Below, in pieces: positions 1 to 64,000 of a stretch of 64,000 nt of DNA (positions are counted from its first letter, which is position 1; each line of letters begins with the position of its first letter). Below the pieces are notes generated by a model, which saw only the letters and a list, made by a program, of their open reading frames with translations, searched no databases and was not told the DNA's origin. The translations under genes and the position numbers were made by a program. The stretch comes from Pseudanabaena sp. Chao 1811 (GTDB lineage Bacteria > Cyanobacteriota > Cyanobacteriia > Pseudanabaenales > Pseudanabaenaceae): contig NZ_CP101416.1 in NCBI RefSeq assembly GCF_027942295.1, positions 2,582,001 through 2,646,000 on the forward strand, in the 5' to 3' direction.

Positions 1-2
1 TG

Positions 3-413
3 AATCAGTATGCAACCTATGTGCCAAATGCCAAAATCGGTGATTTGGCGTTGAATGATCCCTACTACTCTGGATATAAATATGCTCGTGTTCCTAATGT
101 AATTAGTAGCTATTCATCGAGAGTGGGTGATGTGACTGCACTTTTACCAAGTGCTTTGGCTGATTTTCCTAATCCAGCTTTGGCAAGCAATAATCTGATC
201 AAGTTTGGATTTAAGTTTGAACGTCCAGTTGGTTTTAGTGGCGAATATCTTGGTTCTTTGTTCCTTGAGTGTTTTAATGACTCAGTGGCGATTAGAGGTA
301 CTTCGAGATCTGTTCCCGTTCCTCCTGCGATCGCTGGCATTCTTGTTGCAGGGGCTTTAGGTGGATGGCAGATGGCAAAACGTAAAAAACAGCTCAAAGC
401 TGTTGTCGCCTAG
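3..413 (+). CDS. Secreted protein with PEP-CTERM-like C-terminal sorting signal (5' end outside window)
   Basis: The reading frame is open from base 3, so the true start lies upstream of the window; only the last ~137 residues are seen. The C-terminus has the tripartite layout of a cyanobacterial exosortase substrate: a Pro-rich motif (VPVPPAIAG), a short hydrophobic helix (ILVAGALGGW) and a basic tail (AKRKKQLK). Such proteins are exported, then cleaved and anchored or released by a cyanoexosortase. The visible ectodomain (YYSGYKYARVPNVISSYSS and following) matches no domain I recognise. A strong hairpin terminator follows about 100 bases after the stop. The sorting-signal call is solid by pattern; the function of the mature protein is unknown. 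Confidence 0.7.
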   Translation, partial: NQYATYVPNAKIGDLALNDPYYSGYKYARVPNVISSYSSRVGDVTALLPSALADFPNPALASNNLIKFGFKFERPVGFSGEYLGSLFLECFNDSVAIRGTSRSVPVPPAIAGILVAGALGGWQMAKRKKQLKAVVA

Positions 414-514
414 CCGATCCAGATAGTCAATTCAAATATTTAAGTCTTGGGGGGCATGCTTTGGCATCTCATAGAAGATATACAGTAATCTTTTGTGATG
501 TTAGAAGCTTAGTT

Positions 515-546
515 AAAAAGAGAGCATTCATGCTCTCTTTTTTATT
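515..546 (+). terminator. Rho-independent terminator
   Basis: The stem gagagcat/atgctctc has a 2-base loop, is extended by A5/T5 and runs into a T-rich tract. It terminates the secreted-protein gene and can also serve the converging WD40 gene. Confidence 0.8.
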
Positions 547-553
547 TTTTTGA

Positions 554-1768
554 TTATGGAACTCCCCATATATGAATATTGCAGTCTTCACCACCACTAA
601 CTAAGGTCTGTCCATCGCGACTGAGGGCGATCGCATTAATCAGATTGATATGTCCATTGAGAACTTGGATTGGTTCACCCGTTTCTAAATTCCATACGCG
701 GATTTCTTTATAACTGGCGCTAATCAGTGTTTTGCCGTCGCGACTAATGATTAATGACTTGACCCAGCCCCAATGTCCTTCTAGGGTACGGATTGCTTTA
801 CCTGTCTCAAGATCCCAAACTTTGATGCGGGTATCGAGACTACCACTGACTAAGGTGCGTCCATCGGGACTAATGGCAAAGGAAAGAACTCTCGCTGAAT
901 GTCCAATGAATTCCCATCTTAGTTTTCCAGAGATGATATCCCATACCCGAATCGTGGTATCCCAACTGCAACTGGCGATCGCTCTACCATCGGGACTGAG
1001 GGCTACAGAATCTACTAGGCTTGTGTGACCATGAAGGGTGCGAATTTCTCTGCCTGTTTTGATATCCCACAGTTTAATGGTGGTGTCTTGGCTGCCTGTA
1101 ACTAGAGTTTTCCCATCGGGTGTAATGGCTACAGAGTTGACATAGCCAATATGCCCAGTTAATGTCATCAACTCTTTTCCCGATCGCGCATCCCAAAGTT
1201 TAATCGTTTTATCACGACTGCCGCTTGCCAAGATTCTTCCGTTACGACTGAGGGCAATGGAAGTAACAATATGGTTGTGACCGCGAATTGTGCCAATCTG
1301 TTTACTGGGTTTTTGAGATGGATTTTCTCCTTTGCCTAAATCCCAAACCTTGATGGTGAAGTCGGCTCCAGCGCTATATAAAATGCGTCCATTGGCAGAA
1401 AGCGCGAGGGTCGCGATCGCCTCTTCATGCCCCTGTAGTGTATCGGTGATGTCAAATAAATGATATTGGCTATAGCTACTGATGGCTTGACGAATATGGG
1501 GTTCAGGTCTGCGCCAGAGTAATAACAGGGCAGTACGTTGGACTTTGAGAGATTCATCTTGGAGCCCCTGCAATACTAAATCTAAGCCTGTTTCACCGTA
1601 GTTAAGAGCTTCCCGTAGAGCCGAGATTCTAGGCGCGATCGCAGGACTAGCTAATCTTCTTCTGACTCCTTCAATTCCACCTAAAACTAAACCACCAAGT
1701 GGTGGCGGTGATTGACCACCAAGGACGGCATCCTGTGATTTTGGTAGCTGTTTCTGAGTTGAGATCAT
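554..1768 (-). CDS. Seven-repeat WD40 protein
   Basis: This 404-residue protein has an N-terminal helical segment (about residues 28-105, HEAT-like, with RRRLASPAIAPRISALREAL) and then seven WD40 repeats from residue 111 to the end. Each repeat shows GH near its start and a W-D or equivalent at its end (IKVWDL, IKLWDA, IKLWDI, IRVWDI, IKVWDL, IRVWNL, IHIWGVP). Seven blades make one closed beta-propeller, a protein-protein interaction platform. No catalytic domain is present. Cyanobacteria carry many such proteins, usually with unknown partners. The upstream gene on the same strand lies 37 bases away across a palindrome, so co-transcription is possible but may be attenuated. Structural call firm, role unknown. 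Confidence 0.85.
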   Translation of the reverse strand: MISTQKQLPKSQDAVLGGQSPPPLGGLVLGGIEGVRRRLASPAIAPRISALREALNYGETGLDLVLQGLQDESLKVQRTALLLLWRRPEPHIRQAISSYSQYHLFDITDTLQGHEEAIATLALSANGRILYSAGADFTIKVWDLGKGENPSQKPSKQIGTIRGHNHIVTSIALSRNGRILASGSRDKTIKLWDARSGKELMTLTGHIGYVNSVAITPDGKTLVTGSQDTTIKLWDIKTGREIRTLHGHTSLVDSVALSPDGRAIASCSWDTTIRVWDIISGKLRWEFIGHSARVLSFAISPDGRTLVSGSLDTRIKVWDLETGKAIRTLEGHWGWVKSLIISRDGKTLISASYKEIRVWNLETGEPIQVLNGHINLINAIALSRDGQTLVSGGEDCNIHIWGVP

Positions 1769-1777
1769 AACCTCAAG

Positions 1778-1810
1778 TTTAGATAATCTCCCACAAGGAG
1801 ATTATCTAAA
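1778..1810 (-). terminator. Palindrome between two minus-strand genes
   Basis: A perfect 14-bp inverted repeat (tttagataatctcc / ggagattatctaaa, loop CACAA) overlaps the stop codon of the upstream minus-strand gene and sits 10 bases before the WD40 start codon. No long U tract follows on the minus strand, so it could be a weak terminator, an RNA-stability hairpin or a protein-binding palindrome. Confidence 0.5.
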
Positions 1811-2120
1811 TTTCTGTGAATGTGACTGCACAGGTGTTTGTGCCTTCGCCCATGCCTTTGTGATAAAAGGTCAGTTTGTAATTAGGAAATTTTTTGGATT
1901 TTTGAACCATGTCTGAGGCAATGAGCAATAAATGGCGATCGCTAGCGGGTAAATGCAGTAGTCCTCGTTTAATTCCTGTTTTGAGACCATATTCGATCGC
2001 TTCGGTTAGTCGTGCGATTACTCGATCTAATTCGAGGCGATCGATAATAATTTCTTCAGGTTCAGTTTCTGCTGGTAGATTATTGTCGAGATTTACCGCA
2101 GAAATATTTGATTCAGACAT
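1806..2120 (-). CDS. Conserved hypothetical protein, 104 residues
   Basis: I do not recognise a named family. The protein has an acidic N-terminal tail (residues 1-27), a helical segment (DRLELDRVIARLTEAIEYGLKTGIKRGLLHL) and a C-terminal part with a hydrophobic strand (RHLLLIASDMV) and a GMGEGTN loop. No signal peptide or membrane helix is present. It lies between the pterin-synthase homologue and the WD40 gene on the same strand, with a hairpin on each side. Base composition and HIP1 content are like those of its neighbours, which supports a real resident gene. Confidence 0.6.
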   Translation of the reverse strand: MSESNISAVNLDNNLPAETEPEEIIIDRLELDRVIARLTEAIEYGLKTGIKRGLLHLPASDRHLLLIASDMVQKSKKFPNYKLTFYHKGMGEGTNTCAVTFTEI

Positions 2121-2149
2121 AGTGAAATTTTAATTTGCAAATTTGATGT

Positions 2150-2182
2150 GTAGAAAAGCGATGCTTTGCATCGCTTTTCTAC
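2150..2182 (-). terminator. Hairpin terminator
   Basis: A perfect 15-bp inverted repeat (gtagaaaagcgatgc / gcatcgcttttctac, TTT loop) starts one base after the stop of the minus-strand gene at 2184-3056. Confidence 0.7.
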
Positions 2183-2183
2183 A

Positions 2184-3056
2184 TTAAGCCGCCTTGGCAA
2201 GAGCTTCTTCTAAGGAATGTTCAATATCCGAAAGTTGATATTCTCCATAAACTTCACAGGAGTTATTAGGACTCTCTATGAGTTTGATGCTATGTAACTT
2301 TGCCCCAATTTCGCGAATTGGCTGGGTGAGAACCTTTTGGATATAGACTGCAATGTTTTCGGCAGTCGGTACAACTTCAGCAAAGTAGGGAATATCTTTG
2401 TTGAGGAAGGTATGATCCATCGGATCTAGTACATATTGATCGAGAGCCTTTTGAAAATCACTCAAATCAGCAATCATGCCAGTGCGTGGATCGATTTCGC
2501 CAGAGATGGAAACTTCTAAATGATAGTTATGTCCATGTCCATTAACACGGGCGCATTTGCCATAAATAGCAGAATTCTCTTCTAGGGAAAGTGTATCTAG
2601 AGCGAGGCGATGGGCGGCGGAAAAGTGAGTACTAATTGTTAAATGTGCTTGCATGTCGTTACCTTGATAATCAGCCCAAAGTTCAGGATGTTCGTATAAG
2701 CGAATATTAACCAATGGTAGGTATGGAGCTAGTCGCTGCCAAATTACACGGGCGATATTCTCAGTCGTGGGAAGGGTTTGTTGAAATTCTTCCCATGCTT
2801 GATTGAGATAGGAAAAATTGAGTTGAGTTGTGATTTCATGGGCAATGATTTGCTTGACATCAGAAAGATTTAGCACCATGCCAGTATGGTCGATTTCTCC
2901 CTGCATCCCAACAAACAGAACGTAGTTATGACCGTGGGGCGGAAAGTTAGTACATGCGCCGAATTTTGCCAGATTTTCCTCGTCTGGAATTTCGGGTAAC
3001 CAGTAGCGGTGACTAGCAGAAAATTCGGCTCGGCGATTAATTACACATTTAGCCAT
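2184..3056 (-). CDS. Tandem-domain 6-pyruvoyl tetrahydropterin synthase / QueD-family protein
   Basis: Two copies of the PTPS/QueD fold lie in one 290-residue chain; family members are normally single-domain of about 120-145 residues. Domain 1 (residues 1-~135) has the zinc histidines H16 and HGH at 41-43 with C35 ahead of them (GACTNFPPHGHNY). Domain 2 (~136-290) repeats this as HFSAAHR and GKCARVNGHGHNY. Both copies keep the Cys-x(5)-HGHNY arrangement typical of 6-carboxytetrahydropterin synthases, which convert dihydroneopterin triphosphate on the queuosine route. Eukaryotic-type PTPS instead makes tetrahydrobiopterin. No other queuosine or pterin gene is adjacent, so the substrate is not fixed by context. 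The start at 3056 gives a complete first domain. Confidence 0.85.
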   Translation of the reverse strand: MAKCVINRRAEFSASHRYWLPEIPDEENLAKFGACTNFPPHGHNYVLFVGMQGEIDHTGMVLNLSDVKQIIAHEITTQLNFSYLNQAWEEFQQTLPTTENIARVIWQRLAPYLPLVNIRLYEHPELWADYQGNDMQAHLTISTHFSAAHRLALDTLSLEENSAIYGKCARVNGHGHNYHLEVSISGEIDPRTGMIADLSDFQKALDQYVLDPMDHTFLNKDIPYFAEVVPTAENIAVYIQKVLTQPIREIGAKLHSIKLIESPNNSCEVYGEYQLSDIEHSLEEALAKAA

Positions 3057-3221
3057 CAGGAATAAGCCACCAAAGACAAGGCTCAGTGAATTGTAAATTT
3101 ATATGAATACGTTAACATTTTCAGCGTCCAAATCAAAACTCCGTCGGTTTGTCGCGATCGCTATAATTAAAAAATATCTTTAAAAGTCCTTTGCTGTCAG
3201 TGCGATCGCATTGCTTGACCG

Positions 3222-4004
3222 ATGACACCAACTATTGCCACTGCTTTTGAGTCTATTCAACAGATTCCTAAGAATCAAGAAACACAAAAAGAAATATTTT
3301 ATCCTTCTGAGGATGGTGAACCCTTGGCAGAGACATCTGTTCATGCTGATGCGATCATTGCGACAGTTGCAGTGTTACGCAATTATTTAGCTGAAAAGTT
3401 TGCTGAGCGATCGCCTGTTGTCCTTGCTGATCAATTTTTGTATTACGCGCAGGGATTTTCTAGATTGCGAGTTGCGCCTGATGTGATGGTAATTTTTGAT
3501 ATTCCGCAGCAGCCATATGATAATTACAAAATTTGGGAAACAGGACAAATCCCCAGCGTTATTTTTGAAATAACTTCTGCGAGTACGCAAGCCCATGACC
3601 AAGCTAAAAAAAGAGAGCTTTACGAAAGCATAGGAGTTTTAGAATATTGGCTTTTTGATCCTAAAGGTGAATGGATTTCTGAAAAGTTACGAGGCTATCG
3701 TCGTCAAGATAATCTGCCAGAAAATGATGAGGAATCTCTAGTTTATTCCGCGATCGCTGATGGTTTGAGTCAAGTTTTAGGATTACGTCTCGAAGTCGAA
3801 GACTCTCTAATCGGTTTCTATCGTCAGGACAATGGTGAAAAATTACTGATCCCCAGTGAGCTATTTGTAGCGTGGCAAGAAGAAATCCAACGGGCTGAGT
3901 CGGCAGAAGAACGGGCTAAATCGGCAGAAGAACGGGCTAGAGTTGCGGAACTGGAGGCTCAAAAATTGCGCGATCGCTTAGCTGAATTAGGTATCGAGCC
4001 ATAA
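3222..4004 (+). CDS. Uma2-family putative restriction endonuclease (DUF820)
   Basis: This 260-residue protein has the PD-(D/E)xK-like core of the Uma2/DUF820 family, which is hugely expanded in cyanobacteria: an acidic residue in VAPDVMVIFD, then VIFEITSAST and later DQAKKRELYESIGVLEYWLFDP. The central Glu and downstream Lys fit the nuclease motif. The C-terminus (from about residue 222) is a charged heptad-like coiled coil made of near repeats of RAESAEE/KSAEERA. Biochemical function is unproven for the family; many copies may be domesticated from mobile elements. The gene stands alone and is followed by a complex hairpin region. Confidence 0.85.
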   Translation: MTPTIATAFESIQQIPKNQETQKEIFYPSEDGEPLAETSVHADAIIATVAVLRNYLAEKFAERSPVVLADQFLYYAQGFSRLRVAPDVMVIFDIPQQPYDNYKIWETGQIPSVIFEITSASTQAHDQAKKRELYESIGVLEYWLFDPKGEWISEKLRGYRRQDNLPENDEESLVYSAIADGLSQVLGLRLEVEDSLIGFYRQDNGEKLLIPSELFVAWQEEIQRAESAEERAKSAEERARVAELEAQKLRDRLAELGIEP

Positions 4005-4025
4005 GGAAGAAAACTGCAAACGCCC

Positions 4026-4107
4026 AGATCTCCGACTTTTTCTTTGCAATCAGCAGATTACTTTTGTTTGTCACACAAAAAGTCGGAGATCTCAATCTCG
4101 GCTTTTT
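4026..4107 (+). promoter_or_regulatory. Terminator with a competing upstream arm (attenuator-like layout)
   Basis: The 16 bases at 4026-4041 are a perfect reverse complement of 4077-4092, 35 bases downstream. The same right arm (4077-4092) also folds with 4097-4107 into a shorter hairpin that ends in a T5 tract, a classic terminator. The two folds are mutually exclusive. The element lies between the Uma2 gene and the pentapeptide gene that starts at 4201. It could simply terminate the Uma2 transcript, or it could gate read-through into the pentapeptide gene. Confidence 0.55.
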
Positions 4108-4200
4108 ATGTGTTTTTAGGCTTAGTTACTTAACAACTATTACAGAAAATTTTGGAGAGTCATCGTAAAATTAATCCAAATTTCTGGAAGTTTTAAGGCT

Positions 4201-6261
4201 ATGACCTCTACGGCGAAAAACTATGCTGGTCAAAATTTGCGTGGGCGATCGTTTAAGGGGCAAGACCTCTCAGACTCAGATTTTAGCGATGCAGATCTTA
4301 GGGGTACAGATTTTACAGATGCGATTTTGAGAGGGGCGAATTTCTCGAAAGCTAAGATGGGGGTGCAGAAACGGTGGTTAGCTTTCCAGCTAGTAATTTC
4401 CTTCATCATGTCCGCGTTATCAGGCTTTTTATCAGGCTTTGCTGGCGCGTGGGTAGCCGTTTTCTTTCAGCCTGCTAATATCCAGCGCTTCACGGTTGCT
4501 CCTGCAATTGCCATGATAGTTACCATAGCTGTGCTGTTTTTTGCCATTATCCGACAAGGTTTTACAGCAGAAGCTTTCGGTACTGTGGCTGGTACTGTGG
4601 CTGTATCTGGTGCTGTGGTTGTGTCTGTGGCTGTGGTTGTAGATGGTGCTGGTGTTAGTGCCATGGCTATGGCTGTGGCTATAGCTATGGCTATGGCTGT
4701 GGCTATGGCAGGGTCTATGGCTGTGGCTGATGTTAGAGCTATGGCTATGGCTATGGCTATGGCTATGGCAGGGGCAGGAGCTATGGCTATGACTGGCAGT
4801 GTAGCTAGAGCTGGGGCTGTAGCTGGGGCTGTAGCTGTAGCTGGGGTTACAATTTTATTAAGTATTTATGTTGTACGGCGTACTTTAAAAGGTGATACCA
4901 AGTTTGAGATATTGCTAAAATTTAGCATAGCGCTTGCCAGTATTGGCGGTACGAGTTTTCGTGGTGCAGATTTAAAGAATGCTAATTTTACAGAAGCAAA
5001 TTTGAAAAGCAGTGACTTCCGTAATTACCGCGACAAGAATATTCCGAAGACTACAAATCTAACTTACACTCTTTGGAAGCAAGCCAAAAAACTAGATCGG
5101 GCAAGGGTTGGACAATCAATTCTCTCTAATCCCGAAGTTCGCGAACTATTAGTCAGAGGCACACCCAACCCAAGCAAATCCTACGAAGGATTAAACCTGC
5201 GCGGTGCAAACCTTGACGGTGTTTATTTAGAAAATGTCAACTTCAAACGCGCCATCCTCAGCGAAGCAAGTTTTCGTAAGGCAAATCTCGAAGGGGTAAA
5301 CCTCACCGAAACCCAAGCCATTGGCACAGACTTCACAGGCGCACAAATGACAGGCGTATGTCTAGAAGGTTGGAGCTACGACCACACCACCAAACTTGAT
5401 GATGTCGATTGTCGCTTTGTTTTCGAGCTAGAGCATCCCAACGCCAAAGGCGATCGCGAACGTCGTCCCCACGATCCTGACAAAGAATTTGCAGAAGGTG
5501 ACTTTTCAAGACGCTACAGTGTCAGCCTCAACATCGTGCAGCTACTCATCCGCAACGGCATCAACCGCGAAGCCTTCATCGCCGCATGGGAAAAGTTGAC
5601 AGAAGACTATCCAGATATAAATCCTGATGACATTCAAGAAATCAAGAAAAAAGGTCAAGATGTTGAATTAACGGTAGCCGTTCCAGAGGATACAGATAAA
5701 GGTAAATTTGAACGTAGCTTTGATAGTGGATACGAAACTAAACTCAAGGAAATTGAAGCAAAACATCAAGCTCAGTTATTAAAGGAGAAAGATCGCACTA
5801 TTGAGACGATGAAAGATATGTACTTTGCTTTAGCAGAGGCAAAGAAAGGTGATGTTACAGTAATTACACAGACAGAGGCAAAAAGCATGACAGAACAAAA
5901 TCCTGTAACTTTTACTGCGAGAGATATCACGAATAGCGTAGTTAATCTTGGCAAAATCAAAGGCAATGTCACTAATGCAATTAATCAAATACCAGTTCAA
6001 AATACTGGTGAGAGTCCTGATATCAAGACTCTCTTAACTCAACTACAAGAAGCAATTAGCGCCGAAAAAGATCTTACTGATGAAGACAAAGCCGATGCGC
6101 TAGAAAAAGTGGAAGAACTTGCCCAAATTGCCCTTAACGACAAACCCGAAGAAAAATCAACCCTTGCTAGTAAAGCAATTAGAGCCTTAAAGCGCATTAT
6201 CAATACCATTCCCACCATCACCAAAATTGTCGAAACCATCAGCAAAGTTTTCGGTGCATAA
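4201..6261 (+). CDS. Pentapeptide-repeat membrane protein with Met-Ala repeat tract and coiled-coil C-terminus
   Basis: This 686-residue protein is modular. Residues 10-52 are pentapeptide repeats (A(D/N)LxG type: DADLRGTDFTDAILRGANF). Residues 60-90 and 98-118 are hydrophobic helices. Residues 128-216 form a low-complexity Ala/Met/Val/Gly tract (for example AMAMAVAIAMAMAVAMA), followed by another hydrophobic helix (ILLSIYVV) and basic residues. A second pentapeptide block runs from ~250 to 380. The rest is soluble: FSRRYSVSLNIVQLLIRNGI, a VELTVAVPEDTDKGKFERSF segment, a coiled coil (~505-545), and a tail with VVNLGKIKGNVTNAINQIP and a helical acidic domain. The LLIRNGI/VPED/coiled-coil block recalls an uncharacterised module common in cyanobacterial pentapeptide proteins (from memory). 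Likely membrane-anchored; function unknown. Confidence 0.8.
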   Translation: MTSTAKNYAGQNLRGRSFKGQDLSDSDFSDADLRGTDFTDAILRGANFSKAKMGVQKRWLAFQLVISFIMSALSGFLSGFAGAWVAVFFQPANIQRFTVAPAIAMIVTIAVLFFAIIRQGFTAEAFGTVAGTVAVSGAVVVSVAVVVDGAGVSAMAMAVAIAMAMAVAMAGSMAVADVRAMAMAMAMAMAGAGAMAMTGSVARAGAVAGAVAVAGVTILLSIYVVRRTLKGDTKFEILLKFSIALASIGGTSFRGADLKNANFTEANLKSSDFRNYRDKNIPKTTNLTYTLWKQAKKLDRARVGQSILSNPEVRELLVRGTPNPSKSYEGLNLRGANLDGVYLENVNFKRAILSEASFRKANLEGVNLTETQAIGTDFTGAQMTGVCLEGWSYDHTTKLDDVDCRFVFELEHPNAKGDRERRPHDPDKEFAEGDFSRRYSVSLNIVQLLIRNGINREAFIAAWEKLTEDYPDINPDDIQEIKKKGQDVELTVAVPEDTDKGKFERSFDSGYETKLKEIEAKHQAQLLKEKDRTIETMKDMYFALAEAKKGDVTVITQTEAKSMTEQNPVTFTARDITNSVVNLGKIKGNVTNAINQIPVQNTGESPDIKTLLTQLQEAISAEKDLTDEDKADALEKVEELAQIALNDKPEEKSTLASKAIRALKRIINTIPTITKIVETISKVFGA
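4582..4848 (+). repeat. In-frame low-complexity repeat encoding Met-Ala/Val-Ala
   Basis: This tract is built of imperfect 6-base units of the gctatg / gctgtg / gctgta type, giving alternating Ala with Met or Val. The plus strand is G/T-rich with few C residues. The 6-base period means that unit gain or loss keeps the reading frame. The encoded segment is hydrophobic and lies between predicted membrane helices. Confidence 0.8.
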
Positions 6262-6272
6262 GCGATCTAAAA

Positions 6273-6566
6273 CTAAACAACATCCACCAAATCAATCTTG
6301 ATTCGCTTACCTACAGCCCTTGCTGCCTTATCCAAAGTCCGTAAAGTTACGGACTCATACTCAGGATCGAGTAATCGATCTAGCGCTGCTCTGCTAGTCT
6401 GCATTGATTTCGCCATTTTGGACTTAGATAAGCCACGCTCTTTCATAGCTTGCTCAACTTGCCAAGCCAGTACCCGCTTCAGCGCAACTTCCGTCACCTC
6501 ATTTAAAATCCCGTCATCTTCGAGGAAATCATCAAAAGAAGAACCTAAATAGCAATTATTAGTCAT
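6273..6566 (-). CDS. HTH antitoxin, HigA/XRE-like
   Basis: This 97-residue protein has a central helix-turn-helix (about residues 43-68: ERGLSKSKMAKSMQTSRAALDRLLDP), then a conserved tail (VTLRTLDKAARAVGKRIKIDLVD). That pattern is typical of the XRE antitoxins partnered with Gp49/HigB-type toxins. It would bind and neutralise the toxin and repress its own operon. The toxin gene lies immediately upstream on the same strand, with a 21-base gap, in toxin-first HigBA order. The toxin is frameshifted, so this may be an orphaned or immunity-type antitoxin. Converges tail to tail with the pentapeptide gene. Confidence 0.8.
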   Translation of the reverse strand: MTNNCYLGSSFDDFLEDDGILNEVTEVALKRVLAWQVEQAMKERGLSKSKMAKSMQTSRAALDRLLDPEYESVTLRTLDKAARAVGKRIKIDLVDVV

Positions 6567-6587
6567 TTGTAATCCTTTACCCTGCTG

Positions 6588-6937
6588 CTAAATTTTGTTT
6601 CTAAACTCACTTTGTCGCTTAAACGCCAAATCTAAATCCTCTTTAGGCGTTTTTTGTGTCTTTTTAACAAATCCATGCAGAAGAATCATTTTATCGCCCT
6701 CTACGGAAAATAAAACCCGTGTAATTTTATTCTCAAGATTGGTACGGACTTCGTATAAGCCTTTCCCCATAGGACGACAGGTTGGCATACCTATAGGAAA
6801 CCCAAATTCCACAGTTTTAATGTCTTCTCCAATCTTTGTCTCTCATCTTTAGGCAAAGACATAAGCCAATCCCTCACAGGCTCCTTACCCAATTCAGTTT
6901 TAAAAAAGATTGCTTTAATTCGTTTGACATTACTCAT
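6588..6937 (-). pseudogene. HigB/Gp49-type toxin broken by a one-base frameshift
   Basis: Two frames together give a complete RelE-fold toxin of the phage-derived Gp49-like family. From the ATG at 6937 the protein reads MSNVKRIKAIFFKTELGKEP and continues to DERQRL. In the other frame it continues from GEDIKTVEFGFPIGMP to LLHGFVKKTQKTPKEDLDLA and its stop at 6588. Restoring one base at the CC of 6829-6830 (GG on the coding strand) joins them through the family's usual GEDIKTVxFGxP motif, giving about 116 residues, the normal length. The downstream piece alone could start at a GTG (6812) but would lack the N-terminal half. Either a true inactivating mutation or a sequence error. Confidence 0.8.
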
Positions 6938-7100
6938 ACTGGGAATATAGCAATCCTAAAAGATACAAAATTTTAATATGGAATGCTTTTGAGATTGAGC
7001 TTATTTAGCCATTGTACTATTTTTGATACATAAGCGATCGCCTGTCGCAGATCAATCAAGCTATCATTAACGTGAGTTCAACTAACAATGGAAAAACATT

Positions 7101-8084
7101 ATGGACTTATGGAGTTTTGTGATTGGTGCAGGTGTCTTCTTTGGTGTAGGAAGCTCATCTTTTAAAATTGTCAATCAAGGCGAAGAAGCACTAGTCGCAT
7201 CCTTTGGTAAATACAAACGCAAACTACCTGCTGGCCCCCACTTTATCCTGCCCTTTATTGACACTGTGAGCTATAAAGGATCGATCAAAGAGCAAGTACT
7301 AGATATTCCCCCGCAACAATGTATTACTCGCGATAACGTGTCAATTACCGCTGATGCAGTGGTTTACTGGCGCGTAGTTGACATGGAGAAAGCCTTTTAT
7401 CGTGTGGAAAATTTGCGTCAAGCGATGGCAAATATTGTCTTGACTCAGATTCGCGCCGAACTAGGTAGTTTAGAGCTTGACGAAACTTTCACAGCGAGAA
7501 ACAAAATTAATGAAGTTCTGTTACGTGACTTAGATGATGCCACCGATCCTTGGGGCGTGAAAGTAACAAGGGTCGAGTTACGCGACATCTTACCTGCTAA
7601 AGCTGTACAGGAAGCTATGGAAATGCAAATGACAGCAGAGCGCAGAAAAAGGGCTGCCATTCTCAACTCTGAAGGTGAGCGCGAAGCTGCTATTAATCAA
7701 GCGAAGGGTTTAGCTGAGTCGCAGCTACTGAATGCCGAAGCTTCACAGAAGTCTGCCATTCTAGAAGCTGAGGGACAGAAGCAATCACGAATTTTGCGAG
7801 CTGAGGCGGAACGTCAAGAGCAAGTACTCAAAGCGCAAGGTACATCTCAAGCAATGCAAGTCCTATTGCAATCGATGAAAGGAAATCCTCAGTCTCAGGA
7901 AGCACTACAATTTTTGTTGGCTCAAAGCTATATCTCAATGGCAACAACGGTTGGTTCTAGCGGTAGTAGCAAAGTGATGTTTATGGACCCGCGATCGCTA
8001 CCTTCGACTTTAGAAGGTTTGAAATCAATAGTTGATACTCCTGTAGATTCGAGCGATTTACCAACTAAAGGTTGGAATACGTAA
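7101..8084 (+). CDS. Stomatin/prohibitin-like SPFH (band 7) protein
   Basis: This 327-residue protein starts with a hydrophobic N-terminus (residues 1-20), followed by an SPFH/band-7 domain (about 22-190: [24 protein letters not shown] and [11 protein letters not shown]). A long Ala/Glu-rich coiled coil follows (about 175-260: [22 protein letters not shown]). Order and length match bacterial stomatins such as Synechocystis Slr1128 (from memory). These assemble into oligomeric membrane microdomain scaffolds and often influence membrane proteases. No NfeD-type protease gene is adjacent. Flanked upstream by a 160-base spacer and downstream by two similar terminators. Confidence 0.9.
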
Positions 8085-8089
8085 AAATA

Positions 8090-8116
8090 AAAAAGCTCGC
8101 TTAGCAAGCTTTTTTA
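8090..8116 (+). terminator. Terminator of the stomatin-like gene
   Basis: The hairpin aaaagctcgc/gcaagctttt has a TTA loop and one mismatched pair and ends in a T-run, directly after the stop codon. It is nearly the same as the hairpin 52 bases downstream. Confidence 0.8.
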
Positions 8117-8141
8117 TACATCAGATCGGAATCCATAAAAT

Positions 8142-8168
8142 AAAAAGGCTCGCTTAGCGAGCCTTTTT
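8142..8168 (-). terminator. Second, perfect copy of the hairpin; terminator of cyanophycinase
   Basis: A perfect hairpin (aaaaaggctcgc / gcgagccttttt, loop TTA) overlaps the stop of the minus-strand cyanophycinase gene. It has T-runs on both strands and so works in both directions. Confidence 0.8.
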
Positions 8169-9124
8169 TATACAGAAGGACTGATCGGAATCCGTTTGAG
8201 TAAATGGTATTTACAACCTGCGGCGAGAATATGTACTCGTAGGTTGTGAATGGTTAATGGTGCTGAACCACTGACCCAGAGCTGATTGCTATAGGAGATT
8301 TCCCCTGGGTCAATAACGGTGACAGTGCCACGTCCTAAAACTCTCATAACATTATTCGGCTCAAAAATGGCGACCGTATCTTCGTCAATGCCAATACCAA
8401 TGCGGTCAGGATGAGCCGCGATCGCTGTCATGAGACGTGCCATGCGATTACGGTTATGGAAATGCTGATCGACGACAATTTCAGGCAGGATATTCAAACC
8501 CGTACTCATATTGACCAGTTCCTTATGGGGAGACTCACCACTACTACCACCTGAAATCATGTGGTAGCCCATAGCTGCGGCTCCTGCACTTGTCCCAGCG
8601 AGAACTAACTTTTGTTCAGTGATGCGCTTGGCGATCGTGATTGCAAATGGGGTATCGGCGATCAGACCACAAAGACGTAGTTGGTCGCCGCCAGTCATGA
8701 ATATGCCTGTAAAACGATCTACGAGGGCTTCGGCATCGGGGTAATCATAGTGAGGACGCTCACGAATATCTAACACCTCAACTACTTTTGCGCCAAGATC
8801 GGTAAAAATATCGTGATAAATTCTGCCAATAATATCTGGTTCTCTGGAGGCACATGGAATTATGGCAATTCGAGCTTGGGAGCCGCCAGAACTTTCTACA
8901 AAGGCTTTGAGAATCTTGCGGTCTTGGACTTTATCCTCTCCACCACCAATTACCATTACCGCCGACTTAATAATTTGAGTCATGCCCCTATCTATTGCCA
9001 CATCTTCATCTAAGTTCAGCATATTAGCAGATTGGCTAACAAATTGTTTTAGGCGATCAATTGGGCTAACACTTTGACTCATTTTGTTTTTTGCTGACTC
9101 CCCAATGGTTTGGATGACCTCCAT
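8168..9124 (-). CDS. cphB: Cyanophycinase
   Basis: This serine-type exopeptidase of the S51 family cleaves cyanophycin (multi-L-arginyl-poly-L-aspartate) into Asp-Arg dipeptides. Seen here: AVMVIGGGEDK (residues 55-65), IFMTGGDQLRL, the nucleophile elbow GTSAGA with Ser179, and the basic/histidine segment DQHFHNRNRMARL. The family core is about 270 residues; this protein has an extra ~45 residues at the N-terminus, so a later start (for example the Met at 9082) is possible. No cyanophycin synthetase gene (cphA), its usual neighbour, lies next to it. Convergent with the stomatin-like gene across a shared terminator. Confidence 0.93.
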   Translation of the reverse strand: MEVIQTIGESAKNKMSQSVSPIDRLKQFVSQSANMLNLDEDVAIDRGMTQIIKSAVMVIGGGEDKVQDRKILKAFVESSGGSQARIAIIPCASREPDIIGRIYHDIFTDLGAKVVEVLDIRERPHYDYPDAEALVDRFTGIFMTGGDQLRLCGLIADTPFAITIAKRITEQKLVLAGTSAGAAAMGYHMISGGSSGESPHKELVNMSTGLNILPEIVVDQHFHNRNRMARLMTAIAAHPDRIGIGIDEDTVAIFEPNNVMRVLGRGTVTVIDPGEISYSNQLWVSGSAPLTIHNLRVHILAAGCKYHLLKRIPISPSV

Positions 9125-9193
9125 TGATGCGCTTACATGGCTAGCGAAAAGCTATACACAATCTAAATTGTATAACTTTACGTTGTATTTCTC

Positions 9194-9224
9194 AAAAAAA
9201 AGAGCGCTTTGCGCTCTTTTTTTT
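9194..9224 (-). terminator. Rho-independent terminator
   Basis: A8-gagcgc / gcgctc-T8 with a TTT loop, immediately after the stop of the DUF4327-like gene. Confidence 0.85.
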
Positions 9225-9227
9225 GCC

Positions 9228-9449
9228 TTAATCACTTTGCCAACATTCACGACTTAATAAATCACAAATGCGATCGCGCAATAGGTAATGATTTTCTTCT
9301 AATTCTCGTTCGATTTGACACCATTCGCGATCGCGGAAGAAGCTACAGAGGGTATGAATTGGCTGACTGCGTGTGAGTCTGCCACTTTCAAGTAAATGTC
9401 TTGCTTCGTCTTGAATAGCGCCAATTGAATAATAAAGTGAGTGCAACAT
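9228..9449 (-). CDS. DUF4327-family small protein
   Basis: This 73-residue soluble protein shows the conserved pattern I associate with the cyanobacterial family DUF4327: SIGAIQDEARHLLESGRLTR, then PIHTLCSFF and REWCQIERELEENHYLLRDR. No function is established for the family. A single gene on the minus strand with its own terminator; it lies upstream of cyanophycinase on the same strand, but the strong terminator separates them. Family assignment is from memory of the motif order. Confidence 0.7.
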   Translation of the reverse strand: MLHSLYYSIGAIQDEARHLLESGRLTRSQPIHTLCSFFRDREWCQIERELEENHYLLRDRICDLLSRECWQSD

Positions 9450-9656
9450 AACCAGACTCTCTATGTAGGTTTTTGCTTAACATGTCAATGATTTACTCAA
9501 TGACTAAAACTTATGGAGCAATAATTTGTGTCTGTGTAGAAGAATACAAACTGTGATTATCTTCCCATGTGATTTTCAACACTTCATAAAATTAAATGAA
9601 ACTCAAGATAAAAAAATATTTCTTAAATTTCGGGTTCCTATGCAAAATGTAGCAAA

Positions 9657-10613
9657 TTATACTTTTTGGACAAAGGTTTTACCTAATATTCCTTGAGGAC
9701 GTACCAGTAAAACGATGAATAGTAGGGCAAAGGCAACGGCATCTTTGTAAGCTGATTGCTCGGATGGGACAAAGGACTCGGCAAGCCCCAAAACTACGCC
9801 GCCCACAACGGCTCCAGGGATATTGCCTAACCCTCCAAGAACGATCACCGCTAAACCTTTTAGCCCAAAGCCAATGCCAAAATAGGGGCCTGCAATACTG
9901 ACACTAGAGCCAACAAGTGTTCCTGCGAGTCCACCAAGGAAACCCGACACAAAAAAAGTAAGCAGAATAAAAAAGTCCGTATTGATTCCTAACAGGCTGG
10001 CAGTGGTGGCATCTTCGGCGACAGCTTTCATCGCTTTGCCAAGTTTTGTGAAATTAATTGCGTAGGTGAGGATTGCTAAAATGACACCCGATACGCCAAA
10101 GATGACTATTTGAACGGTGCGAATGGCGATCGGCTTGTCGATAGAGCCGAAGTTGATGGCAGATGGTAGGTTGCCATAAATATTTGCGGGGAAATTATAG
10201 CTCTCTGCACCGACTAGATATTGAATGATATTCACGATCGCAACGGCTACACCCAAACTAGAAACTAAGGTGAGTAAGGGATCGGCTTTGCGATCGCGCA
10301 ATGGTCGGAAAGCAATGCGTTCGATTAGGACGCTGACCCCACCCGCCATCACACTGCTGACAAAAATGGCAACAAAAAATGGTAAATGCAATTCTTTGGG
10401 TAGAGATAGATTTGCTAATATGCCGTTGAATCCAAATGCTCCACCACAGAGGATATAGGTAAAATATGCGCCAAGGGTAAATACTGCGCCATGGGCAAAG
10501 TTAATGATTCCTAAAATCGAGAATACTAGGGTGTAGCCGAGGGCAAAAATTGCGTAAACACTACCAATCGATAAGCCGTTTAAAAACTGCTGCAAAACTA
10601 CGGAAAAGTCCAT
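9657..10613 (-). CDS. Branched-chain/neutral amino-acid ABC transporter permease (LivH/NatD type)
   Basis: This 318-residue inner-membrane protein of the LivH family has about eight hydrophobic helices. Diagnostic segments are NGLSIGSVYAIFALGYTLVF, INFAHGAVFTLGAY near the N-terminus, the EAA-like loop GKAMKAVAEDATTASLLGIN, and GLKGLAVIVLGGLGNIPGA near the C-terminus. In cyanobacteria this subunit belongs to the N-I neutral/branched-chain amino-acid system (NatD) or a related high-affinity importer. No binding protein, LivM-type permease or ATPase genes lie beside it, so the complex must be encoded elsewhere, as is usual for dispersed cyanobacterial nat genes. Confidence 0.88.
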   Translation of the reverse strand: MDFSVVLQQFLNGLSIGSVYAIFALGYTLVFSILGIINFAHGAVFTLGAYFTYILCGGAFGFNGILANLSLPKELHLPFFVAIFVSSVMAGGVSVLIERIAFRPLRDRKADPLLTLVSSLGVAVAIVNIIQYLVGAESYNFPANIYGNLPSAINFGSIDKPIAIRTVQIVIFGVSGVILAILTYAINFTKLGKAMKAVAEDATTASLLGINTDFFILLTFFVSGFLGGLAGTLVGSSVSIAGPYFGIGFGLKGLAVIVLGGLGNIPGAVVGGVVLGLAESFVPSEQSAYKDAVAFALLFIVLLVRPQGILGKTFVQKV

Positions 10614-10730
10614 ATATGAGATACGTTATCTCTAGAATTAAAAGCAAATGCTCCAAAGATTATATAGCGAGTGAACCCAGAGATTTAGAAGGGGGAAGCT
10701 ATGCGCCCAGCTAATTACTTGTGACTTGAT

Positions 10731-11480
10731 ATGACTTTTATGAGCTTTTTTAGAAATTCGCTTACAGCTCTTGCCATTGCTGTTATGAGTACGACGATTT
10801 CTATGACAATTACACCTGCAACATCGGCAATCTCTACCCTTAAACGTCCTCATGCCAAGCAAAATATAGAGCAGAATCTCATTGCTACAAGTGGCACTTC
10901 TCAAGTAATTGAATTGCCCGATACAGGGGTACAAAATGATAGCTGGAGTTGTGGTCCTAACTCGGCGGCGCGGGTATTGCGCTATTACGGTCATGATGTG
11001 GACTATGCAATGGTGCGATCGGCTACGGATAAAAAGTTGTTTTTGCCGCAAAAGTTTCGGAATCCCTTTACTAATCAATGGATTGAAGTCAGAACTGGCA
11101 CGCCTCCATTAACTTTGCAGCAGGTGATGCAACGCTGGGAAGGCAATCGTGTCAAGAAATCACCACAGACAAGTTTTAATCGTTTGATTAATTTAGTGCG
11201 TTCAGGCAAACCTTCGATCGCTTTAGTTAGAGTTGGCAGTTTCAAAATTCCCTATATCGGTTCAATTCCCTATTTGCATTGGATTGCTGTGACGGGAGCC
11301 GATCCAGTGCGCCAACAAATTTACTACACCGATACTAATAGCCAAATGTATTCGCTATCTTACAAAGATTTTCAGACCCGCTGGAATTTAGGTTTAGATC
11401 AAGATGTAAGTGCTGCGATCGCCAATATCCTCAAAAGCAATGGTGTGGAACCTAGAACCATTGTTTGGGTAGACCGTTAA
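10731..11480 (+). CDS. Secreted C39-like papain-fold cysteine peptidase
   Basis: This 249-residue protein has a signal peptide (hydrophobic residues 9-32, cleavage likely near ATSA). The domain carries the C39-like triad layout: Cys74 in SWSCGPNSAARVLRYYG, His183 in YLHWIAVTG and Asp201 in YYTDTNSQ. The double-glycine peptidases of bacteriocin exporters share this fold, but here there is no ABC transporter fusion, so it is a free extracytoplasmic enzyme of unknown substrate. Divergent from the LivH-type permease gene. Confidence 0.75.
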   Translation: MTFMSFFRNSLTALAIAVMSTTISMTITPATSAISTLKRPHAKQNIEQNLIATSGTSQVIELPDTGVQNDSWSCGPNSAARVLRYYGHDVDYAMVRSATDKKLFLPQKFRNPFTNQWIEVRTGTPPLTLQQVMQRWEGNRVKKSPQTSFNRLINLVRSGKPSIALVRVGSFKIPYIGSIPYLHWIAVTGADPVRQQIYYTDTNSQMYSLSYKDFQTRWNLGLDQDVSAAIANILKSNGVEPRTIVWVDR

Positions 11481-11551
11481 CAAAGCAGGACAAAGCACTG
11501 TAAGATAACAACTACACATCGGGGCATCCCAACTATGCCTGACTTTTTGCC

Positions 11552-12313
11552 ATGACGATCGCCATGACACGCAATGACGACTTAACAATTTTAGATATTG
11601 AAGCATCTCCATTGAGTCCTTTGGATTTGCCACCCGAAGAGGAAATGCCTCTTCCTGATCCTGATGAAATGTTAGCGCTCCTCAATTCCGAGATTATCCT
11701 TGAGCGGATGCAGGCGGCTAGAGCTTTTTGTGAACTAGAGGATGAGCGAGCCATCCCCCGCTTAATTGAGCTACTACAAGATGAATGTCCTTTGGTGCGA
11801 GTAAGTGTTGCCTATGCCCTTGGGCGTAACAAAAGTGATCAAGCGATCGCGCCACTAATTAGTCAACTGAACCAAGATTGGAATGGTTATGTTCGCAAAG
11901 GTATTGTCTGGGCTTTAGGAACCTGTCGGGCAGCATTGGGCTTACAACCACTGATTTCGGCGCTCAAATATGACATTACCGCAGTGCGTCTGTGGGCGGC
12001 GAGCGCATTGGGACAACTAGGTGATCTTGAAGCGATCGAGCCTTTGGTAGAAGCTTTAACTAAAGATGCGGTTTCTGCTGTCCGTGGTAACTGTGCATGG
12101 TCGCTGGGTAAGCTGATTGTCCAGAAGCGCCGTGAATTTGATACCCAAGATGAAATTTATCATGATGCTGTAGATGCGTTAATTTATGCGCTCGATGACG
12201 ATGACCTCAGTGTGCAGACCGATGCAAGGAATGCATTGCGGAAACTTGGCGATCCGAGAGGCTTAAAAGTACTTGATCGGATCGAAATGGATCAAGGATA
12301 TTGTGAATTCTAA
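11552..12313 (+). CDS. HEAT-repeat protein (PBS-lyase HEAT-like)
   Basis: This 253-residue protein has an acidic Pro-rich N-terminus (residues 14-40). Five or so HEAT-like repeats of about 31 residues follow: ERAIPRLIELLQDECPLVRV, QAIAPLISQLNQDWNGYVRK, GLQPLISALKYDITAVRLWA, EAIEPLVEALTKDAVSAVRG and a final DALIYALDDDDLSVQTDARN. The repeats resemble those of phycobilisome lyases (CpcE) and NblB, but the protein lacks partners nearby that would fix such a role. ATG at 11552 is followed by a second ATG at 11567; either could be the start. Confidence 0.8.
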   Translation: MTIAMTRNDDLTILDIEASPLSPLDLPPEEEMPLPDPDEMLALLNSEIILERMQAARAFCELEDERAIPRLIELLQDECPLVRVSVAYALGRNKSDQAIAPLISQLNQDWNGYVRKGIVWALGTCRAALGLQPLISALKYDITAVRLWAASALGQLGDLEAIEPLVEALTKDAVSAVRGNCAWSLGKLIVQKRREFDTQDEIYHDAVDALIYALDDDDLSVQTDARNALRKLGDPRGLKVLDRIEMDQGYCEF

Positions 12314-12425
12314 AAATCCAAATTTATTAGCTGCATTTCCCACATTTAATAAATTTGCAAGAAATGCTTTGACAATATCGTGATCGCTGCTATAGTTAAT
12401 AACTGCGTAACCTTAATAAGCAATT

Positions 12426-12496
12426 GCGAATGTAGTTTAGTGGTAAAACCTCTGCCTTCCAAGCAGATGTTGCGGGTTCGATTCCCGCCATTCGCT
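12426..12496 (+). tRNA. tRNA-Gly(TCC)
   Basis: The full cloverleaf is 71 bases. The acceptor stem gcgaatg/cattcgc is followed by discriminator T. The anticodon stem tctgc/gcaga encloses the loop CTTCCAA (anticodon TCC), and the T-arm is gcggg-TTCGATT-cccgc. CCA is not encoded. Confidence 0.95.
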
Positions 12497-12504
12497 TAAT
12501 CAAC

Positions 12505-12539
12505 AAAAAAAGAGACTCGCTTTGCGAGTCTCTTTTTTT
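12505..12539 (+). terminator. Bidirectional terminator after tRNA-Gly
   Basis: A7-gagactcgc / gcgagtctc-T7 with a TTT loop. It ends the tRNA transcript and, on the other strand, the tcdA gene whose stop abuts it. Confidence 0.85.
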
Positions 12540-13252
12540 TAAGTTAGATCACGAATTACGATACTTGCCATATTGATCCCAAACAGAGCAGGAATGTAGG
12601 AAATAGTGCCGTAGTAAGAGCGCTTGAAATTACTGCCATCCGTTAATTGCAAAGAATCTCGATTCACCAATTCCTCAGAATAAACCGCAGTAATATTTGC
12701 CTTGTCAAAACCCTTACGGCGTAGCCCTTTTCGTACCTTATAGGCAAAGCGACAACAATCCGTTTCAAAAATTGGTGCGATGCGTACCTTTTGGGGATCA
12801 ACACGACCGCCAGCCCCCATACTACTTGCCACTTTTACGCCATTGGTGACGGCTGCCCCAAGGAAATAAAGCTTTGGTTGCAAACTATCGATGCAGTCAA
12901 GCACCCAGTCAAACTTAGTTGTCACTAGCTCCATCATTAGGTCAGGTGTGAGAAATTCCTTGATCGCAGTTAACTGAATTTCGGGATTAATGTCATACAT
13001 TCGCGTTGCCATCACATCTGCCTTATGGACATCGACAGTGCTATTGAGTGCCACAATCTGACGGTTTTTGTTAGAAGGATCAACGCGATCGCCATCAACG
13101 ATCGTCATTCGTCCAATCCCTGCACGGCATAAAAATTCCGCAGCAAAACTACCAACACCACCCATACCCACAACTAACACATTTGCCTGTTTGAGCTTGT
13201 TGAGTCCATCGGAACCAATCAGTAATTCTGTACGTTGCAACCAATCCGTCAT
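12539..13252 (-). CDS. tcdA: tRNA threonylcarbamoyladenosine dehydratase (TcdA/CsdL, ThiF family)
   Basis: An E1-like enzyme that cyclises t6A37 of tRNA to ct6A with ATP. The ThiF/MoeB nucleotide-binding loop is seen as ANVLVVGMGGVGSFAAEFLCRAGIG, then VDGDRVDPSNKNRQ and the adenylation-site region DWVLDCIDSLQPK. The family-typical middle RKGLRRKG and the C-terminal SYIPALFGINMAS follow. Start chosen at ATG 13252 (MTDWLQRTELLIG), which matches the family N-terminus; the longer frame adds an implausible MYIFIFI leader. 237 residues, slightly short of the ~250-270 of enterobacterial TcdA. Confidence 0.88.
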   Translation of the reverse strand: MTDWLQRTELLIGSDGLNKLKQANVLVVGMGGVGSFAAEFLCRAGIGRMTIVDGDRVDPSNKNRQIVALNSTVDVHKADVMATRMYDINPEIQLTAIKEFLTPDLMMELVTTKFDWVLDCIDSLQPKLYFLGAAVTNGVKVASSMGAGGRVDPQKVRIAPIFETDCCRFAYKVRKGLRRKGFDKANITAVYSEELVNRDSLQLTDGSNFKRSYYGTISYIPALFGINMASIVIRDLT

Positions 13253-13328
13253 GATAAAAATGAATATATACAACTAGGATAAATATTTAGAAGTGCTTTG
13301 TGCTTGCTAATATTTGCAGAAACAGATT

Positions 13329-13712
13329 ATGACATTACCTTCTCATGCTGCATTAACCAAAGCAGAATTGCTAGACCGCTACGCAAAAGGCGATCGCAAC
13401 TTTGAGCAAACCCATTTACATGATATCGATATGCAGGGGGTTGCACTCCACGGTATAGACCTCAGTGAATCCATCTTGACCCACGTTAACTTAAGTGGCG
13501 CTGATCTGCGTGGAGCCGATCTTGCTTGGGCGGATCTCAGTCGCGCTAATCTGGAAAAAGCAGATTTACGGGGCGCTATTTTGACAAGGGCTGACCTTAG
13601 CCGTGCTAATTTACAAGGTGCAAATCTCCTAAAGGCTGATCTGAGTTTAACTAAACTCGAACACACAAAATTTAGTGGGGCAGTTATGCCCGATGGCTCG
13701 ATTCATGAATGA
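13329..13712 (+). CDS. Pentapeptide-repeat protein
   Basis: This protein of about 127 residues has an N-terminal helical stretch (KAELLDRYAKGDRNFEQ) followed by roughly 14 pentapeptide repeats of A(D/N)Lxx form, for example SGADLRGADLAWADLSRANL. These fold into a right-handed quadrilateral beta-helix. No membrane segment or effector domain is fused. Small solo proteins of this kind are common in cyanobacteria; some mimic DNA or act as scaffolds, but nothing here decides which. ATG 13329 is preferred over an upstream TTG at 13314. Confidence 0.85.
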   Translation: MTLPSHAALTKAELLDRYAKGDRNFEQTHLHDIDMQGVALHGIDLSESILTHVNLSGADLRGADLAWADLSRANLEKADLRGAILTRADLSRANLQGANLLKADLSLTKLEHTKFSGAVMPDGSIHE

Positions 13713-13756
13713 AAAAAGAATTTTCACCGTCTTAGACGATGAAAATTCTTTTTTTT
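13712..13756 (+). terminator. Rho-independent terminator
   Basis: A long hairpin (aaaaaagaattttca...tgaaaattctttttt, interior gtc-TTA-gac) starts at the pentapeptide stop codon and ends in T8. Confidence 0.8.
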
Positions 13757-13775
13757 ATTGATAGCAATGGGTAAA

Positions 13776-14351
13776 TTACTTTAATTTCTTCTTGATAAAA
13801 TCTACTAGCTGCTGGAATTGTTTCTGCTGTGATAACAACTGGTGCTCTAAATTTTTCTGCTTAGCTTCTAGCTCTTCAATTCGTTTAACTAGTCCCTCAT
13901 CTGCTCTGTCTGAAGTAGAGGCATCCGTTGTGACTGCTCCAGGAGAAATAACTGAAGCTGGAGGACGTTTTTGAGCTAAGACCATTGCCCGTTTGATCGC
14001 TGTAATCAGTTCTTTCTGCTCAAAGGGCTTTTCAATGAATACGAGATATTTATCTTCAAAGGGTTCCGCAATCTTACTCGTTACTTCTTCCTTACGACCA
14101 GACATCAAAACTAAAGGAATACGGCTTAGCTCTGGACTTTGCTGCAAAGCTTCATAAACCTCAAAGCCACTCATCCGAGGCAGTAAAAAATCTAGCATGA
14201 TCATCCAAGGCTGCTGCTGCTGAATCATCTCCAGCCCTTTGATGCCGTCGGCTGCCTCTAGTACCTCAAAATTTGCTGGCGGGAGCATATCACGTACCAT
14301 GTTACGGATTACGCGACTATCATCAATCACTAGTATCTTGTGAGCTGCCAC
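13776..14351 (-). CDS. Response regulator with receiver domain and C-terminal coiled coil
   Basis: This 191-residue protein has a CheY-like receiver at residues 4-125 (KILVIDDSRVIRNMV, phospho-acceptor Asp54 in MIMLDFLLPRMSG, Ser/Thr in LVLMSGRKEE, Lys in VFIEKPFE). After a Ser/Thr-rich linker comes a coiled coil (about 153-185: RIEELEAKQKNLEHQLLSQQ). No DNA-binding output domain, so signalling is probably by dimerisation or protein contact. Similar PilG/PixG-like receivers act in cyanobacterial phototaxis or kinase arrays, but no kinase gene is adjacent. Confidence 0.85.
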   Translation of the reverse strand: MAAHKILVIDDSRVIRNMVRDMLPPANFEVLEAADGIKGLEMIQQQQPWMIMLDFLLPRMSGFEVYEALQQSPELSRIPLVLMSGRKEEVTSKIAEPFEDKYLVFIEKPFEQKELITAIKRAMVLAQKRPPASVISPGAVTTDASTSDRADEGLVKRIEELEAKQKNLEHQLLSQQKQFQQLVDFIKKKLK

Positions 14352-14879
14352 TGCTGATAACCCCTCAGTTGGTTTGGTGTATGGACATATAGATTAGTTA
14401 GCTAGTTCCCTTAGTTATTACATTGCTGTCTCTGCAAGAATAGCTGCTTCTATAAAAATAATGATCGCAAGCCTTTGTTTATAAGGTAAAAGCACCAGAT
14501 CAATAAAAGCTTACTAGTTTTTTGATAAATTTCGCTCATGATACCCCATGAGTAGAAAATTCCAACTACGGATTGTAAATCGTTAATGAGATTTTGAAAC
14601 CCGCAATAATGTAGCATAAAGCGCTTTGTGCTGAATATTAAAAAAAGAGAGAGGTGTTGTTCTAATTATGCGCAGCTACTTATATTGTCTCTATAGAAAT
14701 CCTAAATGGTTTGTGGAAACACACCCCGAAGGGGTGTGTTTCCACAAACCTAAAAATCTACAAATGATTTAGGACTGCTATATCTTAGGAAGACAATTGA
14801 GATTGCAGCTATTGCTGATGTTGATCCCTTGACTAGATCTGTATAATCTCAATGACAAAAGATCGGACATGGTTGACCT
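14352..14879. other. Intergenic region with one 91-bp repeat element
   Basis: This 528-base AT-rich spacer separates two divergently placed genes (the response regulator and ftsE). Apart from the repeat element at 14692-14782 I see no ORF with coding character or tRNA. It must hold the promoters of both flanking genes. Confidence 0.6.
14692..14782 (+). mobile_element. 91-bp palindromic MITE-like element, copy 1
   Basis: The ends form an imperfect terminal inverted repeat (tatagaaatcctaaat vs reverse complement tatagcagtcctaaat). Inside lies a long perfect hairpin (ggtttgtggaaacacacccc ... ggggtgtgtttccacaaacc). The same element occurs at 44152-44242 (inverted) and 47897-47987, each exactly 91 bp. 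No coding capacity. Confidence 0.8.
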
Positions 14880-15662
14880 ATGTCCAACTTTTTAAGAACA
14901 AAAAAGCGATCGCCCATGCTAAAACTGCCAACCAAGCCAAATTCCACATCAACTAACGAAAATCCAAATCGTACTCCCGATGCCAATGCTCCGAATAAGA
15001 AAAAGTCGGTGATCGTTAAATTAGAAAATGTTCGTAAGACCTATGCTAATGGTGCTGTGGGCTTACGGGATGTGAATATTGAACTTTATCAAGGGGATTT
15101 TAAATTTATTACAGGTCACTCAGGATCGGGTAAATCCACCCTACTAAAGTTGCTCTATGGAGCTGAGCAAGCCACAGATGGCGAAGTATTTGTCAATGGG
15201 TTTAATCTGAATGGTTTAAAAGGAAATAATCTGGCGATGTTACGCCGCAAGATTGGGATCGTCTTTCAAGATTACAAACTTGTCCCTAAGCGAACTGTTT
15301 CCGAAAATGTTGCCTTTGTGCTGATGGCACAGGGCTATACATATAAGGAAATCCAACGTCGTGTCCAGCCAGCCTTAAAAATGGTGGGTTTATCACACAA
15401 AGCTAATTGTTTTCCTGAAGAACTCTCTGGAGGAGAGCAGCAGAGGACAAGTATTGCCAGAGCGATCGTGAATACGCCCCCACTAGTACTTGCCGATGAA
15501 CCGACGGGAAATCTCGACCCTGATAATGCATGGCAGGTGATTAAAATCTTAAAAAAGCTAAATTCCTTTGGGGTAACGGTGCTATTGACTACGCATGATG
15601 AACAGTTAGTTAGAGCTGCTAATCATCCTGTATTGCATTTGCAAAATGGTTATATTGTGTAG
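14880..15662 (+). CDS. ftsE: Cell-division ATP-binding protein FtsE
   Basis: This 260-residue ABC ATPase pairs with FtsX to regulate septal peptidoglycan hydrolysis. Motifs: Walker A GHSGSGKS (79-86), Q-loop VFQDYKLVP, signature LSGGEQQR, Walker B LVLADEP and switch His in LLTTHDE. FtsE is usually about 220 residues; the extra length is a ~42-residue basic, low-complexity N-terminus (KLPTKPNSTSTNENPNRTPD) ahead of the VIVKLENVRK core. An internal ATG at 14916 would shorten this only partly. ftsX follows after 66 bases, the standard gene order. In this window the three amidase genes at 58-63 kb are possible downstream targets of the FtsEX pathway. Confidence 0.92.
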   Translation: MSNFLRTKKRSPMLKLPTKPNSTSTNENPNRTPDANAPNKKKSVIVKLENVRKTYANGAVGLRDVNIELYQGDFKFITGHSGSGKSTLLKLLYGAEQATDGEVFVNGFNLNGLKGNNLAMLRRKIGIVFQDYKLVPKRTVSENVAFVLMAQGYTYKEIQRRVQPALKMVGLSHKANCFPEELSGGEQQRTSIARAIVNTPPLVLADEPTGNLDPDNAWQVIKILKKLNSFGVTVLLTTHDEQLVRAANHPVLHLQNGYIV

Positions 15663-15728
15663 TTTTTGGCTATTAGCTGTTGGCTATTAGCTTTTAGCTT
15701 TGGTAATTGGTGATTGGTGATTAATTAG

Positions 15729-16655
15729 GTGTTAGTTATGGTGCAGGGAGTTGTTCGCTTTTTTACGAAGATTGATTATTTGCTGCGGGAGACTTTTTTA
15801 GGTTTGCGGCGTGGCGGTTGGATGAACTGGGCTGCTGTTAGTACGGTAGCGGTATTGTTATTTTTGTTTGGAGCAAGCTTACAAATTTCTTGGCAGTTAG
15901 AAAATGTACTAGGTCAGCTTGGTAGCCAATTAGAAATATCGGTGTATCTTGATGAAAATACGGTTGGTGAGTCGATGCAGTCGCGCTTGCTCCTTGTTGA
16001 TGGTGTGGCTTCAGCAAGGCTCATTCCTAAAGAAGACGCATGGCAAAATTTGATGAAGGATCTCGGTAAAACTGATCTCACTCAAGCAACCCAACAACTT
16101 GGTGGTAATCCTTTAGTGGATGAGTTTAAGGTGCGGGCAGTATCGAGCGATCGCGTGCCTGATATTGCTAAGCGTATTTCTGGCTTAAAGGGAATTAATG
16201 AGGTGTGGTACACCAATGAGGTCGTAGAGAGAATTGGGCAGTTACGCCGTGCTGTAAGTAATAGTAGTGTGGCAATCGTGGCAATTTTTACGGTAATTGC
16301 GATCGCGGTAATTACAACCACTATTCGCCTCATTGTATTAGCGCGACGACGCGAAATTGAAGTCATGCAGTTAGTCGGGGCAACTGCTACATGGATTTAT
16401 TTCCCATTTGTGTTGCAGGGAGTTGTGTTTGGCGTTACAGGTGCGGCTACTGCCTATGTGATGCTGATGCTAAGTATCAATCTATTAGGCGATGCGATCG
16501 TCAATCAGCCAGAATTAATCAAATCTCTCACTTTAGGTTTAACTACCGATCTGAGAGTGCAACTACTTCTACCTGCGGTATTAGTTGTTTTTGGCTCAGT
16601 AATTGGAGTATTGGGTAGTTTGCTAGCAGTTCGCCGATTTTCTTTTAATTCCTAA
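15729..16655 (+). CDS. ftsX: Cell-division membrane protein FtsX
   Basis: This 308-residue protein has the FtsX topology: cytoplasmic N-terminus, TM1 (WAAVSTVAVLLFLFGASLQI), and an extracytoplasmic loop of about 120 residues (LEISVYLDENTVGESMQSRL ... LPxx-like region RISGLKGINEVWY). Three more helices follow, with ITTTIRLIVLARRREIEVMQLVGAT at the coupling loop. It transmits FtsE ATP hydrolysis across the membrane to peptidoglycan hydrolases. Directly downstream of ftsE on the same strand; the 66-base spacer is a short direct-repeat filler (ttggctattagc twice, attggtgatt twice). Start by ATG 15729 or the Met at 15738. Confidence 0.92.
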   Translation: MLVMVQGVVRFFTKIDYLLRETFLGLRRGGWMNWAAVSTVAVLLFLFGASLQISWQLENVLGQLGSQLEISVYLDENTVGESMQSRLLLVDGVASARLIPKEDAWQNLMKDLGKTDLTQATQQLGGNPLVDEFKVRAVSSDRVPDIAKRISGLKGINEVWYTNEVVERIGQLRRAVSNSSVAIVAIFTVIAIAVITTTIRLIVLARRREIEVMQLVGATATWIYFPFVLQGVVFGVTGAATAYVMLMLSINLLGDAIVNQPELIKSLTLGLTTDLRVQLLLPAVLVVFGSVIGVLGSLLAVRRFSFNS

Positions 16656-16735
16656 AGCCTTGAGCAAGATGTGTGCCGATCTCTTTGGCAGATAGACATC
16701 TTGTTTGTCTAAGTAGCTCGCCATAGTTATAAACG

Positions 16736-16788
16736 AAATCTATATTTCTGTACCGCCCGCGTAGCGGGCGGTACAGAAATATGGATTT
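16736..16788 (-). repeat. Long palindrome between convergent genes (probable terminator)
   Basis: A 25-bp stem with one mismatch has the perfect core atatttctgtaccgcccgc and loop GTA. It sits between the 3' ends of ftsX and the minus-strand kinase gene, so it may end both transcripts; there is no long T-run. It may also be a dispersed palindromic repeat. Confidence 0.6.
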
Positions 16789-16811
16789 TAAGTTTACTGA
16801 TGCTTGACTAT

Positions 16812-17834
16812 TTAAAAGGGTTTCCAATCGGGCGATCGCAACATTTTAAAATGTTCGAGACGTTGGTGGAAGTAGCTTGCATCGAGCTTGCTGTGGTTAT
16901 GCACGATCGCTGACTTGACACTAATTGCCCATGACCAAATCTGGGCAGCCTGCATGAGAGGCTGCATACATGTTAATTCGATGTCCTCAAGGGGCTGGAT
17001 GGACTGATAACCATGCAAAAAGGCTTTGCGGACGCTAGGGCTTATACCTGCTTGCAAAGTCACTTGCAGAAATTTAGCAATGTCAAAAGATCGCCAACCG
17101 TAACCGCACTGATCGAAATCAAACAGCGTAATATCGTTGTTTTCGGTGAAGTGGACATTGCCACTATGCGGATCGCCCCAGCAAACACTCCAAAGTGGAA
17201 ATTCCTGTGGTAGGTCGCAAATTTGTTCCTTGATTTGGGCGATCGCTTCATAGGTATATGCTCGCGCCGCCTCATTAAAAAATGGTGATAGATCGCGCAG
17301 AGAATCATCTAGTAAATAGTTAATCGTCAGATGCGGACGTGCGGCATGGCATTGAAAATCTTGGGCAGTATTGTGGAGTTTTGCCAAGGTTTCCCCTAAT
17401 CTTTGCGCTTGAAGCTTGTTGAGATCACCAACGGCAATTTGACCTGCGGCATGGGTAAAGAGAGACGCATAGCGTTTACCTTCAAGGGCGGGAATTTCGA
17501 TCGCTAACTGTCCATCCTTGGTTGTGAGAGGATGGGCAACAGGAATGTAATTTTTATGGAGAAAGGTTAATAGCTCTAACTCAAATTCGATCTCGGCTCT
17601 AGAGCGCCAATGGGCGTGGGAAACGCGCAATACATAACGGTTGTCATGGGTTTCCACCAAATAAATATCGCTCAGCCCCCGCATCCAAAATACACAACTG
17701 GTAACTTCGCCCACTGCGTAGCGAGACAAAATCCGATCAACTAAGGCTTGCGGTGCAAGGGTGGAATAGGTGATCGGAAAGAAATGATCAGTCGTACTTG
17801 GGAAATTCTTGATAGACCAATCTGCGACAGTCAT
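16812..17834 (-). CDS. APH-family phosphotransferase (aminoglycoside phosphotransferase / homoserine-kinase-like fold)
   Basis: This 340-residue protein has a protein-kinase-like fold. Seen: the N-lobe RYVLRVSHAHWRSRAEIEFEL (Lys-equivalent replaced by Arg, then Glu), the catalytic loop VCWGDPHSGNVHF with Asp221 and Asn225, and the metal-binding segment LFDFDQCGYGW with Asp239. This matches the APH/SrkA/ThrB2-type small-molecule kinases. The substrate cannot be read from the sequence; the position next to trmB and ftsX gives no pathway. Not an antibiotic-resistance enzyme on this evidence. Confidence 0.8.
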   Translation of the reverse strand: MTVADWSIKNFPSTTDHFFPITYSTLAPQALVDRILSRYAVGEVTSCVFWMRGLSDIYLVETHDNRYVLRVSHAHWRSRAEIEFELELLTFLHKNYIPVAHPLTTKDGQLAIEIPALEGKRYASLFTHAAGQIAVGDLNKLQAQRLGETLAKLHNTAQDFQCHAARPHLTINYLLDDSLRDLSPFFNEAARAYTYEAIAQIKEQICDLPQEFPLWSVCWGDPHSGNVHFTENNDITLFDFDQCGYGWRSFDIAKFLQVTLQAGISPSVRKAFLHGYQSIQPLEDIELTCMQPLMQAAQIWSWAISVKSAIVHNHSKLDASYFHQRLEHFKMLRSPDWKPF

Positions 17835-18007
17835 GGCGATCGATAACTTAGTGAATTTTGGGCGTTATTCCAGATATATCGCAGACTCAAATTTGAAAGT
17901 GTTTATCAAAAACCAAAAGATATTTTTGTTGAACCCAAAAAGCATAGGAGTGGGCAATCACCCTCTGCTTTTTGATTTATTCTGAATATTTGGCTATTCT
18001 AAATACT

Positions 18008-18778
18008 ATGCAGCATAACTCCTCAAATCCTTCCATTAATTCAGCCGAACCACTAGTTGATCGTCCCAATATTCCCGATCGCATTGTCAATGTCACTAAT
18101 GCAGGCGAAGTGATTGTCAATGTCACCAATGAAAATGTGTCACGACGGGCGCGGGTACGGGAACATGTAAATCCGCTTGCCAAAAAATATAGTGTGGCGA
18201 TCGCGCCGCCAGTTTGGTCGGAAGTTTATGCTGATTGCTCAAAGCCCTTAAGCTTAGATATTGGCTCGGCACGCGGACGCTACATTTTGCAGATGGCGCA
18301 ACTAAAGCCCGATTGGAATTTTTTGGGTTTGGAAATTCGGGAGCCATTAGTTGATCGCTGTAATGAAGTACGAGACGAATTAGGCTTAAAAAATCTGCAT
18401 TACATTTTTTGCAATGCCAATGTGTCGCTAGCGGGACTATTAACTAAAGGCTCATTGCATGAAGTCACGATTCAATTTCCCGATCCTTGGTTCAAGCGTC
18501 GCCAACAAAAACGTCGCGCCGTTCAACCTGAGCTAGTTGCAACGTTAGCTGAGTTACTTGTGCCTAATGCCGATGTATTTTTGCAGTCCGATGTGTTGGA
18601 AGTAGCTGAAGATATGCGCCAACATTTTGATGCTAATGATAATTTTGTTAATCTTGCAGGAAAAGGTAATTTTGCAGATGATTCAATTTTTCCTACTCAT
18701 ATTCCGACTGAGCGTGAAAGTTCAGTAATTTCCCAAGGTTTACCCATTTATCGCGCTTATTTCAAACGGAAAGATTAA
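18008..18778 (+). CDS. trmB: tRNA (guanine-N7-)-methyltransferase
   Basis: This SAM-dependent enzyme forms m7G46 in tRNA. The core is seen as LSLDIGSARGRYILQMA (SAM site), FLGLEIREPLVDRC, then IQFPDPWFKRRQQKRRAVQP, the family signature, and the C-terminal THIPTERESSVISQGLPIYR. About 256 residues from ATG 18008; an upstream in-frame ATG at 17972 adds 12 residues without a better match. The first ~45 residues are a family-atypical leader with an internal near-duplication (IVNVTNAGEVIVNVTNENV). Confidence 0.93.
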   Translation: MQHNSSNPSINSAEPLVDRPNIPDRIVNVTNAGEVIVNVTNENVSRRARVREHVNPLAKKYSVAIAPPVWSEVYADCSKPLSLDIGSARGRYILQMAQLKPDWNFLGLEIREPLVDRCNEVRDELGLKNLHYIFCNANVSLAGLLTKGSLHEVTIQFPDPWFKRRQQKRRAVQPELVATLAELLVPNADVFLQSDVLEVAEDMRQHFDANDNFVNLAGKGNFADDSIFPTHIPTERESSVISQGLPIYRAYFKRKD

Positions 18779-19318
18779 TTAATTCCCTAGTTGTCTTGAT
18801 TTCTCTGTTGTCGCCCCATTTTCTAGCCATACGAGAGCATTTTCTTCTGGTTTGTCAGGATTCACCCACATAATCTCATGCAATTCTTTTATAGATTTAG
18901 CAGCTTTATCAAACGGGTTTCGCGCTTTTTCATCTAGGGAAATAACGATCTTGTCAGTGGCGATCGCTGCTTCTAAAAGATGGCAATCTTTCCACATTGC
19001 CTCTCGCGGTTTATCACTTTCAGCAACTTTATCCAGTTTGTCTCTAAGTGTCTGATTAAAAGCTACATCTGCGCGATATTCTACCTTTCTCTTAGCGACC
19101 ATGCTCGAACGCCACTTTTTTGCATAAATTGATTGATGTTTATCCCATTCTTCTTTGATGTTATCGGTTAACACCATGCGATGACAAATCGTCAATACTG
19201 CATTGAGAAAATCACGACAATTCTTTGATGTCGGAAAAGTTGCATTGGGAGCACCACAAGATCTTGCGATCGAGGCATCAATAACTAACAACTTAGAAAC
19301 TTTAGCTTTCTTCGACAT
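18779..19318 (-). CDS. PIN-like nuclease partner of the adjacent ATPase
   Basis: This 179-residue soluble protein opens with LLVIDASIARSCG, the first strand and acidic residue (Asp14) of a PIN-like fold. The other candidate metal ligands are Glu56/57 (NIKEEW), Asp111 in KDCHLLEAA and Asp129 in VISLDEKARN, the order expected for PIN domains. It would then be a metal-dependent RNase. It starts 3 bases after the stop of the 511-residue ATPase on the same strand, so the two are almost certainly co-translated. I do not recognise a named family; the PIN assignment is inferred from motif order. It ends directly against the trmB stop codon on the opposite strand. Confidence 0.6.
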   Translation of the reverse strand: MSKKAKVSKLLVIDASIARSCGAPNATFPTSKNCRDFLNAVLTICHRMVLTDNIKEEWDKHQSIYAKKWRSSMVAKRKVEYRADVAFNQTLRDKLDKVAESDKPREAMWKDCHLLEAAIATDKIVISLDEKARNPFDKAAKSIKELHEIMWVNPDKPEENALVWLENGATTEKSRQLGN

Positions 19319-19321
19319 AAT

Positions 19322-20857
19322 TTAGACTGCCATCAATTTAGACTCGGCAGCATCTAAATAACGACTCTCCTCTTGCAAAGAAATCTCGCTAAAGTCTTCT
19401 GGCCAGTCTCCAAAAGCTCCTGTTTCATCAAGTTCGGCTGTAGTTACTTTTGTAAAGCCATTATCGTCTTGACTAAACCAATGCAGTTTTACTTTTTCGG
19501 CAGCAATTTTATCTTCGGCAATAAGTGATTGTACTCGTCTAATTAATAACTCACTATGGGTTTCCACAACGACTCTAACACCTCGATTTGCGGCATCAAC
19601 AAGTAGCTGAGCTAAGTTAGCTTGGGCGCGAGGATGTAAATGTATTTCTGGTTGTTCTAAATATACTAATTGCTCTGGTTCAGCGACTAATAAAGCAACA
19701 ACAACTGGCAGAGTTTGTGATAATCCAAACCCAACATCAGCAATACTAACCATATCAGTAGATTTACTATTACCTTTATTTGTAACTCTAGCAACTCTTA
19801 CTTCTACTTGCGTATCATCAATTTGTTTGGTATCAATCTTCCAAGTTAATCCTAAGACTTGAAGTGCTTCATTAAGTTGTTTTAGTCGTTTATCTTTATT
19901 AACTTTCCAATCATGAATAATACTAGCAACGTAGTTCTCGAATGTGCCAGTAAATTCATCACCTATAGAGCTAACAGGATATGTTCTCTCTGGATTTCCT
20001 CTTAATCCCGGAACATGAATTAACTGATGAATTTGTTCATCCATAATACTACATAATCCATTATGTCCAAAAAATCTAAACAAATTAGTGATCGCTATTG
20101 CGTCAGATGAATTTGATGATATAAGTAAGGACTCAGGGTGTAGAAAAATAGCATTAACATACAAAAAACATCTATAGCTTTCGACCGCAAATTCATACAC
20201 ATCCTTTGTAAGTTGGTTTAATTCATCTGAGAATGAGTTGAGAACTTCTCTGAGTTTATTTTCGCTTAAATCGTGATCATTTTGTCTTTTATAAGCAGTT
20301 TTTAGGTTGTTTTCAAGTATTTCTATATGATTTCTACTGTTTAACATCTGATAAAATTCTTGTAGATTTTCAGAAAACCCATTCAATATATTTTCATGAT
20401 TCATGCCTATCTCTAATGTCATAGCAAAATCTTTGTACTTATACATTGAAGAAAAAACTTTTATTCCTCTGACTTTATTTTCTTTTTTAAAAGTATTTTT
20501 GATCATTATTTCTTCATCGAATCCTACGGAAACAGTAAAACTATTTGTTAGATGTAATGGCTTATCTATATTTTTTGTGAATATTTGATCTGTTGAAGTT
20601 AAGCGAACATTAGCACCATTTAATTTTAAAGAACCTGCATCATAAGTGGATTCTAAAGTTTGTTTCATGAGCAATAATGGCTGCATGATGCTAGATTTAC
20701 CAGAACTATTTGCTCCAGAGAGAATAGTTAAAGGAGCTATTTCAATACTGCATTCCTCCGCAAGTGACTTATATCCCGAAACAGAAATTCTCGTAATTCC
20801 TTTTGGCTCTGAGATATTATACTGATCGTCTTTCAAGATAATTTTTGTTTTAGTCAT
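19322..20857 (-). CDS. OLD-like AAA/ABC-type ATPase with DUF3696-type C-terminus
   Basis: This 511-residue ATPase has ISVSGYKSLAEECSIEI, then Walker A GANSSGKS (48-55). A long divergent helical insert (about 110-330) follows. The C-terminal half of the head has the signature-like SIADVGFGLSQTLPVV, Walker B LVYLEQPEIHLHP (from 397) and the switch VVVETHSELLIRRV. The last 60 residues (ETGAFGDWPEDFSE) fit DUF3696, which often ends such ATPases. There is no TOPRIM domain, unlike true OLD nucleases, so the nuclease is probably the PIN-like protein encoded just downstream. SMC/RecF-like ATPase-plus-effector pairs are a common design of phage-defence modules. The insert coding region is richer in A+T than the neighbouring housekeeping genes. 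Confidence 0.8.
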   Translation of the reverse strand: MTKTKIILKDDQYNISEPKGITRISVSGYKSLAEECSIEIAPLTILSGANSSGKSSIMQPLLLMKQTLESTYDAGSLKLNGANVRLTSTDQIFTKNIDKPLHLTNSFTVSVGFDEEIMIKNTFKKENKVRGIKVFSSMYKYKDFAMTLEIGMNHENILNGFSENLQEFYQMLNSRNHIEILENNLKTAYKRQNDHDLSENKLREVLNSFSDELNQLTKDVYEFAVESYRCFLYVNAIFLHPESLLISSNSSDAIAITNLFRFFGHNGLCSIMDEQIHQLIHVPGLRGNPERTYPVSSIGDEFTGTFENYVASIIHDWKVNKDKRLKQLNEALQVLGLTWKIDTKQIDDTQVEVRVARVTNKGNSKSTDMVSIADVGFGLSQTLPVVVALLVAEPEQLVYLEQPEIHLHPRAQANLAQLLVDAANRGVRVVVETHSELLIRRVQSLIAEDKIAAEKVKLHWFSQDDNGFTKVTTAELDETGAFGDWPEDFSEISLQEESRYLDAAESKLMAV

Positions 20858-20973
20858 AGACTTTATTTAATAGATTAACTTCGATAAAATCTTTCATATT
20901 TTAATTATAATAAAGCCTTTCAAGCAGTAAGATTAATTCCTTTACTTGAAAGGTTTTATATATTCCCAAATTT

Positions 20974-21972
20974 TTATAAAGGTGGCAAATAACCCATTGC
21001 ATCTTTAACGGCATTAAGGGCTTTAAAAGCAGTCTCAGAGGCTTTTTCACGACCTTCTTTTAATACGTGATCTAGGTATCCTGATTCTTTTACCACTTCA
21101 TTATACTTAGTCTGAATCGGCTCAAGATGAGCGATCGCCGCATCAGTAAGTACAGTCTTAAAATCACCCCAGCCGCGCCATGTCGCCGCCTCAGCTTGGA
21201 CTTCTTCCTTAGTTTTATTTGCAAAAATTGCGTATAGACCAAGTAGATTATTCGCTTCAGGGCGATCGCTATCATCAAAGGCTAGCTCGCGCACCGCATC
21301 GGTCTTACACTTCTTGATCTTCTTAGCAATTTCATCGGGCTTATCGAGCAAATGAATCCGACTCATTTCCGAAGGATCAGACTTCGACATTTTTTTGGTT
21401 CCATCGGTGAGACTCATTACCCTTGCCCCTTCCTTCCGAATTAAGGGATTAGGCACTTTCAAAACTGGTGCAAACTGATCGTTAAATCTTCCCGCAATAT
21501 CCCGCGTCAGTTCCAAATGCTGCTTCTGGTCTTCACCGACAGGAACTAAATCCGCTTGATACAGCAAAATATCGGCAGCCATCAGCACGGGATAGTCCAG
21601 CAGACCCACGCCCACATTTTCCCCTTGCTTGATTGCCTTCTCTTTAAATTGGATCATTCTCTCTAACCAATTTAACGGCGTGATGCAGTTGAGTAACCAT
21701 GTCAACTCGGCATGGGCGGACACATGGGACTGCACAAAAATTGTGGAGATCTCTGGATCGATACCGCAGGCAATGTATAAAGCTGCAATGTCGCGAGTAT
21801 TGCTAGCTAAGGTCTTGGGATCGTGAGGGACAGTTATCGCGTGCAGATCGACGACACAAAAGAAGTTTTCGTAATCAGCCTGAGTCTCTACCCAGTTGCG
21901 AATTGCCCCCAAGTAATTGCCAATATGGAGGTTGCCAGTTGGTTGTACACCAGATAGAACTCGTTTTTGCAT
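20974..21972 (-). CDS. trpS: Tryptophanyl-tRNA synthetase
   Basis: This 332-residue class I synthetase charges tRNA-Trp. HIGH-type motif TGNLHIGNYLG near the N-terminus (VLSGVQPTGN is diagnostic for TrpRS) and KMSKS in KKMSKSDPSEM. Length is normal for bacterial TrpRS. It stands alone on the minus strand, downstream of a large hairpin and upstream of the ATPase/PIN pair, with 116 bases between the trpS stop and the ATPase start. Confidence 0.96.
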   Translation of the reverse strand: MQKRVLSGVQPTGNLHIGNYLGAIRNWVETQADYENFFCVVDLHAITVPHDPKTLASNTRDIAALYIACGIDPEISTIFVQSHVSAHAELTWLLNCITPLNWLERMIQFKEKAIKQGENVGVGLLDYPVLMAADILLYQADLVPVGEDQKQHLELTRDIAGRFNDQFAPVLKVPNPLIRKEGARVMSLTDGTKKMSKSDPSEMSRIHLLDKPDEIAKKIKKCKTDAVRELAFDDSDRPEANNLLGLYAIFANKTKEEVQAEAATWRGWGDFKTVLTDAAIAHLEPIQTKYNEVVKESGYLDHVLKEGREKASETAFKALNAVKDAMGYLPPL

Positions 21973-22039
21973 GGGAAATTAATGTGTCAGTAGATTTAGA
22001 AACAAAGGGCTTACAGCAATTTTATCGATTAAACGAATA

Positions 22040-22092
22040 ACAAAAGATTTTTGAAAAGTATTGCTCAGCAACACTTTCCAAAAATCTTTTGG
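22040..22092 (-). terminator. Long hairpin downstream of a minus-strand gene
   Basis: caaaagatttttg...ccaaaaatcttttg forms a 25-bp imperfect stem (two mismatches) around ttgc-TCA-gcaa. It begins about 25 bases after the stop at 22118; a smaller hairpin gagcgc-AAA-gcgctc lies at 22104-22118. Together they probably terminate the hypothetical gene before trpS. Confidence 0.6.
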
Positions 22093-22117
22093 TTTGGGGT
22101 TGAGCGCAAAGCGCTCT

Positions 22118-22783
22118 CTACAAGTTTAGACTACAGGTCGATAAGGTATTGATGGGGACAGGAGCAGGAAAAATAATGGTGCGACAAAAGGGCAAACTCA
22201 CTTTTCCTAAGTCTTGTTCAAAAGCCTTTGGTATTGTACCAATTAGCGTTTCGACTATGCTCTTGCGCGGATCGGATGGTGCGACTTGATAGATTACACT
22301 CAAGGCATCGTCAGGAAACCATGCTCTAACTAAGGTTAATAATTCTGGTGCGGTCAGGGCGCGATCGCGATTATCAGGGGTTAAACGAATGCCCACTAAG
22401 CGATCGCTTTCAAAATAAATATTTGCCGTAAAGCCTCGTACATAAACTAGCTTGCGATCGGGCAGTGCATACAAACCTTCACCACCTGGTTGTAACTGGT
22501 GCATTGTAAATTCATTGCGATGGATCGTAGCGATCGCCGCCCAATTATTATCTTGAGCATATTCAAAAAACTGTTTCTCCAACATACCGAGATGTAAAGT
22601 CGTAGGCTGGAGGGGAGGACGTGCTCTGGTCTGCAAGCTAGGTAAAGTCCTTACTGTACCTAGCTTTTCGTTTGTATGCTCAGCCTCATTAGCTAGCGCC
22701 ATAGGACGATCAACAATCATGGTGGTCAAGATTGTAGCGATCGCTAGCCCAGACAAGGTACAGGAATTTACGTTAATTGCCAT
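22118..22783 (-). CDS. Exported hypothetical protein
   Basis: This protein of about 221 residues has a signal-peptide-like N-terminus (LSGLAIATILTTMIV, cleavage plausible near MALANEA). The mature part has FEYAQDNNWAAIATIHRNEF, a strand-rich middle (KLVYVRGFTANIYFESDRLVGIRL) and a C-terminal segment with two cysteines (FCRTI and TCSLNL) that could form a disulfide. I recognise no family. Start taken at ATG 22783; a GTG at 22792 adds three residues. Single gene, same strand as trpS but separated by hairpins. Confidence 0.6.
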   Translation of the reverse strand: MAINVNSCTLSGLAIATILTTMIVDRPMALANEAEHTNEKLGTVRTLPSLQTRARPPLQPTTLHLGMLEKQFFEYAQDNNWAAIATIHRNEFTMHQLQPGGEGLYALPDRKLVYVRGFTANIYFESDRLVGIRLTPDNRDRALTAPELLTLVRAWFPDDALSVIYQVAPSDPRKSIVETLIGTIPKAFEQDLGKVSLPFCRTIIFPAPVPINTLSTCSLNL

Positions 22784-22960
22784 ATATTTCACTGATACGG
22801 CTGATACGTCATCAATTTTTCAATTACTACCTTAGCAAAAATTCTTATTTGCAATCACAAAAAAACGGCATTTTCTAGTAATTATCTCAGCATGACATCG
22901 CTTGACGAGTGGCAGCAATTTTCGCTACCACTCGCTTCTTAGGTTAATGCAAGTGACAAT

Positions 22961-23058
22961 ATCTAAGTGGCTGGGCATAATTAAAATCCAGAGTCAAAGG
23001 CTGTGCGTGCGCCACAGCCTTTGGGGTTTTATATTTAATTACGCCTAGCTACTTAGAT
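22961..23058. mobile_element. Inverted-repeat element, CTAAGTA family, copy 1 (98 bp)
   Basis: The ends are inverted repeats: atctaagtggctgggcataa against the reverse complement of the right end, atctaagtagctaggcgtaa, with TTAAAT following on both sides. The centre holds a hairpin (aaaggctgtg...cacagccttt). A relative lies at 29062-29167. Non-coding; it fills the upstream region of ftrC. Confidence 0.7.
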
Positions 23059-23153
23059 AAATGATAGATGTCGAAATAACTAAAAATAAGGTAGAGTAGC
23101 TGTTTCATGCTATAGGTAATAATTAGCCGTTTCTTTGCAAATTTTGTTAGTTT

Positions 23154-23525
23154 ATGTCCCTTAAACCAGAGTCAGAGTCAGATCGCGGGAAAAACAAAGC
23201 TTCCTCCAAAAGCTTTGAAGCGATGAGAAAGTTTTCCGAAAAATATGCCAAAAACACAGGGACTTTTTTTTGTGTAGATCCTAGTGTAACTAATGCCGTT
23301 ATCGAAGGTTTAGCAAAACATAAAGAAGAATTAGGCTCGCCTCTCTGTCCTTGTCGTTATTATGAAGACAAAGAGGCTGAAGTCAAAGATACTTACTGGA
23401 ATTGCCCCTGTGTGCCAATGCGTGAGCGCAAAGAATGTCACTGTATGTTGTTCCTGACACCAGACAATCCCTTTGCTGGTACAAAGCAAGAACTTGAGAT
23501 CGTAGATATCGTATACGATGCTTAA
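23154..23525 (+). CDS. ftrC: Ferredoxin:thioredoxin reductase, catalytic chain
   Basis: The catalytic subunit of FTR passes electrons from photosystem-I-reduced ferredoxin to thioredoxins. All ligands are visible: 4Fe-4S cysteines C65, C84, C86 and C95 and the redox disulfide C67/C97 within the motifs CPCR, CPC and CHC. The spacing agrees with the Synechocystis enzyme. 123 residues, normal length, with a slightly longer charged N-terminus. The variable chain (ftrV) is not adjacent. Followed directly by a strong terminator. Confidence 0.96.
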   Translation: MSLKPESESDRGKNKASSKSFEAMRKFSEKYAKNTGTFFCVDPSVTNAVIEGLAKHKEELGSPLCPCRYYEDKEAEVKDTYWNCPCVPMRERKECHCMLFLTPDNPFAGTKQELEIVDIVYDA

Positions 23526-23564
23526 AAAAATAGAGGTGGTACTTTGTATCACCTCTATTTTTTT
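23524..23564 (+). terminator. Rho-independent terminator of ftrC
   Basis: A7-tagaggtg ... cacctcta-T7 hairpin, beginning at the ftrC stop codon. Confidence 0.85.
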
Positions 23565-23637
23565 GTAATAACGAAATGCAACAGATTTTTACAACTTTGC
23601 TATGATTGGCTTGAGTATTCAGTCAACTTGGAGAGAC

Positions 23638-25167
23638 ATGAAGTACGCTGGAAACGTTTGGGATAAAGACGCTCTAAAAAATCCAGAGACAGAATATCAA
23701 ACCCTATTAGCTTTACTAAAGCAGAAACAAGGTTTTGGGATGCTTTTTGTTCGTTGTTCTCCTGCTGAGGGGGAGCAAATTATAAAAAGGACAAGATCAG
23801 ATACCCTACAGCAAACAGTTCATGTACTAAGACTTAATCAGCCTGTCGCAGACTTTTATGAAGTACTTGTCGATAAGCCCGATGTCCATGATGCCAATGT
23901 GTTATTTATCACAGGCATCGAAGAATTTTTAGAAGGTGAAATTACAAATAATGTTGATGGTGAATTAGGCGAAAAGCTCAAGCATATTCCTCGTCCTCTT
24001 GCTCACTTGAGCCTGTTGCGGTCTAGGCTCCGAGAGAAGTTCGCAATTCGCTTTGTTTTTCTATTGCCATTGTTTGCCCTCAAGTTTTTTATTAACGACT
24101 ATCCCGAATTGTTTGATGATGCCGTAGAGGTATTTGAGTTTCCTACGGATATGGAATTGTTGCGGCAGGAGACTTTTCGGTGGGTTGGTGGCGATCGCTT
24201 TGAAGCCTATGGTCAGCTTAGTGCCGAAGAGCGTGATCGTAAGTATGAAGATCTGCAAAAGTTGATTGATGCTCAACCATTAATATCTGAGCGCCGTATT
24301 GAGTTATTGCTAGAACAGGGGGGACTATTAGTCGCGGGTAATCGCTGCCAAGAGGCGATCGATAATTGTGATCTCGCATTACAGATTCGCAATGATAATC
24401 ATTTAGCTTGGTATAACCGTGCCGTGGCTTTAGACCTAAGCGATCACCATGAAGAAGCTGTAGAGAATTATAGGCAAGCGCTTTCTTTCAAAGAAGATTT
24501 TTATGCGGCGTGGCATAACCTTGGGACTTCTTTGAGTATGTTAGGTCGCTACGAAGAGGCTATTAATAGTTACAATATCGCCCTCAGACATAAGCCTGAT
24601 TACTACTATTCCTACGGTGGTAAGGGGCTAGTTTGTAGTGTGCTAGGCAAATATGACGAAGCGATCGAACATTGTGAAAAGGCTCTAGCCCTAAAGCCCG
24701 ACTATGTACAGGGTTGGTTTAGTCGTGCCTATGCCCTTGAGAGTATTGGACAATATGGTGAAGCTGTAGCCAGTTATGACCGCGCCTTGGAGTACAAACC
24801 CCGCGATCATCAAATTTGGTATAGCCGTGCTAAGGCTCTGGAGCATTGGGGAAATTATACGGAAGCGATCGCTAGCTATGACCAAGCCCTAGAAATCCGC
24901 CCTGATGACTATTACGCTTGGAATAATCGGGGGCTAGTCCTCAACAAACTAGAACTGTATGAAGAAGCGATCGCCAGTCATGATCGGGCTTTAGAAATTA
25001 ATCCTGATGACCATTTCGCTTGGTATAGTCGAGGTAATGCCCTCAGTGGAATTGGTAAACTAGAAGAAGCGATCGCATCCTATGATAAAGCCATTCAGAT
25101 TTCACCCCAAGAAACTCAAGTATGGCAAAATCGTCGCTTAGCCTTGAGAACACTTGGTTTTGAATAA
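23638..25167 (+). CDS. TPR protein with degenerate STAND-like ATPase N-terminus
   Basis: Residues 1-~200 resemble a nucleotide-binding domain that has lost its Walker A. Where a P-loop is expected there is FGMLFVRCSPAEGEQI, followed by a Walker-B-like strand ANVLFITGIEEFL and a sensor-like region (AIRFVFLLPLFALKFFINDYPELFD ending in EVFEFPTD). From ~225 come eight 34-residue tetratricopeptide repeats (AWYNRAVALD, EAIASYDRALEINPD and similar). Such domains occur repeatedly in cyanobacterial STAND/TPR proteins (from memory). ATG 23638 is preferred because GGAGAG lies just upstream; an earlier in-frame ATG is at 23602. Role unknown, probably a protein-interaction scaffold. Confidence 0.75.
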   Translation: MKYAGNVWDKDALKNPETEYQTLLALLKQKQGFGMLFVRCSPAEGEQIIKRTRSDTLQQTVHVLRLNQPVADFYEVLVDKPDVHDANVLFITGIEEFLEGEITNNVDGELGEKLKHIPRPLAHLSLLRSRLREKFAIRFVFLLPLFALKFFINDYPELFDDAVEVFEFPTDMELLRQETFRWVGGDRFEAYGQLSAEERDRKYEDLQKLIDAQPLISERRIELLLEQGGLLVAGNRCQEAIDNCDLALQIRNDNHLAWYNRAVALDLSDHHEEAVENYRQALSFKEDFYAAWHNLGTSLSMLGRYEEAINSYNIALRHKPDYYYSYGGKGLVCSVLGKYDEAIEHCEKALALKPDYVQGWFSRAYALESIGQYGEAVASYDRALEYKPRDHQIWYSRAKALEHWGNYTEAIASYDQALEIRPDDYYAWNNRGLVLNKLELYEEAIASHDRALEINPDDHFAWYSRGNALSGIGKLEEAIASYDKAIQISPQETQVWQNRRLALRTLGFE

Positions 25168-25224
25168 AAGAGCGTTGCATTCAAGCATTCTCAGATCAGC
25201 TTTGGCTGTGATAAAACCCAGACT

Positions 25225-28200
25225 ATGACAACACCACACCTGCCTTCCCAAAATTCTAAGGTCGTCACCACTGGAGCCACACTCAGTTGTAAGAGTAATG
25301 GATTGAAAATACCTCTAATTCTGCTCATTACTGTGCCATTTTTGTTAAGCACATTTGGAATTGTTGGCTTAATTAGTTGGTTAACCTTCCGTAATGGATA
25401 TGATGCAATCCTCAATCTTTCCAATCAGATCCATCGTAAGGTTACTGAGCAAGTTCAAGATCGCTTAAATTCATATTTAGAACTTCCTTACACACTTAAT
25501 CAGCTTAATGCTAACAGTATTGATTTAGAACAACTCAATGATAGTGATGAACAGAAAGTCCAAACTCTCTTTTGGAAACAACTACAGGACTTTCCCCATA
25601 TCAGTAATATTTATGTCGCTACTACTTCAGGTCAATATTTTGGAGCGAGAAGAATCAAAAATCGATTTGCAGTGGACAATGCCACTACCACTTATATGAC
25701 CGATGAGTTTGGGCGACCCCAGACATTACTAATGGCAAAAAATCGTCTTAAGTTAAGCGATCGCCCTTGGTATCCAACCGTAGTTGATGCAGGAAAAAGT
25801 ATCTGGAGTGAAGTATATACAGATTTTATTACAGAGGAACCTGCAATTACAGCAATTAAACCTATCTATAGCTCTTCTGGAGAACTTCGAGGTGTTTTAG
25901 GCGTATCAATGCGGTTGGGAGACATTAATCGGTTTTTGCAAGAAACAAAAGTTAGTCCAAGGGGACAAACATTCATTGTTGATCCTTCAGGAAAGCTCAT
26001 AGCATCTTCTAACTTGGACGTTGCTATTGCTACACAAAATAATCAAAATAAGAAGCTTGAGCGAATTTTAGCAACCCAAAGCCAAGATAAATTAACTCAG
26101 ACTGTGTCTGAGTGGTTAAATTTACAATCTGAAAATAATCATCATCGGATTTTACAATCGACGCTTAAGTTTAATGGAGAACTCCATTTCTTACAGGTCG
26201 GTCAACTACAAAATACCTCTAAATTAAATGGATTGGATTGGCGCATTATTGTAGTAGTTCCTGCCTCTGACTTTATGTCACAAATCAAGGAAAATGCTGC
26301 TTCAACGATCATGCTGTGTTTCCTTGCCCTAAGTTTGACCACTATATTTGGCATTATTTCCGCTCGTTGGATTAGCCGTCCAATTACGCAATTAAGCTAT
26401 GCCAGCCAATCGATCGCTAATGGTAATCTGAGCCAAAAAGTTGAATATTCTTGCATTGTGAAGGAACTCGCAATTTTGGCAACATCTTTCAATCAGATGA
26501 GCCGCCAGATGCAAAAGTCACACACTAGGCTAGAGGAATATTCGCAACTGTTAGTGCAAAAGGTTGATGAACGCACACAGGCTTTACAGCAGGAAATCCT
26601 TGAACATGAAAGAACCGAGGCTGCTTTACGAGAATCAGAAGAAAAATTTGCTAAAGCTTTTCGGTCTAGTCCTGATGGAATGGCTTTAATCACTACTGGC
26701 ACTAATAAGCATATTGATGTCAATGACAAATGGACAGAAATTACAGGCTATAGTCGCGAAGAGGCAATAGGCTTAGCTCCATCGGATTTGAACTTGTGGC
26801 TGGATCTGAAAGAGCGGGATCGGATGCTGCTAATTTTAGAATCACAAGGAAGAGTCTTTAACTATGAAGCGAGTTTCGTAACTAAGTCAGGCAAAATAAT
26901 CACGGGGCTGATCTCTTCCGAAACTATTGAATTTGGTGGACAACTCTTTGCGATCTATGCGGTCAAAGATATCAGCGATCGCAAGAAAATCGAAGAAAAT
27001 ATTAAAGAGAGCGAAAAGAAATATCGCGATCTAGTGGAGTCTGCGAACTGTATCATTTTGCGATGGGATACCCAAGGTAATATCTGCTTCTTGAATGATT
27101 ATGGGTTAAAATTCTTTGGGTATGAAGCGGAAGAAATAATTGGTTCCTATGTACTCGATACACTCGTATCTGCCCAAAGTGTTACAGGAGAAGATCTTCG
27201 CCAGATGATCGAGGATATCTGTCACTGTCCAGAAAAATACCAACTCAATGAGAATGAAAATATCTGTAAAGATGGACGGCGTGTCTGGGTAACTTGGTCT
27301 AATAAGCCGATCTATGACGATAAAGGACAATTAATTGAAATTCTATCTGTAGGGACAGATATTACCGATCGCAAACGTGCTGAGAAGGAACTCCAAGTTG
27401 CGAAAGAAGCTGCTGATACTGCCAACCGTGCGAAGAGTGAATTTCTTGCCAATATGAGTCATGAGCTACGGACTCCTTTAAATGGCATTTTGGGCTATGC
27501 GCAAATCCTGAAACGTAGTGATGACCCCCACAAGCATCGTTCGGGATTGGAAATTATTCAGCGTAGTGGTGAACATTTATTGACTCTGCTAAATGACATT
27601 CTCGATCTTTCCAAAATCGAAGCGAAGAAATTAGAACTTAATCCCAGTGAATTTGATCTTCCTAAACTACTGCAAAGTATTACGGATATTTTTCAGTTGC
27701 AAGTCCATGCGAAGGATGTGGAGTTAATCTATCAACCGCTTACGCCCATACCGACAATTATGTATGGTGATGAGAAACGGTTAAGACAGGTGTTAATTAA
27801 TCTCTTTGGGAATGCCGTTAAATTTACTGATCTTGGCAGTGTCTCATTTTCCGTTAGCGCTCAAGCCTGTGAGCCTAGATCTTCTATATCTAGTGATGAC
27901 AAAAATTATTATAAAAACTATAAAATCCGCTTTGCGATTGCCGATACGGGGGTAGGGATTGATCCTGACAAATTAGAGGATATCTTTTTACCATTCCAGC
28001 AAGTTGGTGATCGCGCCCGCCGTTATTCTGGTACAGGTTTAGGACTGCCAATCTGCCAAAAAATTGTGGAAATGATGGGAGGAAAACTCCAAGTTGAAAG
28101 TACCTTAAATCAAGGTAGTACTTTTTGGTTTGAAATTGAATTGGCGGAAGTTCCTAAACTTAATGCCACAGTACCTATGGATAGCCGCACAATTATTGGT

Positions 28201-28908
28201 TACTCAGGCAATCGCCGCAAAATTTTGGTTGTGGATGATAAGACCGAAAATAGAATGGTGTTAAGCGATTTGTTAACTCCATTAGGGTTTGTGGTGGCGG
28301 AGGCAAGTAATGGCTATGACTGCATTAATCAAGCCAAAATCTTTGCACCAGATTTAATCTTGCTAGATATGGTTATGCCGCAACTTGATGGGCATGAGAC
28401 CACGAAGCGACTACGTCAGTTACCCATGTTCCAAAACACGGCGATCGTTATGGTCTCTGCAAGTGCTTTCAATCAAGATCGAGATCTGAGTCTGGAAGTA
28501 GGTTGTAATGCTTTTATTGCTAAGCCCGTAAATCCTGATACTCTTTTCCAAACCGTGCGATCGCTGCTCAATTTAGACTGGCGATACGAAGATACAGATC
28601 TTGCATCTGCTTCATCCATAAATACATTTGATGTGCGTTGTAATTCTGAGGCGAGCGTTCAGCCCTTGATCGCACCATCTAAATGTGTCCTAGAGAAGTT
28701 GCTCCAACTGGCGCGTATAGGCGATATTCTGGCGATTCAGGATGAAGTGATGCTGCTCCAAGAAACAGATCCTGTTTTCCGTCCCTTTGCGAGGCAAATT
28801 TTAGACTATGCCCGTGATTTTCAGATTAAACGCATCCGTGATTTTTTAATGTCTCAACAACAGTCTATAGAGGATTTATCTCCACTAGTATACGAGAGGA
28901 TTGCTTAG
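25225..28908 (+). CDS. Hybrid sensor histidine kinase: dCACHE-HAMP-PAS-PAS-HisKA-HATPase-REC
   Basis: This 1227-residue membrane kinase has TM1 at ~29-52, then an extracytoplasmic double-Cache-like sensor (to ~350, including LSDRPWYPTVVDAGKSIWSEVYTD). TM2 (~352-375), HAMP (ISRPITQLSYASQSIANGNL) and a coiled coil follow, then two PAS domains (~470-720, each ending in DISDRK/DITDRK). HisKA has His746 in MSHELRTPLNGIL; the HATPase boxes are FGNAVKFTD, DTGVGIDPDK and GTGLGLPICQKIV. A receiver at ~1000-1118 has Asp1048 in LLDMVMPQLDG. The ~90-residue tail after the receiver has no named domain. Likely senses a small extracellular ligand. Confidence 0.93.
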   Translation: MTTPHLPSQNSKVVTTGATLSCKSNGLKIPLILLITVPFLLSTFGIVGLISWLTFRNGYDAILNLSNQIHRKVTEQVQDRLNSYLELPYTLNQLNANSIDLEQLNDSDEQKVQTLFWKQLQDFPHISNIYVATTSGQYFGARRIKNRFAVDNATTTYMTDEFGRPQTLLMAKNRLKLSDRPWYPTVVDAGKSIWSEVYTDFITEEPAITAIKPIYSSSGELRGVLGVSMRLGDINRFLQETKVSPRGQTFIVDPSGKLIASSNLDVAIATQNNQNKKLERILATQSQDKLTQTVSEWLNLQSENNHHRILQSTLKFNGELHFLQVGQLQNTSKLNGLDWRIIVVVPASDFMSQIKENAASTIMLCFLALSLTTIFGIISARWISRPITQLSYASQSIANGNLSQKVEYSCIVKELAILATSFNQMSRQMQKSHTRLEEYSQLLVQKVDERTQALQQEILEHERTEAALRESEEKFAKAFRSSPDGMALITTGTNKHIDVNDKWTEITGYSREEAIGLAPSDLNLWLDLKERDRMLLILESQGRVFNYEASFVTKSGKIITGLISSETIEFGGQLFAIYAVKDISDRKKIEENIKESEKKYRDLVESANCIILRWDTQGNICFLNDYGLKFFGYEAEEIIGSYVLDTLVSAQSVTGEDLRQMIEDICHCPEKYQLNENENICKDGRRVWVTWSNKPIYDDKGQLIEILSVGTDITDRKRAEKELQVAKEAADTANRAKSEFLANMSHELRTPLNGILGYAQILKRSDDPHKHRSGLEIIQRSGEHLLTLLNDILDLSKIEAKKLELNPSEFDLPKLLQSITDIFQLQVHAKDVELIYQPLTPIPTIMYGDEKRLRQVLINLFGNAVKFTDLGSVSFSVSAQACEPRSSISSDDKNYYKNYKIRFAIADTGVGIDPDKLEDIFLPFQQVGDRARRYSGTGLGLPICQKIVEMMGGKLQVESTLNQGSTFWFEIELAEVPKLNATVPMDSRTIIGYSGNRRKILVVDDKTENRMVLSDLLTPLGFVVAEASNGYDCINQAKIFAPDLILLDMVMPQLDGHETTKRLRQLPMFQNTAIVMVSASAFNQDRDLSLEVGCNAFIAKPVNPDTLFQTVRSLLNLDWRYEDTDLASASSINTFDVRCNSEASVQPLIAPSKCVLEKLLQLARIGDILAIQDEVMLLQETDPVFRPFARQILDYARDFQIKRIRDFLMSQQQSIEDLSPLVYERIA

Positions 28909-28945
28909 TGCCTCTCGTATCTATGGTATTATTTTTATTCAGTAT

Positions 28946-29019
28946 GGGTATGTAGCTCAGTTGGATAGAGCATCAGATTCCGGTTCTGAGGGTCGGGGGT
29001 TCGAGTCCCTCCATACTCG
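28946..29019 (+). tRNA. tRNA-Arg(CCG)
   Basis: 74-base cloverleaf. The acceptor gggtatg/catactc (one G-T pair) is followed by discriminator G; the D-arm has GCTCAGTTGGATAGAGC. The anticodon stem tcaga/tctga encloses loop TTCCGGT (anticodon CCG), and the T-loop is TTCGAGT. CCA is not encoded. Starts 38 bases after the hybrid kinase stop. Confidence 0.95.
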
Positions 29020-29061
29020 TAATAACAACAAAGTTTATTGAGCCTTGCAAGGTAAACTTTG

Positions 29062-29167
29062 CTAAGTATCTTGGCATAATTACAAGCCAGATCTAAAATC
29101 TGCGGCGTATACTTCGCGATCGCCGCAGATTTTAGGGCTTTATATTTAATTAAGCCTACTTACTTAG
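29062..29167. mobile_element. Inverted-repeat element, CTAAGTA family, copy 2 (106 bp)
   Basis: Left end ctaagtatcttggcataatta; right end is the reverse complement of ctaagtaagtaggcttaatta. The centre is a hairpin (aaaatctgcggcg...cgccgcagatttt). It shares end sequence, size class and TTTATATTTAATT context with 22961-23058, while the hairpin centres differ. Confidence 0.7.
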
Positions 29168-29189
29168 TACATAAACTGAATTTTCATCT

Positions 29190-29615
29190 ATGGAACGTGG
29201 ATTATTGTGGTTGCCTTTGCTGGTAGTTTTCTTTTGGCTAGCATGGTCAGGCTGGAATGAATACCAAAAAATTGAGTCCTATAAACGGTGGGCATCACAA
29301 TTTGAGCGCCATAAATATGATATCTATGCTGTGCTAGGGCAGAAAGATGATCGTCTGACATGGGGTAAACCAACACGTAAAGATCCTGTGGATCTGCAAA
29401 CCGTATCATTTGCCGATATTGCCCGTATTCGCTTTCGGATTGACAGTAAGTTTTTTGATGATCAAGATGCAGAGTTTCCCTTAAATGCGAAGACAATTGC
29501 TTTGGAATTAGTGCTAAAAACTGGTGAAATGCCTAGTATCAGATTTACGGATGTGGATATTGCTTCAAATTGGTATCGCTTTTTAAGCGATCGCTTAGAA
29601 ACGCAGGGTAAATAG
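29190..29615 (+). CDS. Membrane-anchored hypothetical protein
   Basis: This 141-residue protein has one N-terminal hydrophobic helix (LLWLPLLVVFFWLAWSGW, residues 5-22) and then a soluble domain rich in alternating hydrophobic and charged residues (KTIALELVLKTGEMPSIRF), suggesting a beta-sandwich or PH-like fold. No catalytic motif. I do not recognise a named family. It stands between two repeat elements on the plus strand, so it is likely transcribed alone. Confidence 0.6.
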   Translation: MERGLLWLPLLVVFFWLAWSGWNEYQKIESYKRWASQFERHKYDIYAVLGQKDDRLTWGKPTRKDPVDLQTVSFADIARIRFRIDSKFFDDQDAEFPLNAKTIALELVLKTGEMPSIRFTDVDIASNWYRFLSDRLETQGK

Positions 29616-29629
29616 CCATTATTTAAAGA

Positions 29630-29744
29630 TATAGCTATAGCCAAGTAAGTTAAGACATAAAAACCAGAAGAGAGTTGCGGCGCAAAGCGCCGCAACTCTC
29701 TTCTGGTTTTTGGTTTTGTCTTAACATAACTGGCTACGGCTATA
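29630..29744. mobile_element. 115-bp inverted-repeat element with perfect core hairpin
   Basis: Terminal repeats of 28 bases match at 23 positions (left tatagctatagccaag..., right reverse complement tatagccgtagccag..., both ending gttaagaca). The core is a perfect hairpin aaccagaagagagttgcggc...gccgcaactctcttctggtt. Distinct from the 91-bp and CTAAGTA families. Non-coding. Confidence 0.65.
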
Positions 29745-29817
29745 ATGGTGGTACTTCGCGCCGCCATTGTCTTTTTGGTGGATGTTCTAGGCAAAATTTA
29801 TATGGCTATATTTGAAA

Positions 29818-29854
29818 GTCTTAAGTTTTGTTAAGTTCGACTTAAGACTTTTTT
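29818..29854 (+). terminator. Possible terminator/attenuator
   Basis: gtcttaagt ... acttaagac with a 13-base loop, followed by T6, about 115 bases upstream of the next gene start. No gene ends here on the plus strand apart from the one at 29615, so it may be that gene's terminator or a leader hairpin. Confidence 0.45.
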
Positions 29855-29969
29855 AACGATTTGTGGACATCTCAAGCGTATTTCCTTCTCAAAAATCGAT
29901 CCTTAACCTTGATATAAACGCAACTTTAACTTCATCTCTTAGGCTTAAACCAAGTTGTGAGGATGTAAT

Positions 29970-30539
29970 TTGGAAGCTATTTTAGAAGTTACTTTAGGAT
30001 TGATTCTAGAGTTGATTAAGGCAATTACAGCAACAGCGCTGTTACTTCTGCTAGGCGACTTCTTCTCGACATTTTTCTATCATGTTCCCGAACATGTATT
30101 TGGTAAGTTTCACTCCATCGTGCATCATGGTAAAAACCGCAGCTTTCTCCATTATGCTGTTTTAACTAGAAATCCTCTCGTATTACTAGATGGTATTTTA
30201 GGAGCAGTTCCCTATTTTATATTCACGCCTTGGCTATGGCAATTGTCGGCTGTAGGAACGGTTATTGGACTTTTGCTAGGTGAGTTTCATGTTGTATGGA
30301 GGCATGTTTCCATTCTTGAATGGCAAACTCCTGAACCAGTTAAAGCATTTTGCGACTTCTTTTTTATCACTACTCCTGAAAGGCATTGGCTACATCATCA
30401 AAATGCTTTTGCTGCCTTCGGTGATATCTTCTCTTTTTACGAATATCCAGCCGAAAAATGGTTGCTTTTCTTACGTTTTGTCCGTCGTAAATTTAAGCAG
30501 TTCAATCAAGTAGATAGCAGTAAAATTATTAGTGCCTAA
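29970..30539 (+). CDS. Fatty-acid-hydroxylase/sterol-desaturase-like membrane protein
   Basis: This 189-residue integral membrane protein has histidine clusters in the arrangement of diiron membrane hydroxylases: FYHVPEH, HSIVHHGKNRSFLH, GEFHVVWRHV and ERHWLHHQN. Hydrophobic helices lie at ~12-32, ~62-85 and ~92-110. The His boxes support a non-haem diiron site acting on a lipid substrate, which cannot be named. Length is short for the family (often 200-300). Start is a TTG at 29970 with GAGGA seven bases upstream; no ATG gives the full first helix. Confidence 0.65.
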   Translation: MEAILEVTLGLILELIKAITATALLLLLGDFFSTFFYHVPEHVFGKFHSIVHHGKNRSFLHYAVLTRNPLVLLDGILGAVPYFIFTPWLWQLSAVGTVIGLLLGEFHVVWRHVSILEWQTPEPVKAFCDFFFITTPERHWLHHQNAFAAFGDIFSFYEYPAEKWLLFLRFVRRKFKQFNQVDSSKIISA

Positions 30540-30547
30540 TTACCTGA

Positions 30548-30580
30548 CCGTAAAAAACTCGCGTAGCGAGTTTTTTACGG
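30548..30580. terminator. Bidirectional terminator
   Basis: A perfect 15-bp stem (ccgtaaaaaactcgc / gcgagttttttacgg, loop GTA) lies between convergent genes; the minus-strand stop lies inside it. Confidence 0.8.
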
Positions 30581-31243
30581 CAATATTAATTTCCTCCGTA
30601 TTGCCTGCATACATAGAGCTACTCTCGTACTAGTAATATTCTCATCAAAGTAATCAATATCTAGTTTCATCTTCAGTCGGAGTATACAGTTCTGCACAGT
30701 TTTGAGAGAGAGATTCATTTCTTGAGCGATCGCTTTATCCGTTCGTGAATCTTTGCAAAGTAGAGATAGTACTTGAAGTTCGCGATCGCTTATTTCAATA
30801 CCTTTGCGTAGCTCTTTGGGGATTTCCAGCTTTCCTTCTAGGGCATGTCTAGCTCCATCCAAAAAGGATTTGCGCCGCTCGATTTTACTAACAACGACAA
30901 AGCCACCTTGGTGACGACCCATGAGGTTTGTTAGGGGTTTGAGGTAGTCATATTCACTGGTGTAGATCAGAATATTCAGAAATGGATAATCTTGAAAGAC
31001 TTTGTGTAAAAATTTCAGACTAGATACAGCATATTGCTCTCCCGTAAATGTGCTAAATAGCAAATCGACAGTAACTAAATCGGGTGTTTCTAATTTGAGC
31101 CGTTCTAGTGCCTCCGCATGGTTATTGCAGATGATGCAGAGAGCCGATGGTTCTAGTTTTTGTAAAAATAAACAGTTATTCTGAGCCACTTCAGGGTGAT
31201 CTTCTAAGATGAGGAATAAGAGTGGCTTAGTCGTCTGTTGCAC
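30575..31243 (-). CDS. NarL/LuxR-family response regulator
   Basis: This 222-residue protein has an N-terminal receiver (residues 8-130) with LILEDHPEVA, phospho-acceptor Asp60 in DLVTVDLLFS and T/S and K equivalents in ILIYTSEY and VVSKIERR. A LuxR-type helix-turn-helix follows at ~150-210 (SDRELQVLSLLCKDSRTDKAIAQEMNLSLKTVQNC). It would bind DNA on phosphorylation. Lies 118 bases downstream of a HisKA_3-type kinase on the same strand, its likely partner. The receiver is divergent, so regulation may be atypical. Confidence 0.88.
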   Translation of the reverse strand: MQQTTKPLLFLILEDHPEVAQNNCLFLQKLEPSALCIICNNHAEALERLKLETPDLVTVDLLFSTFTGEQYAVSSLKFLHKVFQDYPFLNILIYTSEYDYLKPLTNLMGRHQGGFVVVSKIERRKSFLDGARHALEGKLEIPKELRKGIEISDRELQVLSLLCKDSRTDKAIAQEMNLSLKTVQNCILRLKMKLDIDYFDENITSTRVALCMQAIRRKLILP

Positions 31244-31361
31244 AAGTTTACTTACGTGTAACTATCAGACATATTATGCTCATTCATAGTAAAATCACAA
31301 GAATATTAAATAAGGTTAAGCTAAAAAGCTTTTAAATATCTGTTTAGTCAAAATTTTGTAT

Positions 31362-32291
31362 TTATATGGCTAAATTCCAAGACAGTTGGACACACATTCC
31401 CCCTGCATCTAAATTAATTTTTTCAAATCTGCCATTGGGCAATTCAGAAGCGATCGTTTCCATGAGCTTCATGCCATAGCCGCCACGTTTGAACTGTTGA
31501 GGTATGCTTTCAATTATAGATTTATCTAATATTTCACCGTTGTTTTCGATGATCAATGTGCAATGTTGCGCCTGTTGCCATAGGTTGATCCTAACTTCAG
31601 TAGCTATCCCTTGAGGTGGTTGGGCATGATGAATCACGTTGGCGATCGCTTCATTAAAAAAGCGATAAATATCTTCGCGATCTTCGAGCCAGAGACTATT
31701 TAACTGAGGTTCTGTTAGTGGTTGTAGATTTTTAATAACATTGAGTTTTAATTCCCCAGACTCAACTAAATATTGTAATTTTTTAGTAATACCAATATCT
31801 AATCCTTCGCGAAGATCGGGTGTAATTTCTAGAGCAAGCTCGCGGGTCTGGTTGAGCTGTTGGCGGAGGCGATCGCCTAAATCTTCTAAGCGATCGAGAA
31901 TGGGATTAAAGTTTCCATCAGGAGAATTCATTTGCAAAAATTCTAGTTGATCCATTACCAACTTTAGCTCTTGGAGTGGTCCATCATGGATATTGGCAGC
32001 AATGCGATGTAATAGTTTCCGAGCTTGAGAAATTACAGCAGCTTGTTCAATTGTATGTAGGCGATCGATTTCACATTGTTGCTCGTAAATCAAGTTTTTT
32101 TGCCAATTGAGTCTTAAGGAAAATAGAATCAGTAATCCGATGACTACTAATATTAGCAATGGAATGACTATGGGAATGTGCATTTGCGCCCAAAACATAA
32201 CTACGCCTAGTATCCCCAAGCTGCTGAGCAGGATGAGGTGAAAAAGCCAAATTCTTTTGGCTTTGCGCTGCCATATTTTGCGAGGAATCAT
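31362..32291 (-). CDS. Sensor histidine kinase of the NarX/DesK (HisKA_3) type
   Basis: This 309-residue protein has two adjacent N-terminal membrane helices (about 15-35 and 40-60) with almost no extracytoplasmic loop, so sensing is probably intramembrane. The dimerisation/phosphorylation helix has His102 in IAANIHDGPLQELK, the HisKA_3 signature. The HATPase has FNEAIANVIHHAQ (N-box) and GGYGMKLMETIA (G-box). It precedes the NarL-type regulator on the same strand, giving a typical NarXL-style pair. Target genes are not evident; the hydroxylase-like gene across the shared terminator is one possibility. Confidence 0.9.
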   Translation of the reverse strand: MIPRKIWQRKAKRIWLFHLILLSSLGILGVVMFWAQMHIPIVIPLLILVVIGLLILFSLRLNWQKNLIYEQQCEIDRLHTIEQAAVISQARKLLHRIAANIHDGPLQELKLVMDQLEFLQMNSPDGNFNPILDRLEDLGDRLRQQLNQTRELALEITPDLREGLDIGITKKLQYLVESGELKLNVIKNLQPLTEPQLNSLWLEDREDIYRFFNEAIANVIHHAQPPQGIATEVRINLWQQAQHCTLIIENNGEILDKSIIESIPQQFKRGGYGMKLMETIASELPNGRFEKINLDAGGMCVQLSWNLAI

Positions 32292-32689
32292 ATCTCTTGT
32301 ATCGAATAAAAATGATCAAAGATTATGCGATCAGAATGAACATAAATCTTAATACTCAAAAGTTCTAACATTCGACACATTCTATCTAAATACTTGGAGT
32401 TTCTCAATGTAGAGAATAGTTGTTTTATTTGCGGTTTAACGCAATTTTATTTGCATAAAATACCATTCTATTGCAGAGGTTATTCCAGTTAATCTTGCAG
32501 TAAGTTAGCGATCAGGATATGACTTCTTCATTCTAAATTAAATTGAAATCTTTTTCGTTGTAGATCGTCCACATAACTATGAAGATAGATGTTACTACTA
32601 TTACCGAACTGGTGAAGTAATTTAATTGAGCATTGCTATCTTAGAGCGAGATTTGTAAAGGTAGCCTAAATATAGCGCAGGAGAAAATC
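32292..32689. other. Divergent intergenic region, 398 bases
   Basis: This AT-rich spacer lies between the sensor kinase (minus) and the M15 peptidase gene (plus). I see no ORF with coding character, no tRNA and no strong hairpin. It must carry both promoters. Confidence 0.5.
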
Positions 32690-33279
32690 ATGAGTCAGCA
32701 ACTTTTTGAGGATGATGTCAGATTTTTACAAAGATTTCTTAAATCAGCAGGTTTTAATCCAGGAATTATTGATGGTATTTGGGGTTCCAAAACAGATCGC
32801 GCTGACTAAATAAATCTCAGGAGATTGCTATAGCCTATGGCACATTTCATCAACGCTCTGAGCGCAATATCATGACGCTGCATCCTAAAGCACAAGAGGC
32901 AGCAAGACAATTTCTCAAGCGCTTAGGTGATGAAGGGATTAATGCTCGGATCATTTCTGGTACGCGAACCTATGCTGAGCAAGATGAACTTTATACAAAA
33001 GGAAGAACCAAACCTGGTCCCAAGGTGTGTAATGCCAAAGGAGGACAGAGCAATCATAATTTCAGTATTGCTTGGGATATAGGGATATTTGATGCTCAAG
33101 GTGCTTATCTTCCAGAATCCCCTCTTTATGAGAAAGCTGCACAAGTGGCTCTAGTTGGTAGCCTAGAATGGGGCGGCAATTGGCAGAGTTTTAAAGATAG
33201 ACCTCACTATCAAATGATTACAGGTTTATCAATTGAGGAAGTTCGGGCGCGATTTGAACGAGGCGAACCTTACATCTAA
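32690..33279 (+). pseudogene. Peptidoglycan-binding/M15-family peptidase split by a frameshift
   Basis: From ATG 32690 (AGGAG at 32679-32683) the frame encodes a peptidoglycan-binding domain start (VRFLQRFLKSAGFNPGIIDG, then IWGSKTDRAD) and stops at 32808-32810. In the next frame the protein resumes as LNKSQEIAIAYGTFHQRSER and runs without break through ISGTRTYAEQDELY, GGQSNHNFSIAWDIG and the C-terminal RPHYQM to 33279. Removing two bases or adding one near 32803-32805 joins the parts into a normal ~197-residue cyanobacterial M15 (VanY/L-Ala-D-Glu type) peptidase. The zinc ligands (HNFSIAWD and HYQ) remain. The 3' part alone could start at ATG 32872 but would lack the binding domain. Confidence 0.8.
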
Positions 33280-33315
33280 AAGTGCTGACGAATTTTAATT
33301 TTTAGGAGAAAGATT

Positions 33316-34026
33316 ATGTTATCAGTTAATTTTTCATTTGAAAGGCAAAAAATGTTGTCTCCGCTCTCAGTCAAAGGGTTAGCACTTCTATTGATTACTA
33401 TTGCTTCTTTGTGTTCTCCTACCACGGTAAATGCTCAGCCTCGGGACGATAGGGGCAAGATTGGTGGGCAGGAATTTGTAGATAAGTATCCTTACGAAAC
33501 TTCAAGGATAACTTTTATCTGTGCGAGAAGTGCCACAGGTAATGCTCGCTTTGCTTTTCTTGAAGCTGGCACTAATTACAGTCATGAGTTTATTGTTCAA
33601 GAATATTTCCGTACAGATCGAAAACTTCCTGAGGCTAATACTAATTGGAGTGGGATTTATGGCGCTGGTGTACGAGTTATTATTGATGTACGCAGTTTGG
33701 ATGGTAAGGTGGCTATTAATTCTTTGTTTGGCTTAGGTGCGGATGCTGAAGCTAAAAAAATTACAGGAACTATTTCCCTCCAAGTCATGGGCATGGGTGG
33801 TCGAGTTGTGACTAATGCAATGGCAGTTCCAGTCAACCTCAGTTCTGAATCGATTTCTAACGCTTTGCAGACTATACAAACTCTGAAGACAGGTATCTTT
33901 GAAGCTGCTGATAAAGAGATAAACAGAGTATCCTCTGAGCCTGAAAAAGTGCCAGAGATACATATAATTCCGTCTACTATTGACCCTCCAAATCTTAGCA
34001 GCAAATGCCAGAACATAATCGACTGA
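33316..34026 (+). CDS. Secreted hypothetical protein (COP23-like)
   Basis: This 236-residue protein has a signal peptide (GLALLLITIASLCSPTTVNAQ, cleavage near residue 41). The mature part resembles the cyanobacterial circadian-oscillating COP23 type: an ITFICARSATGN strand near its start with a Cys, a central domain, and a closing Cys near the C-terminus (SSKCQNIID), giving a possible disulfide. The COP23 comparison is from memory and moderate at best. ATG 33316 has AGGAG about nine bases upstream. It follows the frameshifted peptidase by 36 bases and may be co-transcribed. Confidence 0.55.
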   Translation: MLSVNFSFERQKMLSPLSVKGLALLLITIASLCSPTTVNAQPRDDRGKIGGQEFVDKYPYETSRITFICARSATGNARFAFLEAGTNYSHEFIVQEYFRTDRKLPEANTNWSGIYGAGVRVIIDVRSLDGKVAINSLFGLGADAEAKKITGTISLQVMGMGGRVVTNAMAVPVNLSSESISNALQTIQTLKTGIFEAADKEINRVSSEPEKVPEIHIIPSTIDPPNLSSKCQNIID

Positions 34027-34106
34027 TATTCAGTCTCTCAAAACCGAGATCGCCCTTTAATTCTCAAACGAGAAGATTTGGGGCGATCGCTTCTTAATCT
34101 ATATCA

Positions 34107-34886
34107 TTACGGCAATTTTAATTGCTGGGCAGGGGTGAAAAATTGGCGTGTAACTAGAGTCGTTAATATTAATGCGGTGATGAGATTAGCAGTAGTAATA
34201 GCGAATAAAATTACTAACTGATAGCGCACTGCTAATAGTGGCGAAGTCCCGCTTAAAATTTGTCCTGTCATCATCCCTGGTAAAGATACGACCCCTGCTA
34301 CCATCATCACGTTAATGGTGGGAATCATAGCGGCTCTAATGGCATCAGTTTGATAGTTAGAAATTGCCTGTTGGGGAGTGGCTCCTAAACATAAATGGGT
34401 TTCGATTTCCCGCGATCGCTTGACTAAATCCTGTGTAAATCTCTCGGCAGCGATCGCTGCACCATTCATCGAATTACCTAGGATCATGCCTGCGAGGGGA
34501 ATTAGATATTGCGGTGAATACCAAGTATCGGGCTGAATCACTAAGAAGGTAGTGTAGGCAAGAATGGCGAGAGTACCGACGATCACCGATATCCACATAA
34601 TCGGCAGAACGTAAGGTACTTTTTCACGCACACGGTTTTTAGCTTCACGGGCTGCCATTAGGCTCATTAAGAAAATGATGAAGAGAATTACGACGGGCTG
34701 TTTGATTTCAAATACGGCATCCAGTAAAAATCCCACCACAATCAATTGAATGATGCTGCGAAAGGTGGCGATGATTAAATTCTTGGCGATCGCTAATTTT
34801 TGCCAGACCGAAAAACTAACCGCGATCGCGATCATCCCCAGAGCGATCGCCATTTTCGGAATATTCAAATCAATAACAGCGGTCAT
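34107..34886 (-). CDS. fetB: UPF0014/FetB-like ABC transporter permease
   Basis: This protein of about 259 residues has seven hydrophobic helices and the family markers ATFRSIIQLIVVGFLL, GMILGNSMNGAAIAAERF and the cytoplasmic coupling stretch EIETHLCLGATPQQA, then the SLPGMMTGQILSG segment. E. coli FetB pairs with FetA in iron export; the ATPase gene is not adjacent here, so either it is elsewhere or the function differs. Start set at ATG 34886 (MTAVIDLNIPK); a GTG at 34928 adds 14 residues. Confidence 0.8.
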   Translation of the reverse strand: MTAVIDLNIPKMAIALGMIAIAVSFSVWQKLAIAKNLIIATFRSIIQLIVVGFLLDAVFEIKQPVVILFIIFLMSLMAAREAKNRVREKVPYVLPIMWISVIVGTLAILAYTTFLVIQPDTWYSPQYLIPLAGMILGNSMNGAAIAAERFTQDLVKRSREIETHLCLGATPQQAISNYQTDAIRAAMIPTINVMMVAGVVSLPGMMTGQILSGTSPLLAVRYQLVILFAITTANLITALILTTLVTRQFFTPAQQLKLP

Positions 34887-34934
34887 AAGTAATTCACCGT
34901 AGAAGATTGCAGCACTTTTATTATCCACAGATAT

Positions 34935-34981
34935 CCTAGGAAATAAGAAGCCTCGCTTAGCGAGGCTTCTTATTTCCTAGG
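34935..34981 (-). terminator. Terminator with 22-bp perfect stem
   Basis: cctaggaaataagaagcctcgc and its exact complement, loop TTA. The stop codon of the peptidoglycan-binding gene lies inside the right arm. Located between two same-strand genes, so it separates their transcripts. Confidence 0.75.
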
Positions 34982-35837
34982 ATTGCAATGCTGCTAAGGT
35001 TTGGGAACCGAGGACTCCATCTACAGGCAAGCCATAAAAGGCTTGGGCTTTTTTGATTGCTTCCGTAGTTCGGGAACCTTGAATACCATCGATCGCACCA
35101 TCATAAAAACCTAAATTGCTTAGGAGAGTTTGACCTTGCTTAATGGAATTATCGGAAACATTACTACTAGGCTGGGTTTCCGCAATCTTGACTTGGGGAA
35201 CATTAGTATCTGCTTCCAACGCCGCAATGGTGATAGGTCCTGCAACACCATCAGGGATTAAGCCATAGGTTTTCTGGGCAAGAACGATCGCTTCTTGGGT
35301 CATGGGACCTTTAATGCCATCGATCGCACCACCATAGAAACCGCGATCGCTCAGCAATTGCTGTAAATTTTTAACTTCCGATGAACTAGATGAATTCAAG
35401 GAAATATTTTTTGTTGGTGTTGATTCTGCTACGGCAGATGTGGCAGAACCAGATTCGTAGGTATCTGATTGTAAGGCGGTGAGAGTTTGTGAGCCGATAG
35501 TTCCATCAGCTTCTAATTTATAAAATGTTTGGGCGGCGATGATGGCTTCTCTAGTTGTAGGTCCCATGACACCATCAATTGCACCGGGGTTAAATCCTCG
35601 TCTGGCTAACAGCTCTTGAATATTGGCAACTTCAGGTGTGTATGCAAAGGCAGCGATTGGCATCGTATTCATTGCGATCGCCCCTGCTGCTAGTCCAACA
35701 CATACAACCGACTTTGCATGATGCGAAGACTTCGCGATCGATTCGAGCAATTGACAATCTAAAGTCTGATCTAGAGATTCGCCTTGCTGTAGGCGTTCAC
35801 ACATCATTTCACTGTGAAGATAAGCAACAAGTTCCAT
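34977..35837 (-). CDS. Protein with three peptidoglycan-binding (PGB_1) repeats
   Basis: This 286-residue protein has a ~40-residue cytoplasmic-looking N-terminus, a hydrophobic segment (VVCVGLAAGAIAMNTMPIAAFA, ~44-65), and then three PGB_1 repeats. These read NIQELLARRGFNPGAIDG, NLQQLLSDRGFYGGAIDG and GQTLLSNLGFYDGAIDG, each continuing with a T(R/Q/T)EAI stretch and ending SQTLTALQS-like. Linkers are Ser/Thr-rich. It carries no hydrolase domain, so it probably anchors to or tethers the cell wall. The hydrophobic segment is internal, so it may be a signal-anchor. A lone gene with its own terminator. Confidence 0.85.
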   Translation of the reverse strand: MELVAYLHSEMMCERLQQGESLDQTLDCQLLESIAKSSHHAKSVVCVGLAAGAIAMNTMPIAAFAYTPEVANIQELLARRGFNPGAIDGVMGPTTREAIIAAQTFYKLEADGTIGSQTLTALQSDTYESGSATSAVAESTPTKNISLNSSSSSEVKNLQQLLSDRGFYGGAIDGIKGPMTQEAIVLAQKTYGLIPDGVAGPITIAALEADTNVPQVKIAETQPSSNVSDNSIKQGQTLLSNLGFYDGAIDGIQGSRTTEAIKKAQAFYGLPVDGVLGSQTLAALQS

Positions 35838-36079
35838 ACATTCAGCCTCAATAAAAAAGTGCCGTTAGGCTAATCAATTGACTCTTCTAGATATGTAAAA
35901 AATGTGATTTCGCTTTTTTGTACCAGTTACTGCAAAGAGTAAGACCAAAAATTACAATCTAGAATTACAGTTCTAAAAGAGCCTATATGTTTATTGTATG
36001 GAAAAAACCAGTAAATGTCGGAACTTGCTTGTTTTCGTAATGTTTCAGTAAGGTGAGGTACTGTGTGTTTACTCCTAAT

Positions 36080-37645
36080 TTAAGTTTCTTGAAGGATTTT
36101 GCCGATCGCTTCGGCTAAACCATCTAGGGTATATTCCATAGCTTCACAATCAACACGCCCCAGTAATTCATTACAAGTCTTAGAAGTCTGTGGTCCAATT
36201 GAGGCAATTTTTACCGAAGCAATCCATGCTTGCCAAGTGTCTATGGTCGTCACACGATCCAGCAATTGACAAAAATGTTTTACGGTCTTGGAGCTGGCAA
36301 AGGTGATCGCATCGAGTTGTTGATTTTGAATTGCAGCTAGGGCTATAGGATCGATCGCTTCAGGACAGCCCGACTCATAGGCAGGAATCGACTCGATGAT
36401 TGCCCCATGTTGTTGCAACTGCTCCACTAAAACCTCACGCCCACCCGATTGCACTCGCGGGAATAACAACTTTTTGCCAGTTAAAACATGATTGCCTGTC
36501 AGAAAGGCATCAATCAAGGAATCAGCAATAAAATCTGCTGGTACTAAATCGGGCGTAATTCCATAATTTGCCAATACTTCGGCAGTCTTGCGCCCCACTA
36601 CGGCAACTTTCAGGGAATGTAAGGCGCGGCTATCTTTGCCAGACTGTTGCAATCGTCCGAAAAAGCTCTCAACAGCATTTGCTGAGGTCAAAATCAACCA
36701 ATCATGATTTGCAAGATCGGCGATCGCTTGATCCAACATTTCCCAACTGCTTGGAGGCACGATCGCTAAAGTTGGCATCTCGATCACTTTTGCACCTTGA
36801 TTGGTCAGTAAATCTGTAAATTGGCTAGCCTGTGTCGCCGCCCTTGTCACTAAAATCCGTTTGCCCTGCAATGGTAATTTTTCCTTTTCTAGCTCAACAG
36901 TTATTCCAAAATTTTCCGATGATTGACCATACTGACGCGATAGTTGCTCATGAAACTTTACGACTTCCCCAATAATAATCACCGATGGCGATAGAGATCC
37001 TTCAGGTAATTTTGACTGGATATCTGTCAAAGTACCCGTCCATACCTGCTGCTCAGGTCTCCCACACCATTGCACGATCGCAATTTTTGTATCCCCAGAT
37101 TTCCCCTGCTCCAATTTTGCCAACAATCCCGCCAGATTATTTGTCCCCATCAAAATTACCAATGTCGGAATTTGAGCGATCGCTTCCCAAGGCAACCGCT
37201 CCAAATCATGCCCCGTCATCACCGCAAAACAAGAACTCGCCTCTACTTCCGTAAGGGGTATCCCAGCTAACATGGGAGCGGCGATCACACTAGAAATCCC
37301 TGCGACTACTTCCCATGCACAATTAGCGGCTTGCAATGCTGAGATCTCAGGTAGCGATCGACCAAATATCCAAGGATCGCCACTCTTGAGCCGCACCACT
37401 TGCTTACCCTGCAAGCAATATTCCACCAGCATCTGATTAATTTCTGCTTGCTTGATGCTTTTCTGTCCACCTCGTTTACCCGCAATGATGCAATTACATT
37501 GTGGCGGCGCAAGGTCTAATAAAGTGCGATCGACCAGTGCATCACTAATAATTACTTCAGCAGTACATATCAGATCCCTAGCGCGAACCGTCAAAAACTC
37601 CTCGCCACCAATTCCCGCCCCCACAATAAAAACTTTACCTTTCAT
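36080..37645 (-). CDS. cobA-hemD: Fused uroporphyrinogen-III C-methyltransferase / uroporphyrinogen-III synthase
   Basis: 521 residues. Residues 1-~255 are SUMT (CobA): GKVFIVGAGIGGEEFLTVRA, VVRLKSGDPWIFGR and the EVVAGISSVIAAPMLAGIPLT signature, which bind SAM and methylate urogen III to precorrin-2 for sirohaem and cobalamin. Residues ~268-521 are HemD: GKRILVTRAATQASQFTDLL and WLILTSANAVESFF, forming urogen III from hydroxymethylbilane. Such fusions occur in several bacterial groups. No cobalamin riboswitch is visible upstream. The gene follows the 123-residue secreted protein on the same strand by 12 bases. Confidence 0.93.
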   Translation of the reverse strand: MKGKVFIVGAGIGGEEFLTVRARDLICTAEVIISDALVDRTLLDLAPPQCNCIIAGKRGGQKSIKQAEINQMLVEYCLQGKQVVRLKSGDPWIFGRSLPEISALQAANCAWEVVAGISSVIAAPMLAGIPLTEVEASSCFAVMTGHDLERLPWEAIAQIPTLVILMGTNNLAGLLAKLEQGKSGDTKIAIVQWCGRPEQQVWTGTLTDIQSKLPEGSLSPSVIIIGEVVKFHEQLSRQYGQSSENFGITVELEKEKLPLQGKRILVTRAATQASQFTDLLTNQGAKVIEMPTLAIVPPSSWEMLDQAIADLANHDWLILTSANAVESFFGRLQQSGKDSRALHSLKVAVVGRKTAEVLANYGITPDLVPADFIADSLIDAFLTGNHVLTGKKLLFPRVQSGGREVLVEQLQQHGAIIESIPAYESGCPEAIDPIALAAIQNQQLDAITFASSKTVKHFCQLLDRVTTIDTWQAWIASVKIASIGPQTSKTCNELLGRVDCEAMEYTLDGLAEAIGKILQET

Positions 37646-37657
37646 CCTGAATATTTG

Positions 37658-38029
37658 TTAGCGGAAACAAATTGTGTTACCACTTTTTATAACTTTTGCA
37701 CAAATTCCGCCATCAGCAAACTTAGTAATTTTTGCAGAATATCCATCCACAAGTCCAATACCTTCTCCCTGCCAAGAGCGTCCTTTTGACTGAGGGCGTT
37801 CAATAACTTTTATTGTTGTTGTAACTTTATCACTCCACTCAAGATTATATTGCTCTTTTCCATCTGCTTGAGAAGTTGATACAAAACAATTTCGGTCTAC
37901 AATTGAGTTAGACGGCTTATTATTGCCAGAATTGAAGTTGCAAGTAACTTTATAGCTTTGTGCATCTACTGGTGTAGAAATCATTATAATAGGCAAGATA
38001 ACCAATGGTTTTAAATCAAACTGTGGCAT
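37658..38029 (-). CDS. Small exported hypothetical protein
   Basis: This 123-residue protein has a hydrophobic N-terminus (LVILPIIMISTPVDAQ) that looks like a signal peptide, then a strand-rich domain with four cysteines (CNFN, NCFVS, GGICAKV, NTICFR), probably two disulfides. No named family recognised. It lies 12 bases ahead of cobA-hemD on the same strand, which may be chance. Start may be a later in-frame Met (residue 16). Confidence 0.55.
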   Translation of the reverse strand: MPQFDLKPLVILPIIMISTPVDAQSYKVTCNFNSGNNKPSNSIVDRNCFVSTSQADGKEQYNLEWSDKVTTTIKVIERPQSKGRSWQGEGIGLVDGYSAKITKFADGGICAKVIKSGNTICFR

Positions 38030-38212
38030 ATAACTAGTAGATATTTAGTGCATATAAATACTATATAACAATCTTTATCAAGATAAAAGATTAGATGTCA
38101 GAGCTAGGGAAAAAGAGTTGTCAAGATACTTTCCCATCCAAGTCAGTAGCATCACAGAATAATGAAAAAAGGTGATCGTTCTAAAAACTATTACAACTAA
38201 CTTAATCTTAAA

Positions 38213-38361
38213 TAACCCAAGTTGCTACTTATCAAAAATCGCCTTAAAACAAGTTAAAAATATCCTCGCCAAGTCATAAAAAATATTATTCTTATATAAA
38301 TATCTAGTATTTTTTTTTGTTTTAAATTATGTTTTGTGTCAATGGGTAGCAACTTGGGTTA
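38213..38361. mobile_element. 149-bp MITE-like element with 16-bp perfect terminal repeats
   Basis: Ends taacccaagttgctac and its exact reverse complement flank 117 bases of very AT-rich sequence with no ORF. This layout fits a non-autonomous transposon. It fills the region upstream of the MntA-like gene, which starts 21 bases after its right end. Confidence 0.7.
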
Positions 38362-38381
38362 AATAGTCTCCAATTAAAACT

Positions 38382-38669
38382 ATGAACTTGCAAGAATTAC
38401 AAAAATATCGATTAAAGATTACTGACCTAGCGAAACGGTATCATTCTCATAATATTAGAGTGTTTGGTTCTGTTGCCAAAAATGAAAATACCGAAAATAG
38501 TGATATTGATTTTTTGATTGATCCTGATCCAGACCAAGATTTATTTGATGTAATTCGCTTACGTCGAGCATTACAAGAATTACTAAATTGTGATGTTGAT
38601 ATTGTCCATAGCACAGCCCTGCACCATACGATCAGACAAGAAATTTTGTCTTCAGCAATTCTCTTATGA
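38382..38669 (+). CDS. MntA-type minimal nucleotidyltransferase (antitoxin-like)
   Basis: This 95-residue protein has the nucleotidyltransferase motif IRVFGSVAKNENTENSDIDF, with Asp residues of SDIDF and a third acidic residue in CDVDIV. The family pairs with HEPN RNases: MntA transfers AMP to the HEPN toxin. Normally a HEPN gene follows with a short overlap. Here an ATG overlaps the MntA stop region (ttatgag) but its frame closes after 14 codons, so no HEPN partner is present. The antitoxin is solitary, possibly a decayed pair. Confidence 0.8.
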   Translation: MNLQELQKYRLKITDLAKRYHSHNIRVFGSVAKNENTENSDIDFLIDPDPDQDLFDVIRLRRALQELLNCDVDIVHSTALHHTIRQEILSSAILL

Positions 38670-38839
38670 GTTACCTCAATCTACAACGACTAAATACAAT
38701 TCAAAAGTGAAATATTTAAGATTTAGTAGGCTCTAGTAGTTTTTTGCTTAATGCATTGCATATTAGAACTCTAATCCATACGCTCAAGCGTTAAGATATT
38801 GATTGGTTCGTAGATGCGGTTTCTGGGTTTCCCAAATCA

Positions 38840-39709
38840 ATGGCTGTTAAACTTGCGCTGGATGAAAAACAAGAAATACTTCGCCTTTATCGCGACTCTG
38901 ACGCGACTACGGTTAACTTGGCGAAGCAGTTTGGCATTAGTACGAGTACAGTTTCGCGACTGCTACAGGAGCTAATGCCTGCTGAGGAATATCGACAATT
39001 GGTAAGCCAAAAACAGGCTAAAGGGAAAAGAGGATCGCGAGTAAATCACGATCTTGGCAATTTTCAGGTAAATCAACTTGCATTGATTCCCGATGATTTG
39101 TCAATTATTCCCGATGAGATTAACAACTTTGAGCAAGGTGAAGAAACGGCGATCGCAATGGATGACCAGCAGCTAAATGACAATCTGAATATGACAGAAG
39201 CTAACTTTGAGGACACAGATCTAGACGATGACGATCTAGAAGATGTGGATCTAGAGGAGGATGACGATGAATCTGAAGATGATCTAGTCGATGAAGATAA
39301 TCTTGACCTGAGTGAAGATGAACTAGATTTCTCTGAAGAAGATACAGAATCTAGCCTGACGATGTTTGCCGATTTGCATGGTACTCATAGTGCCAGCGAG
39401 CGCCTTGAGATCTTGCCATTAGACGAAGCTGATTTACCCTTGATTTGTTACATCGTTGTCGATCGCATTGCCGAGATCATCACGCGCCCTCTCAAGGATT
39501 TTAAAGATCTAGGTGCAATCCCTCCTGAAGAGTCACTATCTAAAACCATTCCCATTTTTGACAATCATCGTGTAGCGAGACGGTTTTCCCATCACAATCA
39601 GCGTGTGATCAAGTTTCCTAGCGATCTAATCCACATTACGCGCCCTAAGCTTGTGCAGAAAGGCATTACCCGTATTCTGTTTAGCGGTCAAGTATATACA
39701 TTGAATTAA
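38840..39709 (+). CDS. Helix-turn-helix protein with long acidic linker
   Basis: This 289-residue protein starts with a transposase-type HTH (residues 5-45: LALDEKQEILRLYRDSDATTVNLAKQFGISTSTVSRLL). A basic patch (QKQAKGKRGSRVNH) follows, then a strongly acidic, repeat-like region (about 110-172, DDDDLEDVDLEEDDDESEDD). The C-terminal domain (ADLPLICYIVVDRIAEI to FSGQVYTLN) is one I do not recognise. The HTH suggests DNA binding; the acidic part may keep it auto-inhibited or contact other proteins. It lies 5 bases ahead of the SirB1-like gene, so probably an operon. Confidence 0.65.
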   Translation: MAVKLALDEKQEILRLYRDSDATTVNLAKQFGISTSTVSRLLQELMPAEEYRQLVSQKQAKGKRGSRVNHDLGNFQVNQLALIPDDLSIIPDEINNFEQGEETAIAMDDQQLNDNLNMTEANFEDTDLDDDDLEDVDLEEDDDESEDDLVDEDNLDLSEDELDFSEEDTESSLTMFADLHGTHSASERLEILPLDEADLPLICYIVVDRIAEIITRPLKDFKDLGAIPPEESLSKTIPIFDNHRVARRFSHHNQRVIKFPSDLIHITRPKLVQKGITRILFSGQVYTLN

Positions 39710-39714
39710 TTATC

Positions 39715-40545
39715 GTGTTAAGTCTTTCCCCAGCGAGGCAAAAGTTTTGGCATATTGCCCATACCTCTGACTCTGAAATGACCATTAACCACTTGCTCGA
39801 AGGAGCATTGGCGATCGCATGGGAAGAATATCCCAAGATGGATCTCGAACATTATCGGGAAATTTTAGAGGGTATGGTTAGTGATTTACAGATTCGTATT
39901 GCCAAGATTTCCTATCCTCTTAAGATTGTGCAGGAGATCAACCAATATCTATTTGTTGAGCAAAATTTTTGCGGCAATGATGATGACTATTACAACCCCT
40001 GTAATAGTTTTATCACTGATGTTTTAGATCGCCGTTTAGGTATTCCCCTATCGCTATCGATTATTTATATGGTCATTGGCGATCGCTTAGGTTTTCCGAT
40101 AGAAGGAATTAGTTTTCCTGGACATTTTATAATTCGTCCTCAACATCCCAATCTAGAAATTTTTATCGATCCCTACAACAAAGGTGAAATTCTATTTCCT
40201 GAGGATTGTGCGAATAAATTGGAACAATTATATGGGCAAAAAATTCCTCTGCAACCAGAATATCTAGCGCCTGTTAGTGTTCGGCGCATTCTAGATCGTC
40301 TACTTAATAATTTGAAACTAATTTATTTGCGCCGACGTGAACCATCTAAAGCCTTAGCCGTGATTGAGCGATCGCTAATGCTGAATCCTAATGTGCCGAC
40401 TCAATGGCGCGATCGGGGTTTAATCTGTTATCAATTAGAACGCTTTACAGAATCTCGTATCGATCTTGAAAACTATCTACAACATATTCCTTACGCAGAG
40501 GATAGTCAAATCATCTTGCAATTAATTAAAGAAATGAATCTCTAG
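39715..40545 (+). CDS. SirB1-family protein (transglutaminase-like plus TPR)
   Basis: This protein of up to 276 residues has the transglutaminase-like segment of the SirB1 family (NSFITDVLDRRLGIPLSLSI, GISFPGHFIIR, FIDPYNKGEIL) and a C-terminal helical/TPR-like part (SKALAVIERSLMLNPNVPTQ). SirB1 proteins often lack a catalytic Cys, and here none is obvious at the active position. GTG at 39715 comes five bases after the previous stop; an ATG at 39778 gives a shorter form. Co-transcribed with the HTH-acidic gene. Function unknown; a relation to peptide-chain-release-factor or prenylation genes, sometimes seen in other bacteria, is absent. Confidence 0.78.
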   Translation: MLSLSPARQKFWHIAHTSDSEMTINHLLEGALAIAWEEYPKMDLEHYREILEGMVSDLQIRIAKISYPLKIVQEINQYLFVEQNFCGNDDDYYNPCNSFITDVLDRRLGIPLSLSIIYMVIGDRLGFPIEGISFPGHFIIRPQHPNLEIFIDPYNKGEILFPEDCANKLEQLYGQKIPLQPEYLAPVSVRRILDRLLNNLKLIYLRRREPSKALAVIERSLMLNPNVPTQWRDRGLICYQLERFTESRIDLENYLQHIPYAEDSQIILQLIKEMNL

Positions 40546-40747
40546 TTGTGCCATAAAAAACTTATGTCATAATGTTGTACCATATCGAACCATACTAAGC
40601 CAAAGCATCTTTTGGTTAATTAATTTGTTGTTGAGTGGTGGATATGCTATTTTCTAAGTCTTAAAATAGCTAGTGTTAGATATGTCCTTGGTATGAAGCT
40701 AGGTTACGCATTAATAAAATTTTCTATACATTACCCCTGCAATAATT

Positions 40748-41728
40748 ATGAAAAACCTTGCTATATCGCTTAGAAATTTGAGCTTACTCAGTGGATTATC
40801 TGCAATTATCCTAAACACAACATTTGCCGTCGAATCCTCTTACGCGCTTGGGTTGGTTAACCCTAATTTTGAAAACAATCTGGTAGATCCCACACTTGGT
40901 TCACTCCCATTAACTGCTACCCCAGCTACTGTAGATGGCAGGATCCAACCCAATACTTTTAGTGGGACTAATCCAAACTTTGTGATCGTGACTAATAACT
41001 ATATTGATGGTTGGAAGACGACGGCAACAGATCGAGGAATAGAAATATGGGAATCGGGATTTAGTCCTTCTGGGGCTACGGTGGTCGCAGCTCCTGGCAA
41101 TGGAAGTCAGTTTGCAGAAGTCAATGCAACTACTGCTTCTGCTCTGTATCAAGATCTATTGGTTAGTGCGTCTGGTGGGGCTACCGAGCTATCTTTCGAT
41201 TTTTGGCATAGAGCACGTATTGCCGCAGGTACAAGTGCAGGGAATGTACAAGTTAATGCGATTAGAGTGCGAATTATTGATGATGCTGGTACAGGTGCAT
41301 CTCTTTTTGATAAAGTTTTCGCTACTCAGCTAGATCCTAATAGTATTAACGCTACTAATAAAGGCTGGGCGAACTATACTTCTGCAAGTGTTCTTGCTGG
41401 GCTTCCGTCGTTAGGAGGAGCTATTCTGGCACCTGCTAGAGGTACAGATCGTTCTGTTCGATTCCAGTTTGAAGCAACCTCTCTAACTAACCAAAAGGCT
41501 GATGTTTACACGACAACACTCACCTCAGGAAATGTGACTTCATACAATGTTGAAGGAATAAGTACCACTAACGCTAACCTTTCCTATGGTAACTTCCTTG
41601 ATAATGCTAATTTACAGACAGTTCCCTTTGATTTTTCACCTAATTTAGGTATAGGTATTCTTGGTTGTTTATATCTAGGTAATAGATGCCTCAAATCTTT
41701 AAGGAATAAAAGAAGATCTGAGTCTTAG
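40748..41728 (+). CDS. Secreted protein with C-terminal sorting signal (PFxFSP type)
   Basis: 326 residues: signal peptide (LSLLSGLSAIILNTTFAVESSYA), a large strand-rich ectodomain with many Ala/Gly/Thr and no cysteines, and a C-terminus VPFDFSPNLGIGILGCLYLG followed by a basic tail (KSLRNKRR). The VPF(D/E)FSP-helix-basic pattern is an exosortase-type sorting signal frequent in cyanobacteria and different from the VPVPP type at the left window edge. The ectodomain begins NPNFENNLVDP, as in carbohydrate-binding, jelly-roll-like surface proteins. Lone gene followed by a hairpin. Confidence 0.8.
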   Translation: MKNLAISLRNLSLLSGLSAIILNTTFAVESSYALGLVNPNFENNLVDPTLGSLPLTATPATVDGRIQPNTFSGTNPNFVIVTNNYIDGWKTTATDRGIEIWESGFSPSGATVVAAPGNGSQFAEVNATTASALYQDLLVSASGGATELSFDFWHRARIAAGTSAGNVQVNAIRVRIIDDAGTGASLFDKVFATQLDPNSINATNKGWANYTSASVLAGLPSLGGAILAPARGTDRSVRFQFEATSLTNQKADVYTTTLTSGNVTSYNVEGISTTNANLSYGNFLDNANLQTVPFDFSPNLGIGILGCLYLGNRCLKSLRNKRRSES

Positions 41729-41753
41729 ATTGTAATGACTTTTTATCACTACA

Positions 41754-41796
41754 GTAAAGGATAGGCGGCGTGAAGCACCACCTATCCTTAATTTTT
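41754..41796. terminator. Shared terminator of convergent genes
   Basis: aaggataggcgg...ccacctatcctt hairpin (one mismatch) with T5 on the plus side; the minus-strand hydrolase stop is at its right edge. Confidence 0.7.
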
Positions 41797-42742
41797 ATAA
41801 AGTTTGGAGTATAGTCGCTAATTTGGTTTTGTCTCTCCATCCTGCATAGGCACTATAAATACATCGATCGCCTGAGCCTTGATCGTTTGTTACTTCTTCG
41901 CTGACAAATACATGTAGTACCTGTAATGAATTTTTCCATGTCCAGAGCTTTGTACCATCTGGATAGGTTTGGATGACCTTGGCATTGGCAAAGTTTTGAT
42001 GATCGATTTCGGTGAGGTCGATCGCCCTGAGTTTGGCAATTAACTGAGAAGCCGTATTGGTCGGTACTGTAGCGATCATCGGATTTGACCAAAATTGGCG
42101 TACTGCGGTAGCAACTCTGGGATGATTTTTGAGGGTGGGATGGCGCAAATTATCGAGATAGACCAAACTCGCATGGTTAAACTGTGAACAGCCGATGGGG
42201 ACTGTGCCATCGGTATGATTACCAATATCACCCACGATTGATAGAGTCGGGATCTTAGCGGCGATCGCTTCAGCAATGGCACGGCGATTGGTTCCGAGAT
42301 CCCGACCAATTAAGGGGAAGAGGCGTAATGGATCAAATAATCTGCCTAAATCTGAGCCACCGATGGGTGAAGCAATGAGGACAAGGCTATGGACTTTATG
42401 CCACCATTCTTGATGGCGATCTAAAACTTCCAGCCAGATTAAGCCGCCCATCGAATGTCCAATAATGCGTAATGGTAGATCTGGATATGTGGCGATCGCT
42501 TCGGTGGCGACTTGCTCAACTTTGGCAATTAGTGGGGCGATCGCCAGCCAAGTATTAATCCAACCGAGATCGGGGGTATAGATGGGGATATTTGCTTGAG
42601 ATTGTGGCGATTGGGAATCTTCTACAAGCGATCGGGCTAGGTAATTAATATCGTGATAGGTGTCCGCCCATCCATGCTGTGCAAATAAGATGAAGTCTTG
42701 ATTTTCAGGAGATGCTTGCGGCTGTGAATTGCTGCTGGACAT
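41795..42742 (-). CDS. Alpha/beta-hydrolase, lipase-like
   Basis: This 315-residue protein has an alpha/beta-hydrolase fold: oxyanion region FILFAQHGWADTYHD, the nucleophile elbow GHSMGGLIWLEV, a likely acid in GNHTDGTVP, and a His in LRHPTLKNHPRVA. The large insert (SPIGGSDLGRLFDPLRLFP) resembles a lid. Natural substrate unknown; PGAP1/serine-esterase-like. It starts 12 bases after the stop of the receiver-like gene, so the two are probably one transcript. Confidence 0.82.
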   Translation of the reverse strand: MSSSNSQPQASPENQDFILFAQHGWADTYHDINYLARSLVEDSQSPQSQANIPIYTPDLGWINTWLAIAPLIAKVEQVATEAIATYPDLPLRIIGHSMGGLIWLEVLDRHQEWWHKVHSLVLIASPIGGSDLGRLFDPLRLFPLIGRDLGTNRRAIAEAIAAKIPTLSIVGDIGNHTDGTVPIGCSQFNHASLVYLDNLRHPTLKNHPRVATAVRQFWSNPMIATVPTNTASQLIAKLRAIDLTEIDHQNFANAKVIQTYPDGTKLWTWKNSLQVLHVFVSEEVTNDQGSGDRCIYSAYAGWRDKTKLATILQTL

Positions 42743-42754
42743 GGATTTAGATTA

Positions 42755-43372
42755 TTAGCGTCTAATCCTAACGCCTCGATACATTACTGTATTATCAGCT
42801 TTAGCATCAACTTTAGGCTTAGGTTTGATTTCAGAACCTGAGCTTACATTAATTTCACTAATTCGAGATAGCTCCGTTAGGGTACTCTCGTTTGATGCTA
42901 TAGCTACAGGCTCTGCCCCTAAGCTGCTAGCGATTTTTTCTAAGGGATGAGTAATTAATGAACAACCGATTAAGGCAGTGATTCTCGCTACTTCAGATAT
43001 TAAATTTCCTCGCGATAAGCGGGGTAAGACATCCGATGCTCCGCGCCTCAAGGCCCAACTATGTTCAACATCTTTGATACGTTCTTGTCTGGGGTTAAAT
43101 AGGACAACTTTTACTGGAACCTGTTGCTTAGTTACCCATTGGCATACCGATGATGATTGCAAAGTTTCGGAATTAGGGCTTTTGAGTGCCATATCCATTA
43201 GTAGGAGATCGGGCAGATTTTGGCGATCACAGCTTCCTAAATATTGGACTAAGTCCTGTTTCGCATTTTCCCAAGTTACAGTCAATTGCTGAGTTTCCAA
43301 AGCTGCTTGCCACAATTGCCCTTGCTCTTGGTCGATGTGTACCATTAAAACAGCTTTTTTTTGCTCAGCCAT
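42755..43372 (-). CDS. Receiver-like (CheY-fold) protein
   Basis: This 205-residue protein resembles a response regulator: DLLLMDM with Asp60 at the phosphorylation site, preceded by VLMVHIDQEQ. The usual acidic pair is reduced to HID, and the conserved Lys after the beta-5 strand is replaced (ASDVLPR), so it may be a pseudo-receiver. The C-terminal ~50 residues are polar and end in MYRGVRIRR, a motif seen at the ends of several small cyanobacterial proteins. Operon with the downstream lipase-like gene. Confidence 0.6.
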   Translation of the reverse strand: MAEQKKAVLMVHIDQEQGQLWQAALETQQLTVTWENAKQDLVQYLGSCDRQNLPDLLLMDMALKSPNSETLQSSSVCQWVTKQQVPVKVVLFNPRQERIKDVEHSWALRRGASDVLPRLSRGNLISEVARITALIGCSLITHPLEKIASSLGAEPVAIASNESTLTELSRISEINVSSGSEIKPKPKVDAKADNTVMYRGVRIRR

Positions 43373-43497
43373 ATTCCTTACTTGTTTCCCCCATCAAGAT
43401 GAGTTAACACTATTTTGATAACGTTAATTTTTGATTAAATCAACTTAACCGATTTGGTAAGTCCATTTTGTACCTTACTTAACTAAAATCTAGATTT

Positions 43498-43536
43498 ATA
43501 AGCTGAGGTACACGCTGTGCGTGCGCCTCAGCTTAT
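43498..43536 (-). terminator. Palindromic terminator of the peroxiredoxin gene
   Basis: ataagctgagg-ta-cacgc-TGT-gcgtg-cg-cctcagcttat hairpin, ten bases after the prx stop. Confidence 0.65.
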
Positions 43537-43545
43537 GGCTTGAGC

Positions 43546-44109
43546 TTAAATTTTAATAGTTGCCATGCCTTCTTGCCAATCAATGGGACAAACCTCATTT
43601 TCATGGATTTGGGTGTGTTGAATTGCTTTAAGGGTGCGGATTGTTTCATCAATGCTACGTCCGAAGGCAAGGTTATTGATGGTGGCGTGCTGCACGATGC
43701 CTGCCTTGTCAATGATGAATAATCCTCGCAATGCTATACCTGCGTTAGGATCAAGCACATTAAATTTAGTAGCGATCGCTTTAGTGAGATCCGACACAAG
43801 AGGGCATTTGATTTCTCCACCGAGTCCACCATCAGCAAGTGGTGTTTGAATCCATGCGAGATGGGCATATTTGCTATCAACGGAAATACCAATTACTTCC
43901 GTATTTAATTTGGAGAACTCCTCATAGCGATCGCTAAAGGCGAGGACTTCAGTGGGGCAAACAAAGGTAAAGTCTAGGGGGTAAAAGAAGAGAACGACAT
44001 ATTTTTTATGTTGATAATCGGAGAGTTTAATTTTGGTAAATTCCTGATCGATTACTGCATCTGCTTCAAAATCTGGTGCAGGATCGCCTACCCGTGAGAA
44101 CTCAGCCAT
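43546..44109 (-). CDS. Typical 2-Cys peroxiredoxin
   Basis: This 187-residue enzyme reduces hydroperoxides with thioredoxin. Peroxidatic Cys51 in [13 protein letters not shown], resolving Cys174 in NEVCPIDW near the C-terminus; the GGLGG loop marks the sensitive 2-Cys type that can be over-oxidised. Length and motifs are normal for the cyanobacterial Prx (Tsa/AhpC family). Functionally it links to the ferredoxin:thioredoxin reductase encoded at 23.2 kb. Single gene with its own terminator. Confidence 0.95.
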
Positions 44110-44151
44110 AGATGATTTAACCGATAAATCTAATAAGTTTATTGAGAAATT

Positions 44152-44242
44152 TATAGCAGTCCTAAATCATTTGTAGATTTTTAGATTTGTGGAAGCGCAC
44201 CCCTTCGGGGTGCGCTTCCACAAACCATTTAGGATTGCTGTA
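44152..44242 (-). mobile_element. 91-bp MITE-like element, copy 2 (inverted)
   Basis: Left end tatagcagtcctaaat matches the right end of copy 1 in reverse complement. The element reads in the opposite orientation to copies 1 and 3 and has a perfect core gtggaagcgcacccc-TTC-ggggtgcgcttccac. Lies between the peroxiredoxin and cupin genes. Confidence 0.8.
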
Positions 44243-44410
44243 TTGAGAAATTTTGTTGGAAAATTTTGTTTAGAAATAAAACATTTTGTATGGAATTTTA
44301 AAGGATTGAATTACAGGCTAATCAATAGCTTGTACCCATTTACTTAGTCCACCAAGATTATTTAGCTTAGTGCTATTCTAGGAGCAGTTCAGCTTTCTAA
44401 GTTGCAAGTT

Positions 44411-44827
44411 ATGTCACCAGTAAAAGAAGCTCCTGCCGCGATCGCAAGTTTAGCAAATCTCAACGGGGAATCGCCTCACACCACTGTAGAAAGACCTTGG
44501 GGTACATTTACCACCTTGGAAGAGGGACGTGGCTACAAAATAAAACGGATTGAAGTCAAGCCGGGGCATCGACTTAGTTTGCAAATGCACCATCATCGTA
44601 GTGAGCATTGGATTGTGGTTTCAGGGACTGCCAAAGTAACCTGTGGCGATAAAGAAACAATGATCAGTACTAATCAATCCACCTATGTACCTAAATGTAC
44701 ATCCCACCGTCTAGAGAACCCTGGCATTATTCCTTTGATTTTGATTGAAGTCCAAAATGGGGAATATTTGGGCGAAGATGACATTATTCGCTTCCAAGAT
44801 GACTATGCACGGCACGAAAAGAAATAA
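44411..44827 (+). CDS. Cupin domain protein, mannose-6-phosphate isomerase (type II) like
   Basis: This 138-residue protein is a single cupin barrel. Metal-site residues lie in SLQMHHHRSEHWIVVSGTAKV (HHHxxxE) and a later His in YVPKCTSHRLEN. It corresponds to the isomerase half of ManC/Cps-type bifunctional enzymes, which interconvert mannose-6-P and fructose-6-P. ATG 44411 (MSPVKEA) is used rather than the TTG three codons upstream. A GDP-mannose-type pyrophosphorylase is encoded at 57.2 kb, possibly the same pathway. Confidence 0.85.
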   Translation: MSPVKEAPAAIASLANLNGESPHTTVERPWGTFTTLEEGRGYKIKRIEVKPGHRLSLQMHHHRSEHWIVVSGTAKVTCGDKETMISTNQSTYVPKCTSHRLENPGIIPLILIEVQNGEYLGEDDIIRFQDDYARHEKK

Positions 44828-44843
44828 AACTAAACTGAAATAA

Positions 44844-44879
44844 TAAAAAAGATGTTTGCAAAGCAACCATCTTTTTTTA
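44844..44879 (+). terminator. Rho-independent terminator
   Basis: aaaaaagatg...catctttttt hairpin with a mispaired top, T7 tail, soon after the cupin stop. Confidence 0.75.
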
Positions 44880-45238
44880 TAGGAGTAGGCAATGCAATAT
44901 TGAAAAGTGTCAACAATTTGTTGTCGCACCACACAAACATTTGTGCAATGATAAAAGAAAGCCCACTGTTTCCAGTGGGACTAGCATTTTTGTGTTGAGT
45001 GCGGATATCTTAAATCATTTTGTGGTCAAAGATATTAAGTTTTTTACCTGTTTGAATGAATTTTTTGTGATTTTAGGTCACAATCTGTAAAAGATAAGTA
45101 GTAACGCCAAGCATTGCTACTTATCTTTATTTATTTTTTAGTAATTTGATCGCGATCTAGAAGGGTACTAAGCAATGCCCCTCTCACCCTAGTTGCTATT
45201 TATGTTTAGATTTTGTTATTGATTTTGTAAGCCATCAT
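44880..45238. other. Intergenic region with two small hairpins
   Basis: 359 bases. A cccactg-TTTC-cagtggg hairpin lies near 44960-44978, and an agataagtag/ctacttatct stem at 45092-45126 is followed by a T-rich tract. No ORF or tRNA is seen. The second hairpin may terminate an unseen short transcript (candidate small RNA). Confidence 0.45.
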
Positions 45239-45556
45239 ATGTCTGAAGAAGCTAAACTTACCTCTCCTAACACCACACCGTCGCCTTTTAAAAATCTCAC
45301 AGGAGCTGCGATTGCTGCCACCTTAGCTACTGCTCTCTACGCATTTACCAATATGGTGGCTAATAAGTTAGCGACTGCCCCTTTACAGACCACTAATACC
45401 CTCGCAAATCGTCTTTCTACCCTTGTCCGCACAATACTACTGGCTCTTGGTACGGGCATCACGATGATTTTTGCTGTAATTGCCTTGGGACTCGTTTTAC
45501 TAACGATTAAGCAGGTATTTACGGCTATTTTTAGTAAACCAGATCTCTCAGAATAA
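45239..45556 (+). CDS. DUF3082 small membrane protein
   Basis: 105 residues with two hydrophobic helices (GAAIAATLATALYAFTNMV at ~22-40 and TILLALGTGITMIFAVIALGLVLL at ~65-90) and a Ser/Thr/Pro-rich cytoplasmic start. Pattern fits the cyanobacterial family DUF3082 of unknown role. It starts after a T-rich leader and ends within a terminator hairpin shared with the FAD oxidoreductase on the other strand. Confidence 0.78.
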   Translation: MSEEAKLTSPNTTPSPFKNLTGAAIAATLATALYAFTNMVANKLATAPLQTTNTLANRLSTLVRTILLALGTGITMIFAVIALGLVLLTIKQVFTAIFSKPDLSE

Positions 45557-45583
45557 AGGCGGCGCATTGCGCCGCCTTTATTC
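45551..45583. terminator. Bidirectional terminator
   Basis: gaataaaggcggcgc / gcgccgcctttattc, loop ATT; overlaps the DUF3082 stop and abuts the oxidoreductase stop. Confidence 0.75.
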
Positions 45584-45584
45584 T

Positions 45585-47588
45585 TTACCAATCGAGCAAC
45601 AGTCCTTGCGATCGCAGGTGGTTTTGTAACTCGCTAATTCTGCCCCGATCAAGAATTGCTTGTGGAGTCAAAGCAGGGTCATCCTGCACGATAATCCATG
45701 CTGCGGTTGCCCCTGCTGCTGCCCCCGCCGACCATTCACCAACATGGATACGAGTTGCGCCGTTAACAATGTGACTAACCGCGATCGCCTTGCCACCCAT
45801 GAGTAAATTGTCAATCCGTTGGGGAATCAAACTCTCAAAGGGCAAAATAATGGGGCGTACCTTATCCTCATTAGCTGGAGCCGCACTGGGGGATTTAGAT
45901 GGCTCCCAATTGCGATAGCGGCAACCATGCATATCGATCGCATAGTGGGTTAAGCCAATGGAAGTGGCATTAAATTTACGCCCACCTTCCATATCATTGC
46001 GAATGTCCTGCTCACGCATGAAAAATTCTGGCTGTCCATAGGCAGCGCGACCTAAAATTCTCCGACCTTCTCGAATGTAAGGATACATACTTAAACCCGA
46101 TTGGGTTGGCATGGGACTATCTGGTCCTGACATCATTCTTATGGGAAACTCGGCTGAAGCATATTTATCCATGAGCCATTCTGCAAATAACAGTGCATGA
46201 TTTTCCCCATCCTTGAGAGCCGTGGTATTTAAGCCGCCTAACCAATTTTGTTGTTGTCCAGAATCACGAATTTGCTTATCCGTCAAAATCAACGGAGGAT
46301 TCATGATGCCCCAGTCATTGCCACGGTTCCAGTTAACAACGGTCATGTCACCCTTAGCAGGGGTCGCCTTAAATGGGTCATCACGCTTCATGCTGACAAT
46401 ACGGCGATAGTTAAACATGCTATTGCCTTCAAACATGGGGAATCTTCCCAAATCATAGTCTTTGCGATGTTCTTCACGCGAATAGCCCGGTTGAACTTTG
46501 CGGAGTTCCTTTAGCGATCGCCCCTCATCATCGGCAATTTTCAGTACAAAGGGGAAGGTAAATGCTTGGGTACATTCAGGATTATCCGCCACCGCATGGA
46601 CTTCTCCTGTGGTGCTGAAACTTTCTGCCCCTAGACGATGGGGTATATTTGCCCATGCAATTAATTCCGCAGTATCGGTAGAATCAATGACGATCATCTG
46701 CTTACCTGCGGGAGCCTGTAAACGAATTGCTTTTTTGTCAAAGGTCTCATCAGAGTTCCAGTTGAACCAGCTTTTGAGTTCCCTTGAGAGACGACCTTGA
46801 ACTAAGTAGTTAGGATCTCGAGGGATGCGTCTTACCGCATGGATTGCCGTAATGCGATTACCCTTGTCATTAAAACTTGCTCCCTTAAAGGCAACTTGGG
46901 TTTCCCATCTACTTTTTGGGGCAGACCGCTGTGACTCGCGCAAAAATTCTTCGGCAGCTAGTTCCCCTGAATAGGGTGTAAAGCAAAGATTGCCAACCCA
47001 GCAACTATTCGTATCCGCCACCACAGCCCCCGGTTTGAGATAGGAATATTTTTCGGGTAGGGCGGGTTGACTGGCAATAATATTTTTGAAATGCGTCCAA
47101 CTCAAGGGGAATTGCTGGCGATAGCGCATGAGCAGTGATTCATCGATCGCACTAACACCCTGCGAACTTACCTGACCGCCTAGCATCGGTGTTAGTTCGA
47201 TTAAGCAAGTAGTTGCCCCAGTTTTCATGGAGTGATAAGCGGCTGCAACACCACCTAAGGAACCACCAACGATCGCTACATCACATTCCCACACCTCAGC
47301 ATCAGCAGGTGCTGGGGGATTTAGATTTGGAAAGCCATTGCGATCATAGGGTGGGATGGATGCGTCAGTACCTTGGGCGATCGGTTCTGACGATGGTTTG
47401 GGCTGACCGATAATTTGCCAAGTTCTTGCGGCTGCCCCACTCAGCACTACACCCAAAAACAACATTCCTAGAATATGGCTTAGTTTCGGTTTAAAAGTTG
47501 TTTTTGGTTGAAGATCTTTGTTTTGCTTAATGCGATCACTATTATCTTCTGTCTGCTTGGCTTTTGGATTTTCTGGTTGATCGCTCAT
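45585..47588 (-). CDS. Membrane-anchored FAD-dependent oxidoreductase
   Basis: 667 residues from ATG 47588. A charged N-terminus is followed by one hydrophobic helix (ILGMLFLGVVLSGAAA) and a polar linker, so the enzyme is probably exported or membrane-tethered. The FAD-binding Rossmann motif is VAIVGGSLGGVAAAYHSMKTGA, then IELTPMLGGQVSSQG; the C-terminal FAD-contact is NLLMGGKAIAVSHIVNGATR. This belongs to the PF12831-type FAD oxidoreductases, often acting on polysaccharide- or xanthan-related substrates; the substrate is unknown. Alternative GTG start at 47642 would add 18 residues. Confidence 0.85.
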   Translation of the reverse strand: MSDQPENPKAKQTEDNSDRIKQNKDLQPKTTFKPKLSHILGMLFLGVVLSGAAARTWQIIGQPKPSSEPIAQGTDASIPPYDRNGFPNLNPPAPADAEVWECDVAIVGGSLGGVAAAYHSMKTGATTCLIELTPMLGGQVSSQGVSAIDESLLMRYRQQFPLSWTHFKNIIASQPALPEKYSYLKPGAVVADTNSCWVGNLCFTPYSGELAAEEFLRESQRSAPKSRWETQVAFKGASFNDKGNRITAIHAVRRIPRDPNYLVQGRLSRELKSWFNWNSDETFDKKAIRLQAPAGKQMIVIDSTDTAELIAWANIPHRLGAESFSTTGEVHAVADNPECTQAFTFPFVLKIADDEGRSLKELRKVQPGYSREEHRKDYDLGRFPMFEGNSMFNYRRIVSMKRDDPFKATPAKGDMTVVNWNRGNDWGIMNPPLILTDKQIRDSGQQQNWLGGLNTTALKDGENHALLFAEWLMDKYASAEFPIRMMSGPDSPMPTQSGLSMYPYIREGRRILGRAAYGQPEFFMREQDIRNDMEGGRKFNATSIGLTHYAIDMHGCRYRNWEPSKSPSAAPANEDKVRPIILPFESLIPQRIDNLLMGGKAIAVSHIVNGATRIHVGEWSAGAAAGATAAWIIVQDDPALTPQAILDRGRISELQNHLRSQGLLLDW

Positions 47589-47896
47589 ACGCTTGCAATT
47601 ACTAACTAAAGATTTGCCTGTCTTTGTGACAAACAAGTACACTCACATCACACATTCTTAAGATTAGCTTATAGTGCCAATCATTTAACATATTTTAGTG
47701 TACGCAAACTGGCTGACAAATTAAACTAAAAAATTATAGTGGACATATCAATTTATCTCTACTGAAACCATAGTAAAAAGCTGATCTACAAACATATACA
47801 ATTGCTAACTCAATACGAATTTTTGTCAAGGTAAATGCTATACAAAAGCTTATTTAAGCTAGCAGAGATTTTCATTGTTTAAATTTACTACTGGCA

Positions 47897-47987
47897 TATA
47901 TCAATCCTAAATGATTTGCGGAAGCGCACCCCTTAGGGGTGCGCTTCCGCAAATCCGAAAATCTACAAATGATTTAGTCTTGCTATA
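47897..47987 (+). mobile_element. 91-bp MITE-like element, copy 3
   Basis: Ends tatatcaatcctaaat / reverse complement of atttagtcttgctata. The perfect core is gatttgcggaagcgcacccc-TTAG-ggggtgcgcttccgcaaatc. Same length and orientation as copy 1. In the gyrA upstream region. Confidence 0.8.
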
Positions 47988-48133
47988 GTTCAACTAATAA
48001 TTTGATTATTAGCATTTGTAAATCAAGTAAAGAATATGAGATTTTTTTTAGTCGTAATTAGAACTGAAAAAGTTCCAATTTTTTCAGATAAAAGAAGCTA
48101 ATAAAACGCGAGTTCGGGATAATTTGAAACTAG

Positions 48134-48219
48134 TTTTGAGAGAGGGTTTGCGTAGTAAACCCTCTCTCAAAACCCAAAAGTAAAAGCCTTGCTAAGCAAG
48201 GCTTTTACTTTTGGGTTTT
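48134..48219. repeat. Two overlapping hairpins upstream of gyrA
   Basis: Hairpin A: ttttgagagagggttt / aaaccctctctcaaaa (48134-48172). Hairpin B: aaaacccaaaagtaaaagcc... and complement (48169-48219, 24-bp perfect stem, loop TAA). They share the four bases 48169-48172, so only one can fully form. Confidence 0.65.
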
Positions 48220-48301
48220 GAAAATTTGCCAGCTTAATCCGAACTGGCGTTAATAAACACTATGAATTAGTAGTTTGACAACTCTTTCCTTCTAAGGCTT
48301 T

Positions 48302-48343
48302 TTATAAGGCTTTGCGGGTTTGCAAACCCGCAAAGCCTTATAA
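48302..48343. repeat. 42-bp perfect palindrome upstream of gyrA
   Basis: ttataaggctttgcgggtttg followed at once by its exact reverse complement, 82 bases before the gyrA start. Dyad without spacer; could be a binding site, a cruciform or a remnant repeat. Confidence 0.6.
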
Positions 48344-48424
48344 TAGTAAGACACTTAGTAAGAATTGCCTATCTCACGCGAGGCAAGCACTGCCAAGCCA
48401 TGCAAGGAGAATTTAAGTAGCTGT

Positions 48425-51085
48425 ATGACTGATATCTTAGAAGATCGGATTATTCCAACAGACCTGCGCGGCGAAATGTCGCGATCCTATCTGGAATATG
48501 CCATGAGCGTGATCGTCGGTCGCGCCCTGCCCGATGCCCGTGATGGACTCAAACCCGTACACCGTCGTATTCTCTACGCCATGCACGAGTTGGGCTTGAG
48601 CGCCGATCGCCCCTTTAGAAAATGCGCCCGTGTTGTCGGTGACGTAATCGGTAAATATCACCCCCACGGTGACACGGCAGTGTATGAAGCACTGGTACGG
48701 ATGGCGCAGGACTTTTCGATGCGCGATCGCATGGTCGATGGTCATGGCAACTTCGGCTCTGTGGATAACGATCCCCCTGCGGCGATGCGATATACCGAAT
48801 GTCGTTTGACCCGCATTGCCCAAGTGGGTCTGATTCAAGATATCGAGCGCGATACGGTTAACTTTGGCGATAACTACGATGGTTCGCAACAAGAACCGCT
48901 AGTCATGCCAGCGCGAATTCCCCAGTTATTGCTAAATGGCTCCGCAGGGATTGCCGTGGGGATGGCAACAAATATTCCTCCTCATAATTTGGGTGAGTTG
49001 GTGGATGGTTTGGTAGCTCTAATTGCCGATCCTAGCCTTGGTGATCTAGAGCTGATGAAATATATCCCTGGCCCTGATTTCCCAACGGGAGCATTGGTTT
49101 TAGGCACAGATGGTATTCGTGAAACCTATACCACGGGACGCGGCTCGATTACGATGCGGGCAGTGGCAAGCTTTGAGACCATCTCAGCATCGGGACGGCA
49201 GGATCGTGAGGCGATTATTATCACGGAAATGCCTTACCAAACTAACAAGGCTTCGCTAATCGAGAAAATAGCGGAAATGGTCAATGAGAAGAAACTCGAT
49301 GGCATTTCTGATATTCGTGATGAAAGCGATCGCGATGGAATGCGGTTAGTCATCGAACTAAAGCGTGATGCCTATCCCAAAGTGGTATTGAATAATCTCT
49401 ACAAATCCACACCTCTGCAATCGAACTTCAGTTGCAATTTGCTTGCCCTTGTTGATGGCGAACCAATTACGCTGACTTTGCGCCATGCCTTGCAAGTCTT
49501 CCTCGACTTCCGTTATGAAGTAATTACGCGCCGCACTCAGTATGAATTGAAGAAAGCACAAGAACGCGATCATTTATTACAAGGTCTATTAATTGCTCTC
49601 AATCATTTGGATGCCGTAATCGCTTTGATTCGGGGAGCCGATGATAGCAGTGCTGCGAAGACAGGCTTGATCGAAAACTATGGATTGTCCGAAGCACAAG
49701 CTGATGCGATTTTGGCGATGCAGTTACGCCGCTTGACTGCTCAAGATGCCGACAAGATTCATGATGAGCATAATCAGTTAGTTGCTAAGATTGCTGACTT
49801 GCAAGATATTCTCCAAAATAGAGAACGTATTCTCACGATTACCCGTGAAGAATTAGAAGCGATCAAAGCGGAATTTGCGACACCACGCCGCACTCGCATT
49901 CTTCCTAATGAAGGTGATATTGATACTGCCGATTTGATCGCCAATCGCGAAACGATTGTGATGGTGACGCAGCAGGGATATATCAAACGGATGCCCGTCG
50001 ATACCTTTACGGCGCAAAATCGGGCGACTAGGGGTAAAGCAAGCGCTAATGTCAAGGATGATGATGCGATCGCTCATTTCTTTGCCTGTCGTAGTCATGA
50101 CAAGGTTCTCTTCTTTACCGATCGCGGTAAGGTGTACGGAGTCAAGGCTTATGAAGTTCCTGAATCAGGTCGGGCAGCGCGTGGTACGGCAGTCGTGCAG
50201 CTATTACCGATCGCTGCCGATGAGAAAATCACCACCGTATTACCAATTAGTGAATTCAGTGAAGATGAGTATCTAGTCATGCTTACGGCTGGAGGCTACA
50301 TCAAAAAGACGAAGCTTCCTGCCTTTGCGAATATTCGTTCTAATGGATTAATTGCGATCGCTCTTGAAGAAGGCGATCTCTTGCGCTGGGTGCGTCGCGC
50401 TAAAGCCGATAACACGATCATTGTCGGTTCTCGTCAAGGGATGTCCATCCGCTTCCGTACTGACCATGAGCAGTTGCGCCCAATGGGACGTGATACTCGT
50501 GGCGTGCGATCGATGCGTCTGACAGGTGATGATGAAATCGTAAGTATGGATATTCTCCCCGCAGGACTTGCAGAAATCGAGGAAGTTGAAGGTTCTGAAG
50601 AAGACATCGATTTGACAGTTACCGCCAATGAAGATGAGAATTTGGAAGCTGATACGGAAGCCAATAACGAGAAATATCAAGGACCTTGGGTACTGGTAGT
50701 CACCAGAGGCGGCTATGGTAAGCGCGTTCCCGTCAGTCAGTTCCGCATTCAAAAACGTGCAGGTAAAGGATTGCGAGTGACTAAGTTCAAAACTGGTCAA
50801 GATCAGTTAGCTTCCCTCTGTTTAGTCGATGAAAAGAACGAGTTAATGATCGTTACCAGTCGTGGCATCGTCATGCGTCAGTCCACTGATGCGATCGCTT
50901 GTCAGTCTCGCACAGCAAGAGGTGTACGTCTACAAAGACTAGATGCTTCCGATGCGATCGTGGGTGCAACTTTAGTTCCTCCTGCGTTAGAAGAAGAGAT
51001 TGAAGAAGCGGAACTTCAAAGTGGTGATGTGACAGTGACTACTATAGAAACTGTTGCGGAAACTTCTGAAGAAACCGAAGATTAG
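48425..51085 (+). CDS. gyrA: DNA gyrase subunit A
   Basis: 886 residues. Catalytic Tyr123 in AMRYTECR; quinolone-pocket region [15 protein letters not shown] with Thr at the position of E. coli Ser83 and Glu at that of Asp87. GyrA-type C-terminal beta-pinwheel blades follow ([40 protein letters not shown]). An acidic insert (about residues 718-755, [20 protein letters not shown]) and an acidic tail interrupt and end the pinwheel. Start set at ATG 48425, matching cyanobacterial GyrA N-termini ([20 protein letters not shown]); AAGGAG lies ~20 bases upstream. Introduces negative supercoils using ATP with GyrB. Confidence 0.95.
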
Positions 51086-51091
51086 AGATAT

Positions 51092-51130
51092 AAAAAAGGG
51101 AGGTGACACTTTGTGTCACCTCCCTTTTTT
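51092..51130. terminator. Bidirectional terminator between gyrA and dnaK
   Basis: A6-gggaggtgacac-TTT-gtgtcacctccc-T6; serves gyrA (plus) and dnaK (minus), which converge. Confidence 0.85.
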
Positions 51131-51132
51131 AA

Positions 51133-53100
51133 TTACATCCAGTCATCATCGTCATCGTAGGAAACTCTAGTATTGGGACGACGGCGATCGTCTTCATCTT
51201 TGCCGCGTTTATTGCGACTGGCAAAACTACCAATGCTTTCGAGAATGCCGCCGAAGAGATCGTCATCCTCATCATCGTAATATTCTTCTTCAGCATAGAG
51301 TTCGCTAGACAAAGCATAGAGTGCCTCTTGAAGTTCTACTTGAGCGCGATCGATTAGAGCATCATCTTCCTTAGAAATGGCATCCTTCAGTTTCTTAATC
51401 GAACCTTCGATTTGTTTGCGCCGCTCATAGCTGAGTTTATAGCCATAGTTGAGAGCGAGATCCTTGAGTTGACGCTCGGCTCCCACTGCCAAGTTGTCAG
51501 CGCGATTTAATTTCTCAATGCGCTCTTTCTTTGCCCGATCTCGATCGGCATATTGCTCAGCTTCTGTGACCATGCGCTCGACTTCTTTTTCATCTAGGGT
51601 CGAAGCACCGCGAATGGTAACGCGACGTTCTACACCTGTGCGGCGATCGCTAGCTGTCACTGCCAAAATGCCGTCGGTATTCAAATCAAAGGTGACATCC
51701 ACCTGCGCCATACCGCGAGGTTGGGGATCGAGTCCACTAAGTTTAAAGCGACCTAACGACTTGTTATATTCCGCTAGATCCCGTTCACCTTGCACCACAT
51801 GAATTTCTACCGAGGTTTGATTGTCTTCGGCAGTGGTGAACAATTCCATCTTGCGACAGGGAATTGTTGTGTTTCTGGGAATTAATCGCTTAACTACGCC
51901 GCCCGATGTTTCCACACCTAAAGATAAAGGCGTGACATCCAGTAATAAAACATCTTTAATTTCGCCAGATAAAATCGCTGCTTGGATCACAGCACCGATC
52001 GCAACGACTTCATCGGGATTAACACTTTGGCTTGGTGGTTTACCGATCGCTCTTTCTACCATTTCCTGCACTGCGGGAATACGAGTAGAGCCACCAACTA
52101 GTACTACTTCATCGATTTGGCGCGGACTAATTTGAGCATCACGCAACACGCGATCGAGGGGAATTTGTAAACGCTCTAGCAAATCGGCACTGAGTCGCTC
52201 AAATTGCGATCGCTTTAAACTCGTTTCTAAATGTAGAGGTCCTTCGGCGGTTGCGGTAATAAAAGGCAAGTTAATTTCAGTTACGCCCACTGTCGAAAGC
52301 TCAATTTTTGCCTTTTCGGCAGCCTCAGTTAATCTTTGCAAGGCTTGGCGTTCTTTCCGCAGATCTACACCATCGGACTTGAGAAATTCTTCGGCGAGGT
52401 AATTCACAATTTGGCGATCGAAGTCATCCCCTCCCAATTGGGTATCCCCTGTGGTTGCCTTGACTTCAAACAAGCCATCACTGACTTCTAGTACCGACAC
52501 ATCAAATGTGCCCCCACCAAGGTCAAATACTAAAATTTTCTTGTTAGATTTCTTATCTAGTCCATAGGCTAGGGAAGCTGCTGTCGGTTCATTTAAAATG
52601 CGTTTGACTTCGATCCCCGCAATTTTGCCTGCATCCTTGGTGGCTTGACGCTGAGAATCATTAAAATAGGCAGGAACCGTAATTACTGCACCCGTTACAG
52701 GTTCTCCTAAATAGCGACTCGCTTCATCCACAAGCTTGCGAATAACCATAGCCGAAATTTCTTCGGGCGCAAAATCTTTTTCGAGACGAGAACTGCGTAA
52801 CTTGATATTACCCTGTTCATCCCGACGGACTGTATAGGGGACGCGCTTAGTTTCTGCCGAGAGTTCACTATGCTTGCGTCCGATAAAACGCTTTACAGAA
52901 TAAAAAGTATTGTCAGGATTTAGCACCGCTTGACGACGTGCCATTTGCCCGACAAGGCGCTCACCATCTTTAGTAAAGCTAACAACTGAGGGAGTGGTTC
53001 GGCTACCTTCTGAGTTCGCAATTACTATGGGCTTGCCACCTTCCATAACGGCTACCACAGAGTTTGTCGTACCCAAATCAATACCTACAATTTTGCCCAT
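51133..53100 (-). CDS. dnaK: Chaperone protein DnaK (DnaK1-like)
   Basis: 655 residues. ATPase motifs: [45 protein letters not shown], and the linker region [16 protein letters not shown]. The substrate domain and helical lid follow. The C-terminus is unusual for DnaK: a Tyr/Asp/Glu-rich stretch ([15 protein letters not shown]) and a tail ending DDDDDWM instead of EEVD-like or Gly-rich ends. That suits the cyanobacterial DnaK1 class rather than DnaK2 or DnaK3 (inference). Start at ATG 53100 ([10 protein letters not shown]); the longer frame adds ten residues. No dnaJ or grpE nearby. Confidence 0.94.
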
Positions 53101-53252
53101 GCTTGACGTATATCCCTCTTCGCTTCCCAAAACTGCTTAGTAAACAGCTTATTAATTGTTTATTTTGCCTTACTTTATCAATATCCTAGCTCTAAACACA
53201 CTGCTATAGACAAAGGGCTTTAGCCCCTCGTCTGTTGATTAGCAGGTTTAGC

Positions 53253-53738
53253 CTAGCCGAAAACTTTATTTTTCCAAGCCGTGATTGTGTCAATTAATTC
53301 TTTGCGGGTATTGGCGAGTAGTAAGTAGCGGTAGACAAACCAGATCGAATAGCCAAATCCAACTAGTTCAAAGATACTAGGTAGTATAGGTAATTTATCT
53401 AAAAATTCTAAAAGTGTAGAAGCGGCAATCAATACAGGAATAATGGCGATAACTGTAAGGGCAAGAGTCACATTAGACTTTTTACCTTCGCCAAAATATT
53501 CTTCCCAAGTAGCCGTGATTTTATTCCAAAGCTCAGTGGTAAGTTCAGGTGTGTTTTGGGGGATAGCAACTTCAGTGCTAGGTTCTGTTGTTGACGGAGC
53601 TACCTCAGGTGCAGATACTGCTGAATTAGTAGCTGGCTTGGTAGTTTCTTGTGCAGTGACTGGGGGCTTTGCTGCTACTTCGACAGATTCGACTAAACTT
53701 TCTGTGGCTGCTTCAACAGTAGTTTCTTTAGGTTCCAT
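53253..53738 (-). CDS. CAAD-domain protein (CURT1-like thylakoid curvature protein)
   Basis: This 161-residue protein has a long low-complexity N-terminus (residues 1-65, Glu/Thr/Pro/Ala), an amphipathic helix (ELWNKITATWEEYFGEG), two closely spaced membrane helices (~90-110 and ~118-140) and a final amphipathic helix (RKELIDTITAWKNKVFG). This is the CAAD/CURT1 architecture; CURT1 proteins bend thylakoid membranes, and CAAD domains also anchor some cyanobacterial aminoacyl-tRNA synthetases. Here the domain is free-standing. Lies downstream of STAS gene on the same strand. Confidence 0.87.
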   Translation of the reverse strand: MEPKETTVEAATESLVESVEVAAKPPVTAQETTKPATNSAVSAPEVAPSTTEPSTEVAIPQNTPELTTELWNKITATWEEYFGEGKKSNVTLALTVIAIIPVLIAASTLLEFLDKLPILPSIFELVGFGYSIWFVYRYLLLANTRKELIDTITAWKNKVFG

Positions 53739-53822
53739 GATTTGGTTGAGGGTTCTAAGTTAGTTACTAGTCAATATTATGGTGAAATTTTAACAACATT
53801 TGTATCGCTTAGTAGATCAAAA

Positions 53823-53855
53823 AACTAAAGGCAACGCTTAGCGCTGCCTTTAGTT
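53823..53855 (-). terminator. Hairpin terminator
   Basis: aactaaaggca...tgcctttagtt with one mismatch, loop TTA; downstream of the STAS gene stop and upstream of the CAAD gene, both on the minus strand. Confidence 0.65.
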
Positions 53856-53875
53856 GGTGAACTTTAGAAGTATGA

Positions 53876-54193
53876 TTAAACTTTTCGTAGTGATTGTTCA
53901 AATTGATTACGATTTTCAAATACATCAAATAAATCCTTCATTGATGTGGCTTCTAGCAAAAATTCGACATATTCGCTGAGCGAACAAAGTGCAAATTTAC
54001 ATCCTGTGGCTTCAGCACTGCGTAATACAAAGACTAAAGCTCCTAAACCTGAACTATCCATCTGTTTGAGGTGCTTGAGATCAACCAGCAATACATCGGG
54101 TTTGCGGTCTAAAACATTGCTGGCTTGCTGACGAAAATAATTAGTGCTGTTTGCATCAAGATGCCCCGTTGGTTGCATAACTTCAATACGCAT
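53876..54193 (-). CDS. STAS-domain protein (anti-sigma-factor antagonist-like)
   Basis: 105 residues, one STAS domain: VLLVDLKHLKQMDSSGLGAL carries the DSSGLG motif, whose Ser (47/48) is the phosphorylation switch in SpoIIAA/RsbV-type antagonists. C-terminal helix EYVEFLLEATSMKDLFDVF. It would bind a kinase/anti-sigma partner, which is not encoded next to it. Start MRIEVMQPTGHLDA is family-like, with GGAGAGAAGAG-type Shine-Dalgarno upstream on the minus strand. Confidence 0.9.
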   Translation of the reverse strand: MRIEVMQPTGHLDANSTNYFRQQASNVLDRKPDVLLVDLKHLKQMDSSGLGALVFVLRSAEATGCKFALCSLSEYVEFLLEATSMKDLFDVFENRNQFEQSLRKV

Positions 54194-54516
54194 TTCTCTT
54201 CTCTCCTTTCCCCTATTCGTGAGGTGTTACAGATATCTAAAAATATTGATTTGCTTAAATCTATATGAAAATTTAGTTATTAAAATTGGTTGGAATCTTT
54301 GGATAAATGTCTGGATAATCACTTTAAGGAAAATTTTAAGTTGAGAACCTATTTCTAGTATTTAGAAAATAAAATCTCTAAATAAAAATATGTGGCTGCA
54401 CAACCATAATCTTTTACTTAATAAATACTACTTCCTCGTTTAAGTATTTGTTTAATCAAAAGTTATGCAAAGGTTATTAATCTGATGGATTAAGTGAAGA
54501 AAAAAGTTATTTATAT
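54194..54516. other. AT-rich intergenic region, 323 bases
   Basis: Upstream of the STAS gene and downstream of the glycosylase gene (both minus strand). I see only the STAS ribosome-binding site, a weak tatttaga/tctaaata dyad near 54359-54384 and no ORF or RNA gene. Confidence 0.5.
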
Positions 54517-55083
54517 TTATTTTCGGGATACTGAAAGGCGATCGCGTAAGTACCAACGCCAAGGAAGATCGATCCCCTGTGTAATGCCGATGCGAGTTGT
54601 TTGATGAATTGGTTCTTTAAAATGTGGTGATCGCGCCTCTAGCCATAAATCAAAATCTGGATGCAGAGTAATACCGTCAAGTTGGCGATCAATTTTCAAG
54701 AGGCGACAAAGTTTACCTGGTCCTGAGCCTGCGCGATGGGGTTTATCTTTGGGATTGCTCCAACTGGGTAAGCGATCGCATTCGATGGCACGAATGAGTA
54801 CCGCACTGCAAAAATCTTGGCGATCGGTGACGATATTAACGCAGTGATAAATGCCGTAAATTAAATAAACATAGGCTGTACAGGGTGCTCCAAAAATTGC
54901 CCCGTTGCGTTTGGTCTTGCGACGATAACCATGACAAGCAGGATCAGTAGCATCATAGGCTTCAGTTTCCACAATTAAGCCCCGATATTCAATGCCATCG
55001 ATTCTGCGTACTATGGTGCAGCCCAATAGATCGGGGGCAACCTCATAGGCTGGTCGTTCAAAAAAAGCTTTTTCTAGCAACAT
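54517..55083 (-). CDS. 3-methyladenine DNA glycosylase (AAG/MPG family)
   Basis: 188 residues. AAG-type base-excision glycosylase removing alkylated purines. VETEAYDATDPACHG holds the catalytic Glu41 and intercalating Tyr43; TAYVYLIYGIYHCVNIVT and GSGPGKLCRLLKID follow as in the family. Length is normal for bacterial MPG. Transcribed on the minus strand downstream of moaE, with a terminator in between (55092-55126), so probably separate transcripts. Confidence 0.93.
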   Translation of the reverse strand: MLLEKAFFERPAYEVAPDLLGCTIVRRIDGIEYRGLIVETEAYDATDPACHGYRRKTKRNGAIFGAPCTAYVYLIYGIYHCVNIVTDRQDFCSAVLIRAIECDRLPSWSNPKDKPHRAGSGPGKLCRLLKIDRQLDGITLHPDFDLWLEARSPHFKEPIHQTTRIGITQGIDLPWRWYLRDRLSVSRK

Positions 55084-55091
55084 AGCTCATT

Positions 55092-55126
55092 AAAAAAGTT
55101 ACAGCGCTTTGCGCTGTAACTTTTTT
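55092..55126 (-). terminator. Rho-independent terminator of moaE
   Basis: A6-gttacagcgc-TTT-gcgctgtaac-T6; the moaE stop lies at its right edge. Confidence 0.85.
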
Positions 55127-55550
55127 ATATAGGACAATTTACCCAACTGCTGACCCCATCTAACCAAAATTCTTTTTTCCAGATGGGAGCATCTGTTTTT
55201 AATGTATCGATCGCATAGCGACAGGCTTCAAAAGCTTCGGCGCGGTGGGGCGAACCCACGGCAACTAAAACACTGATTTCCCCAACTTTGAGCTTGCCTA
55301 GTCGATGGTGAATGACGACTTCGGTAATATCAGGAAATTTTGTTCGACAGCGATCGCTAATATCTTGAAATACTTGTAAAGCCATTGCTTCGTAAGCTTG
55401 ATAGTCCAGATAATCAACGGCTCTGCCCCCCGTCTGGTTGCGTACCATACCACTCATGAGTACAACTGCCCCATTACGAGCATTGTCTGCGATCGCATAG
55501 ACAGTCGCTACATCTAAAACATCATGGGTGAGGCGAAAATTCTTAGTCAT
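55125..55550 (-). CDS. moaE: Molybdopterin synthase catalytic subunit MoaE
   Basis: 141 residues. Converts precursor Z to molybdopterin with thiocarboxylated MoaD. Seen: NGAVVLMSGMVRNQTGGRAV, YLDYQAYEAMA, VVIHHRLGKLKVGEISVLVAV, SPHRAEAFEACRYAID and the catalytic Lys pair in DAPIWKKEFW. No moaD or other moa gene is adjacent. Ends in a strong terminator, starts 48 bases from the psbN terminator. Confidence 0.95.
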   Translation of the reverse strand: MTKNFRLTHDVLDVATVYAIADNARNGAVVLMSGMVRNQTGGRAVDYLDYQAYEAMALQVFQDISDRCRTKFPDITEVVIHHRLGKLKVGEISVLVAVGSPHRAEAFEACRYAIDTLKTDAPIWKKEFWLDGVSSWVNCPI

Positions 55551-55563
55551 GGCTTATGCGTTT

Positions 55564-55592
55564 AGATAAGCAGTGCTTTGCGCTGCTTATCT
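55564..55592 (-). terminator. Hairpin after psbN
   Basis: agataagcag-t-gc-TTT-gc-g-ctgcttatct, five bases beyond the psbN stop on the minus strand. Confidence 0.7.
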
Positions 55593-55597
55593 GTAAG

Positions 55598-55729
55598 CTA
55601 ATCTTCGTGTTCTTCAAACTGATCAACTAAGTCCTTATTTGGTGGTCCAAATGCCACATATATTGCGTAAGCCGTTAAGACGATCACGGTTACAGCAATA
55701 GTAACTGCGATCGAAGTTGCGTTTTCCAT
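55598..55729 (-). CDS. psbN: Photosystem II assembly protein PsbN
   Basis: 43 residues, read from the minus strand: MENATSIAVTIAVTVIVLTA (membrane helix) then YAIYVAFGPPNKDLVDQF and an EEHED end. The helix followed by YAxYxAFGxP and the FEEHxD tail are the PsbN signature, and 43 residues is its standard length. PsbN is an assembly factor for PSII and is not a stable subunit. It lies opposite and divergent to psbH (74-base gap), the arrangement conserved in cyanobacteria and plastids. Too short for many gene-finders. Confidence 0.95.
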   Translation of the reverse strand: MENATSIAVTIAVTVIVLTAYAIYVAFGPPNKDLVDQFEEHED

Positions 55730-55803
55730 GAATTGAACCAATGTTTTAAGTTATTGTTACGATTATACTATTTACTAACAATCGTTTTTAATAGACAAAC
55801 TTT

Positions 55804-55998
55804 ATGTCACAACGTACTTGGCTTGGCGATATTCTCAGACCACTGAATGCAGAATACGGTAAGGTTTCTCGCGGTTGGGGAACCACCCCTCTAATGGCTG
55901 TATTCATGGCATTATTCCTTGTATTTCTGGTCATTATCCTCCAGTTGTACAACTCTTCCTTGATTCTTGAGGGTGTTAACCTCAACTGGGGCGGCTAA
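55804..55998 (+). CDS. psbH: Photosystem II protein PsbH
   Basis: 64 residues: cytoplasmic [20 protein letters not shown] with GWGTTPLM, then one transmembrane helix ([19 protein letters not shown]) and a lumenal end [14 protein letters not shown]. All are PsbH hallmarks. Stabilises the QB site and binds bicarbonate/chlorophyll neighbours near CP47. Divergent from psbN; a hairpin follows at 56023-56051. Confidence 0.97.
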
Positions 55999-56022
55999 TT
56001 TCTAGTTAGGCGCGATCGCAAT

Positions 56023-56051
56023 ATCAAAGGCACGCTCTGCGTGCCTTTGAT
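56023..56051 (+). terminator. Hairpin after psbH
   Basis: atcaaaggcacgc-TCT-gcgtgcctttgat perfect stem between psbH and tatA; no long T-run. Confidence 0.65.
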
Positions 56052-56092
56052 CTATTACAAAACTAAGTTGTCTATACATAAGGTCATTCCCC

Positions 56093-56389
56093 ATGAATAT
56101 TTTTGGTATTGGCTTGCCTGAGATGATTTTGATCATGTTAGTGGCGTTGCTGATTTTTGGTCCCAAAAAATTACCAGAAATCGGACGCAGCATGGGCAAA
56201 GCGATTAAAGGTTTTCAAGATGCTTCCCGCGAGTTTGAATCAGAATTTAAGCGTGAAGCCGATCGCTTAGAACAGACTACTGAAGCCGCTAAGGCTCCAG
56301 CGTCATCAACCACTGAAGTTGTCGCCACCCCAGTAGCATCTGCCCCATCCGAAGCAGTTAAGGAAGTAGCAAACGCCACGGATGCTTGA
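56093..56389 (+). CDS. tatA: Twin-arginine translocase subunit TatA
   Basis: 98 residues: membrane helix (LPEMILIMLVALLIFGPKKLPEIGRS) with the FGPKKLPE hinge, an amphipathic helix, then a variable Ala/Thr/Glu-rich tail. Forms the protein-conducting channel for folded Tat substrates. The stop overlaps the pth start by 8 bases, which couples their translation. No tatC adjacent. Confidence 0.92.
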   Translation: MNIFGIGLPEMILIMLVALLIFGPKKLPEIGRSMGKAIKGFQDASREFESEFKREADRLEQTTEAAKAPASSTTEVVATPVASAPSEAVKEVANATDA

Positions 56390-57023
56390 GAATCAGTCTA
56401 TTTCCCTAATTGTTGGTCTGGGTAATCCGGGCCCAGAATATGAACGTACCCGCCATAATATTGGTTTTATGGCGGTTGATGCCTTAGCTAAAGATTGGAG
56501 TATCTCCTTAGGCAAGGAAAAGAGGTTTTATGGGATCTTTGGTGAGGGGCGTTTATCTAGCTCATTAGCCCATAATGGCAAAATCCGTTTGCTCAAACCT
56601 ACGACCTATATGAATTTATCAGGACAGGCAGTTCGTGCCTGTGCCGATTGGTTTAAATGTAGTCCCGAAAATATTTTGGTTATTTACGACGATATGGACT
56701 TGCCCCTAGGTAAGCTGCGATTGCGTCCCTCTGGTTCCGCAGGTGGTCACAATGGCATGAAGTCCATCATTTCGCATTTGGGTACGCAAAACTTTCCCCG
56801 TCTGCGTCTTGGAATTGGGCGTGGAGGTAATAAAGAAAATCAGGCGATCGCTACCAAAGCTAATCAAAATGTTACTAACCACGTCTTAGGGGGATTTACG
56901 GCTACAGAAAATAAAGTTTTACCTGAAGTCCTAGATCTTGGTAATTCCACAGTAACGAGTATTTTGAGGGACGGTTTAGAAAAGACGATGAGTTTGTATA
57001 ACAGTCGTAGTATCGATTTTTAG
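56382..57023 (+). CDS. pth: Peptidyl-tRNA hydrolase
   Basis: 213 residues. Cleaves peptidyl-tRNA released by ribosomes. Family residues: Asn15 and His25 in VGLGNPGPEYERTRHNIGFM, catalytic Asp in LVIYDDMDLPLG, and GGHNGMKSI with RLRLGIGR. The ATG at 56382 overlaps tatA by 8 bases. A C-terminal tail (EKTMSLYNSRSIDF) is slightly longer than in E. coli Pth. Confidence 0.94.
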   Translation: MLENQSISLIVGLGNPGPEYERTRHNIGFMAVDALAKDWSISLGKEKRFYGIFGEGRLSSSLAHNGKIRLLKPTTYMNLSGQAVRACADWFKCSPENILVIYDDMDLPLGKLRLRPSGSAGGHNGMKSIISHLGTQNFPRLRLGIGRGGNKENQAIATKANQNVTNHVLGGFTATENKVLPEVLDLGNSTVTSILRDGLEKTMSLYNSRSIDF

Positions 57024-57185
57024 AGTTTGAGGAAGATGCGGTGGGCATTATGCCTATGACCATATCCTTCTAGAGACTACCTAACAAGGTATGATAAAAC
57101 CAACTTTCAGGCATTTTGAATGTACTTTTTGAATTGCTGGGACATGCAAGTGAGATTTCATCATAGTGTGAGGAGACCATAAGTT

Positions 57186-58331
57186 ATGAAAGCCATGATT
57201 CTGGCGGCGGGTAAAGGTACGAGGATTCGCCCCATCACAAATATCATGCCTAAACCCATGATCCCGATCATGCAAAAGCCTGTTATGGAATTCTTAGTTG
57301 AATTGCTTAGACAGCATGGCTTTGATCGCATTATGGTTAATGTGAGCCATCTGTCCGAAGAGATCGAAAACTATTTTCGGGATGGTCAAAAATTTGGCGT
57401 GCAAATGGCTTATTCCTTCGAGGGAACTATTGTCGATGGTAAGTTACAAGGTAGCGCCCTTGGCTCTGCAGGTGGGCTAAAAAAAATCCAAGATTTCTCG
57501 CCATTTTTTGATGATACGTTTGTCGTTCTTTGTGGTGATGCTCTCATTGATCTCGATCTCACCTATGCCATTAACTGGCATCGCCAAAAAAAATCTTTAG
57601 CAACCATTATTACCAAGACAGTGCCTAGGGATCAGGTTTCCAGCTATGGTGTGGTTGTGACAGATTCTGAAGGAAGGATCAAGCAGTTTCAGGAAAAGCC
57701 CAGTGTCGAAGCGGCTCTTAGCAATACGATCAACACAGGTATTTATATTTTTGAGCCTGAAATTCTGGACTATGTGCCATCAGGCGTGGAATTTGATTTA
57801 GGTAGTGATTTATTCCCTAAGCTAGTGGCAGCCGATCTACCATTCCATGCGATTTCGATGGACTTTCAATGGGTGGATATCGGAAAAGTACCCGACTATT
57901 GGCAAGCCATCCAAGATGTTTTATCCAATAAAATCAAAAATGTGAATATTCCCGGACATGAAGTACATCCAGGCATCTATACAGGTTTAAATGTTTCCGT
58001 TAATTGGGACAAAGTTGATATTCGTGGACCTGTTTATATTGGTGGGATGACCCAAATCGAGGATGGCGCAACTATTATTGGTCCAACGATGATTGGTCCT
58101 AATTGCCATGTTTGTAGTGGTGCTGTGGTTGAGCGGAGCGTAATTTTTGAATATTCGCGCCTTTCGGATGTGCGATTAGTTGATAAGTTAGTGTTTGGGC
58201 GCTATTGCGTTGATAAGACGGGGGCAACAATTGATCTCCAAGCGGCTGCTTTGGACTGGTTGATTACTGATGCCAGACATCAACAACAGAAATCGCAATC
58301 GCCTTTAGAGTTTGCTAAAGTTCTGTCTTAA
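57186..58331 (+). CDS. NDP-sugar pyrophosphorylase (mannose-1-phosphate guanylyltransferase-like)
   Basis: 381 residues. The nucleotidyltransferase domain has KAMILAAGKGTRIRPITNIM, PKPMIPIMQKPVMEF, the metal-site VVLCGDALIDLDL and the EKP-type FQEKPSVEAA. The C-terminus is a left-handed beta-helix (EDGATIIGPTMIGPNCHVCS, ERSVIFEYSRL). Belongs to the family of GDP-mannose/glucose-1-P nucleotidyltransferases; base specificity is not readable. Followed by a recent 51-base duplication of its own 3' end. Possible partner of the mannose-type isomerase at 44.4 kb. Confidence 0.88.
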   Translation: MKAMILAAGKGTRIRPITNIMPKPMIPIMQKPVMEFLVELLRQHGFDRIMVNVSHLSEEIENYFRDGQKFGVQMAYSFEGTIVDGKLQGSALGSAGGLKKIQDFSPFFDDTFVVLCGDALIDLDLTYAINWHRQKKSLATIITKTVPRDQVSSYGVVVTDSEGRIKQFQEKPSVEAALSNTINTGIYIFEPEILDYVPSGVEFDLGSDLFPKLVAADLPFHAISMDFQWVDIGKVPDYWQAIQDVLSNKIKNVNIPGHEVHPGIYTGLNVSVNWDKVDIRGPVYIGGMTQIEDGATIIGPTMIGPNCHVCSGAVVERSVIFEYSRLSDVRLVDKLVFGRYCVDKTGATIDLQAAALDWLITDARHQQQKSQSPLEFAKVLS

Positions 58332-58384
58332 AAACAACAGAAATCGCAATCGCCTTTAGAGTTTGCTAAAGTTCTGTCTTAAAA
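58283..58384 (+). repeat. 51-bp tandem duplication at the 3' end of the pyrophosphorylase gene
   Basis: 58283-58333 and 58334-58384 match base for base (acaacagaaatcgcaatcgc ... ttctgtcttaaaa). The unit includes the last 15 or so codons (QKSQSPLEFAKVLS) and the stop, so the gene ends in copy one and copy two is silent spacer before the terminator. Confidence 0.9.
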
Positions 58385-58414
58385 CAAAGGGTGGCATGTG
58401 CCACCCTTTGTTTT
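58381..58414. terminator. Bidirectional terminator
   Basis: aaaacaaagggtggca / tgccaccctttgtttt hairpin between the pyrophosphorylase (plus) and the last amidase (minus). Confidence 0.8.
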
Positions 58415-58425
58415 GCTCCGTGTTT

Positions 58426-59568
58426 TTATCTGCGAATTCGTATAAACTGATCGATACCTTTTGCGATCGCCTCAGCCATCCGCTTCTGATAATTGGGATC
58501 ACTGAGATTTGCAGCTTCTCTAGCATTGGTCACAAATCCAGTTTCTACCAAAATTGCAGGCATCGAAGTTCGGGCAAGTACATAAAAACCTGCGGCTTTT
58601 GCCTTACGATCATTGGCTCCTGTACTAGCAATAATTTGTGATTGGACATAACTCGCCAATTCTCGCCCCAACGTAGAGCCACGCGCATGGAAAGTCTCAA
58701 CACCATTAACAGCACTATTGAGCGAGGCGAGGGAATTTGCATGAATGCTCACAAAAACATCAGCATTGACCCGTTCAGCTAGAGCAACACGGGGTTCGAG
58801 ATCAATTTCTACATCATTGGTGCGAGTGTAATAAACGGTGTAGCCCATACTTTGCAGGCTTTGACCTAAAATTAAGCTGATAGGTAGTACGATGTCCTTT
58901 TCGCGGACTCCATTAGCGACTGCGCCAGGGTCGCGTCCACCGTGACCAGCATCAACGAGAATTACACCACGGCGGCGATCTCCAGTATTTTGTGGCAATG
59001 GTGTGGCATTGCTGTTAGGCAATGGTATTGGATTAGTCTGCGAGATCGGTTTGGGAGATTGTAAAACGCTATTGAGAGAAACTTGTAACTTAATCTGCTG
59101 ATTATTTAAGCGTTGAGTTTCACGTATTTGCCAACCAGCGATCGTTTTAATACTAATTTCTAAGGAGTTTCCAACTTGCTCGAGGCGAATTCTTTCAATA
59201 GGGCTATTAGCAGCTAAAGTGGGTCTCTGAAAATTAGCTGCAATTTTGGCATTAGGGATAGTTACTTTGTACATCCCAGAAGTTCGATCAATCGTAGTTT
59301 GATAGCTTAACGATTGATTAGCCTCGATTATGACTTGACCATTAGCACTAAAACTCAGTCTTGTAATTTCCAAATGTCTATTACTGACTTCTACAAGGAC
59401 TGGACGCGGAGTGTTAGGAGTTGATTCTATGGGGATCGTTTGGGTGAGGCGATCTCGTGTGGTGTGAAATGATAGTTCATGAGCTTCTATTTTTGAGCTA
59501 AAGATAGTTTCTATGTAGCTACTAGCAATGCTAATGCACACTCCAACTGCTAGTTGACGATATTGCAA
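58426..59568 (-). CDS. N-acetylmuramoyl-L-alanine amidase, AmiC type, paralogue 3
   Basis: 380 residues. Signal peptide (residues 1-~20, MQYRQLAVGVCISIASSYIE), one AMIN domain and a C-terminal Amidase_3 domain. Zinc and catalytic residues: DAGHGGRDPGA, REKDIVL, VSIHANSLA, and the Glu of PAILVETGFV. It cuts the lactyl-peptide bond of peptidoglycan; in cyanobacteria such enzymes make nanopores and aid daughter-cell separation. Shortest of three tandem paralogues; its leader is almost that of the next gene (MRYRQLALGICVSMATNYAW). Confidence 0.9.
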   Translation of the reverse strand: MQYRQLAVGVCISIASSYIETIFSSKIEAHELSFHTTRDRLTQTIPIESTPNTPRPVLVEVSNRHLEITRLSFSANGQVIIEANQSLSYQTTIDRTSGMYKVTIPNAKIAANFQRPTLAANSPIERIRLEQVGNSLEISIKTIAGWQIRETQRLNNQQIKLQVSLNSVLQSPKPISQTNPIPLPNSNATPLPQNTGDRRRGVILVDAGHGGRDPGAVANGVREKDIVLPISLILGQSLQSMGYTVYYTRTNDVEIDLEPRVALAERVNADVFVSIHANSLASLNSAVNGVETFHARGSTLGRELASYVQSQIIASTGANDRKAKAAGFYVLARTSMPAILVETGFVTNAREAANLSDPNYQKRMAEAIAKGIDQFIRIRR

Positions 59569-59651
59569 AATAATTCTCCCAATGGCTTAAATATTCGCAG
59601 ATTGAGCTATTTAATAGCTAGATTGTTGTTTCTGTAAAATTTTTTGAGCAT

Positions 59652-61154
59652 CTATCTTCGGTTAGATTTGAAAAATTGATCGATGCCTTTAGCGATTGCC
59701 TCAGCCATCCGCCTCTGATAATTGGGGCTAGTCAAATTTGAAGATTCGGCTGGATTAGTAATGTAACCCGTCTCTACCAAAATCGCAGGCATAGAAGTCT
59801 TGGCAATTACATAAAAACCTGCCCCCCTGATATTGCGATCGCTTGCTCCTGTACTAGCAATAATCTGAGAATGCACATATCTAGCTAGCTCTTGCCCAAC
59901 CGTTGAGCCACGAGCATGATAGGTTTCTACCCCACTGACGCTAGATGCATTCACGTCTAAGGAATTAACATGCACACTTACAAATGCATCAGCTCTGGCA
60001 TTTTCCGCAATTTGTACCCTTGGCTCTAGATCTAGGTCAATATCGTTAGTGCGCGTGTATATAACGGAATAGCCCATTTGCTGTAATATTCCGCCCAAAT
60101 ACTTACTAATTTCTAAATTGATATCCTTTTCATAAATCCCGTTTCTCGTAGCACCCACATCAGGTCCCCCATGCCCAGGATCGACAACGATGACTCCTAA
60201 ACCTTGTCTGTTTGGGGCTGGCAATGACTCCGAAGGATTATTACTGGGTAAATTGGATGCAACTTGTAAATTGATTTGTTGATTGTTTTGGCGTTGGATT
60301 TCACGTATTTGCCAACTGGGACTAGTTTTAATTCCAATTTCTACTGCATTTCCTACTTGAGATAGGCGAATTCTTTCAATGGGGCTAGTAGCTAAAAGGG
60401 TAGGGCGCTGTAAAGTTGGTGAAATATTAGCGTTGGCAACTCTTAAATTAAAGGTTCCCGAAACTCGATCAAGACTAGTTTGATAGTTAACAGGTTGATT
60501 TGCCTCGATTATCAATTGTCCTGTATTACTAAAGCTCAATCTTTGGATTGAGGCTGGTTTGCTGGTATTTATAGGATTACTGCTTACAGGAATTGGCAAA
60601 CTAGTTGTTACAGGAGTTTGAGCGAGATTGGCTGGAGTGAGCAATAAAGTATTGGTTGCGGCGATGTACTGACTTTGCCAAGCAACCTTGCTATTGGGAT
60701 CATTACTATCGAGGTCAAAAACTAAACGCGCGATCGCAGGATTATTTTGAAATTGGGCAATTCTGACCTGTTTGACTCCAAAGCGATTCATCAGCAGGCT
60801 AGATTTGTGTAATTCCTTCACCACCGCAGTATTTTGCAAATCAACAATCAAGCGATTGGGATTAGCTTCACGTTGAATACGGATTTCAGGATTAGCATTC
60901 AACGTCAGCATCAAGCCATTAGTCGTAGGACGAATACTATTGAGTCTAATGCTATTGGATAGGTCAGATGTATTTTGGGCAATTGCAGGTGCTAGTAAAT
61001 TGCTTGGCTTCGCTGTTTGATTAGTCCCTGAGACTGTTGGCAAGGTGTGAGAGTCTAACCCATAAGCCACTCGACTGGAAGGGTTTCCCAGATTCCATGC
61101 ATAGTTAGTAGCCATGCTCACACAAATTCCCAATGCTAGTTGTCGATATCGCAA
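59652..61154 (-). CDS. N-acetylmuramoyl-L-alanine amidase, AmiC type, paralogue 2
   Basis: 500 residues: signal peptide, two AMIN domains (~50-165, ~200-310) and Amidase_3 (~320-500: DPGHGGPDVGATRNGIYEKD, VSVHVNSLDV, ILVETGYITN). The AMIN pair is missing one copy in paralogue 3. AMIN domains target septal or pore peptidoglycan. Starts 83 bases after the stop of paralogue 1; same-strand cluster from murI. Confidence 0.9.
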   Translation of the reverse strand: MRYRQLALGICVSMATNYAWNLGNPSSRVAYGLDSHTLPTVSGTNQTAKPSNLLAPAIAQNTSDLSNSIRLNSIRPTTNGLMLTLNANPEIRIQREANPNRLIVDLQNTAVVKELHKSSLLMNRFGVKQVRIAQFQNNPAIARLVFDLDSNDPNSKVAWQSQYIAATNTLLLTPANLAQTPVTTSLPIPVSSNPINTSKPASIQRLSFSNTGQLIIEANQPVNYQTSLDRVSGTFNLRVANANISPTLQRPTLLATSPIERIRLSQVGNAVEIGIKTSPSWQIREIQRQNNQQINLQVASNLPSNNPSESLPAPNRQGLGVIVVDPGHGGPDVGATRNGIYEKDINLEISKYLGGILQQMGYSVIYTRTNDIDLDLEPRVQIAENARADAFVSVHVNSLDVNASSVSGVETYHARGSTVGQELARYVHSQIIASTGASDRNIRGAGFYVIAKTSMPAILVETGYITNPAESSNLTSPNYQRRMAEAIAKGIDQFFKSNRR

Positions 61155-61237
61155 AATATTTCTCCCAATGGCATAAAGATCCGCAAGTTGAGCGATCGCA
61201 CAGCTAGATATTTAACTATTTGTAATTGCTTGATGAG

Positions 61238-62701
61238 CTATCTTCGATAGGATTTTAAGAATTGATCGACCCCTTTAGCGATTGCCTCAGCCATTCGCTC
61301 TTGATAAGAAGGATTCACCAATCTTGCTGCTTCCGATGGATTGGTAATATACCCAGTCTCCACAAGAATGGCAGGCATCGAAGTATTGCGAATTACATAA
61401 AATCTAGCTGACCTCACACCACGGTCATTTGCACCTGTACTAGCAAGAATTTGCTCATGTACCAATTCTGCAAGATTCTTTCCTAGAGACGCACCTGGAG
61501 CATGATAAGTTTCAATGCCATTGACTTGAGAGGATCTTGCATCAAGTGAATTCACATGCACACTAACAAATACGCTTGCTCTAGACTTCTCTGCAATCTG
61601 AACCCTTGGTTCCAAATCTAGATCGATATCTTCAGTGCGAGTATAGACCACCGCGTATCCCATTTGCTGCAATATCCTACCTAGATGTTTACTCATTAAT
61701 AGGACAATATCTTTTTCGTATATGCCATTGCGAGTAGCACCAACATCGGGACCGCCATGTCCTGGATCAATCACAACTAACTGCCGACCAGTATTATTGC
61801 CATAGATTTGTTGTGGTTGAGAGCGTGGAATTCTAGGGACGCTAGTATTAACTACACCAACACTCACTAACTGTAAAGCGATCGCCTGAGCATTAGTTCT
61901 AGGAGTTTCTCTTATTTGCCAGCCTGAAATTGTTTTAATACTAATTACAACCGATTCGCCAACTTGATTAAGCCGAATCTGCTCAATCGGACTATTGGCT
62001 CCTAAGATTGGACGGCGTAGTTGTGCCGAAATCCTTGTAGCGGGAACAGTAAAGCTATAAATATTATTCGCCAAGTCTAAGCTGCTACGGTAAGTAATTG
62101 CTCGACTTGCTTGAATTACCAGTTGCCCATACCCATTAAAGGATAAACCATCAATTGTTGTAGGTATATCGATCGGTAATGATGCTACTGATGGATTTTT
62201 AGTTGTGTCACTAGCTTCTGATGACAAACCTGTTATAGGTTTCATCAATACTCCCTGATCTGTATCAAAGGAGCTTTGCCAAATCTTGGGTTGGGGATTA
62301 TCAAGATCAAAGCCCAATCTTGCGATCTCAGGGGATTTTTGAAACTGCACTACTGTTAGAGGGCTTACGCTATAAGGATTTTCAGGCGCTGAAAATTTAG
62401 GTGACAGTTGTGTATCCTCGTTTATCTGTAAGCCCAGAATATTGCGTTTTACATTAATTGACCGTGAAACGTTGATCTGAGGATTACTATCCTTAAATAA
62501 CAACCCATCAGAATTGATTTGGGTATTACTTAGTCTCAGCGTCTGTCCACTAGATAATATCTGTGCTCGTAGAGAAGTCTTCTGTAGTGATTGAGCAAGA
62601 GCATCCTTTGCCTTGGTTTCCTGCACATACAGAAGGTTACTACCCAATAAGCACATCAAACAACATAGCGATCGCTTGTAATGTTGGTTCAGTTGGTTCA
62701 A
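61238..62701 (-). CDS. N-acetylmuramoyl-L-alanine amidase, AmiC type, paralogue 1
   Basis: 487 residues with signal peptide (CCLMCLLGSNLLYVQETKA), two AMIN regions (~45-155, ~185-300) and Amidase_3 (~310-487) with DPGHGGPDVGATRNGIYEKD, VSVHVNSLDA and ILVETGYITN. The catalytic domain is close to that of paralogue 2, the AMIN regions more divergent. It lies 46 bases downstream of murI on the same strand. The murI-amidase neighbourhood also occurs in other cyanobacteria (from memory), usually with one or two amidases. Confidence 0.9.
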   Translation of the reverse strand: MNQLNQHYKRSLCCLMCLLGSNLLYVQETKAKDALAQSLQKTSLRAQILSSGQTLRLSNTQINSDGLLFKDSNPQINVSRSINVKRNILGLQINEDTQLSPKFSAPENPYSVSPLTVVQFQKSPEIARLGFDLDNPQPKIWQSSFDTDQGVLMKPITGLSSEASDTTKNPSVASLPIDIPTTIDGLSFNGYGQLVIQASRAITYRSSLDLANNIYSFTVPATRISAQLRRPILGANSPIEQIRLNQVGESVVISIKTISGWQIRETPRTNAQAIALQLVSVGVVNTSVPRIPRSQPQQIYGNNTGRQLVVIDPGHGGPDVGATRNGIYEKDIVLLMSKHLGRILQQMGYAVVYTRTEDIDLDLEPRVQIAEKSRASVFVSVHVNSLDARSSQVNGIETYHAPGASLGKNLAELVHEQILASTGANDRGVRSARFYVIRNTSMPAILVETGYITNPSEAARLVNPSYQERMAEAIAKGVDQFLKSYRR

Positions 62702-62747
62702 GAAAAAATACTCCCATCAAATCGACTAGAGAGTGCCTATCAAAACT

Positions 62748-63590
62748 TTAAGACAGCAATTCTACAGGAGATAAGGCAACTTTTTCCACTAAAGGCAACT
62801 TTCCTAACCATCGGCGCGATACTTGAGCAAAACGATCAGGTTCACCACTCACAAAAAAGCGAGTTTCAGCACGTCCACAACGATTGTCTAGACATTTTAA
62901 GCCCATCAAATCTAACTCCTGTGCCGCTGCCCTCACCACATAGGATGCAGGATTTACTAAAGCCACATGGGATGGCAAAATTTGACGTAAAACTCCAGAT
63001 AAATGGGGATAGTGCGTGCAGCCTAAAACCAAAGTGTCAATATTTGCTTCGATTAGTGGCTGTAAATACTGCTTTGCAACTTGCATTGTGTAGGGATCTT
63101 GAATGCGATCTGACTCAATCAAAGGGACAAACTCTGGACAGTCCATTTGAAAAACCTGTGCTTGGGGATCACTCTCACAAATTGCCCTGACATAGGCTTC
63201 ACTCTTCACAGTTGCCGTCGTCGCAATTACTCCAATCCTTTTGCCCTTGCCTACAGCCGCTCTTGCCCCTGGCAAAATTAGCCCTAAGATCGGGATATCA
63301 AAATCTTTTCTAACGATATCTAAGGCTAATGCCGAACTCGTATTGCAAGCCATGATTGCCATCTTGACCCGCTCAGACTGCATCCAGTGCAAAATCTCAT
63401 AGACATATTCAATAATTTCCGCAGGCGATCGCTTTCCGTAAGGCAATCTCGCTGTATCACCAAAATAAACCACTGACTCATTAGGCAGTTGGCGATGAAC
63501 TTCTTGTAAAACCGTAAGTCCCCCAACCCCGCTATCAAAAACACCAATAGGGAACCGAGCTTCCTGCTGCAAAACCATGCACATCCTCAC
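62748..63590 (-). CDS. murI: Glutamate racemase
   Basis: 280 residues. Makes D-glutamate for peptidoglycan by a two-cysteine mechanism: IGVFDSGVGGLTVLQEV, YFGDTARLPYGKRS, the first catalytic Cys in MACNTSSALA and the second in LVLGCTHYPHL. Start may be the ATG at 63578 (MVLQQEARFPIG). First gene of a cluster with three amidases, linking precursor supply to wall hydrolysis; co-regulation is likely from spacing. Confidence 0.95.
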   Translation of the reverse strand: MRMCMVLQQEARFPIGVFDSGVGGLTVLQEVHRQLPNESVVYFGDTARLPYGKRSPAEIIEYVYEILHWMQSERVKMAIMACNTSSALALDIVRKDFDIPILGLILPGARAAVGKGKRIGVIATTATVKSEAYVRAICESDPQAQVFQMDCPEFVPLIESDRIQDPYTMQVAKQYLQPLIEANIDTLVLGCTHYPHLSGVLRQILPSHVALVNPASYVVRAAAQELDLMGLKCLDNRCGRAETRFFVSGEPDRFAQVSRRWLGKLPLVEKVALSPVELLS

Positions 63591-63782
63591 ACTTCACATG
63601 CATCACAGTAAAGCATATTTTTTCAAAAGTGCGTATCAGACTAACTAATTAACCGTAAAAACAATTGCCCTAGACACTTATACTTTTTCTAGGTAGACAG
63701 CAATTTGCTATGCGATCGCTGGTTGACCAAAACACGTCAAACATATACATAAGTAACAAAAAACACCTAAAGGATCATCGTT

Positions 63783-64000
63783 ATGGATTTATCTCTTATC
63801 CCACCACAACCTAAAGCAGGCATCCTCAATGTCTTGATCGAAATTCCCGCAGGTAGCAAAAACAAGTATGAATTTGACAAAGACCTCAATGCCTTTGCTT
63901 TAGACCGTGTCCTATATTCCTCTGTCCAATATCCTTACGACTATGGCTTTGTTCCTAATACCCTTGCCGATGATGGCGACCCCCTTGATGGCATGGTCAT
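63783..64000 (+). CDS. ppa: Inorganic pyrophosphatase (3' end outside window)
   Basis: The first ~72 residues are seen and the frame is open to the window edge. [13 protein letters not shown], then [16 protein letters not shown], and [20 protein letters not shown] with the start of the D-x-D-P metal motif. These are the E. coli-type family I soluble pyrophosphatase landmarks. ATG 63783 has AAAGGA about ten bases upstream. Confidence 0.95.

Follow-up and report, generated by a model that had tools for sequence, protein, structure and literature searches.

A cyanobacterial pentapeptide-repeat protein with a variable membrane segment, interchangeable C-terminal modules and a possible role in biological conflict

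Is a protein that carries pentapeptide repeats on both sides of a set of hydrophobic helices a physiological membrane scaffold, or is it part of a conflict (defence or cell-death) system? The question is raised by a single ORF of 686 amino acids (positions 4201-6261, + strand, ATG start) in the window, by which we mean the whole analysed stretch of 64,000 nucleotides from Pseudanabaena sp. Chao 1811. According to the ORF list, Pfam and a structural model, the protein consists of a pentapeptide block, a membrane segment, a second pentapeptide block, a module called MID here, a coiled coil and a module called TAIL here, all encoded on the + strand. The identical module order recurs across other cyanobacterial genomes, which rules out a chance join or an assembly artefact. 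Pentapeptide repeats (PF00805) were the only Pfam family above the cut-off, both before and after the hydrophobic stretch, with a match far beyond chance (E 4.5e-32, four stretches), and NCBIfam gave sub-cut-off matches only. The first block covers residues 6-56 (4216-4368) and the second residues 249-410 (4945-5430). Between them are 192 hydrophobic residues (57-248; 4369-4944), delimited by hydropathy and by the divergence comparisons, with membrane-like stretches at residues 59-87, 94-178 and 200-229. A Met-Ala tract lies within this insertion (4657-4800), residues 149-200 being Ala at 21 and Met at 13 of 52 positions, and the DNA under the tract is made of degenerate 6/12/24-bp tandem repeats within an array at 4583-4843. 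The soluble C-terminus comprises MID (residues 411-497; 5431-5691), a long helix or coiled coil (498-547; 5692-5841), a variable linker of low pLDDT (548-575; 5842-5925) and the helical TAIL (576-686; 5926-6258). Sliding identity separates the linker and the coiled coil into two sequence types within the genus. The original prediction, made from the letters of the sequence, described two pentapeptide blocks split by hydrophobic helices and a Met-Ala tract and joined to a soluble C-terminus, and this layout was confirmed by the ORF, Pfam and hydropathy. Its motifs could also be located, LLIRNGI at residues 448-454, VPEDTDKGKFERSF at 494-507 and NLGKIKGNVTN, within TAIL, at 582-592, and its coiled coil is consistent with a modelled helix of 48 residues (500-547). 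One correction is needed, as LLIRNGI and the stretch beginning VPEDTDK both belong to one modelled alpha/beta domain.

The AlphaFold model of the window protein was built from 24 sequences (mean pLDDT 71.6, pTM 0.52). It is confident in both repeat blocks, with strands every five residues and pLDDT of 87-97 in residues 11-60. Confidence is low in the membrane part, where ten-residue blocks between residues 61 and 240 have pLDDT 29-75, and in residues 536-581. Residues 1-56 and about 250-320 stack in the model as one beta-helix into which the membrane segment is inserted. The top structural matches to the model were pentapeptide chains of the PDB (Z up to 15.8), and several solved one-chain pentapeptide structures span the insertion with an rmsd of 2.1-2.3 A over 92-108 residues: 2o6w on model residues 2-320 (Z 14.9, 106 residues, 2.2 A), 5dra on 1-319 (108 residues, 2.2 A) and 6zt5_A on 1-296 (92 residues, 2.1 A). 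Since these contiguous chains align across the insertion, residues 1-56 stack on the start of the second block, and in the model the membrane segment is an insertion in a single beta-helix. The rmsd was at least 8 A in alignments reaching residue 443 or 444; the remainder of the second block is therefore angled in the model. With the Pfam and PDB matches together, the protein can be counted among the pentapeptide repeat proteins in the sense of at least eight contiguous repeats in a right-handed beta-helix, and hydropathy and the model both support the earlier idea of a beta-helix interrupted by membrane helices. The flanks of the insertion are rich in Lys and Arg, with K+R exceeding D+E at the entry in 73 of 81 members and at the exit in 52 of 81. 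Such positive flanks would keep both ends of the insertion in the cytoplasm, giving an even number of membrane helices, and suggest that the beta-helix lies on the cytoplasmic side. Membrane helices and pentapeptide repeats are also joined in HglK of Nostoc PCC 7120, which acts at septa and, in the section of PMC8145042 consulted here, is described as having four predicted N-terminal membrane regions, with repeats that start at residue 501. In HglK-type proteins the membrane helices are N-terminal to all repeats, whereas in the window protein residues 6-56 precede the membrane segment, the repeats flank the insertion on both sides and MID and TAIL follow, which sets the two apart as far as that description goes.

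The two C-terminal modules are without a confident Pfam match. The original prediction placed the middle module of the C-terminus in other cyanobacterial pentapeptide proteins as well, and the module is indeed widespread in them; MID of the window protein matched no Pfam family above the cut-off (best E 0.036). A model from 53 sequences gave MID and part of the coiled coil a mean pLDDT of 89 and an alpha-beta-alpha-beta-beta topology followed by the long helix. The best fold matches (eIF2-alpha, YbiO, MscK) were all under Z 7, the C-terminal alpha/beta domains of YbiO, MscK and MscS scoring Z 6.0-6.6, and a score below Z 8 may reflect merely a common arrangement; Foldseek with MID gave no match at E<=0.001. 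Sequence searches of the PDB returned weak matches only (best E 0.0023 for TAIL, 0.036 for MID). When MID was compared by hhalign with TRADD-N, which has an RRM-like fold, the probability was 12.7% (P 0.0023) with helix-strand-strand in register; a longer MID alignment was weaker (4.8%, P 0.0083), and TAIL as a control gave 0.8% (P 0.07). On these values MID may at most be a distant relative of MscS, eIF2-alpha or TRADD-N, and is not accepted as one here. For TAIL of the window protein the best Pfam scores were DUF1542 (21.5 bits, cut-off 24.3) and DUF4404 (21.2 bits, cut-off 27); across 20 TAIL members, with cut-offs given for the first, the best E was 2.4e-4. Placing MID or TAIL of the window protein in a named Pfam family was rejected, as all scores were under the cut-offs.

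TAIL is found in other company as well. It stands at the end of two cyanobacterial proteins of AbiTii (E 4e-45 and 7e-34), an abortive infection family in which, according to the part of PMC3710099 consulted, some homologues have HEPN domains at this place; the window protein differs in having no AbiTii domain. It also occurs behind Clp_N (two tested, L085 and L091), MobA/MobL (one) and Band_7 (one), and as short stand-alone ORFs, and in some copies (L035, L059) the C-terminus is so hydrophobic that it is scored as membrane-like. The PADLOC phage-defence candidate PDC-M14B matched the window TAIL weakly and over profile positions 175-258 of 261 only (E 0.0066), and the TAIL of relatives at E of about 4e-4 to 4e-3. 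It matches 32 of 145 genomes of the class, nearly always through the C-terminal part of the profile, and the sole nearly complete match (L219) ends in a third tail type instead of TAIL. Being partial and weak, and most complete in a protein without TAIL, this link to defence candidates counts against a conflict role.

The family appears to be cyanobacterial and patchy. TAIL has matches in 103 of the 291 genomes from the class, and a MID-TAIL query matches 28 of 58 genomes, its own included; phage records gave no MID-TAIL match at E<=1e-3. Of 385 relatives of one MID group, 80 loci were kept, and each came from a record with a cyanobacterial title, Microcystis and Crocosphaera among them. The 141 ORFs with MID in a census were gathered through MID or TAIL, a biased sampling whose proportions are not frequencies; they comprised 81 with a membrane segment and TAIL (28 cut by the end of the stretch), 14 with a membrane segment and CHAT (1 cut), 7 with a membrane segment and a third tail (1 cut), 9 with a membrane segment and other ends and 30 with no or a weak membrane segment, the CHAT and third-tail labels coming from profiles built on members. 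CHAT fused to the membrane-PRP-MID chain was recognised by Pfam in five of ten proteins submitted (E 5e-10 to 4e-15), the five having been picked for their CHAT-like ends. The motifs GH[STGA] and [NS][SA]C, which we take to be those of the CHAT His-Cys dyad, were present in 17 of the 20 ORFs found with the CHAT profile (four of the 20 being neighbouring ORFs without MID), and the rest were two cut ORFs and L216. At one locus (L185) a short TAIL ORF (E 2.5e-24) begins 92 bp behind a CHAT-type gene, and one relative, encoded in L247, has a fused TRADD-like_N domain (PF20694, E 6e-14). The putative output end of the chain is swappable, a new feature in which TAIL, a CHAT caspase-like peptidase or another tail occupies the same place and to which one relative adds TRADD-N. 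CHAT takes the place of TAIL on the same chain in relatives, and the window protein itself is without it.

On plasmids, family copies were present in 39 records, and ten neighbourhoods were read. A NACHT gene lies 9 bp behind the membrane-PRP gene in three of them (L243, L249 and L250; Pfam NACHT E 9e-8, 2e-8 and 1e-9) and is third in line in L247 (E 4.5e-13). The copy in L244 has MoxR, vWA and GUN4 genes no further than about 7 kb away, and the remaining five neighbourhoods have no NACHT annotation in the stretch. Viewed from the NACHT side, a MID-bearing PRP is located at most 1 kb upstream on the same strand at 8 of 16 plasmid places with this NACHT type, four of these eight with the matches 12-18 bp apart and one a 19% fragment; at the other eight, a PRP is within 4 kb at two and none is listed at six, one of which begins at the edge of its record. 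The operon PRPs match a narrow TAIL profile only weakly (about 1e-5, with no match in L250), a point against the conflict reading, and are clear matches only with a wider one (E about 1e-18 to 1e-20). When p057_D and p057_C were compared, the flanks were conserved in both the PRP (0.71-0.98) and the NACHT protein (0.70-0.97), and the membrane regions varied in both (0.31-0.63 and 0.37-0.54, respectively). In pNPM5 and p057_C the NACHT membrane region was patchier (0.06-0.72), with conserved islands. Two further new features are that relatives on Nostoc-type plasmids precede a NACHT gene and that, in the two pairs compared, the NACHT protein too has a variable membrane region. The likeness is to NLR-like NACHT proteins with membrane regions, bacterial NACHT proteins being covered in PMC12169576; the window protein differs from them in having no NTPase domain and no adjacent NACHT gene seen.

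The membrane insertion is the most divergent part of the family. In five congeners (G001, G004, G007, G011 and G022) the gene lies beside a Uma2 gene; the genes before Uma2 are common to four (not G001), and SPFH and permease genes follow in three (G004, G007, G011). In these three the LivH-like permease is 93-94% and SPFH 96% identical to those of the window, and the amino acid identity of the insertion to the window protein is 46% in G001, 39% in G007, 32% in G022 and 28% in G004; in G011 it can be aligned over just 83 residues (61% identical). Between G011 and G004 the DNA is 95% identical in MID and 92% in TAIL, and 41% in the insertion. A comparison of 11 genes lost G022, whose insertion boundary the search pattern missed, and G022 was covered in the other comparisons. 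The share of synonymous differences was higher in the insertion than in every flank measured in seven of nine pairs (for example 0.79 against 0.16-0.33 in L009/L010), the exceptions being the window gene with L002 and with L010; this looks like replacement or turnover and not just selection on amino acids. Among 81 members that the end of the stretch does not truncate, a flank identity of 0.80-0.85 went with a mean insertion identity of 0.37 (n=116) and one of 0.85-0.90 with a mean of 0.43 and a minimum of 0.20 (n=33), and pairs above 0.95 mostly keep the insertion (mean 0.90, minimum 0.72, n=10). We judged recombination from sliding identity, in which sharp blocks were seen in L218/L148 and L192/L206 and none in L203/L169 and L208/L198. 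These last two close pairs conserve the insertion as well as the flanks, which counts against the conflict reading. In a Microcoleus pair, a nearly identical cassette stands under differing outputs, CHAT in L208 and a TAIL split off on a separate ORF in L155. The DNA of the two is 0.87-1.00 identical at residues 78-258, against 0.68-0.82 in the first block, 0.67-0.85 at residues 378-513 and 0.00-0.53 beyond that, and the similar stretch extends into the second block. Recombination, or mosaic exchange, is the best and simplest explanation of this pair. As a new feature, the membrane segment is hypervariable, and it seems to be interchanged between alleles as a cassette. The gene is dispensable in some strains, as an in-frame stop was present in the insertion of two of the six genus orthologues (window included) and four related genes terminate before or early in MID at different points, which also counts against the conflict reading. 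High insertion identity was also seen in two distant members (L093 and L149); it is probably due to shared low-complexity composition and was left out of the argument.

At the window locus itself, no NACHT, CHAT or AbiTii gene was seen beside the gene (Pfam on seven neighbours, others by eye), a further point against the conflict reading, and Pfam found no CHAT, NACHT/NTPase, AbiTii, TRADD-N or EAD domain in the protein. TRADD-like_N (PF20694) had no match in the protein at E<=1 or in the genome at E<=0.001. Co-occurrence with neighbouring defence genes, towards which the original prediction had pointed, was not established here, the candidates being the Uma2 gene upstream, which also adjoins the copies in the five congeners, and a toxin-antitoxin-like pair, which has no match at the five congener loci. 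Clustering of the neighbours at 21 loci, with clusters of ORFs overlapping the gene on the opposite strand set aside, gave no conserved partner among the 25 largest clusters listed; those listed reach one non-genus locus each (Uma2-like L105, antitoxin-like L112, small pentapeptide L104, TrpG-like L103, named by eye). Uma2-like genes are near single copies outside the genus, in L105 and, by eye, in L164. A closely following ORF on the same strand was present in only 15 of 66 members examined, and this too counts against the conflict reading. Four paralogues in the genome have MID and TAIL; beyond them it has no TAIL protein, and two more ORFs, of 421 and 277 aa, match MID in part (profile positions 1-69). 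The other three paralogues lie among ordinary genes and transposase-like ORFs, with no NACHT seen (by eye). As the TAIL proteins of the genome are these paralogues only, a TAIL-to-TAIL partner is missing, which again counts against a conflict role; TAIL may be an adaptor, or it may merely oligomerise the window protein.

Kaur et al. (2020, PMC7159879; 2021, PMC8195603) have described modular conflict systems more broadly, among them TRADD-N proteins that carry pentapeptide repeats. As presented in the sections consulted, TRADD-N, EAD and ternary conflict systems resemble the present family in the modular build of their cyanobacterial proteins, which combine pentapeptide repeats with caspase-type peptidases, STAND NTPases and varying modules, and the relative with TRADD-N and the plasmid copy near MoxR, vWA and GUN4 add to the likeness; the window protein is unlike them in its lack of a TRADD-N or EAD match. 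In the same sections we saw neither a pentapeptide helix with a membrane segment inserted in it nor MID or TAIL described, and among the titles and abstract beginnings listed by searches of open PMC literature none described this membrane-inserted pentapeptide family or its variable cassette. It is quite possible, although we hold it tentatively, that the window protein acts as a receptor or scaffold anchored in the membrane, within a modular conflict network of cyanobacteria. One cytoplasmic beta-helix would bear a looped-out membrane segment, the most variable part, swapped between alleles as a cassette, and as the insertion varies most it is likely to be the recognition site, either for a target in the membrane or for a membrane partner. 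Assembly of the protein would fall to MID and the coiled coil, which would also relay its state to an interchangeable C-terminal output, presumably the helical, adaptor-type TAIL in the window protein and the CHAT caspase-like peptidase in relatives, with a NACHT NTPase as the putative partner in the plasmid operon. The anatomy, the cassette variability, the swaps of output module and the operon and fusion contexts are read directly from the sequences, and from them we infer oligomerisation, recognition by the insertion, signalling and a part in cell death or in countering phages or plasmids. The originally predicted membrane-bound sensor or effector fits the contexts of the relatives (CHAT, NACHT, TRADD-N, AbiTii) and may hold for the window protein. 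In a more specific form, to which we give a rather low probability, recombination would shuffle a pool of membrane cassettes into an unchanging beta-helix scaffold and at the same time into its NACHT partner, with the recognition surface inside the bilayer and caspase-like, helical or NTPase outputs behind it. If true, the part embedded in the membrane would be where cyanobacteria diversify an intracellular receptor of the immune type. The conflict reading in general would link a large class of unexplained membrane pentapeptide proteins to the cyanobacterial caspase-like and NLR-like conflict systems, and the variable membrane segments within a constant scaffold make a concrete and testable case.

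A physiological scaffold with no conflict role, with a housekeeping partner bound by the beta-helix and TAIL serving only for oligomerisation, has perhaps a modest chance of being correct. Precedents are HglK at the septa and RfrA, presented in the consulted section of PMC8145042 as a regulator of manganese uptake. The window gene seems to stand by itself, and the SPFH/Band_7 gene downstream of it has the same orientation and, in two congeners, begins 67 bp past the stop of the gene; Band_7 is fused to TAIL in one genome, and a paralogue in the own genome is near three metal ABC transporter-like ORFs (by eye). However, patchy occurrence, copies on plasmids and decayed copies are unusual for a housekeeping scaffold, as are a hypervariable insertion and CHAT, NACHT, AbiTii and TRADD-N contexts. 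The conflict receptor or scaffold is favoured over housekeeping because the interchangeable outputs, the NACHT operon, plasmid carriage, the patchy and decaying copies and the variable segment occur together, and part of the case is that the outputs are known or predicted from cell-death and defence systems.

The variability of the insertion could also be uninformative on recognition. It is unlikely that the segment is a mere membrane anchor of nearly irrelevant sequence, drifting via low-complexity repeats and homologous recombination, which would agree with the degenerate repeats under the Met-Ala tract, the stops and truncations and a hydropathy that is steady across members (1.59, sd 0.20) at lengths varying from 90 to 225. 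A segment that is inherited vertically and under relaxed selection would not be expected to show the synonymous excess, although such an excess can also arise when low-complexity sequence is misaligned; insertions without a low-complexity look also diverge (G004, G022), and the NACHT partners show a similar pattern. Distinctly improbable is a direct membrane effector, in which the Ala/Gly/Val-rich and TAIL helices would form a pore or perturb the membrane on activation. The helices are rich in A, V, G and M, the C-terminal alpha/beta domains of MscS-type channels are among the folds that MID resembles, and some TAIL C-termini are membrane-like, but the fold scores may reflect only a common arrangement and the CHAT-bearing relatives carry an enzyme in the output position, for which a pore would have no need. 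Relatives of the window protein, some with another tail, are found in Leptolyngbya boryana, Tolypothrix PCC 7601 and Anabaena cylindrica PCC 7122, which are cultured and partly genetically workable.

The Uma2 family gene at 3222-4004 lies on the forward strand immediately 5' of the pentapeptide gene and matches the PADLOC candidate PDC-S03 (E 1.6e-15), and the same two genes also adjoin each other in five congeners. On the other side, a toxin-antitoxin-like pair on the reverse strand (6273-6812; HTH, PF13443, and Gp49/DUF891 according to Pfam) separates the pentapeptide gene in the window from a Band_7/SPFH gene on the same strand as the pentapeptide gene (7101-8084, forward). In two congeners the SPFH gene starts, by coordinates, 67 bp past the stop of the pentapeptide gene. 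As the pair had no match at the corresponding loci of the five congeners, it is possibly a recent insertion. Outside the window, a Band_7 domain is fused to TAIL, the helical C-terminal module, in locus L095.

In three relatives (L077 in genome G282, L079 in G149, and L155) the C-terminus is divided among separate ORFs, in the order PENTA-membrane-PENTA-MID, a coiled-coil-like protein of ~190 aa and a TAIL protein of 215-218 aa; for G282, the final ORF was read from L059 and L115. The protein at L230 772-1866 contains a stretch matching the CHAT profile built from family members (E 2e-7) and a TAIL-like C-terminal stretch, detected with the narrow profile at E 1e-5 and at E 6e-21 with the wide profile, which itself contains the L230 sequence. 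Two genomes carry, 5' of the gene for the membrane-PRP-CHAT protein, an additional CHAT ORF of ~400 aa (L198 479-1684 and L207 1108-2334).

In the NACHT proteins of the plasmid loci L243, L249 and L250, a variable membrane region, low-complexity in part, is flanked by conserved NACHT and C-terminal parts; by eye, the low complexity is GL-rich in L243 and L250.

One paralogue in the window's own genome (neighbourhood L266 1932-5252) has nearby, by eye, a small pentapeptide gene and three ORFs resembling a metal ABC transporter. These transporter-like neighbours deserve note since Mn uptake is regulated by the pentapeptide protein RfrA (review PMC8145042).
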